A stretch of 27,092 bases of DNA, from positions 1 to 27,092 of IMG/VR virus record IMGVR_UViG_3300023199_000205. One strand, written 5' to 3'. The notes under the pieces were generated by a model. It saw only the letters and a list, made by a program, of their open reading frames with translations, was not told where the DNA came from and ran no database searches. The stretch comes from a virus. Of this stretch, positions 1 through 27,092 are shown in pieces. Each line of letters opens with the position of its first letter. Positions within the stretch are counted from its first letter, which is position 1. A program made the position numbers and the translations under genes.

Positions 1-122
1 AGCTCCGCGCCTGGTCGGGCGCGATGGAGCACTACCTCATGGACAACACGCGGAAGATCGACGCGGGGACGCTCCTCCTCGGCGCTCTCCTCTCCGACGG
101 GTGGATGCCGGTCGACCCGTGA
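1..122 (+). CDS. C-terminal end of an unidentified protein (partial)
   Basis: Reading frame 3 is open from the left edge to a TGA at 120-122 and ends in GALLSDGWMPVDP. Only about 39 residues are visible, with no motif I recognise. It lies 17 bases upstream of the next plus-strand gene and uses the same GC-rich codons, so it is probably the last gene of a phage unit that continues to the left. If the genome is circularly permuted, it would follow the tail genes. Confidence 0.6.
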   Translation, partial: LRAWSGAMEHYLMDNTRKIDAGTLLLGALLSDGWMPVDP

Positions 123-127
123 GCCGC

Positions 128-133
128 TAGGCT
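128..133 (+). promoter_or_regulatory. -10-like box TAGGCT, 6 nt before the ATG at 140
   Basis: TAGGCT fits the TANNNT form of a -10 hexamer and is followed by only six bases (CGCCGG) before the ATG at 140. There is no Shine-Dalgarno sequence in between, so a transcript starting here would be essentially leaderless. The same spacing occurs before the genes at 5669, 19570 and 20907. No convincing -35 element is visible. Confidence 0.4.
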
Positions 134-139
134 CGCCGG

Positions 140-922
140 ATGTCTGAACGATCCGCGGTCCGGTCCTTCTTCGTCGTCCTCGTCTTCCTCGGCGGCGCGG
201 TCTGCGGGAACTGTTGGGGCGGGCTCGCCCGGGCGGTCCCCGCCGAGCTCGACGAGACGCGGATCGAGGCGGTCCCGGTCGAGGAGCTCCTTCCGCCCGC
301 TCCCGCGCCCGAGCCCGACCCGGGCCCGACGTCCGCCGAGCGCTCCGCGGCGCTCCTCCTCGCCCGCTACGCGGCGCACGAGGCTTCCTTCGGCGCGCCC
401 GCCGACCTCCTCCTCCTCTGGCAAGCCGCCGAGAGCCACGGCGAGACCCTCGAGGAGCGCGTGCGATGGCTCCGAAGGCACTCCCGCTGCGTCGCCGCGC
501 GCCGGCCGCGGGTCGCGCCAGGCCGCCGGTGCCGGTGGGCTCGGGCGCTCCGCTGGTCGAGGTCCCGCCCGGCGGGGTGGCCCGCCCGCTGGACGTGGCG
601 CCCGGAGCGCTGGATCGCCTACCTCGACCTCGCCCTCGAGGTCGTCCGCGGCGAGGAGCTCCGCCGACCCTGCGCCGGGCCGATCGACACGTGGGACGGC
701 CGCCGGTGGCTCGACGACCGCCTCGAGGAGGGCTTCGAGGAGGTCCGGTGTCTCGATCCGTGGACGGGAGAGCCGACCTTGAACGCCGGGTTCCGCTTCC
801 CGGACTGGCGGGAGGCTCGGGATCGGCGCGACGCGGCGCCCTCCTCGTCCCCTGCGTCCGCCGACGGCGCAGGCCCGGCGCTCGCAGCGTCGGAGGCTCC
901 GGCCGCTCCTGCGGCCTTCTAG
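140..922 (+). CDS. Signal-anchored protein, possible cell-wall/lysis function
   Basis: 260 residues. Residues about 7-27 are hydrophobic (SFFVVLVFLGGAVCG), consistent with a signal peptide or N-terminal anchor. A Pro-rich stretch (about 50-65) follows, then an all-helical region with LLLLWQAAESHGETLEER around residues 90-110 and a Trp/Arg-rich region (WARALRWSRSRPAGWP) followed by a Cys-containing segment. The Glu-Ser context and the Trp-rich region vaguely recall secreted muralytic enzymes, but no full transglycosylase or lysozyme signature is visible, so the function is only a guess. The C-terminus is Ala/Pro/Ser-rich and probably disordered. The ATG has no Shine-Dalgarno but follows a TAGGCT box. 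Its stop TAG overlaps the stop of the convergent lipoprotein gene. Confidence 0.6.
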   Translation: MSERSAVRSFFVVLVFLGGAVCGNCWGGLARAVPAELDETRIEAVPVEELLPPAPAPEPDPGPTSAERSAALLLARYAAHEASFGAPADLLLLWQAAESHGETLEERVRWLRRHSRCVAARRPRVAPGRRCRWARALRWSRSRPAGWPARWTWRPERWIAYLDLALEVVRGEELRRPCAGPIDTWDGRRWLDDRLEEGFEEVRCLDPWTGEPTLNAGFRFPDWREARDRRDAAPSSSPASADGAGPALAASEAPAAPAAF

Positions 923-1458
923 GGCGTCCGAGGGCCGCGCTCGCGGAGGAGCGCCTCGCAGGCGGGATCCCGGCCGCAGGAGGAGAGGCCGTCGCACCAC
1001 CAGGGGCACCGCCGCCAGGATCGGAGCGCGTAGGGCGTCCCGGGACAACAGGCGAAGCGCCCGGGCGGCCCGGTGAGCTCGCAGTCGGGCCCGCACACAA
1101 AGTCCTGGTAGGTCTCCGGCCGCGCCGCGTAGCGCTCGAGGTCCTCGCAGTCGAGCGCCCACGAGAAGTCCGCCCACTGGTCGACGAGCTCGGCGCCGCA
1201 GTCCTCGAGGCCGCGGTCCTCGCAGAAGCCCGCCGGGAAGGGCGCGCACCCGCCGAGCTCGGTCGCCCGCGCCTCGTAGGCGAGCTCGAAGCGCCGACAG
1301 ATCGCGCACTGCGTGATCCCGCGGAGGACCTCCCCGTCGGGACCGACCTCGAGGCCGTCGTCCGGGCCGCAGGGCGCCGCCTCGAGGGAGGCTCCGGGCG
1401 AGGAGCTCGGCGGCGCGGCGCAGGCGGAGAGGAGGGCGAGGAGGAGCGCGGTCTTCAT
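919..1458 (-). CDS. Cysteine-rich lipoprotein
   Basis: 179 residues from the ATG at 1456-1458. I chose this start because it begins a clean lipoprotein signal (MKTALLLALLSAC): short basic start, hydrophobic core and lipobox LSAC with the lipidated Cys at residue 13. An in-frame extension upstream would run through the tRNA gene and is rejected. Another 15 Cys follow, several as pairs (CAIC, CGPDC, CC, CPWWC), suggesting a disulphide-rich exported domain. The purine stretch GAAGGGA lies about 13 bases before the ATG. The gene follows a tRNA and converges on the gene at 140, its stop overlapping the opposite stop by two bases. Function unknown; an accessory (moron) gene changing the host surface is possible. 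Confidence 0.7.
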   Translation of the reverse strand: MKTALLLALLSACAAPPSSSPGASLEAAPCGPDDGLEVGPDGEVLRGITQCAICRRFELAYEARATELGGCAPFPAGFCEDRGLEDCGAELVDQWADFSWALDCEDLERYAARPETYQDFVCGPDCELTGPPGRFACCPGTPYALRSWRRCPWWCDGLSSCGRDPACEALLRERGPRTP

Positions 1459-1481
1459 GGTCGAGGGTCCCTTCGTCTTCG

Positions 1482-1487
1482 ATCCTA
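1482..1487 (-). promoter_or_regulatory. Possible -10 box TAGGAT before the lipoprotein gene
   Basis: On the minus strand, TAGGAT (TANNNT form) begins directly after the tRNA discriminator base and lies 23 bases upstream of the lipoprotein ATG, with a GAAGGGA ribosome-binding stretch between. It could let the lipoprotein be expressed independently of the recombination operon. No -35 is evident and one hexamer is weak evidence. Confidence 0.25.
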
Positions 1488-1558
1488 CAGGGCGCCCGGG
1501 AGTCGAACCCGGTCTTCCGGAGCCAAAGTCCGGCGTGCGGCCGTGACACCCGCGCCCC
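1488..1558 (-). tRNA. tRNA-Gln, anticodon TTG
   Basis: The minus strand folds into a complete 71-nt cloverleaf. The acceptor is GGGGCGC with GCGCCCT (first pair G-U). The D stem is GTGT/GCAC with GG in its loop, and the anticodon stem is CCGGA/TCCGG around the loop CTTTGGC, giving anticodon TTG. The T arm is CCGGG/CCCGG with loop TTCGACT, and the discriminator is G with no encoded CCA. Oddities: the near-invariant U8 and A14 are G and C here, and position 21 is C, so the usual tertiary contacts are altered. It reads CAA/CAG; it is not an amber suppressor by anticodon. Phages often carry a tRNA to adjust codon supply; tRNA genes also serve as attachment sites, but no integrase is seen here. 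Confidence 0.85.
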
Positions 1559-1606
1559 AAAAGTGGGCGCCCGGCCTGCGTGGGGGGCGTTGCAGGCTGG
1601 GCGCCC
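1559..1606 (-). terminator. Intrinsic terminator of the leftward recombination operon
   Basis: On the minus strand, two arms containing GGGCGCCC plus GCCTGC/GCAGGC (1592-1606 with 1565-1579) form a 14-15 pair stem with one mismatch or wobble and a 12-base loop, followed by ACTTTT. It lies 32 bases downstream of the last operon gene (stop at 1639). Its U-tract runs straight into the first base of the tRNA, so the tRNA either needs its own promoter or is made by readthrough and processing. Confidence 0.75.
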
Positions 1607-1610
1607 GGGG

Positions 1611-1637
1611 ACTCCCGAGAAGGGGATCCCGGGAGAT
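1611..1637. other. Second GC-rich hairpin after the operon
   Basis: CTCCCG and CGGGAG flank an 11-12 base spacer just beyond the stop codon at 1639. It stacks directly on the main terminator hairpin and may protect the mRNA 3' end or contribute to termination. No U-tract of its own. Confidence 0.35.
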
Positions 1638-1638
1638 C

Positions 1639-1809
1639 TTAGCGGAGGACCTCGATCGTCCCCTCGCCGTCGCAGCGGGCGCAGCACCACTCCCGCTCGT
1701 CCTCGTCGAGCTCGCGTCCGGTCCCGCCGCAGTCCGGGCACGGGACCTCCTCGAGGTCGAAGGCGGGATCGAAGCGCGCGCAGTCTTCGGGCCAGCGGTC
1801 GCGGCTCAC
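1639..1809 (-). CDS. Small DnaJ-type zinc-knuckle protein
   Basis: 56 residues, starting at a GTG (1807-1809) that overlaps the RecT stop as GTGA. It contains CPDCGGTG (Cys27, Cys30) and CARCDGEG (Cys43, Cys46), the paired CxxCxGxG pattern of the DnaJ central zinc finger, here without any J domain. Very likely it binds one zinc ion. Translational coupling to RecT suggests a role beside recombination, but the function is unknown. It is the last gene before the terminator. Four other proteins here carry comparable Cys knuckles. Confidence 0.7.
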   Translation of the reverse strand: MSRDRWPEDCARFDPAFDLEEVPCPDCGGTGRELDEDEREWCCARCDGEGTIEVLR

Positions 1810-2690
1810 GACCGGCTCTCCCGCTCCGCGAGCTCGCGCGCCATCCTCTCCTCCTCCTCCGCCGAGAGCGTCCCGTCGGGCTCGCCGCTCTCGGGCTCGT
1901 CGAGGTCGCCTTCGATGTAGTCCGGGAAGGTCGAGAGGTCCTCCGCCCGGAGGTCGAAGGTCTGCGTGAGGTTCGCGTCCGCCTGTTCGTCGACGACGAC
2001 CGCGCCGTGGAGGTCGCGCGTCTCGGGCGTCTGCGGGACGTACTTCAAGGCGCGGCGGAGGACGGTCTTCCTCGCCATCATCGAGAAGTCGGTGCTCCAC
2101 GGCGAGTCCCGACGGGCGGCCGCGCGGGAGCGCTTCTTCACCGCCTCGATCTCGTCGAGCCACATCCACTCGACGTTCGGCACGGTCGCGCCGCGCAGGC
2201 GGACGACCGCGTAGGCGGCGACGAGATCCGAAGCCTCCCGGCCTCGCATCGGGGCGTGGACGATCTTCGGGTCGGTCCCGAGCATCGGCGGCTCGAAGCG
2301 GTCGACCTCGCGGACGTCGAGCGCCTGCACGTTCTGGACGAGGCCGGAGCGGTAGGCGAGCGACACGAGTCCCTTGTACCCGACGATGAGCGTCGCCGTC
2401 GGAGTCCCCTTCACCTTGAAGGGCACGAGGTAGGCTTGTCCGAGGTGGGCCCCGATCTCGAGGCCGCACTGCGAAGCCTGCAAGAACCCGCCGAGGAGCG
2501 ACCCGGGCGTGCAGGCGAGGAGCCCGGGGACGCGCTGGCACTCGGTCACGAAGATCCGAGCGAGGCGGTCCGCGCGGACGCCGCTCGGGAGCGCGCGCGC
2601 GATCTGGTCGAGGTTGCTGTTGAGCCAAGTCCCGAGCCGCTCGGCGCCCTTCCCGGCCCGGATGATCTGTCCTGTGTGGTCTCTAGCCAT
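1806..2690 (-). CDS. recT: RecT-family single-strand annealing protein
   Basis: 294 residues from the ATG at 2688-2690; an earlier in-frame start would give an Arg-only leader overlapping the preceding gene. RecT proteins coat single strands made by a partner exonuclease and anneal complementary DNA. Family features are clear: CTPGSLLGGFLQASQCGLEIG (residues about 59-79), the conserved GQAYLVPFK (about 83-91), LIVGYKGLVSLAYRSG (about 101-116), and SMMARKTVLRRALKYVP (about 201-217). The C-terminus is acidic (PDYIEGDLDEPESGEPDG), as usual in the family. It overlaps the end of the ASCH-like fragment by eight bases and sits downstream of the YqaJ exonuclease genes, the standard two-component recombinase arrangement. 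Confidence 0.93.
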   Translation of the reverse strand: MARDHTGQIIRAGKGAERLGTWLNSNLDQIARALPSGVRADRLARIFVTECQRVPGLLACTPGSLLGGFLQASQCGLEIGAHLGQAYLVPFKVKGTPTATLIVGYKGLVSLAYRSGLVQNVQALDVREVDRFEPPMLGTDPKIVHAPMRGREASDLVAAYAVVRLRGATVPNVEWMWLDEIEAVKKRSRAAARRDSPWSTDFSMMARKTVLRRALKYVPQTPETRDLHGAVVVDEQADANLTQTFDLRAEDLSTFPDYIEGDLDEPESGEPDGTLSAEEEERMARELAERESRS

Positions 2691-2868
2691 CGGTCTTCTT
2701 CCCCTTCTTCTTCTTCGGCGCGCCCGACGCGGGCGCGTACTTCTTCCCGGCGTGGATCGCGATCGTCTCACCGAGGAAGAAGCCCGGCGGAGTCCACGGT
2801 CGGTTCTCGACGCGCTTCGGGCCGCGGACGATCGCGTCGCTCCACGGCCGCCAGGTGAGCGCCCTCAC
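2683..2868 (-). CDS. Truncated ASCH-domain-like protein
   Basis: 61 residues from a GTG that overlaps the exonuclease stop. Residues 1-43 ([28 protein letters not shown], then LGETIAIHAGKKY) match the first strand-helix-strand of ASCH (PUA-like, RNA-binding) proteins, with the typical VENR-W and IHAGKK signatures. The rest of the domain, about two thirds, is absent and replaced by a short Lys-rich tail (KKKKGKK). It is therefore either a remnant or a minimal domain. Full-length phage ASCH proteins are about 120-160 residues. Gene overlaps on both sides suggest it is still translated. Confidence 0.6.
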   Translation of the reverse strand: MRALTWRPWSDAIVRGPKRVENRPWTPPGFFLGETIAIHAGKKYAPASGAPKKKKGKKTDG

Positions 2869-3674
2869 TTCTTCGCCCTCCGGAGGACGCGGAAGCGGCT
2901 CTCCTTCGACTCGGTGATCTTCACGTGCGGGAGCATCCCGAGCTCCTCGACGATCGCCTCCTGCACGGCGTCCCGCGCGAGGCCGGCGATCTTCACGTAC
3001 CCCTTCCGGACGGTCTCGCGGTACGTGATCCGCCCGCCCGGGTCGCCCGGGAGGACGCCCTCTTCGGCGTCGCCGAGCTTCCGCACGAGCTTCTGCTTCA
3101 GCTCGCGGATCTTCCGGTCCGCAGCCTTCTTCCGGTCCTCGAGCGTGGCGAGATCCTCGGCCATGACGACCGCCTCGATGTCGAGCTTGACCACCTTGCC
3201 CGCCTCGCGCGGGCCGACGAGCTCCTCGACCGCGGCGGTGTCGTCGTCGCTGCCGTTCGGCTCAGGCGGGTCACCGCGCTCGACGCGCTCCCAGAACTCG
3301 CGCGCCGCCTCGGCGATGCGCTCGATCATCGGTTCGTCGCGCTCGACCCACGCGTAGGCGGGCGGGCTGCCGAAGACCACCGCGGCGACGAGCGCGCGAG
3401 AGGCCCCGGTCACCGCGAGCTGCGCCTGCACCTGCGGCACGACGTCGGGCGGAACACCCTCCTCCCAATCCTCGGCCGCGGTGCGCGAGCGCGTCGTCTT
3501 CACCTCGAACGGCACGTAGAGGTCGCGCAGCCCGGTCACCGCGTTCTCGGAGCGCTCGGGGTTCTCGACCCAGCCGTCCAGCGTGCAACCGAGCCACGGC
3601 CAGACCTTCGAGCGCAGAAGCGCGCCCGTGCGGTTCGCGCGCAGCCCGAGCCCGCGCGCGATGTTCTGCACCAC
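2865..3674 (-). CDS. YqaJ/lambda-exonuclease-like recombinase, C-terminal part of a split gene
   Basis: 269 residues from a GTG at 3674, but this start is probably artificial. It contains the catalytic core of the YqaJ/PD-(D/E)xK exonuclease family: CTLDGW (Asp near residue 33), FEVKTT (ExK near 56-58) and [10 protein letters not shown] (Gln near 81-83). A coiled, Lys/Arg-rich region follows ([24 protein letters not shown], in two parts) and then a C-terminal domain. Such enzymes resect double-strand ends 5' to 3' and hand single strands to RecT. The family's N-terminal helical region is encoded upstream in another frame (to 4047), separated by a 130-bp insertion. Without the insertion the gene would encode 350 residues. 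As it stands the exonuclease is disrupted unless frameshifting restores it. Confidence 0.85.
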
Positions 3675-4047
3675 CGCGGAGCCGGCGCAGCTCCTCGACG
3701 ACGGCGACGAAGTGGCTCGCGCCCCCGTCGGGCAGGTCGTCGCGGTCCACCGAGGTCACGACGACGTGGCGCAGCCCGAGCCGGCGCGCGATGTTCTGCA
3801 CCACCGCGTCCTGCTGGTCCGTGCCCCAGTCCATGATGTCGCGGCGCTCGGGCGTGATCTCCGCCCTCGCGCCCTCGCGCATGCGAAGGTAGGTCCCGAG
3901 CAGCGACCCCCAGCGGTTCACGCCGAGCAGGATCGGCGCGACGCTCGCGGTGACGAGCTTCCGGCGCTCGTAGTGCCACTGCGGGTCGGAGTCGTTGCAG
4001 ATGATCTCGAAAGGCACCCGGCCCTGGCTCTCGGCGACGGCGCTCAC
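3271..4047 (-). pseudogene. YqaJ-like exonuclease, N-terminal part, frameshifted by insertion
   Basis: Starts at a GTG (4045-4047) overlapping the upstream stop as GTGA. The first 93 residues are YqaJ-like: [34 protein letters not shown] and [22 protein letters not shown]. The frame then enters a 30-residue stretch, [20 protein letters not shown] plus [10 protein letters not shown], which is the conserved [12 protein letters not shown] region of lipoyl synthase (LipA). After this it continues out of frame, over the body of the exonuclease, to a stop at 3271. Only residues 1-93 belong to the exonuclease. The catalytic half is in the gene ending at 2865. Confidence 0.8.
3639..3808 (-). repeat. 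40-bp direct repeat flanking a 90-bp lipA-like insert
   Basis: Bases 3639-3678 and 3769-3808 are the same 40-bp sequence with one difference (C at 3653, G at 3783). The repeat encodes VVQNIAR[R/G]LGLR of the exonuclease. Between them, 3679-3768 (90 bp, exactly 30 codons on the minus strand) reads as lipoyl synthase. The 130-bp unit (90+40) is not a multiple of three, so it shifts the exonuclease frame. Removing one unit restores a continuous 351-codon gene from 4047 to 2865. Confidence 0.9.
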
Positions 4048-4409
4048 GCGGACCTCCGGCCAGGGTTCGCGCGGTCGAGCAGCTCGCCGAGGATCGTCGC
4101 GAGCGCGCTCGAGTCGGGCTCGTTCACCCCGAGCTTCTCGCTGAGGTAGTGCGGGGCGATGTAGCCACCGTCGCTGCGCAGGACACAGCTCGCGGAGTGG
4201 CGCATGCCGGGCCAGAGCGAGACGACGACGCTCGGGACGCCCCACCCGAGCTCTCGGGCAGCGTCCTCGTTCGTGATCGGCGTGACGACCAGCAGGTAGC
4301 GCATCCCGTTGCCGGGACACGCGGTGACGACGATCGGGATCCGGCTGAGCACGTCGTCGTCGGCTTCGACGGGCTCCGGCTGCATTGCGGGCTTGGCGAT
4401 TACGGTCAT
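4044..4409 (-). CDS. Hypothetical protein of the recombination operon
   Basis: 121 residues from the ATG at 4407-4409, which has a good ribosome-binding stretch (AAGGGG) upstream and overlaps the previous stop as ATGA. A mixed alpha/beta protein with a beta-strand pair ([21 protein letters not shown]) and [18 protein letters not shown] in the middle, and an acidic start. I do not recognise the family. Its position directly before the exonuclease, with overlapping stop and start, suggests a role in recombination or DNA-end processing. Confidence 0.7.
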
Positions 4410-4798
4410 TGAGAGTTCCCCTTCTTGTTCGTTTGAAGTGCGGCGTCGATGAAGCTCATCATCTCGGCCGCGGAGTCGTTGTCCACCTGGGCAAAGCTCG
4501 CGAGGCGCTCCACGCTCGGAGGGCGAGCCCCCCCGGCGACGGCGCGCGCGATGGCTTGCGACAGGTACGTGGCGCTGGCGCGCTTCGCCTCGAGAAGCAC
4601 TCTGAGCAGCTTCCGCTCGAGCACCGTCTGCGCGCGCTCGCTCAGCACGTTGCGATCGCGAAGCACGGCGTCGACCCGGTGCTCGTAGCGCCCGCGGCAT
4701 GGGCACTCGATGCCCGCGACGGGCTCCCAGCCCGAGCCGTGGCAGCGGCGGCACGCCGGGTCTGCGTCGGCGCTCAGGTCGTGCTCGTTCAGAGCCAT
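4406..4798 (-). CDS. Zinc-knuckle protein with helical C-terminus
   Basis: 130 residues from the ATG at 4796-4798. The N-terminus has CRRCHGSG (Cys16, Cys19) followed by ECPCRGRY (Cys32, Cys34), a DnaJ-like zinc knuckle. The second pair is spaced CxC rather than CxxC. The rest is predicted helical, with [21 protein letters not shown] and a region rich in Ala/Arg. Loosely similar architectures occur in small phage proteins beside replication genes, but no function can be assigned. Stop and start overlap with both neighbours. Confidence 0.7.
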
Positions 4799-5103
4799 CC
4801 GTCGTCGTCCCACTCGGCGTCGGCGGCGAGGTCGGCCAAGTACTCGGCGCGCGCTTCTTCGCGCTCGTCGAAGTAGCGCTGCGAATAGCCGGTGCCGCGG
4901 CACGCGGGGCACCGGAGGGCGACGTCCGGCCCGCCGCCCGAGCCTCCGCAGCGCGCGCACATATCGGGATCGCACCCGGCGCGAAGCGCTCGCTCGAGCT
5001 CGTCGTCGTCGCTGAACACCGCGAACGGCGTGGGCTCGGTCTCGCGGTAGACGCGGACCCTCTTCGCCGGACGGACCTCCGGCGGCGTTCCCTCCTTCTT
5101 CAC
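4789..5103 (-). CDS. Zinc-knuckle protein (paired CxxCxGxG)
   Basis: 104 residues from a GTG that overlaps the upstream gene's stop (GTGA). Two canonical DnaJ-type knuckles, CARCGGSG (Cys49, Cys52) and CPACRGTG (Cys65, Cys68), probably form one zinc site. The N-terminal third is basic and the C-terminus strongly acidic ([13 protein letters not shown]). No J domain. It overlaps the next gene by ten bases, and together with the genes ending at 1639 and 4406 makes three zinc-knuckle proteins in one operon. Confidence 0.72.
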   Translation of the reverse strand: MKKEGTPPEVRPAKRVRVYRETEPTPFAVFSDDDELERALRAGCDPDMCARCGGSGGGPDVALRCPACRGTGYSQRYFDEREEARAEYLADLAADAEWDDDGWL

Positions 5104-5543
5104 GCCTTCTTCGCCCCCTTCTGCGTCGCCTTGATCCAGGCGTCGCGTGCGTTCGCTATCGCGAGAACGCGTTCGTTGAAAGGGAGATCTTCGGTGACCG
5201 TCGAGAGGATCTCGATCGCGACCTTCTCGACGTCCGCCTCAGCGTCCTGTAGGGCCTGCGCCAGGTTCCGCGCGCGCTCCTGCGCCACCTTCGCCTCGAG
5301 GAAGGGGAGAAGCGCCGCGGTGACGCGCTCGACGCCCTCGAGGACGAGGTCGCGCGGGACGATCCGCTCCGCCTCGACGCTGACGGTCCAGAAGGCGTCC
5401 CCGTAGGAGTCGACGTCAAGGCGCGCGACGACCCGCTCGAGGTCGACCCCGAGCTCCTTGGCGACGAGGCGCTCCACCTCGTGGTCGTCGGTGCTGTCGA
5501 AGTCGTTGTCAAAGGTGAGGGTGAAGGTCTCGGTCTCGGCCAC
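5100..5543 (-). CDS. Hypothetical first protein of the recombination operon
   Basis: 147 residues from the GTG at 5541-5543, chosen because GGAGG lies eight bases before it. An in-frame ATG at 5594 would add 17 residues but has a poor ribosome-binding site. The N-terminal part is beta-rich and acidic (FTLTFDNDFDSTDDHEVERLVAKELGVDLERVVARLDVDSY). The C-terminal part is helical with a possible coiled coil. I do not recognise a family. As first gene of the leftward operon, next to the divergent XRE regulator, it is probably expressed early. Confidence 0.65.
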   Translation of the reverse strand: MAETETFTLTFDNDFDSTDDHEVERLVAKELGVDLERVVARLDVDSYGDAFWTVSVEAERIVPRDLVLEGVERVTAALLPFLEAKVAQERARNLAQALQDAEADVEKVAIEILSTVTEDLPFNERVLAIANARDAWIKATQKGAKKA

Positions 5544-5668
5544 GTTCTCGTCCTCCGGTAACTGGGGCGTGTTGCTCAGCTGATCTTGTCTCATCCTGCG
5601 AACAAACCCGTGTAGATCAAGCGGAAAACCCCTCCCCGGCCGGCTTTTTTTCTGCTAGACCCGGACTC
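5544..5668. promoter_or_regulatory. Divergent control region between recombination and replication operons
   Basis: The only stretch separating the leftward and rightward early operons. It contains an A4 run and a T7 run flanking CCCCTCCCCGGCCGGC, unusually AT-rich points in this GC-rich DNA and likely to bend or melt. On the plus strand, TCTGCTAGACC at 5651-5661 resembles an extended -10 element placed seven bases before the XRE gene's ATG. For the minus strand, TTGATC (about 5615-5620) could be a -35, but no matching -10 is convincing. The decamer CCCGTGTAGA (5607-5616) recurs in the initiator gene. Confidence 0.5.
5656..5661 (+). promoter_or_regulatory. -10-like TAGACC, 7 nt before the regulator's ATG
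   Basis: TGCTAGACC followed by seven bases and the ATG at 5669, with no Shine-Dalgarno sequence. The arrangement implies a leaderless mRNA, as known for lambda cI made from PRM. The sixth base is C rather than T, so it is the weakest member of the set. Confidence 0.35.
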
Positions 5669-5923
5669 ATGCCCGAAGAAGCCCGATCCGTCCCCTTCGG
5701 AGCCTGGCTCCGCGGCCGCCGCGCCGAGAAGCGGCAGACGCAGGAGGAGGCCGCCTCCGAGCTCGGTCTCTCGGTCGATCTGGTCGCCCGGTGGGAGCGA
5801 GAACAGCGCCTCCCCGTCAAGGTGGCCGACGTCCTCGCCCTCGAGGCGTGGGCCGAAGTCGAGCGCGGGACGGTCTTCGAGCTCGTCGCGCGCGCCCTCG
5901 AGGCGACAAGCACGGCCGCCTGA
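5669..5923 (+). CDS. XRE-family helix-turn-helix regulator
   Basis: 84 residues. Residues about 10-50 form an XRE/Cro-type helix-turn-helix: FGAWLRGRRAEKRQTQEEAA, then SELGLSVDLVARWEREQRLP. Residues 51-84 are a short helical tail. It lacks a repressor-type peptidase or dimerisation domain, so it is more like Cro or a small activator than a CI-type repressor. It most likely binds the divergent control region at 5544-5668. The stop overlaps the initiator start (TGATG). No ribosome-binding site precedes the ATG. Confidence 0.85.
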   Translation: MPEEARSVPFGAWLRGRRAEKRQTQEEAASELGLSVDLVARWEREQRLPVKVADVLALEAWAEVERGTVFELVARALEATSTAA

Positions 5924-6813
5924 TGGCTTGGTGGCGGATCGACGACGGCGCCGCCGACCACCCGAAGTTCCTCGCCCTCGAGGAGCTCGGTCCGGCGCGC
6001 TACGCGGCGGCGGTCGCCCTCTGGTTCCGGGCGGGCTGCTACAGCGCGAAGCAGCGCCTCGACGGCGAGGTTCCGAGCGCCTTCGTAGGCCGATCGACCT
6101 CGATTCCGAGGCGAAAGAGGGCCGCAACAGACTTGGTTCAGGTCGGGTTGTGGCTCGAAGCGGAGGACGGGTGGGAGTTCAACGACTGGTCGAGCTTCAA
6201 CCCGACGAGCGACGAGCGATCGGCGAAAAGGCGAGCGAAAACGGAGCGTCAGAGGAGGTGGCGGGAGAAGAAGCGGGCCGAAGAGGAGGCGGCCGCCGCC
6301 GCCCGTGTAGACGCGTCTACAGCGTCTACGCGAGACGCCGCTCCCATCCCGACCCGACCCGACCCGACTACCTCCTCTACCGAGGAGGTTCCGTCGGGCT
6401 CTCCTGAGCCCGCCTCCGCTCCCTCTCCGCTGGACGTGATCCGGGAGCATGAGGAGCGCTTCGGGAAGGACCTCGCCCGGGCGGCGCGCGACGCGGTCGG
6501 CCTCTCGAGGAAGACCGGGAAGATCGCCGACACGGTGTGGGCCCGGACGCTGGCGAAGCTCGCCGGGCACGGAGACCGCGCGGCGGTCGACGCGCTTCGC
6601 GTCTTCGTCGAGAGGTACGCGGACGGCGACAAGGGCGAGGGCTACCTCGTGGCGATCGCCCGATCGATGGCGAAGGGGACGGGCTCGCAGGCTCGGATCC
6701 CCGGCGTGAGCTCTCCTGCGGGGATCGCCTCGTTCGACGAGGTGGAGCAGGATGGGCGCGACCAGTTCGCGGCGCAGGTCGCGGAGGACCGAAGAAGAAG
6801 GGGATCAGGATGA
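5923..6813 (+). CDS. Phage replication initiator (O-like, winged-helix N-terminus)
   Basis: 296 residues from the ATG that overlaps the regulator's stop. Residues 1-90 resemble the N-terminal winged-helix domain of phage replisome organisers (MAWWRIDDGAADHPKFLALE, a region with W and G spacing, GWEFNDWSSFNPT). Residues about 90-125 are strongly basic (SAKRRAKTERQRRWREKKR). A low-complexity Ser/Thr/Pro linker follows (about 125-170), then a C-terminal helical domain (residues 170-280; DTVWARTLAKLAGHG, GYLVAIARSMAKG) like those contacting the helicase loader. Overlap with the DnaC-like gene downstream supports a replication role. The linker DNA carries repeats that could be the origin. Confidence 0.8.
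   Translation: MAWWRIDDGAADHPKFLALEELGPARYAAAVALWFRAGCYSAKQRLDGEVPSAFVGRSTSIPRRKRAATDLVQVGLWLEAEDGWEFNDWSSFNPTSDERSAKRRAKTERQRRWREKKRAEEEAAAAARVDASTASTRDAAPIPTRPDPTTSSTEEVPSGSPEPASAPSPLDVIREHEERFGKDLARAARDAVGLSRKTGKIADTVWARTLAKLAGHGDRAAVDALRVFVERYADGDKGEGYLVAIARSMAKGTGSQARIPGVSSPAGIASFDEVEQDGRDQFAAQVAEDRRRRGSG
6302..6390 (+). other. Candidate replication origin inside the initiator gene
   Basis: The stretch holds the decamer CCCGTGTAGA (6302-6311), the 14-bp palindrome GTAGACGCGTCTAC (6307-6320), two direct GCGTCTAC repeats nine bases apart (6313-6320, 6322-6329), four tandem CCCGA units (about 6349-6368), and a 7-bp perfect hairpin CCTCCTC/GAGGAGG (6371-6388). It falls in the low-complexity linker codons, as do the lambda iterons inside gene O. 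No long AT-rich unwinding tract is visible, which weakens the case. Confidence 0.4.
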
Positions 6814-7517
6814 CGAAGAAGCGCGGAGGACCGCCGACGCAGGTCCACGAAGCGATCGCGGCGGCGATGGAGCGGACGCAGAAGTGGCGCGAGGAGCAGG
6901 CCGCCGCCCGCGGCGTCTCCCTCGAGGAGGTCGACGCCCTCGAGGAGCAGGACCGGAGGCGGGAGGATCGGATGCGCGCCCTCGCGCGGAGCGGGATCTC
7001 GCTCCCCGTCGAGGACCTCGCGAAGCTCGCCTCCGACGAGCTCGACGAGACCGAGCCGCTCGACCTGGTGAAGCGCTGGTGGGGGGCGGACCTCGAGAGG
7101 CCGATCCTCCTCCTGTGCGGCGCGGTCGGCGTCGGGAAGACGCTCGCCGCGGGGTGGGCGGTCGCGGCCTGCGGCGGCGGGAGCGTCATCCACGCGCCCG
7201 AGCTCGCCCGGCGGATCCTCCCGACGAGGACCGAGGTCGAGGCGGGCTTCGAGCCCGTCAACCTCCGGACGTCGCTCCTCGTCCTCGACGACCTCGGCAC
7301 GGAGGCGGACGCGGGCTTCGCCCGCTGGTCGGAAGCGCTCGCCCTCCTCGTCGAGCGCCGCTTGATGGTCGGGCGGACGATCGTCACGTCGAACATGGGG
7401 CGCCGCCAGTTCCGCCCGCGCTACGGCGACCGGATCGCCTCGCGCCTGAACGCGCACGCCTACGTGGTCGAGTTGCAGGCGAAGACCTCGCTCCGGAAGA
7501 CGGGAGGTGGACTGTGA
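6810..7517 (+). CDS. DnaC/IstB-like helicase loader ATPase
   Basis: 235 residues from the ATG overlapping the initiator stop (ATGA). The N-terminal 90 residues are helical and charged, as in helicase-binding domains. An AAA+ core follows: Walker A GAVGVGKT (residues 104-111, Lys110), Walker B LLVLDDLG (Asp160, Asp161), and sensor-I TSN (Asn195) in GRTIVTSNMGRRQF. It ends with RYGDRIASRLNAHAYVVEL, matching the arginine-finger/sensor region of DnaC. It should load the host DnaB helicase on DNA marked by the initiator. No phage helicase gene is seen in the window. Confidence 0.9.
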   Translation: MTKKRGGPPTQVHEAIAAAMERTQKWREEQAAARGVSLEEVDALEEQDRRREDRMRALARSGISLPVEDLAKLASDELDETEPLDLVKRWWGADLERPILLLCGAVGVGKTLAAGWAVAACGGGSVIHAPELARRILPTRTEVEAGFEPVNLRTSLLVLDDLGTEADAGFARWSEALALLVERRLMVGRTIVTSNMGRRQFRPRYGDRIASRLNAHAYVVELQAKTSLRKTGGGL

Positions 7518-7705
7518 GCGGGGACGCAGAAGCGCGCGCGCTGGCGTTCGGGATCCTCGACGAGCTTCGGAAGGCGAAGCCGATCGACGACGCGTGGCGG
7601 TGCCTTCGGCGCGACGCAAAGGACGACCTCCTCGATCGGACCATCGCGCTCGCGTCAGTCCACCTCGACCGCGCGTGCTTCGGGGAGGTCCGCGATGACT
7701 GGTGA
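7514..7705 (+). CDS. Small hypothetical protein
   Basis: 63 residues from a GTG overlapping the loader stop (GTGA). Almost entirely helical: ALAFGILDELRKAKPIDDAW, then a Lys/Arg/Asp-rich middle and a Cys near each half. No known family recognised. The coupling on both sides (11-base overlap with the following gene) supports it as real. Confidence 0.6.
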   Translation: MSGDAEARALAFGILDELRKAKPIDDAWRCLRRDAKDDLLDRTIALASVHLDRACFGEVRDDW

Positions 7706-8336
7706 TCGGCACTTCGGCGACCTCTACGACCGGGACGTGGACCTCGCCGCCGAGCGAGCCTACCGCGCGACGCAGAAGCTCCCGCCGCCTCCCGATCGGC
7801 GCGCCTTCCCGCTTCCGCGGGCTCGCGAGATCGCCGAGAACCTCGCAAAGGTCCTCCGCGCCGGGTGCGACCGCCTCGAGATCGCCGGCTCGATCCGCCG
7901 GAAGGTCGCGCAGGTGAAAGACATCGAGCTCGTGGCGATCCCGCGCGGGATCCCCGTCGACCTCTTCGGGAACCCGGCGACCGGGAAGACGAAGCTCGAC
8001 GTGATCGTGGACGGCCTCCTCGAGGACGGCCTCCTCGAGGCGCGCGAGCCGAAGCGTCTCGGCGACCGCTACAAGGCGCTCCGGACGACCCGGACGGGCG
8101 TCGGCGTCGACCTCTTCATCGTGCGTCCGCCGGCGCAGTGGGGCGCGATCTTCGCGATCCGGACCGGCGGCGCCGACTTCTCACGCTTCTGCGTCACGGA
8201 GGCGCGGAAGCACGGGCGCCGGGTCGAGCGCGGACGCGTCGTCGACGAGGCCGGGAGGACGATCGAGACGCCGGAGGAGGCGGACTTCTTCCGCGCCGTT
8301 CGCGTCGGCTTCGTCCCGCCGGAGAAGCGGTCGTGA
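7695..8336 (+). CDS. DNA polymerase X/beta-like nucleotidyltransferase
   Basis: 213 residues; ATG at 7695 with GGAGG eight bases upstream. It has the palm signature of family X nucleotidyltransferases: helix LAKVLRAGCDRLEIAGSIRR (Gly65, Ser66), then VKDIEL (Asp76, Glu78) where canonical enzymes have GDID, and the third acidic residue in GVGVDLFIV (Asp139), followed by WGAIFAIRTGGADFSR, equivalent to the dNTP/primer-binding GAAL-YFTGS region. No thumb, 8-kDa lyase or exonuclease domain is evident. It could fill short gaps or add nucleotides during recombination. The Asp-to-Glu change is conservative and may keep activity. Confidence 0.82.
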   Translation: MTGDRHFGDLYDRDVDLAAERAYRATQKLPPPPDRRAFPLPRAREIAENLAKVLRAGCDRLEIAGSIRRKVAQVKDIELVAIPRGIPVDLFGNPATGKTKLDVIVDGLLEDGLLEAREPKRLGDRYKALRTTRTGVGVDLFIVRPPAQWGAIFAIRTGGADFSRFCVTEARKHGRRVERGRVVDEAGRTIETPEEADFFRAVRVGFVPPEKRS

Positions 8337-8644
8337 GCCGGAAGGACGACCGGATCGCCTCCCTCGAGGCGGACCTCCGGGAGACCAGCGCGCGCCTCGA
8401 CGAGCTCCTCGAGGAGGTCGACGGCTTCCAGGAGGACACGCTCGCCCTCGAGGCGAAGCTCGACGTGGCCGTGGCGCTCGTCCTGCGCGGCGCGCGCGAG
8501 GTCCGCGAGCCGATCCTCCGGGCCGGGCTCCTCGAGGACCTCGAGGCGGCGATCCCGGGCTCGACCGACGAGCTCCGGACCGACGAGCGGCCGGAGGTCC
8601 TCCGCCAGCGCGCGGCGATGCGGCGCGACGGGAGCGGCTCGTGA
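8333..8644 (+). CDS. Coiled-coil hypothetical protein
   Basis: 103 residues from a GTG overlapping the previous stop. Residues about 5-35 form a strong heptad coiled coil (DDRIASLEADLRETSARLDE, LLEEVDGF). A second helix (LDVAVALVLRGAREV) follows, then a Pro/Asp-rich end. No catalytic motif. Its place between nucleotidyltransferase and methylase-like genes suggests an accessory role only. Confidence 0.6.
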   Translation: MSRKDDRIASLEADLRETSARLDELLEEVDGFQEDTLALEAKLDVAVALVLRGAREVREPILRAGLLEDLEAAIPGSTDELRTDERPEVLRQRAAMRRDGSGS

Positions 8645-8931
8645 GCTCGACCGGCCGCGGGAGGGCGCGCGTCGGCTTCCTCTCCTCCGCGGACCGGGTT
8701 CCCTTCTGGCGCGGGCCGGGGAGCGACCCGTGGATCCGCGTCCTGCCGGATCGCCCGAGCTTCGACGGGCTCGGGACGGACTCCGCGACCTACGCGTGGT
8801 TCCTCTGGGGTGACGTCGACCTCGCCGGCCCGCGCGTCGACGTCCTCGACCCGACGCCGGCCGAAGTCCGCGCGGCGCAGAAGCCCGCGCCGCCGACCGG
8901 GCTCCCGCAAGTGGAGCTCGACCTGTTCTAA
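8641..8931 (+). CDS. Small protein resembling the C-terminal end of phage adenine methylases
   Basis: 96 residues from a GTG overlapping the previous stop (GTGA). RPSFDGLGTDSATYAWFLWG (residues about 38-57) matches the end of many phage N6-adenine methylases, where a PSFTG-TDS-Y-WFVW pattern follows the catalytic core. The AdoMet-binding and DPPW/DPPY motifs are absent. It is thus either a decayed remnant kept as a stand-alone module or an unrelated small protein. Ends in TAA. Confidence 0.5.
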   Translation: MSSTGRGRARVGFLSSADRVPFWRGPGSDPWIRVLPDRPSFDGLGTDSATYAWFLWGDVDLAGPRVDVLDPTPAEVRAAQKPAPPTGLPQVELDLF

Positions 8932-8958
8932 ACAACCCACCGACCGAAGGAGACCGAG

Positions 8959-9258
8959 ATGGCACGACGCAAGGGACAGAAGACGCAGACCGAGATCGAG
9001 GGGACCGAGCGGTTCCACGACGAGGAGATCTCCTCGGCGGTCGAGGACTTGAAAGACCTCCGCCGCCAGCGGACCGAGATCAAGGCGAAGCACGACGCCG
9101 CGGTGGAGCGCCTTACCGAGATGCTCACGGCCCGCGGCCTCTCCGAGTACGTCGACCCGGACCTCGAGGCGAAGGTCACCGTGGCGGAGAAGACGCGCCT
9201 CTCCCTCCGCGAGTTCAAGGTCAAGGAGAGCTCGCTCGACGACGGCGACGAATCGTGA
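8959..9258 (+). CDS. Charged helical protein
   Basis: 99 residues; ATG preceded by GAAGGAG at good spacing, one of the better ribosome-binding sites here. Residues 20-60 form a charged helix/coiled coil (EEISSAVEDLKDLRRQRTEI, KAKHDAAVERLTEML), followed by GLSEYVDPDLEAKVTVAEKT. Similar small proteins are common in the replication region of tailed phages; the function is not known. Its end overlaps the next gene by four bases. Confidence 0.65.
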   Translation: MARRKGQKTQTEIEGTERFHDEEISSAVEDLKDLRRQRTEIKAKHDAAVERLTEMLTARGLSEYVDPDLEAKVTVAEKTRLSLREFKVKESSLDDGDES

Positions 9259-9473
9259 GAGACGCGAGCGTCGAAGACGGGTTCCTTCTCCGGCGCGCCG
9301 CGCGCGTCCTCTTCGAGTGCGACCTCGAGGCGCCGGAGACCGCGGCCCGACTGAACCAGATCGCCGACGACCTCGACGCGCCGGACATGTGCGAGGGGTG
9401 CGACGCGCCCACGCGCCTCTCCGACGCGGAAGGCGTCCCGGTCTGCGAGGACTGCGTCCCGCGGGAGGGGTGA
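9255..9473 (+). CDS. Small zinc-ribbon-like protein
   Basis: 72 residues from a GTG overlapping the previous stop. Helical N-terminal half (FLLRRAARVLFECDLEAPET), then CEGCDAPTRL (CxxC) and CEDCVPREG (CxxC) in the last 25 residues, a plausible zinc ribbon. The stop overlaps the RusA start (TGATG). Possibly a partner of RusA, an inference from coupling only. Confidence 0.62.
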   Translation: MRDASVEDGFLLRRAARVLFECDLEAPETAARLNQIADDLDAPDMCEGCDAPTRLSDAEGVPVCEDCVPREG

Positions 9474-10117
9474 TGCAGCTTGCGCGCTTCACCGTCCTCG
9501 GGAAGCCGGTCCCGAAGGCCCGTCCGCGCTTCGACCGGAGGAGCGGACGGGTCTTCACGCCGAAGAAGTCCCGAGCCTACGAGAAGCGGGTCGCCGCGGA
9601 GGCGCACGCCGCCTCGAGGTGGGTCCGCGACGAGGAGACGCGCTCGCTCTCCCGCCGCGCCGACCCGTGGCCCGATCGCCAGGGGTGCGAGCGAGCTCGC
9701 CCGCGCCGCCGCTCGGATCCGGCGCCGTCCTGCCGGTGCGACTGGTGCGCCTCGTCCTTCGAGGTCGAGCTCCGGATCTTCTTCCCGGACCGCCGGAAGC
9801 GGGACATCGACAACGTCGCGAAGGCCGTCCTCGACGGGATCAACGGGATCCTCTGGCACGACGACTCGCAGGTGCGCGCCACCTCGATCTCGTCCGACCT
9901 CTCGAGGAAGGCGCCGCGCGTCGAGGTCGAGGTCCGCCGCCGCCCGCCGGCGCAGGAGCGCCTCTCCCTCGAGGAGCCCTCCGCGAGCCTCTTCGAGGGC
10001 TACTCGGTCTGCGAGGACTGCGAGGGCGTCGGGACCTTCAAGGTCGACCTCCCGTCCGGGCGCCGGAAGGCCGTCGTCTGCGGCCTGTGCCAGGGTCGAG
10101 GGAGGTTGACGGCGTGA
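9473..10117 (+). CDS. rusA: RusA-family Holliday junction resolvase with zinc-knuckle extensions
   Basis: 214 residues. RusA enzymes are dimeric, Mg-dependent nucleases that cut Holliday junctions. The signature is complete: GKPVPKARPRF at the N-terminus, RDIDNVAKAVLDGINGILWHDDSQV with the catalytic Asp111, Asp113, Asp121 and Asp130/131 region. Typical RusA is about 120 residues. This one carries an insertion at about 52-94 that includes CRCDWC and an extra C-terminal knuckle CEDCEGVG (Cys180, Cys183) and CGLCQGRG (Cys203, Cys206). These may widen DNA contact. It fits with RecT and exonuclease in recombination-dependent replication. Confidence 0.9.
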   Translation: MQLARFTVLGKPVPKARPRFDRRSGRVFTPKKSRAYEKRVAAEAHAASRWVRDEETRSLSRRADPWPDRQGCERARPRRRSDPAPSCRCDWCASSFEVELRIFFPDRRKRDIDNVAKAVLDGINGILWHDDSQVRATSISSDLSRKAPRVEVEVRRRPPAQERLSLEEPSASLFEGYSVCEDCEGVGTFKVDLPSGRRKAVVCGLCQGRGRLTA

Positions 10118-10338
10118 GCTCCTCCCGCTTCGCGCTCGTCGACTGCGAGCCGTATCACGCCCGCCTCACCGCGCGGTCCTGCGCCGACCGACACGAGAAG
10201 GCGAACGGCGCCCTCGACGCGCCCGCCCGCGTCGGGAACGAGGCCGTCGCCCGGAAGATCCGCCTCCGGACGCTCCGCCTGTGCATCGGGTGTCAGACTG
10301 GCGCCCGCAGGAGGCGGAACCTCGCCTCGACCGACTAG
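10114..10338 (+). CDS. Small Cys-containing protein
   Basis: 74 residues from a GTG overlapping the RusA stop. A DCEPYHARLTARSCADRH stretch and a CIGCQTG near the C-terminus could bind a zinc ion (Cys about 11, 23, 62, 65). The rest is Arg-rich with little secondary structure to judge. Function unknown. The TAG stop (10336-10338) is part of a TAGACT box before the next gene. Confidence 0.6.
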   Translation: MSSSRFALVDCEPYHARLTARSCADRHEKANGALDAPARVGNEAVARKIRLRTLRLCIGCQTGARRRRNLASTD

Positions 10339-10341
10339 ACT
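10336..10341 (+). promoter_or_regulatory. Possible -10 box TAGACT before the fusion gene
   Basis: TAGACT overlaps the stop codon of the upstream gene and lies 17 bases before the ATG at 10359, with the ribosome-binding GAAGGGAGAG between. It matches the TAGNCT boxes seen at gene starts elsewhere. Because the TAG also serves as stop codon, the match may be fortuitous. Confidence 0.25.
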
Positions 10342-10358
10342 CGAAGGGAGAGAGAGAG

Positions 10359-13300
10359 ATGACTGAACCCGCCCCTAATCTTGGACCTCGCGCGCGCGAG
10401 ATCTCCGACGCGATCCAGGCCGCCGAGTACCGGGTGATCCCGCTCGACGAGCTCGCCGAGTGGGAGAAGAACCCGCGGCGCCGCATGGACGAGGGATCGG
10501 ACCGCCTGGCGACGACGATCGGCGCTCTCGGCGTGTGGGGGGCGGACGTCCTCGTGCAGAAGTCGACCGGCCGGATCATCGGCGGACACCTCCGGAAGCT
10601 CGCAGCGGCGAAGCTCGGTCTCGAGGCGGTCCCCTGCAAGGTCCTAGACGTGGACGACGCCCTCGCCGACGCGATCGCGCTCGCCGACAACCGAGCGAGC
10701 GAGTTCGCCGAGTGGGACCCGGAGCCGCTCGCGGAGCTCCTCGAGGACTTCGACCCGACGCTCCGCGCCGAGATGGGGTGGTCGGACGCGGACCTCGACG
10801 CGCTTCTCGAGGACCTCGAGGGCGACGGCGGGGAGGTCCCGAAGACGGAGGGCCCGCCCTTGAAGGATCGGTTCGTTGTCCCGCCCTTCTCGGTCCTCGA
10901 CACGCGGCGCGGGTACTGGCAAGAGCGGCGCCAGGCGTGGATGTCGCTCGGGCTCCGCTCGGAGGAGGGTCGCGGCGGCGGGCTCCTCGGCTTCCCGCTC
11001 ACCGGGCTCGTCGTCGACTACTACGAGCAGAAGCGCGCGGCGGAGAAGAAGACCGGCCGGGAGCTCACGCGGCAGGAGTTCGAGCGCGACTTCCTCGAGA
11101 TCCCGGAGGGCTCTTCGATGGCCGCGACCGGGACGAGCGTCTTCGATCCGGTCGTCTGCGAGATCGCCTACCGCTGGTTCTCCCCGCCCGACGGCCTCGT
11201 CCTCGACCCGTTCGCCGGAGGGAGCGTCCGCGGCGTCCTCGCCTCGAAGCTCGGGCGGCGGTACGTCGGGATCGAGCTCCGGGAGGAGCAAGTCGAGGCG
11301 AACCGCGCGCAGGCCCGCGCGATCTGCGTCGACGCGGTCGAGCCTGTCGAGAAGCTCGACCCGGTCGAGGACCCGGAGGCGCTCACGCCGGTCCAGCGCG
11401 CCGGGGACGTGTGGATGAAGCGAGACGACCTCTTCACCTTCGCCGGCGCCTTCGGCTCGAAGGCCCGCGCCGGGCGCGCGATCGCGGCGGTCTCGTCGGG
11501 TCTGTGCGTCGCCGGCTCCCGCAACGCGCCGATGATCTCCCGGGTCGCCCGGATCGGAGAGGAGGCGGGGATCCCGGTCCGGTGTCACGTCGCCGGCTCG
11601 AAGAAGCTCTCCGATCAGGAGCGCGACGCGGTCGGGCACGGCGCCGAGCTCGTGAAGCACTCGGTGAACTACCTCCGGACGCTCGTCTCGAAGTCGCGCG
11701 CCGACGCCGAGGAGCGCGGGTGGACGCACATCGAGCTCGGTCTCGAGAGCGATCTCTACTTCGAGGTCAACGAGCCGCAGGCCGCGAACGTCCCCGCGGA
11801 GGCGAAGCGCGTCGTCGTGGCCGTCGGCTCCGGGACCGGGCTCGCCTGCGTCCTGCGCGGCCTCGAGAAGGCCGGCCGGTCCGACCTCCCCGTCCTCGGC
11901 GTCTGCGTCGGCTTCGACCCGACGAAGCTCCTCGACCGCCGCGCGCCCGCCGACTGGCGGGACCGGGTCACGCTGGTGAAAGCAACGCAGGACTTCGGGC
12001 AACGCGCGGCGGTGACGACCTTCGCCGGCGTCGACCTCGACCCGCACTACGAGGCGAAGCTCCTCCCCTTCCTCCGCGCCGGCGACTGCGTCTACCTCCT
12101 CGCGAAGAGGACGGTCGACCACGAGGCCGCGCCCGCGCCCGACGAGATGAAGGCGTGGCAGAAGGGGATCCCGCTCGACGAGCTCCGCGCGGTCGCCGCC
12201 CTCTTCAAGGCGCACGACGACGGCCTCACGCAAGGCGCCTTCACGGGCGTGAAGGAGACCGACGTCGCGCGGGCGTGGGCCGCCGGGAAGCTCTACGTCG
12301 TGCGGGACGACGACGGCGCGCCGCGCGTCGCGATCATCGCGTCGAAGGCGCGATCGAAACGGAAGGTCGAGGACTTCACGGGCGCGCGCCGCGCGCAGAT
12401 CCAGAAGGGCGACGTCCACGTCCGGCGCTTCGCCTTCCGCGAGGACTCCGCGCTCTCCTGCGTCGACGCGCTCGGCGAGCTCGTCGGGCCGGAGGCGACC
12501 GCGTGGATCGAAGCCTGGATCGAGCACCCCGGCGATCGCGACGTGGTCGAGGCGCTCGGCGCCGAGCTCGCAGCCGTGAAGATCCGGGCGAGCTCGGAAC
12601 AGGTCGGCGTGTTCAAGCTCGGCGGCCTCGACCGGAAGGTCCGCGACCTCGACGCCGCGGACGTCCCCGCGCTGGCGCGCCTCCCGCTCGCGGTCTCGAC
12701 GACCGACGTGGACGAGCTCGTCGCCGCCCTCGAGAGGGAGGAGGCGGCCTTCGCCGACCACTACAGCGGGTACAACAAGCGGCACACGTGGGCGGCCTGC
12801 GTCCTGCGCGGCTACGGCGGGCGCGCGGACTTCATCATCAAGCCCGCCGAGATGTCGAAGAAGTGGAAGGCGGCGAACGCGGAGAAGCTCGGGTGGGAGC
12901 TCGAAGACACGCCGCTCCGCGCGAAGCTCCCGGAGGTCGAGGCGCTCCTCGAGGAGATCCCCGGAGAGAAGCACCGGATCCGCGTCATGCGCCTCTCGGC
13001 GAAGGAGGGCGAGCTCACGCGGCACGCCGACATCACCGACCCGGACGCGGGGACCGCCGACGGGAAGCTCCTCCGGATCCACTTCCCGCTCGTGACGAAC
13101 GAGGAGGTCCTCTTCGAGTCCTGGCGGATCGACGGCGCGCGCGAGGAGGCTCGGATGCGCGTCGGCGAAGCCTGGTACCTCGACACAAGGAAGCCGCACC
13201 GCGCGCGCAACGCGGGCGCGACCGACCGGCTCCACCTGGTCGTCGACGTCGAGGGGACGGCGGAGATCCGCGAGCTCCTCGCGCGCGCAGACCGGCCCGG

Positions 13301-13937
13301 CGACGGGCTCGGGCTCGTCGAGCCGATCCGCCAGGCGGGCGAGGTGACCGGCCTCCCCTTCGCCGGCGAGCTCGCTCCCGAGCCGCTCCAGACCGAGAAG
13401 GAGGGACCGACCTCCCCGGCCTTCGAGCCAGCGCCGCGCTGGATCCACGGGGACTCGCGGAAGCTCCACGAGCTCCTCGAGGACGAGGCGTTCGACTTCC
13501 TGTTCTCGTGCCCGCCCTACGGCGACCTCGAGGTGTACTCCGACGACCCGGCGGACCTCTCGACCCTCGAGTGGGAGGACTTCCTCGACGCCTACCGGGA
13601 GATCGTCGCGAAGTCGGTCGCGCGCCTCCGGAACGACCGCTTCGCCTGCTTCGTCGTCGGCGACCTGCGGGACGGCGGGACCGGGCTCTACCGCAACTTC
13701 GTGAGCGAGACGATCCGCGCCTTCGAGGACGCCGGCGCGCGGCTCTACAACGAGGCGATCCTCGTCTCGACTCCCGGCGCCCTCCCGATCCGGGCGGGCC
13801 GGATCTTCGAGGCTTCGAGGAAGCTCGGGAAGAACCACCAGAACGTCCTCGTGTTCGTCAAGGGAGACTGGCGGCGCGCCTGCGCGGCGGCCCGCCTCGA
13901 CTTCGACGCCGAGGACCTCGCCCGGACGATCGAGTGA
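10359..13937 (+). CDS. ParB/DNA-methyltransferase fusion with inserted PLP, acyltransferase-like and 2OG-oxygenase domains
   Basis: 1192 residues; ATG with GAAGGGAGAG upstream. Domains in order: ParB-like region (about 22-115; EYRVIPLDELAEWEKNPRRR, GRIIGGHLRKLAA); first half of a phage amino-methyltransferase (about 169-334; VPPFSVLDTRRGYWQERR and AdoMet motif DPFAGG at 283-288); fold-II PLP-dependent enzyme like the ACC-deaminase/tryptophan-synthase beta class (about 343-585; VWMKRDDLF, probable PLP Lys368, phosphate loop GSGTG at 490-494); a possible GNAT-like domain (about 595-750, weak); an Asp/Asn-hydroxylase-like 2OG-Fe(II) oxygenase (about 775-978; His889-x-Asp891, His947, Arg957); and the second methyltransferase half (1027-1192; SCPPYGDLEVYSDDP at 1050). 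The order looks like other enzymes placed inside a methyltransferase. DNA modification is the most likely role; the product is unknown. Confidence 0.85.
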   Translation: MTEPAPNLGPRAREISDAIQAAEYRVIPLDELAEWEKNPRRRMDEGSDRLATTIGALGVWGADVLVQKSTGRIIGGHLRKLAAAKLGLEAVPCKVLDVDDALADAIALADNRASEFAEWDPEPLAELLEDFDPTLRAEMGWSDADLDALLEDLEGDGGEVPKTEGPPLKDRFVVPPFSVLDTRRGYWQERRQAWMSLGLRSEEGRGGGLLGFPLTGLVVDYYEQKRAAEKKTGRELTRQEFERDFLEIPEGSSMAATGTSVFDPVVCEIAYRWFSPPDGLVLDPFAGGSVRGVLASKLGRRYVGIELREEQVEANRAQARAICVDAVEPVEKLDPVEDPEALTPVQRAGDVWMKRDDLFTFAGAFGSKARAGRAIAAVSSGLCVAGSRNAPMISRVARIGEEAGIPVRCHVAGSKKLSDQERDAVGHGAELVKHSVNYLRTLVSKSRADAEERGWTHIELGLESDLYFEVNEPQAANVPAEAKRVVVAVGSGTGLACVLRGLEKAGRSDLPVLGVCVGFDPTKLLDRRAPADWRDRVTLVKATQDFGQRAAVTTFAGVDLDPHYEAKLLPFLRAGDCVYLLAKRTVDHEAAPAPDEMKAWQKGIPLDELRAVAALFKAHDDGLTQGAFTGVKETDVARAWAAGKLYVVRDDDGAPRVAIIASKARSKRKVEDFTGARRAQIQKGDVHVRRFAFREDSALSCVDALGELVGPEATAWIEAWIEHPGDRDVVEALGAELAAVKIRASSEQVGVFKLGGLDRKVRDLDAADVPALARLPLAVSTTDVDELVAALEREEAAFADHYSGYNKRHTWAACVLRGYGGRADFIIKPAEMSKKWKAANAEKLGWELEDTPLRAKLPEVEALLEEIPGEKHRIRVMRLSAKEGELTRHADITDPDAGTADGKLLRIHFPLVTNEEVLFESWRIDGAREEARMRVGEAWYLDTRKPHRARNAGATDRLHLVVDVEGTAEIRELLARADRPGDGLGLVEPIRQAGEVTGLPFAGELAPEPLQTEKEGPTSPAFEPAPRWIHGDSRKLHELLEDEAFDFLFSCPPYGDLEVYSDDPADLSTLEWEDFLDAYREIVAKSVARLRNDRFACFVVGDLRDGGTGLYRNFVSETIRAFEDAGARLYNEAILVSTPGALPIRAGRIFEASRKLGKNHQNVLVFVKGDWRRACAAARLDFDAEDLARTIE

Positions 13938-14437
13938 GGAAGCGGCGCACGAAGGCGGAGCTCGACCCGGGCATCCTCGAGAAGGTCCTCACCGTGATCG
14001 CGGTCGGCGCCGGCCGGAAGGCGGCGGCGCAGCAAGCGGGGATCTCGGAGGAGACCCTTCGGGCTTACGAGCGCATGGGACGCGACGCGTGGGGCCGCCG
14101 CGAGGCCGCGCTCCTCGAGGGCGTCGACCCGGAGCTCGACCCGCGAGACCGCCTCTTCGCCGACTTCTTCGAGCGCTTGCAGAAGGCCGAGTCGAAGACG
14201 AAGGTCTACCTCCTCGGCGTCCTGCAAAAGGCGAGCGGCGGCGACTGGCGCGCGGGCGCGTGGCTCCTCGAGAGGCTCTACCCCGGCGACTACGGGCCGC
14301 GCGTCGACGTCAACGCGAAGCACAGCGGGGAGCTCACGCAGCGGCTCGACCTCTCGAAGCTCTCCGACGACGACCTGTGGCGCCTCCGCCAGATCCAGAA
14401 GAAGCTATCCGAAGGGAAGAAGACCGATTATCGTTGA
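13934..14437 (+). CDS. Terminase small subunit-like protein
   Basis: 167 residues from a GTG overlapping the fusion gene's stop (GTGA). The N-terminal third has a helix-turn-helix (VIAVGAGRKAAAQQAGISEE, TLRAYERMGRDA), as in small terminases that recognise the packaging site. The middle is helical (LFADFFERLQKAESKTKVYL) and WLLERLYPGDYG is a frequent signature of these proteins. Placement just before the large subunit, one gene apart, supports the call. Confidence 0.75.
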   Translation: MRKRRTKAELDPGILEKVLTVIAVGAGRKAAAQQAGISEETLRAYERMGRDAWGRREAALLEGVDPELDPRDRLFADFFERLQKAESKTKVYLLGVLQKASGGDWRAGAWLLERLYPGDYGPRVDVNAKHSGELTQRLDLSKLSDDDLWRLRQIQKKLSEGKKTDYR

Positions 14438-14489
14438 CCCGAAGGGGAAGCCGGCCGCGCCGGCGAAGTCGAACCGGAAGTCCGAGCTC

Positions 14490-15032
14490 GTGACGGCGGA
14501 GTCTCCGTTCGCCACGGTCCACCGCGCGGCGATGACGCTCGCCGCCGCGCAGACGAAGCGGGAGAAGCAGGCCCGCCTACGGGCGATCCTCACGCACCTC
14601 GCCGGCTTCGAGCGCGCCTTCCTCGGCGTCTCGCGGGCGCTCGGCGAAGCGCACTCCGCGCTCCTCGTCGCGACCGGCGGCGAGTTCTTCACGGTCCGGA
14701 TCGACGGGGAGAAGCTCCCGCCCGGGTCGTCGTGGCGGATCGTCGACGAGGAGGGGACGCCCTGCACCGTCGTCGACTCGCAGAACGGGAAGATCCTCCG
14801 CGAGCCGAAGCACGTCGGAGAGCTCCTCGTCGAGGTCAAGCTCCCGGACGGGACCGTGCGGAAGGTCTCGCCGAACCAGCCGAAGCCCGACGCCGCGACG
14901 CGCCCGACCGACCCGGCGCCGCCCGAGCCCGACGCCTGCGCGACCTGCGGCGGGGAGGGCGTCGTCGGCGACCGCCAGCGGTGCGAGACCTGCGGCGGCT
15001 CCGGGACGCGCGAGGCGCCGACGGGCGACTGA
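14490..15032 (+). CDS. Hypothetical protein with C-terminal zinc knuckle, between the terminase genes
   Basis: 180 residues from a GTG at 14490. The frame is open upstream to about 14427, so a non-standard earlier start cannot be excluded. Residues 1-60 are helical, 60-125 beta-rich (EFFTVRIDGEKLPPGSSWRI, LLVEVKLPDGTVRKVS), a Pro-rich linker follows, and the end has CATCGGEG (Cys150, Cys153) and CETCGGSG (Cys165, Cys168), a DnaJ-type knuckle. It could assist terminase or DNA recognition; this is inferred from position only. The stop overlaps the TerL start (TGATG). Confidence 0.65.
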   Translation: MTAESPFATVHRAAMTLAAAQTKREKQARLRAILTHLAGFERAFLGVSRALGEAHSALLVATGGEFFTVRIDGEKLPPGSSWRIVDEEGTPCTVVDSQNGKILREPKHVGELLVEVKLPDGTVRKVSPNQPKPDAATRPTDPAPPEPDACATCGGEGVVGDRQRCETCGGSGTREAPTGD

Positions 15033-16597
15033 TGGAGGCGCTCGCCCTCGAGGACCTCGACGTCAAGCTCGTCCCGGACGAGATCGAGCTCGACCGCGAG
15101 CTCACCTCGAGGTCGCTCCTCGGCTTCGTCCGCGTCGCGTGGGAGCAGGTCGAGACCGATCCGCCGGTCTTCTCGTGGCACAACGAGCTCGTCTGCGAGG
15201 TCCTCGAGGCGGTCTCCCGGGAGGAGGTCCGCGACCTCGTGATCAACGTCCCGCCGGGCTTCACGAAGTCGCTCTCCTGCGCCGTCTTCTGGCCCACGTG
15301 GGAGTGGATCGAGGTCGACCCGGCGCTTCGATACATCTTCGCGACCTACGCGGACTCGCTCACGAAGCGCGACGCCGGCCGGCAGAAGTCGCTCATCGAG
15401 TCGCCTTGGTTCCAGGCGCGGTGGCCGGAGCTCCACTTCCCGCGCGACCGCTCCCGCTCGGTGAAGGTCCTCGAGAACTCGGAGGGCGGGATCCGCTTCT
15501 CGACCAGCATCAAGGGAGGCGTGACCGGACGGCACGCCCACCGGATCGTCGTCGACGACCCGATCAAGCCGCTCGACGTCGAGGGGACGCGCGGCGCGCG
15601 CGGGAGCGAGCTCGATCTCGTGGAGTCTTGGTGGGACCGAACGATGTCGACTCGCCAGGCGGACCCGAAGCGGACCGCGCGCGTCGTCGTCATGCAGCGG
15701 CTTCACGTCCGCGACCTCGCGGCGAAGGTCCTCGACGAGATCGACGGCGTGGTCCACCTCCGGCTCCCGATGGAGTACGAGCCGGCCGCCCACTGCGAGG
15801 TCCGGTGGGAGCGCGTCGACGAGGAGGGCGAGGTCGAGGAGGTCGTCCTCGAGGATCCTCGGACCGAAGAGGGAGAGCTCCTGTGCGAGGCGCGGTACGA
15901 CCACGTCGAGCTCGCCCGCTTGAAGAAGGCGTTAGGGCCGAACGGGACCGCCTCGCAGCTACAGCAGCGCCCGGTGCCGGAAGGCGGCTCCGTGTTCCAG
16001 AAGGAGTGGATCCAGTTCTACGGCGCGCCGGGGTGCGCTCGGCTCGCCGTCCCGGAGTCCCGCCGGGAGATCCAGATCTGGGACATGACGTTCAAGGGGA
16101 AGCCCTCCGACCGCGGGAAGCGGCGGAGCTTCGTCTGTGGTCAAGCGTGGGCGCAGGTCGGGAGCGACTTCTACCTCCTCGACCAGGAGAGGGGACAGTG
16201 GACGTTCACGCAGCAACAGAAGGCGCTCCGCCGGCTCACCGGAAGGAACCCGCGGGCCTTCCGGAAGTACGTCGAGGACGCCGCGAACGGCGCCGCGATC
16301 GTCGACACGATGAAGCAGGAGCTCGGCGGGATGAAGCTCGTCCCGACCGGCGGCGGGAGCGAGGCGCGCGCCGAAGCGGCGGCGGTCTACCTCGAGAGCG
16401 GGAACGTGTGGTTCCCCCACCCGTCGATCGCTCCGTGGGTCGACGAGCTCCTCGACGAGCTCCTCACCTTCCCGATGGGGCGATACGATGATCAAGTCGA
16501 CTGCGTCTCCCACGCCGTCGTCCTTCTGGCTCTCTCGGTCCAGAAGAAGTACCAGAAGGCGATGAAGCAGATCGCGGGCGGAGGACTTGTCTCATGA
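15032..16597 (+). CDS. terL: Terminase large subunit
   Basis: 521 residues. The ATPase/nuclease motor that drives DNA into the prohead and cuts it. Walker A-like NVPPGFTKS (Lys79, Ser80) and Walker B RIVVDDP (Asp175, Asp176) are clear. The RNase H-like nuclease is marked by IWDMTF (Asp351), VEDAANG about 80 residues later, and RYDDQVD (Asp486, Asp487) near the end. Length is usual for the family. It overlaps the portal gene by four bases (ATGA). All catalytic residues are present, so packaging should be functional. Confidence 0.96.
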   Translation: MEALALEDLDVKLVPDEIELDRELTSRSLLGFVRVAWEQVETDPPVFSWHNELVCEVLEAVSREEVRDLVINVPPGFTKSLSCAVFWPTWEWIEVDPALRYIFATYADSLTKRDAGRQKSLIESPWFQARWPELHFPRDRSRSVKVLENSEGGIRFSTSIKGGVTGRHAHRIVVDDPIKPLDVEGTRGARGSELDLVESWWDRTMSTRQADPKRTARVVVMQRLHVRDLAAKVLDEIDGVVHLRLPMEYEPAAHCEVRWERVDEEGEVEEVVLEDPRTEEGELLCEARYDHVELARLKKALGPNGTASQLQQRPVPEGGSVFQKEWIQFYGAPGCARLAVPESRREIQIWDMTFKGKPSDRGKRRSFVCGQAWAQVGSDFYLLDQERGQWTFTQQQKALRRLTGRNPRAFRKYVEDAANGAAIVDTMKQELGGMKLVPTGGGSEARAEAAAVYLESGNVWFPHPSIAPWVDELLDELLTFPMGRYDDQVDCVSHAVVLLALSVQKKYQKAMKQIAGGGLVS

Positions 16598-18174
16598 CGA
16601 AGCAGAACGCGGGCGCGAAGGTCGTCCACCTCTACGGGGAGGCGAAGACGCGGATCGACTCGTGGCTGAACACCGTCACCGGGCTCGGGACGCGCGCGCG
16701 CGACAAGGTGATGAGCGCCTTCTTCTCGAGGTCGGTCCGGCTCGCGGATCAGGAACTCGAGGACCTCTACAACGGGGACGACCTCGCCGCGAAGATCGTC
16801 GGGAAGCTCGTCGACGACGCCCTCCGCCAGGGGTACGAGATCGCGATCAAGGTCGACGAGGACGCGAGCGACACGGTCGCGGCGGCGAACGACCAGGCGG
16901 AGGAGGTCGAAGCCTTCCTCGAGGACGAGATCCGCGCGGGCGCCCGCCTCCGCGAGGGCTGGACGTGGGGCCGCCTCTTCGGCGGCGCGGCGATCTACGT
17001 CGTGACGGACGAGGGCTTCGACGTCCCGCAGGACGAGGAGCTCGACCTCGCGAGGCTCCGGAAGGTCCTCGCCCTCACGGTCCTAGACAAGCGGGATCTC
17101 ACGCCCTTCTCGGTCTACTCCGACCCGGCGGACCCGCGCTTCGGCGAGGTCGAGACCTACCTCGTGAACGCGAACGGGTCGGCGACGCTCGGGACGAGCT
17201 CGGCGCAGATCCAGAACGTCCGGATCCACGAGACGCGCCTCATCGTCTTCGAGGGCGCGCTCACGACGAACCGGGAGAAGCAGTCGAACAGCGGGTGGAG
17301 CCTCTCGGTCCTGCAACGCCCGTACGACCAGCTTCGCGCGTTCAACACCTCGTTCCAGGCGGTGAGCAACCTCCTACAGGACGCGTCGCAAGGCGTCTTC
17401 TCAATGGACGGCCTCATCGACATGATCGCGAGCGGGGAGAAGGAGGCGGTGCAGACCCGGATGGCGCTCGTCGACTTGCAGCGGAGCGTGGCGCGCTCGC
17501 TCGTCATCGACGCGGAGAAGGAGAAGTTCGAGCGCCTCACGCCGCCGCTCACGGGCTACCCGGAGACCCTCGAGATCTTGATGCTCCGGCTCTCCGCCGC
17601 CGCCGACATCCCGGTCTCGGTCCTCTTCGGTCGGGCTCCCGCGGGCCTGAACGCGACGGGAGAGTCCGACCGCCTCCTGTGGGCGCAGTCCGTGGAGTCC
17701 GAGCAGACGCAGGTGGCGATCCCCGCGCTGGCGCGCCTGGCGGAGCTCGTCTTCGCGAGCGCCGAAGGCCCGACCGGAGGGACCGTCCCGGACTCGTGGG
17801 AGATCACCTTCCCGCCGCTCGTCCACATGACGGAGAAGGAGGAGGCGGAGATCCGGAAGCTCGTCGCCGAAGCCGACGCGATCTACACGCGCGAGGGCGT
17901 CCTCCTGCCGGAGGAGGTCGCGATCAACCGCTTCCGCGCGACGGGCTTCTCCTCGACGACGCAGATCGACACGGCGGAGCGGGAGCTCATGCTCGAAGAG
18001 GAGAAGGGGCGGCTCCGGAACCCGCCGCCTCCGCCGCCGCAGTTGCCGCCGCCGCCCCCCAACGCCGGCGAGCCGCCCGTCCCGCCCGACGGGGAGCCGC
18101 CCGTCCCTCCGGAGCCCGGAAGCCCGGAGGAGGGCGCGGAGGACGGCGAGGGCGCCGAGGACGAGGAGGAGTAG
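16594..18174 (+). CDS. Portal protein (DUF1073 type)
   Basis: 526 residues. Dodecameric ring at the capsid vertex through which DNA enters and to which the neck attaches. Family features: an N-terminal region with LYNGDDLAAKIVGKLVDDAL, the GWTWGRLFGGAAIYVV segment near residues 125-140, a DLTPFSVYSDPADPRFGEVE strand pair, and a central SAAADIPVSVLFGRAPAGLN followed by a long helix. The last 50 residues are unusual: a Pro-rich run (about 477-510) and an acidic tail (EDGEGAEDEEE), probably disordered and facing the capsid interior or the MuF protein. Confidence 0.9.
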   Translation: MTKQNAGAKVVHLYGEAKTRIDSWLNTVTGLGTRARDKVMSAFFSRSVRLADQELEDLYNGDDLAAKIVGKLVDDALRQGYEIAIKVDEDASDTVAAANDQAEEVEAFLEDEIRAGARLREGWTWGRLFGGAAIYVVTDEGFDVPQDEELDLARLRKVLALTVLDKRDLTPFSVYSDPADPRFGEVETYLVNANGSATLGTSSAQIQNVRIHETRLIVFEGALTTNREKQSNSGWSLSVLQRPYDQLRAFNTSFQAVSNLLQDASQGVFSMDGLIDMIASGEKEAVQTRMALVDLQRSVARSLVIDAEKEKFERLTPPLTGYPETLEILMLRLSAAADIPVSVLFGRAPAGLNATGESDRLLWAQSVESEQTQVAIPALARLAELVFASAEGPTGGTVPDSWEITFPPLVHMTEKEEAEIRKLVAEADAIYTREGVLLPEEVAINRFRATGFSSTTQIDTAERELMLEEEKGRLRNPPPPPPQLPPPPPNAGEPPVPPDGEPPVPPEPGSPEEGAEDGEGAEDEEE

Positions 18175-18177
18175 CTC

Positions 18178-19110
18178 GTGGCGACCGCCTACGGCGGCAA
18201 CGACCAGGCGCGGAGGACCCGGGTCCGGATGGATCAGGCGCGGCCGGTCGCCCTCGAGGAGCTCCGCGCGCGCCGCGCGATGGTCGAGGCCGCGCGCGGC
18301 CGGAGGCGTCGCCGACGTCGAGCGCCACGACTACGGCAGCCCCGATCGCAGGAGGCCCGCTACCGGATGCGGCTCGCCGCGATCGTCGACGCGATCGAGC
18401 GCGACGTCGAGGAGACGATCCTCCCCCTCGTCGAGCGCCTCGCGCCGCGCGTGCAGGAGGCCCGGCCCGACTCCCTCGAGGAGCGCGTCGACGCGCCGGC
18501 CGACGACATCCGCGCGGCGATGGAGCGGCTCCGCGTGCGGATCATGGAGGGCGTCCTGGGTCCGGACGAGATCGCGCGGATCGCGGAGGCGATCGGGCGC
18601 GACGTCACGGCGTTCAACCGCGCCGACCTCGACCGCGTCTTCGAGGCGACGATCGGAGTCGGCCTCCCCGGGACCGAGCCCGGCCTGACCGACCTCCTTC
18701 GCGGCTTCGTCGCCGACAACGTCCGGCTGCTCGGGGACCTCGGGCGCGCGTCGCTCGACCGCGTCGAGGGAGCGATCCTCCGCGGCTTCCGGCGAGGGCA
18801 GACGAACGCGACGATCGGCGCGGCGATCCAGCACGAGCTCGGGGTGTCGAAGCGGCGCGCGCGGCTCATCGCGCGGGACCAGGTCGCCTCGCTCAACGGC
18901 GAGCTCACGCAGATCCGGCAGACCCGGATGGGCGTCGAGGAGTACGTGTGGCGGACGGTCGGCGACGAGCGCGTCCGGCCCGCGCACGAGGAGCTCGACG
19001 GCCGACGCTTCCGCTGGGACGACCCTCCGCCCGAGGGCCACCCGGGCGAGCCCATCAACTGTCGGTGCGTCGCGGAGCCGGTCCTCGATCCGATCTTCGA
19101 CGGGCTGTAG
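18178..19110 (+). CDS. Mu gpF-like head morphogenesis protein (MuF)
   Basis: 310 residues from a GTG with GAGGAG overlapping the portal stop region. The N-terminal 60 residues are very Arg-rich. The body is helical, and the C-terminus has the MuF signature: RRARLIARDQVASLNGELTQ, VWRTVGDERVRPAHEELDG, a GHPGEPINCRC motif near residues 287-297. MuF proteins are minor capsid proteins that sit on the portal and sometimes carry toxin domains; no extra domain is seen here. Follows the portal, as is usual. Confidence 0.88.
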   Translation: MATAYGGNDQARRTRVRMDQARPVALEELRARRAMVEAARGRRRRRRRAPRLRQPRSQEARYRMRLAAIVDAIERDVEETILPLVERLAPRVQEARPDSLEERVDAPADDIRAAMERLRVRIMEGVLGPDEIARIAEAIGRDVTAFNRADLDRVFEATIGVGLPGTEPGLTDLLRGFVADNVRLLGDLGRASLDRVEGAILRGFRRGQTNATIGAAIQHELGVSKRRARLIARDQVASLNGELTQIRQTRMGVEEYVWRTVGDERVRPAHEELDGRRFRWDDPPPEGHPGEPINCRCVAEPVLDPIFDGL

Positions 19111-19224
19111 TCGTCGAGGCTCGAGCCGCGACGCGTAGCGCGGCGCCGGCGCGACGCGTAGCCTCGAGGCGGACCCGACGCGTCGCTCCTGCAGCGCGCC
19201 GACGACTACCGAAGGGACGAGACG
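19111..19224. promoter_or_regulatory. Intergenic region with three evenly spaced CGACGCGT repeats
   Basis: 114 bases without a gene. CGACGCGTAG at 19129-19138 and 19152-19161 (inside a 12-base identical GCGACGCGTAGC) and the palindrome CGACGCGTCG at 19176-19185 are spaced 23 and 24 bases. TCGAGGCT (19114-19121) and AGCCTCGA (19160-19167) form an inverted repeat around the first two. This could be an operator array or a mRNA structure. GAAGGG lies before the next ATG. No clear -10 box. Confidence 0.4.
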
Positions 19225-19470
19225 ATGACGACGACCGAGACCCCCGACTTCCTCCCCGAGGGAGACACCGCCGACCTCCTCGAGGCGTTCCGCTACGGGC
19301 ACCTCCCCGAGCACCTCCAGGCCCGCTCGAAGCCGTGGTGCGACCTCGCTCACGAGCTCGTTCGGACGACGCCCCCGGGCCGGTGGCTGACCATGAGCCT
19401 GGAGCACCTGATGATCGCGAAGGACGCCGCCGTTCGCGCGGGCCTACCTCCGCGGCGCGACCCGGAGTAG
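19225..19470 (+). CDS. Small hypothetical protein in the head cassette
   Basis: 81 residues; ATG preceded by GAAGGGACGAGACG. Mostly helical with DLLEAFRYGHLPEHLQARSK, FxxLAHELV-like and SLEHLMIAKDAAVRAG. Similar small proteins appear in the early structural region of some phages; I do not recognise a function. Its TAG stop is followed by a hairpin and the next gene's promoter-like box. Confidence 0.65.
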   Translation: MTTTETPDFLPEGDTADLLEAFRYGHLPEHLQARSKPWCDLAHELVRTTPPGRWLTMSLEHLMIAKDAAVRAGLPPRRDPE

Positions 19471-19506
19471 AGTCGGGGCCGGCCTTCTTCTTCGGGTCGA
19501 GCCATA

Positions 19507-19539
19507 GCGCCCGGTCGGGATCCCCTCCCGCCCGGGCGC
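19507..19539 (+). terminator. Hairpin, terminator-like but lacking a U-tract
   Basis: GCGCCCGG (19507-19514) pairs with CCGGGCGC (19532-19539), and inside it CGGGA pairs with TCCCG around a TCCCC loop, with one mismatch between the stems. No run of T follows. It lies 37 bases after the stop of the small gene and 18 bases before the TAGTCT box, so it may separate two transcription units. Confidence 0.45.
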
Positions 19540-19556
19540 GCCTACGTCCGGTGCGG

Positions 19557-19562
19557 TAGTCT
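19557..19562 (+). promoter_or_regulatory. -10-like box TAGTCT, 7 nt before the ATG at 19570
   Basis: TAGTCT fits TANNNT and is followed by seven bases (CTCCCTC) and the ATG of the protease gene, with no Shine-Dalgarno sequence. A transcript started here would be leaderless. The GC-rich hairpin at 19507-19539 is directly upstream. Confidence 0.45.
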
Positions 19563-19569
19563 CTCCCTC

Positions 19570-20832
19570 ATGAGCGAGCGACAGGTCCGGTTCGACGTCG
19601 GGGGTCTCGGGCGGTTCGAGAAGACGCCCCAGGGCTTCCTCCGGATCCCCGGCAACGTCACGCGCGTCGGGGTCCTCACGTACCACCGGGCCGACGGGGC
19701 GGAGGTCCGCGAGCTCCGCCACCCGGACGAGGTCTTCCGCGACGACTCGGTCCGGAGCCTCTCCTTCGCGCCGGTGACCGACCGTCACCCCGCGGAGCTC
19801 GTCGGCCCGAGGAACGTGCGCGATCTGCAGGTCGGGCTCGTGACGGGCGCGCGCGCCGACGGGCGCTTCCTCCGCTCCGACCTCATCGTCCAGGACGCCC
19901 GGATGATCGCGAAGGTCCAGCGCGGCGACGCGCGCGAGCTCTCCGCCGGGTACACGTGCCGGATCGACGCGACCCCGGGCGAGTTCAACGGCGAGCGCTA
20001 CGACGGCATCCAGCGCGGGATCACCTACAACCACGTGGCCCTCGGGCCGCGCGACTGGGGTCGAGCCGGCCCCGAGGTCGCGCTCCACACCGACTCCTCG
20101 GACGAGCTCCGCGCCGCGATCGGCGTCGAGCGCTTCGACTCCGAGATCGCGAAGCTCCTCGCAGCCCAGCCCGAGGCTGTGCTACCTCTACCGAAGACCG
20201 ACGACCGAAAGGACCCGCCCGTGAGCACGAAGACCATCCGCATCGACGGCATCGACCACGAGGTCCCCGCGGCCGTCGCCCCCCACATCGAGAAGCACGT
20301 CACCTCCCTCGAGGCGAAGGTCGACGAGCTCACGCAGCGCGCCGACGCCCTCGAGGGCGAGCGGGACGCCGCGCGGACCGAGCTCGACGAGACGAAGACG
20401 AAGCTCGACGAGGCGACCGCGCCGGACACGCTGGCGAAGGCCGTCGCCGCCCGGGTCGGCCTCGAGGCGAGCGCCCGGAAGGTGCTCGGGCCGGAGGCGA
20501 AGCTCGACGGGAAGTCCGACCGGGACATCAAGGTCGAGGTGCTCCGCGCGAAGGACGAGAAGTTCGACGCGGAGGGGAAGTCCGACGCCTACGTGGACGG
20601 CCGCTTCGACGCGATCGTGGAGGCCGCGCCCGAGCGCCGCGACGAGCGCGACAAGGCTCGCGAGGCCGTCGCCTCGGCCAGCGGCGGGAACCCGCTCCCG
20701 GCGGACCGGAAGGACGCGAAGGACGAGGCGCGGATCGACTCCGCCGACGCCGCTCGGAAGGCCGCCGAGAAGGCCGCCCGCGCCCGCGGTCGCTCCCCGC
20801 TCCGGAGCACCCGCCGCTTCGACGCCAACTGA
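19570..20832 (+). CDS. DUF2213-type prohead protease fused to scaffold
   Basis: 420 residues. The N-terminal 170 residues form a DUF2213-like prohead protease: PVTDRHPAEL (His73), ARELSAGYTC (Ser125), TYNHVALGP (His155), compatible with a His-Ser-His active site. It cuts scaffold and capsid arms during maturation. Residues 218-420 look like a scaffold: a coiled coil (SLEAKVDELTQRADALEGER and following heptads), then charged Ala/Lys/Arg-rich helices. A GTG at residue 218 (20221) with its own ribosome-binding site suggests that the scaffold is also made alone. No Shine-Dalgarno at the first ATG. Confidence 0.85.
   Translation: MSERQVRFDVGGLGRFEKTPQGFLRIPGNVTRVGVLTYHRADGAEVRELRHPDEVFRDDSVRSLSFAPVTDRHPAELVGPRNVRDLQVGLVTGARADGRFLRSDLIVQDARMIAKVQRGDARELSAGYTCRIDATPGEFNGERYDGIQRGITYNHVALGPRDWGRAGPEVALHTDSSDELRAAIGVERFDSEIAKLLAAQPEAVLPLPKTDDRKDPPVSTKTIRIDGIDHEVPAAVAPHIEKHVTSLEAKVDELTQRADALEGERDAARTELDETKTKLDEATAPDTLAKAVAARVGLEASARKVLGPEAKLDGKSDRDIKVEVLRAKDEKFDAEGKSDAYVDGRFDAIVEAAPERRDERDKAREAVASASGGNPLPADRKDAKDEARIDSADAARKAAEKAARARGRSPLRSTRRFDAN
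20178..20192 (+). promoter_or_regulatory. Promoter-like TGTGCTACCTCTACC inside the protease gene
   Basis: Matches TGTGCTATCTCTAGC at 22062-22076 in 13 of 15 bases. It lies 28 bases upstream of the internal GTG that would start the scaffold. TGCTA resembles an extended -10. It could be an internal promoter for scaffold, or a chance match in coding DNA. Confidence 0.3.
20221..20832 (+). CDS. Nested scaffold protein (in-frame internal start)
   Basis: 203 residues if translation begins at the GTG at 20221, in frame with the protease gene and preceded by AAAGGACC. The product starts with MSTKTIRIDGIDHEVPAAVA and then the coiled coil and charged helices. Production of a free scaffold from an internal start within the protease gene is known from lambda (Nu3 in C). 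The case here rests on the ribosome-binding site and the natural domain boundary. Confidence 0.45.
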   Translation: MSTKTIRIDGIDHEVPAAVAPHIEKHVTSLEAKVDELTQRADALEGERDAARTELDETKTKLDEATAPDTLAKAVAARVGLEASARKVLGPEAKLDGKSDRDIKVEVLRAKDEKFDAEGKSDAYVDGRFDAIVEAAPERRDERDKAREAVASASGGNPLPADRKDAKDEARIDSADAARKAAEKAARARGRSPLRSTRRFDAN

Positions 20833-20845
20833 TCCGGCCCCCACG

Positions 20846-20889
20846 GGGAGCCTGCGGCCCGGGAAGTCGAGAGGCTCCCGGGCCGCTTT
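20846..20889 (+). terminator. Intrinsic terminator after the protease/scaffold gene
   Basis: GCGGCCCGGGA (20854-20864) and TCCCGGGCCGC (20876-20886) form a perfect 11-bp stem with an 11-base loop, followed by TTT. A second, mutually exclusive stem, GGGAGCCT (20846-20853) with AGGCTCCC (20872-20879), can form instead. The U-tract is short. A TAGGCT box for the next gene follows within nine bases. Confidence 0.6.
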
Positions 20890-20894
20890 GCGTG

Positions 20895-20900
20895 TAGGCT
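20895..20900 (+). promoter_or_regulatory. -10-like box TAGGCT, 6 nt before the ATG at 20907
   Basis: TAGGCT is followed by TGCCGC and the ATG of the LamG-domain gene; no Shine-Dalgarno sequence intervenes. The preceding TTTGCGTG resembles TTTGGGG before the TAGGCT at 23750. Predicts a leaderless mRNA. Confidence 0.45.
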
Positions 20901-20906
20901 TGCCGC

Positions 20907-22046
20907 ATGGCGGACGACGACGCGGGGACGGTGGACTCGAACGTCGCGGTCTTCGTGCAGAAGCGGAGGATCGCGCGCCTGGTCGCCGGCGGCGAGGAGC
21001 TCCGGGTCGCCCTCGTCGTCGAGGACTCCGACGCGGATCCCGGGCCGGTCCCGAGCGCGCGGGACGTCTCGACCGCTCTCACCCTGGCGATGACCTTCGA
21101 GGACGTCGCCGGCGCGGTCACGACGAGGCCGGCGGTCTTCGCCGACTTCGGCGGCGCGACGGGCGACGGGACCGACGGCGCGATCATGGCGACCGACGTC
21201 TCGTTCCTCGTCCCGGGGACGTGGGAAGTCCGGGCGCACGTCCTCCTCGCCGACGGGACGCGCTTCTCGACCGAGGCCGTCCTCCTCCGCGTCCTCGAGG
21301 ACGTCGAGGTCGAGGCCACGCTCCTCCCCGAGACGATCCTCCCCGTCCACCGCGTCGCCTGGTGGCGCGAGCTCCACACGGTCGCGGTCGGGAACCCGGG
21401 CCGGCTCGGGACGTGGCTCGACATGTGGGTTTCGGGTGAGCTCACTGCCGTGTCGGTGGCCGCTGCCGGCGGGCCTTCGATCGTGGCAGCCGACGCCGGC
21501 TTCGGCGGCAAGACGAGCTTCACCTACGACGAGATCCGCGATCTTGAGGCCGGGGTCGCCGCCGACTGGACGTTCCTCCACGACGGGACCGGGGTGACGA
21601 TGTGGGGGGACGTCCGGCCGGACGACGCCGCGGAGAAGGACTCCCTCTTCGGAACGGCGTGGGCCGCGACGCAGGCCGGGATCCGCTTCGAGTACGACGG
21701 CCCGGCCGGGGAGGTCGGCCTCTCGATCTTCAACGGGACCGGGACGGCGCTCCACGAGGTCCGCTTCGCCCACCCCGTCGGGACCCGAGCTCGGTACGCG
21801 ATCGACTGGTGCTACGACGACCCGAGCGGCGTCGACATCCGGGTCTACCTGAACGGGTCCCTCGTCGCGAGCGTCGACACGGACTACCCCGGAGCGCCCG
21901 CGTCGGGCGTCCCGCAGGACGAACTCCACGTGGGCGAAGACCCGTCCGGGACAAGCCAGAGGTTCACCGGGCGCCTGGCGGAGCTCGGCTTCGTGTCGGG
22001 CTGCATCGCGCCGGAGCTCTCCGCCTACCTGATGGCGCAGCCGTGA
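20907..22046 (+). CDS. ConA/LamG-like domain protein, possible capsid decoration or adhesin
   Basis: 379 residues. The N-terminal 130 residues are beta-rich (LRVALVVEDSDADPG, ALTLAMTFEDVAGAV) like an Ig- or BppU-type fold. The C-terminal half (about 180-379) is a LamG/concanavalin-like sandwich, with WTFLHDGTGVTMWGD, IDWCYDDPSGVDIRVYLNGS and RFTGRLAELGFVSG, close to the classic LamG ending. Such domains bind sugars or surfaces. A position between scaffold and cement suggests a capsid-surface protein rather than a tail fibre. No catalytic residues seen. Confidence 0.7.
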   Translation: MADDDAGTVDSNVAVFVQKRRIARLVAGGEELRVALVVEDSDADPGPVPSARDVSTALTLAMTFEDVAGAVTTRPAVFADFGGATGDGTDGAIMATDVSFLVPGTWEVRAHVLLADGTRFSTEAVLLRVLEDVEVEATLLPETILPVHRVAWWRELHTVAVGNPGRLGTWLDMWVSGELTAVSVAAAGGPSIVAADAGFGGKTSFTYDEIRDLEAGVAADWTFLHDGTGVTMWGDVRPDDAAEKDSLFGTAWAATQAGIRFEYDGPAGEVGLSIFNGTGTALHEVRFAHPVGTRARYAIDWCYDDPSGVDIRVYLNGSLVASVDTDYPGAPASGVPQDELHVGEDPSGTSQRFTGRLAELGFVSGCIAPELSAYLMAQP

Positions 22047-22124
22047 CGAAGATCTCGCCTGTGTGCTATCTCTAGCCTCGAGGTCGACGAGACCGAGGCG
22101 CCGATCCCCTCGAAGGAGCGAGCC
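22047..22124 (+). promoter_or_regulatory. Promoter-like region and 5' UTR of the cement gene
   Basis: TGTGCTATCTCTAGC (22062-22076) matches the element inside the protease gene, with TGCTAT as possible extended -10. It is followed by a hairpin-forming GCCTCGAGGTC/GACCGAGGC stretch (two-base bulge), then GAAGGAGCGAGCC before the ATG at 22125. Confidence 0.4.
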
Positions 22125-22631
22125 ATGAGCCAGACCAGCTACCAACAGGACCCGAACCCCGCTGTGGAGGGGATGCTCGCGGACACCTCGCTCGATAAGG
22201 AGATCCGCTCGGCGATCGCCGACGAGGACATCACCTTCGGGCGATGGGTCGCGCGGACCTCCGGCGACGAGACGCCGCGCGCCGTCCTCCCGACCACCGC
22301 CGGCGAGATCGCGTGGGACGTCGGGCTCGGGATCGCGCTCTCGGACGTCACCCTCGAGGGCCCGGCCGCCGGCGCGACCGCGCTCGGGTGGGCCACGGAC
22401 TCGGTCCTCCGCTACCTCCGCCACGGCCACGTGTGGGTCCTCGCGGAGGTCGCCGTCGCCTACGGCGATCCGGTCTTCGTCCGCCACGTCGCCGCGGGCG
22501 GCGAGGAGCTCGGGCGCTTCCGGAACGACGCCGACGCCGGCGACGCCACGCAGCTTCCCGGCGCCTTCTTCCGGCGGGTGACGTCCGGCGCGGACGAGCT
22601 CACCATCATCGAGGTCTCCCCGCAGACCTGA
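22125..22631 (+). CDS. Structural cement / capsid decoration protein
   Basis: 168 residues; strong ribosome-binding GAAGGAG. The pattern matches the small cement proteins next to DUF2184-type capsids: N-terminal MSQTSYQQDPNPAVEGMLAD, an ITFGRWVARTSGDE segment, HGHVWVLAEVAVAYGDPVFV in the middle and ELGRFRNDAD, LPGAFFRRVTS near the end. These proteins trimerise at capsid vertices and stabilise the shell. Located immediately before the capsid gene, as usual. Confidence 0.8.
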   Translation: MSQTSYQQDPNPAVEGMLADTSLDKEIRSAIADEDITFGRWVARTSGDETPRAVLPTTAGEIAWDVGLGIALSDVTLEGPAAGATALGWATDSVLRYLRHGHVWVLAEVAVAYGDPVFVRHVAAGGEELGRFRNDADAGDATQLPGAFFRRVTSGADELTIIEVSPQT

Positions 22632-22634
22632 ACC

Positions 22635-22662
22635 TTCCGGCTTCGACCCGAAGCCTCCGGAA
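22635..22662 (+). other. Hairpin between cement and capsid genes
   Basis: GGCTTCG (22639-22645) pairs with CGAAGCC (22649-22655), or TTCCGG (22635-22640) with CCGGAA (22657-22662). No U-tract; it may act as an mRNA stabiliser rather than a terminator between two genes that should both be highly expressed. Confidence 0.4.
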
Positions 22663-22701
22663 CCCAACCCCACCGATCAGGACAGACCGAGGAGCGAGAG
22701 C

Positions 22702-23664
22702 ATGGACATCAGGGTCGACGCCCGAACGAAGGCGCACGCGGCGCGCCTTCTCGACGCCTGCGGCGTGCGCTTCGACGAGAACGAGACCGCGCACTTCGCG
22801 CGGCAACTCGAGTTCGTCAAGGCGCAGACCTACGACATCGAGCGCGGGAAGTAGAAGTCCCTCGACTTCATCCCGCTCGACACGTCCGCTCCGGAGGGCG
22901 CCGAGTCGGTGACCTACCGGCAGTGGGAGGAGGTCGAGGCCGCGAAGGTCGTCGCGAACATGGCGGACGACCTCCCGCAGGTCGACGTGTTCGCCCGCGA
23001 GTTCACGAGCTCGGTGATCTCGATCGCGAGCTCCTACCAGTGGTCGATTCAGGACATCCGCCGCGCGGCGATGGCCGGGAGCGACTACGACACCCGGAAG
23101 GCCCGCGCCGCCCGGATGTCGATCGATCGGCGCGTCGACGAGATCGGCGCCTTCGGGGAGACGAGCGTCGGAACGACCGGCCTGGTCAACAACGCCAACG
23201 TCCCGATCTTCACCCTCCCGAACGCCGGCGCGTGGGACACGCTCACGACCCTGGAAGTCCTCGAGAACATGAACGCGATGGCGCAAGCGGTCGTGGATCA
23301 GACCCTCGAGGTCGAGGAGCCGAACACGCTCCTCCTCCCGACCGCGGAGTACGGCTTCGTGGCGCAGACGCCGATGAGCGCCGACAACAGCCGGACGATC
23401 CTCCGGACCTTCCTCGAGAACTCGCCGTACATCACGGCGGTGGAACAGTGGTCCAAGCTCACCGGCGCGGGCGCGGGCGGCCTACAGCGGGCGGTCTGCT
23501 ACGACCGCTCGGACCGGGTCCTCGCCTACAACATCCCGCTCCTCTTCGAGCAACTCCCGGCGCAGCCGAGGAACCTCTCCTTCGTCGTCCCGGTCCACGC
23601 CCGGATCGGCGTCGTCGAGTGGCACTACCCGCTCGCCGCGGTCTACTCCGACTTCACGGCGTAG
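22702..23664 (+). CDS. Major capsid protein (DUF2184 type) with an in-frame TAG at codon 51
   Basis: The ATG at 22702 has GAGGAGCGAGAG before it. Codons 1-50 read MDIRVDARTKAHAARLLDAC, then GVRFDENETAHFARQLEFVK and AQTYDIERGK. Codon 51 (22852-22854) is TAG. The frame resumes KSLDFIPLDTSAPEGAESVT and continues 270 codons. Residues both before (FARQLEFVKAQTYDIE) and after (FIPLDTS, GAESVTYRQWEEV, FTSSVISIASSYQWSIQDIR) match the HK97-fold DUF2184 capsid family, so the stop interrupts one protein. Its total of 321 codons is a normal length. Either readthrough, a suppressor, an internal start (a GTG at 22909 follows a GGAGG), a mutation, or a base error must be invoked. It ends with TAG. Confidence 0.8.
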
Positions 23665-23666
23665 GC

Positions 23667-23698
23667 CCGGCCTCCTCCTCCCCCGGCCTCCTCCTCCC
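23667..23698. repeat. Tandem 16-bp repeat after the capsid gene
   Basis: CCGGCCTCCTCCTCCC at 23667-23682 is repeated exactly at 23683-23698, starting two bases after the capsid stop and ending two bases before the terminator stem. Confidence 0.8.
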
Positions 23699-23700
23699 TT

Positions 23701-23745
23701 CGGCGCGGCCGCTCTCCTTCACCGGAGGGCGGCCGCGCCGCGTTT
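23701..23745 (+). terminator. Strong intrinsic terminator after the capsid gene
   Basis: CGGCGCGGCCGCTCTCC (23701-23717) pairs with the stretch 23724-23740 to give a 17-bp stem with a single G-U pair and a six-base loop TTCACC, followed by CGTTT. It is the longest hairpin seen in the window and directly precedes a TAGGCT box. Confidence 0.7.
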
Positions 23746-23749
23746 GGGG

Positions 23750-23755
23750 TAGGCT
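23750..23755 (+). promoter_or_regulatory. -10-like box TAGGCT after the capsid terminator
   Basis: TAGGCT lies ten bases beyond the terminator stem and 50 bases before the ATG at 23806. That gene has a good ribosome-binding site (GAAGGAGG), so the mRNA would have a leader of about 40 bases. It would restart transcription for the neck and tail genes. Confidence 0.4.
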
Positions 23756-23805
23756 CTCCCCACGTCGACGTGGAAGGACCACGGGGCGAACCGAAGGAGG
23801 GCGCG

Positions 23806-24270
23806 ATGCCCGACGAGCGAGAGATCCGAGACGAGACGAACGACCCGAAGATCCGCGTGCTGGTCACCCGCGCGGCGCCGTTCTGGCTTCCGACGAAGGT
23901 CGAGAGGAAGCCCGACGGGTCGAAGGGGAAGCCCGTGTGCGGGAAGCTCCTCCTCCGCCCGGGCGTGAACCGCGTCCGGAAGTCGCGGTGGGAGCAGACC
24001 GCGGACCACCCGACGATCGTCGCCCACCTCGAGGCGGGGACCTTGAAGGTCAACCCGAGCGAGCGGGAGACCGCCGACCGCGCGCACGCGCCGGACGCGC
24101 TCTCCGGCCTCGAGGATCTCACGGTCTCGAAGGCGAAGCCCTGGATCGCGAGGACCGACCGCGTCGACGTCCTCACGAAGTGGCGGACGCAGGAGGTCAA
24201 GTCGAAGAACCGGAGCGGGATCCTCGACGCGATCGACGCGCGCCTCGAGGAGATCGAGGGCGAGGACTGA
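23806..24270 (+). CDS. Hypothetical protein after the capsid gene
   Basis: 154 residues from the ATG at 23806, which has GAAGGAGG upstream. Contains FWLPTKVERKPDGSKGKPVC, LLLRPGVNRVRKSRWEQTADHPTIVAHLEAGTLKV (in two parts) and a helical, charged C-terminus ending in LDAIDARLEEIEGED. The PGVN-V--W--H---- arrangement is often seen in small proteins next to capsid genes, but the function is not established. Possibly a head-tail joining component by position. Confidence 0.65.
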   Translation: MPDEREIRDETNDPKIRVLVTRAAPFWLPTKVERKPDGSKGKPVCGKLLLRPGVNRVRKSRWEQTADHPTIVAHLEAGTLKVNPSERETADRAHAPDALSGLEDLTVSKAKPWIARTDRVDVLTKWRTQEVKSKNRSGILDAIDARLEEIEGED

Positions 24271-24276
24271 TCTCCG

Positions 24277-24597
24277 GTGGCCGTCGACTACAACAACTTC
24301 TGCGGGGACGAGGACGCAGCCTTCCCGGAGTTCGCCGAAGCTCCGAAGGGTCTCGTCGAGCGGAAGATCGCGGAGGCGGCCCGGCAGGTGGACCGCGAGG
24401 TGTTCGGCGACAAGGCGGACGACGCCATCGGATACCTCGCGGCGCACCTCCTCTCGACCTCGCCCTTCGGGCAGCACGCCCGCCTGATCCCGAAGAACGC
24501 GAAGCCGACCCGGGACGACGCGCTCACGACCTACGAGCGGGAGTATCGGCGCCTCGTCCGATCCTGCACCAGCGGCTTCCGCGTCGTCGGGTGCTAG
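24277..24597 (+). CDS. DUF4054-like head-tail connector
   Basis: 106 residues from a GTG. FPEFAEAPKGLVERKIAEAA, then a helix with DDAIGYLAAHLLSTSPFGQH and LTTYEREYRRLVRSCTSGF, fit the small helical head-completion/adaptor proteins of the DUF4054 family. These ring proteins attach to the portal and prepare it for the tail. It ends with TAG. Confidence 0.75.
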   Translation: MAVDYNNFCGDEDAAFPEFAEAPKGLVERKIAEAARQVDREVFGDKADDAIGYLAAHLLSTSPFGQHARLIPKNAKPTRDDALTTYEREYRRLVRSCTSGFRVVGC

Positions 24598-24607
24598 CGA
24601 GCTCGCC

Positions 24608-25090
24608 GTGGCGGATCGTCGCGTCGTCGTCAACGTCGCCGCGGTGAACCGCGTCCGGCGCGAGCTCCGCCTCCGCGGGGACGCCGCGCGCCGGATGGGA
24701 CGCTTCTCGGTCACGGTCGGGATCCACGAGGACGAGGGCGGCGAGGAGGTCGAGGGCGCCACGGTCGCGGCCTACGCCTTCTTCAACGAGATGGGGACCT
24801 CGAGGATCCCGCGCCGCTCGTGGCTGGCGGACGGGATCGAGGAGAACGAGGCGGCGATCGAGGAAGCCTTCCGCCGGGTCGCGCGCGAGATGGTCGCGAA
24901 GCGGATCCCCGTCGACCGCGGCTACCTCCAGTTCGGAGAGTTCGTCGTCCTCCGCTTGCAGGCCCGAATCCGGGCCGGGATTCCTCCGCCGAACGCGCCG
25001 AGCACGATCGCGCAGAAGGGGAGCTCGACGACGCTCGTCGACGAGGGCCGGCTCATCGCGTCGATCCGTGCGAAGATCCGAGAGCGATGA
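24608..25090 (+). CDS. Neck / tail-completion protein (HK97 gp10-like)
   Basis: 160 residues from a GTG. FSVTVGIHEDEGGEEVEGAT, AAYAFFNEMGTSRIPRRSWL and PPNAPSTIAQKGSSTTLVDE are typical of the gp10-like neck proteins that join head and tail; the NE-GT--IP-RS-L pattern is diagnostic. C-terminal IRAKIRER. Overlaps the next gene by four bases. Confidence 0.82.
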   Translation: MADRRVVVNVAAVNRVRRELRLRGDAARRMGRFSVTVGIHEDEGGEEVEGATVAAYAFFNEMGTSRIPRRSWLADGIEENEAAIEEAFRRVAREMVAKRIPVDRGYLQFGEFVVLRLQARIRAGIPPPNAPSTIAQKGSSTTLVDEGRLIASIRAKIRER

Positions 25091-25692
25091 GCGACCAGAT
25101 CGCGCAGGAGCCGAAGGACGCGGACGTGTGGGAGGACGCCGTCCGGCGCGTCTTCGCCGAGCTCTCGGAGCTCCGCGTCTTCTGGCGGGATCAGGAGCGG
25201 CCGGCGGTCCTCCCGAACCAGCCCTTCGTGACCCTCTTCGTGTCCTCGGACGACGTGGTAGGCGTCCCGGAGACGCGCCTCGAGAAGCCCGCGGGAGCGC
25301 CCGCAGGAGAGGAGATCGAGCCCTCGATCGTCGAGCTCCACCTCCTCTCGCTCGAGGTCGCGGTCGAGAGCTACGACAACCGAGCCCGTCGGCGCGGCCG
25401 CTTCTTCGCCTCGAGGATCCGGACGAGGCTCCGGCGCGAGAGCGCGATCCTCGACCTACAGAAGGTCTCGACGGCGCTCGTCGACGTCTCCCCGATCATC
25501 TCGGCGGCGGCCCCGATCGACAACCGGCAGACCTCCCTCTCGACGATGACCGTCCGGCTCCACGCCGCGACCTGTGAGCGCGATCGGGCCTTCGGCTTCA
25601 TCGACTCGGTGGAGCTCGAACCGGAGCTCGTCGACGAGGCCGGGAGCCCGATCCCGCTGGCGCCGATCGTCGTCGACCTACCCGACCCGTAG
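25087..25692 (+). CDS. Tail terminator / neck protein (gp12-like)
   Basis: 201 residues; ATG overlapping the previous stop. Alpha/beta with VLPNQPFVTLFVSSDDVVGV, a central strand VELHLLSLEVAVESYDNRAR, then FASRIRTRLRRESAILDLQK and ALVDVSPIISAAAPIDNRQT. The pattern fits phage neck-terminator proteins (LIC_12616-like) that cap the tail tube. Position just before the sheath gene supports it. Confidence 0.75.
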   Translation: MSDQIAQEPKDADVWEDAVRRVFAELSELRVFWRDQERPAVLPNQPFVTLFVSSDDVVGVPETRLEKPAGAPAGEEIEPSIVELHLLSLEVAVESYDNRARRRGRFFASRIRTRLRRESAILDLQKVSTALVDVSPIISAAAPIDNRQTSLSTMTVRLHAATCERDRAFGFIDSVELEPELVDEAGSPIPLAPIVVDLPDP

Positions 25693-25697
25693 CCCGG

Positions 25698-25708
25698 TCT
25701 GCTACAAC
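25698..25708 (+). promoter_or_regulatory. Possible promoter box TCTGCTACAAC before the sheath gene
   Basis: TCTGCTACAAC resembles TCTGCTAGACC at 5651 and TGTGCTATCTC at 22062, with TGCTA as extended -10. It starts six bases after the terminator-protein stop and ends 36 bases before the sheath ATG. AGGAG is the ribosome-binding site. Weak on its own. Confidence 0.25.
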
Positions 25709-25744
25709 GAGGGCGGACCCACCTCCCCGCAGGAGCCACAGAGC

Positions 25745-27058
25745 ATGAGCGACCTCGACTCCATCGTCTCCGTCCAGATCACCGCGGAGACCCTCACGCC
25801 GGATCAGGCGAACTTCGGGATCCCGCTCATCGCGGCCTACTTCCCGACGACCGTCTTCCCGGAGCGCGTCCGGGCCTACGCCTCCCCGCAGGAGATGGTG
25901 GACGACGGCTTCGGTGCCAACGACCCGGCGGTCCGGGCGGCGCAACGCCTGATCCAGAACCCGAAGGTGGAGCAGTTCAAGGTGGGGCGGCGCGCGTCGG
26001 CGCACTCGCAGGACGTCCGGCTCACGCCCAACAACACGACCGAGGGCTTCGTCGTGACCGTGACGGTGATCTCGCCGGACGGGACCTCGACCGTCGTCTC
26101 CCGGACGAACGGCGCGGCGGAGACGCCGACGACGATCGCGACCGCGCTGCAACCGCTCATCGACGCGATCGCGGGCGTGACCTGCGTCGACAACACCGGG
26201 TCGGTCTCCTGCACGGCGGACACCGCCGGCGACCTCTTCGACTACCGCGCCCTCGCCGGCCTGGCGGTCCTCGACGAGACCGCCGACCCGGGGATCGTCG
26301 CCGACCTCACCGCGATCCGCGCGGAGGACTCGGACTTCTACGGCGTCGTCCTCGACTCGAACAGCAAGGCGGAGATCGCCGCCGCCTCCGGGTGGGCCGA
26401 AGCGGAGGTCCTCATCGGAGGCTTCACGAGCGCCGACGAGGAGGTCCTCGACGACACGGCGGGGAACATCGCCGAGACCCTCGAGGCGGCCGGCTACGAT
26501 CGGTCCTTCCTCCTCTGGAACCGCGCGGTCCTCTCCTACGCGGCGGCCGCCTGGATCGGGGACCGCTTCCCGAGCGACCCGGGCTCCTCGACGTGGAAGT
26601 TCAAGCAACTTACCGGCGTCACCGCGGACGTCCTCTCGACGACGCAGATCAACAACCTCGAGAGCAACGACGCGAACTACTACGTGACCCGCGCCGGGAT
26701 CCCCATCACGTCGCAGGGGACGATGGCGTCGGGTCGCTTCATCGACGTCACCCGGACGATCGACGCCCTCGTGGCGGCGATTCAGGAGGAGGTCTTCGCG
26801 GTCGTCGTGAACCAGGAGAAGCTCCCCTACACGAACGCGAGCGTCTCCCTCGTGAAGTCGATCGTCCGGGGAGTCCTCCGGGAGTTCCAGGCGAGCGGCG
26901 CCCTCGACCCGGAGACCGATCCCGTCATCACCGCGCCGCTCGTCGAGGACGTCTCCGCGGTAGACCGCGGGAACCGGCTCCTGCCGGACGTCAAGTTCTC
27001 CGCTCGTCTCGGCGGAGCCATCCACTCGATCCAGATCGACGGCACCCTCTCGATCTAA
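25745..27058 (+). CDS. Tail sheath protein (DUF3383 type)
   Basis: 437 residues from the ATG at 25745, with GCAGGAG upstream. It is a contractile sheath subunit: N-terminal SIVSVQITAETLTPDQANFG, RVRAYASPQEMVDDGFGAND and AAQRLIQNPKVEQFKVGRR match DUF3383 sheath proteins. A beta-rich domain follows (SPDGTSTVVSRTNGAAETPT), then SWAEAE-type helices, WIGDRFPSDPGSSTWKFKQL, and the C-terminal GNRLLPDVKFSARLGGAIHS. This makes the phage a myovirus. Ends in TAA followed by the next gene's ribosome-binding site. Confidence 0.92.
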   Translation: MSDLDSIVSVQITAETLTPDQANFGIPLIAAYFPTTVFPERVRAYASPQEMVDDGFGANDPAVRAAQRLIQNPKVEQFKVGRRASAHSQDVRLTPNNTTEGFVVTVTVISPDGTSTVVSRTNGAAETPTTIATALQPLIDAIAGVTCVDNTGSVSCTADTAGDLFDYRALAGLAVLDETADPGIVADLTAIRAEDSDFYGVVLDSNSKAEIAAASGWAEAEVLIGGFTSADEEVLDDTAGNIAETLEAAGYDRSFLLWNRAVLSYAAAAWIGDRFPSDPGSSTWKFKQLTGVTADVLSTTQINNLESNDANYYVTRAGIPITSQGTMASGRFIDVTRTIDALVAAIQEEVFAVVVNQEKLPYTNASVSLVKSIVRGVLREFQASGALDPETDPVITAPLVEDVSAVDRGNRLLPDVKFSARLGGAIHSIQIDGTLSI

Positions 27059-27070
27059 GGAGCTCGCCCG

Positions 27071-27092
27071 ATGCCCGCAGGATTCCGCGTCT
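27071..27092 (+). CDS. Start of the next tail gene (partial)
   Basis: An ATG at 27071 follows TAAGGAG at eight bases spacing. Only seven residues are visible (MPAGFRV). From gene order after a DUF3383 sheath it is expected to be the tail tube protein, but the sequence is too short to show this. Confidence 0.5.

Follow-up and report, generated by a model that had tools for sequence, protein, structure and literature searches.

A viral protein with PLP-enzyme and 2OG-hydroxylase inserts in a split methyltransferase-fold core, a candidate single-chain DNA base-hypermodification enzyme

Phage ParB-methyltransferases (PHROG 498; AlanGrant gp1, phiFL3A gp36 and Listeria B054 gp77) combine a ParB part with a methyltransferase fold that carries an FAGG motif I and a CPPY motif IV; they measure about 440-540 aa and are often encoded near terminase genes. 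Pam4_70 (829 aa) and gp1 of Erythrobacter phage R6L (about 800 aa) additionally carry a PLP enzyme within this methyltransferase. Thymidine hypermodification reportedly proceeds through 5-hmU, a kinase and an amino acid:DNA transferase, followed by tailoring with PLP, flavin, radical-SAM or acetyltransferase enzymes. Phage TET systems provide a precedent for routes in which a methyltransferase is followed by an oxygenase. In the CmoA/CmoX/CmoY system of 5-carboxymethylcytosine, a C5-methyltransferase with an SPPC motif uses a modified AdoMet, and ParB proteins are often encoded nearby (PMC12783734).

The window, a stretch of 27,092 nucleotides (positions 1 to 27,092 of IMG/VR record IMGVR_UViG_3300023199_000205), encodes one 1192-residue chain that joins four enzyme-like units found in other phages as adjoining separate genes. 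Its features are as follows.

10359-13937, + strand: single ORF of 1192 aa (ParB, methyltransferase N-terminal half, PLP, GNAT, 2OG hydroxylase, methyltransferase C-terminal half), open without internal stop, with a Shine-Dalgarno-like aagggag upstream of its start and profile matches end to end
10416-10853, + strand: ParB N-terminal-like domain, about aa 20-165 (phrog_620, 1.3e-28; ParB_N, 1.5e-4, below cut-off; Noc/ParB chains in the PDB)
10863-11360, + strand: methyltransferase-fold N-terminal half, aa 169-334 (N6_N4_Mtase, phrog_498, MTn profile at 224-326)
11205-11234, + strand: AdoMet-binding motif I, DPFAGGSVRG, aa 283-292 (AdoMet-loop comparison; Gly288 and Arg291 are Asp and Phe in the AdoMet-decarboxylase-linked clade)
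11376-12110, + strand: fold-II PLP enzyme of the ACC deaminase/D-cysteine desulfhydrase type, aa 340-584 (profiles, fold match)
11460-11462, + strand: Lys368 (GSK), the lysine forming the Schiff base with PLP, unchanged across 18 relatives
11826-11840, + strand: GSGTG phosphate loop, aa 490-494 (motif)
12129-12629, + strand: domain of GNAT fold that lacks a CoA motif, aa 591-757 (fold match to 2pc1, motif and conservation)
12669-13286, + strand: 2OG/Fe(II) hydroxylase, aa 771-976, grouping with Asp/Asn/Pro amino-acid hydroxylases (PF05118, 2.8e-13; 4p7w; TIGR04531, 1.1e-5, below its cut-off)
13023-13031, + strand: Fe ligands His889-x-Asp891, with the third ligand His947 at 13197-13199 and the 2OG-binding Arg957 at 13227-13229, all conserved without exception in 51 relatives
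13422-13916, + strand: methyltransferase-fold C-terminal half, aa 1022-1186 (phrog_498/12517, MTc profile)
13506-13520, + strand: motif IV SCPPY, aa 1050-1054, with Cys1051 at the D/N/S position (motif comparison)
13934-14437, + strand: terminase small subunit, whose start overlaps the stop of the 1192-aa enzyme (GTGA; phrog_4102, 6.9e-21)

Purpose-built profiles delimit ParB (20-195), the methyltransferase N-terminal half (224-326), PLP (340-584), GNAT (591-757), the hydroxylase (771-976) and the methyltransferase C-terminal half (1022-1186). Among curated profiles, Asp_Arg_Hydrox (2.8e-13) and N6_N4_Mtase (7.3e-9) matched above cut-off, and ParB_N and PALP below. All motifs listed in a preliminary description of the sequence (DPFAGG, Lys368, GSGTG, His889/Asp891/His947/Arg957 and SCPPY) are in place. 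In contrast to its PHROG 498 relatives, the protein has an insert of 690 residues that adds three folds, and unlike Pam4_70 and R6L gp1, which have the PLP enzyme at the same point, it also includes a GNAT-hydroxylase. A frameshift or assembly artefact behind the fusion was rejected in view of the single open frame and of another locus, L030, where the protein is naturally split into two genes with a GTGA overlap.

The phrog_498 DNA methyltransferase profile matches the protein at 1e-109 in three stretches, and the ParB part, the motif I half and the CPPY half are colinear, as in the phage ParB-methyltransferases. In 42 uninserted relatives the two methyltransferase halves are contiguous, with a gap of -13 to +23. 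The earlier proposal of a split methyltransferase with inserted enzymes is thus supported at the sequence level. The full-chain model, built from an alignment of long colinear rows only, has a pLDDT of 69 and a pTM of 0.49; both methyltransferase halves show fair to good pLDDT, the hydroxylase is poorly modelled, and PLP enzymes were the only matches in fold searches.

The PLP domain matches ACC deaminase/D-Cys desulfhydrase at Z 22 (1j0a, Z 22.1), and the fold, the catalytic lysine and the glycine-rich phosphate loop of fold-II PLP enzymes were all found. About a dozen relatives, including Pam4, Erythrobacter phage R6L and viral contigs, have a PLP enzyme nested at the same methyltransferase site.

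The GNAT-hydroxylase unit was predicted with a pLDDT of 93.3, and residues 26-179 of this model match the GNAT 2pc1 (Z 13.8, 150 residues aligned). The CoA pyrophosphate-binding (Q/R)xxGx(G/A) after beta-4 is absent from the window GNAT and the relatives compared, and the domain is poorly conserved (6 of 162 columns at >=90%). With the CoA-binding motif missing, acyl transfer is unsupported; we therefore rejected an acetyl-transferring GNAT, and the acyltransferase role suggested earlier found no support. The hydroxylase fold matches L-proline cis-4-hydroxylase (Z 15.8), and its closest structures are proline 4- and 3-hydroxylase and AspH rather than the TET/AlkB group. It shares the fold, the HxD...H...R set and 26-28% identity to 4p7w with the L-proline cis-4-hydroxylase and Asp/Asn beta-hydroxylase group, but differs in being viral and in having a conserved N-terminal GNAT partner and an invariant HYS.YN motif. 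The PLP, GNAT and hydroxylase domains previously described as a three-domain insert are all present; however, because GNAT and hydroxylase occur joined as a two-domain unit in nearly every relative, the insert consists of two modules (PLP and GNAT-hydroxylase) and not of three independent units.

The AdoMet loop distinguishes two branches of the methyltransferase family. The loop reads FAGD[ST]VFG in 46 of 47 members with an AdoMet decarboxylase as the next gene, but FAGGSVRG in 79 of 80 members without a neighbouring one; the lone exception adjoins a second, FAGD enzyme. Part of the sample was drawn from scans selected for their resemblance to a decarboxylase-linked member. Nine columns separate the clades, G-to-D and R-to-F included, and PLP or hydroxylase partners occur with FAGG-type loops only, none being found in the FAGD clade. 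The decarboxylase of P2559S was shown to be an AdoMetDC in vivo (PMC9992855). The association of loop motif and AdoMetDC requires 4 parsimony changes on the methyltransferase tree and is essentially confined to one clade, and hence represents few evolutionary events. This covariation suggests that the core may transfer not a methyl group but the arm of AdoMet or of its decarboxylated form, as aminopropyl or aminocarboxypropyl, although methyl transfer from dcAdoMet is still conceivable. It speaks against the simple methylating enzyme assumed earlier.

Alternatively, the core could be an ordinary N6A/N4C methyltransferase whose installed methyl is oxidised by the hydroxylase, or extended by PLP/GNAT, to an N-hydroxymethyl-type or derived base. 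The N6_N4_Mtase similarity, the adenine methyltransferase annotation of solitary relatives (such as phiFL3A gp36) and the TET precedent would fit this explanation; we nevertheless regard it as unlikely, since the hydroxylase groups with amino-acid hydroxylases and not with TET/AlkB, the loop covaries with AdoMet decarboxylase, and a PLP amino-acid enzyme would be left without an obvious role.

Taken together, the 1192-aa protein is probably a base-hypermodification enzyme of some chemistry. We propose that its ParB part helps docking on DNA, and that residues ~169-334 and ~1022-1186 assemble into a split Rossmann-fold core, which would place the 3-amino-3-carboxypropyl (amino-acid) arm of AdoMet, not a methyl, on a base. 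The PLP enzyme and the 2OG hydroxylase may then treat this arm like a free amino acid (alpha-carbon chemistry and hydroxylation), the substrate would be held or docked by the GNAT-fold domain, and the modified bases would shield the phage genome from host nucleases. As a whole, this statement is plausible but falls somewhat short of probable; it builds on domain content, intact catalytic residues, a conserved operon, module swapping and motif covariation, from which we infer the aminocarboxypropyl transfer, the order of steps and the protective role. More tentatively still, one polypeptide might carry out complete base hypermodification as an aminocarboxypropyl transferase that evolved from a DNA methyltransferase, with the PLP enzyme and 2OG hydroxylase nested in its own fold; this would be the first amino-acid arm placed on DNA directly from AdoMet, and the sister clade would add aminopropyl from decarboxylated AdoMet. 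A literature search for aminocarboxypropyl or aminopropyl DNA returned nothing relevant. The hypothesis that methyltransferase-fold enzymes load DNA with AdoMet's amino-acid arm is chemically concrete, and cultured phages are available for it (AlanGrant, Vincenzo, LilMcDreamy, Pam4, R6L and P2559S). If true, it would define a new class of DNA modification, tie phage AdoMet decarboxylases to DNA rather than polyamines, and provide new DNA-labelling enzymes.

The CmoA/CmoX/CmoY system likewise employs a methyltransferase-fold enzyme, there with a modified AdoMet that leaves a handle for amino-acid chemistry, but that enzyme is a C5-methyltransferase with SPPC where the window protein has CPPY, and the window has no CmoA. 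CmoA was found in none of 50 related contigs either (control positive), in records that may be fragments and with a host CmoA being possible; phage-encoded Cx-SAM was accordingly rejected as the donor.

The separate-gene form of this large viral cassette is widespread, occurring in hundreds of viral contigs, and appears unexplored; the window protein is its full fusion. Within 6 kb of the GNAT-hydroxylase gene, a DNA methyltransferase was found in 74 of 90 viral loci and a PLP gene in 68 of 90, frequencies that are approximate as they derive from the best-scoring 80 of 313 hits. The genes mostly abut or overlap. The full combination had been considered new, which applies to the complete fusion only: the gene combination is common, PLP nesting recurs, and loci L027 and L030 hold partial or two-chain versions. 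Some cassettes contain other methyltransferase types (SPPY 'MT520' and 'MT228'), which counts against the aminocarboxypropyl reading.

It is also conceivable, though quite unlikely, that the methyltransferase core alone modifies DNA, while PLP and GNAT-hydroxylase have a free metabolite or a protein as their substrate, in auxiliary metabolism or anti-defence, and the fusion serves co-expression only. The PLP enzyme and the hydroxylase do resemble free-amino-acid enzymes, and solitary methyltransferases of the family exist without them. On the methyltransferase tree, however, PLP association requires 13 parsimony changes and hydroxylase association 9, a repeated association that, like the recurrent PLP nesting, argues against separate functions; the Fisher tests on gene association take no account of phylogeny or, for PLP partners, locus sampling.

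Module swapping in sister mycobacteriophages provides a further comparison. There, the separate-gene form of the module alternates with a TET/amino-acid-transferase module in one genomic position. In LilMcDreamy the GNAT-hydroxylase gene comes after that of an amino acid:DNA transferase (PF18724, 2.7e-12) in a thymidine-hypermodification-like operon, and its sister Phelemich has a flavin oxidoreductase in place of the GNAT-hydroxylase. No methyltransferase (N6/N4 included) or PLP match was found in the LilMcDreamy genome. This argument, drawn from one genome, weighs against both an ordinary methyltransferase and separate functions. The window shares amino-acid-tailoring enzymes with the thymidine pathway and the GNAT-hydroxylase with LilMcDreamy, but has a methyltransferase-fold core in the putative attaching role; no TET or amino acid:DNA transferase match was found in the 27-kb record, which is possibly partial, and control genomes gave none either. 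The swap, the split core with tailoring inserts and the widespread separate-gene version support the earlier idea of a hypermodification machine, stripped of GNAT acyl transfer and plain methylation.

The LilMcDreamy gene set, in which an amino acid is attached and then tailored, favours a DNA-bound substrate. It speaks against a further, quite unlikely scheme in which tailoring comes before transfer and the insert supplies the core with a non-standard donor, either an altered AdoMet or an altered amino acid. Such a scheme would accord with this core elsewhere having a donor-modifying enzyme, AdoMet decarboxylase, as its partner instead, and with ACC deaminase being among the fold-II PLP relatives. 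AlanGrant, which has the methyltransferase and PLP, retains the thymidine-route P-loop kinase, an observation that counts against direct arm transfer from AdoMet, our best explanation. The GNAT-hydroxylase itself is essentially virus-restricted, with 2 matches in a prokaryote genome scan, and LilMcDreamy is its single cultured member among 50,697 phage records.

The window encodes, at 10359-13937 on the plus strand, one open frame of 1192 residues, which is accompanied by a Shine-Dalgarno-like aagggag and whose stop overlaps the GTG start of the terminase small subunit gene (phrog_4102). The preliminary description had proposed a split methyltransferase with nested enzymes, and every residue it quoted was found in its place. 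Pfam searches returned Asp_Arg_Hydrox (2.8e-13) and N6_N4_Mtase (7.3e-9) above cut-off and ParB_N and PALP below it, and PHROG 498 (DNA methyltransferase) matched the protein at 1e-109 in three stretches. Profiles made in this analysis placed the domain borders as follows:

aa 20-195, ParB
aa 224-326, N-terminal methyltransferase half (MTase-N)
aa 340-584, PLP enzyme
aa 591-757, GNAT
aa 771-976, hydroxylase
aa 1022-1186, C-terminal methyltransferase half (MTase-C)

The predicted full-chain model reached pLDDT 69 and pTM 0.49. Motif IV carries Cys where D/N/S is usual; CPPY occurs in 54 sampled members and the SPPY version mostly in the T4-like partner methyltransferase. This Cys hints at non-standard chemistry.

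The methyltransferase halves are contiguous in 42 non-redundant insert-free relatives (profile gap -13 to +23). In 12 other relatives, including those of the cultured phages Pam4 and R6L, 250-462 residues that include a PLP enzyme are inserted at the same point, and in the window protein both the PLP enzyme and the GNAT-hydroxylase unit lie there. One related locus at a contig edge (L027) encodes a single GNAT-hydroxylase-MTase-C chain, and another (L030) carries the full set in two genes, ParB-MTase-N-PLP and GNAT-hydroxylase-MTase-C, overlapping at GTGA. Three loci (L106, L109, L133) hold, at the place of the window's GNAT-hydroxylase between PLP and MTase-C, a Cys-rich domain of ~200 aa with no significant match in Pfam. 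At L128:5865-6962, a methyltransferase bears a C-terminal fused domain weakly resembling QueC/PAPS-reductase-like ATP pyrophosphatases, possibly another tailoring enzyme.

The GNAT-hydroxylase was modeled with pLDDT 93.3 and pTM 0.89 (51 rows). Structures matching its hydroxylase half are, by Z score, a nucleoside-antibiotic hydroxylase (Z 16.5), L-proline cis-4-hydroxylase (Z 15.8; Foldseek 2.3e-11) and AspH (Z 15.6), and its N-terminal GNAT half resembles the GNAT 2pc1 (Z 13.8). The Fe/2OG residues do not vary among 51 sequences, and 90% conservation is reached by 48 of 206 hydroxylase columns versus 6 of 162 in the GNAT half, from which the CoA motif is absent. In the relative at L017:1061-2980, an apparent intein of about 230 aa splits the hydroxylase at the invariant HYS.YN motif, which is likely an active-site motif because the apparent intein sits there. 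The PLP domain falls into the ACC deaminase/D-cysteine desulfhydrase group (Z 22), and its Lys368 is invariant in 18 relatives.

Scanning viral contigs for GNAT-hydroxylases gave 313 relatives; the genome collection gave 2 matches. Among 90 loci (the scan retained 80 of the 313), a DNA methyltransferase of one of three types lies within 6 kb in 74 and a PLP gene in 68, and the cassette genes typically abut or stand one gene apart. The only cultured phage with the unit among 50,697 records is Mycobacterium phage LilMcDreamy, whose gp4 is the sole two-domain structural match in BFVD.

Neighbors of the LilMcDreamy unit include ParB, a TET/JBP-like protein (weak match), an amino acid:DNA transferase (PF18724, 2.7e-12) and a P-loop kinase (PF18751); no N6/N4 methyltransferase match and no PLP gene was found in this phage. 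This neighbor set suggests that its GNAT-hydroxylase most simply works on an amino acid already attached to DNA. In the sister phage Phelemich a flavin oxidoreductase occupies the gp4 slot, and AlanGrant, of the same subfamily, carries ParB-MTase and PLP genes at the corresponding genome end, its ParB being 59% identical to that of LilMcDreamy. Judged by these gene contents, the MTase/PLP and TET/amino-acid-transferase modules look like alternatives for a single genomic slot. A complication is that AlanGrant, in which MTase and PLP replace the TET/amino-acid-transferase genes, retains the PF18751 kinase as well. Kinases of this family (5-hmU kinase type, about 1e-71), annotated terminase small subunit/adenylate kinase, also occur at L019:3761-4333 and L024:2571-3152.

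The clue to the donor started from two loci (L154:1456-3301, L020:2512-4153) in which AdoMet decarboxylase genes overlap ParB-MTase genes and motif I reads FAGD rather than FAGG. Overlapping ParB-MTase and AdoMet decarboxylase genes are seen in the cultured phages P2559S (Croceibacter) and ZRG1 (Pseudomonas), whose methyltransferases have FAGDTVFG versus FAGGSVRG. An E. coli speD mutant regained spermidine when it was given the P2559S decarboxylase (PMC9992855). Tabulated across the family, FAGD occurs with a decarboxylase in 46/47 and FAGG without one in 79/80, counts that reflect non-neutral sampling and a decarboxylase clade of roughly one evolutionary event (4 changes on the tree); the exceptional locus, L234, has an FAGD copy too. 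PLP and hydroxylase partnerships changed 13 and 9 times on the methyltransferase tree, and among the loci sampled PLP and amino-acid hydroxylase partners occur in the FAGG clade only. The sharpest differences between the clades are Gly288-to-Asp and Arg291-to-Phe (window numbering). In related enzymes the motif I loop is close to the methionine moiety of AdoMet, and decarboxylated AdoMet is known as an aminopropyl donor. On the simplest reading, enzymes of the FAGD clade work with decarboxylated AdoMet and those of the FAGG clade with AdoMet that keeps its carboxylate.

We hypothesize that the window protein puts the aminocarboxypropyl arm of AdoMet onto a DNA base, and that its nested PLP and hydroxylase domains would then rework this arm. 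The computations themselves show the domain content, the catalytic residues, the conservation of the operon, the nesting, the exchange of modules and the covariation of the motif; the group transferred, this order of steps and a protective role are what we infer. CmoX/CmoY is a known phage system of base-attached, sculpted amino acids (PMC12783734), and thymidine hypermodification is likewise a phage route that hangs amino acids on bases and sculpts them. In the literature searched, we found no description of the complete fusion in one chain, of MTase, PLP and GNAT-hydroxylase as a conserved cassette, or of the covariation of motif I with the decarboxylase. The comparative genomics of Iyer et al. 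(2013) reportedly predicted DNA modifications from altered AdoMet. Nested PLP-MTase proteins are already in GenBank with no role assigned.

The window also carries:

1487-1559, minus strand, tRNA-Gln (ttg)
1806-2771, minus strand, RecT-like annealing protein
2865-3674, minus strand, RecE-like exonuclease
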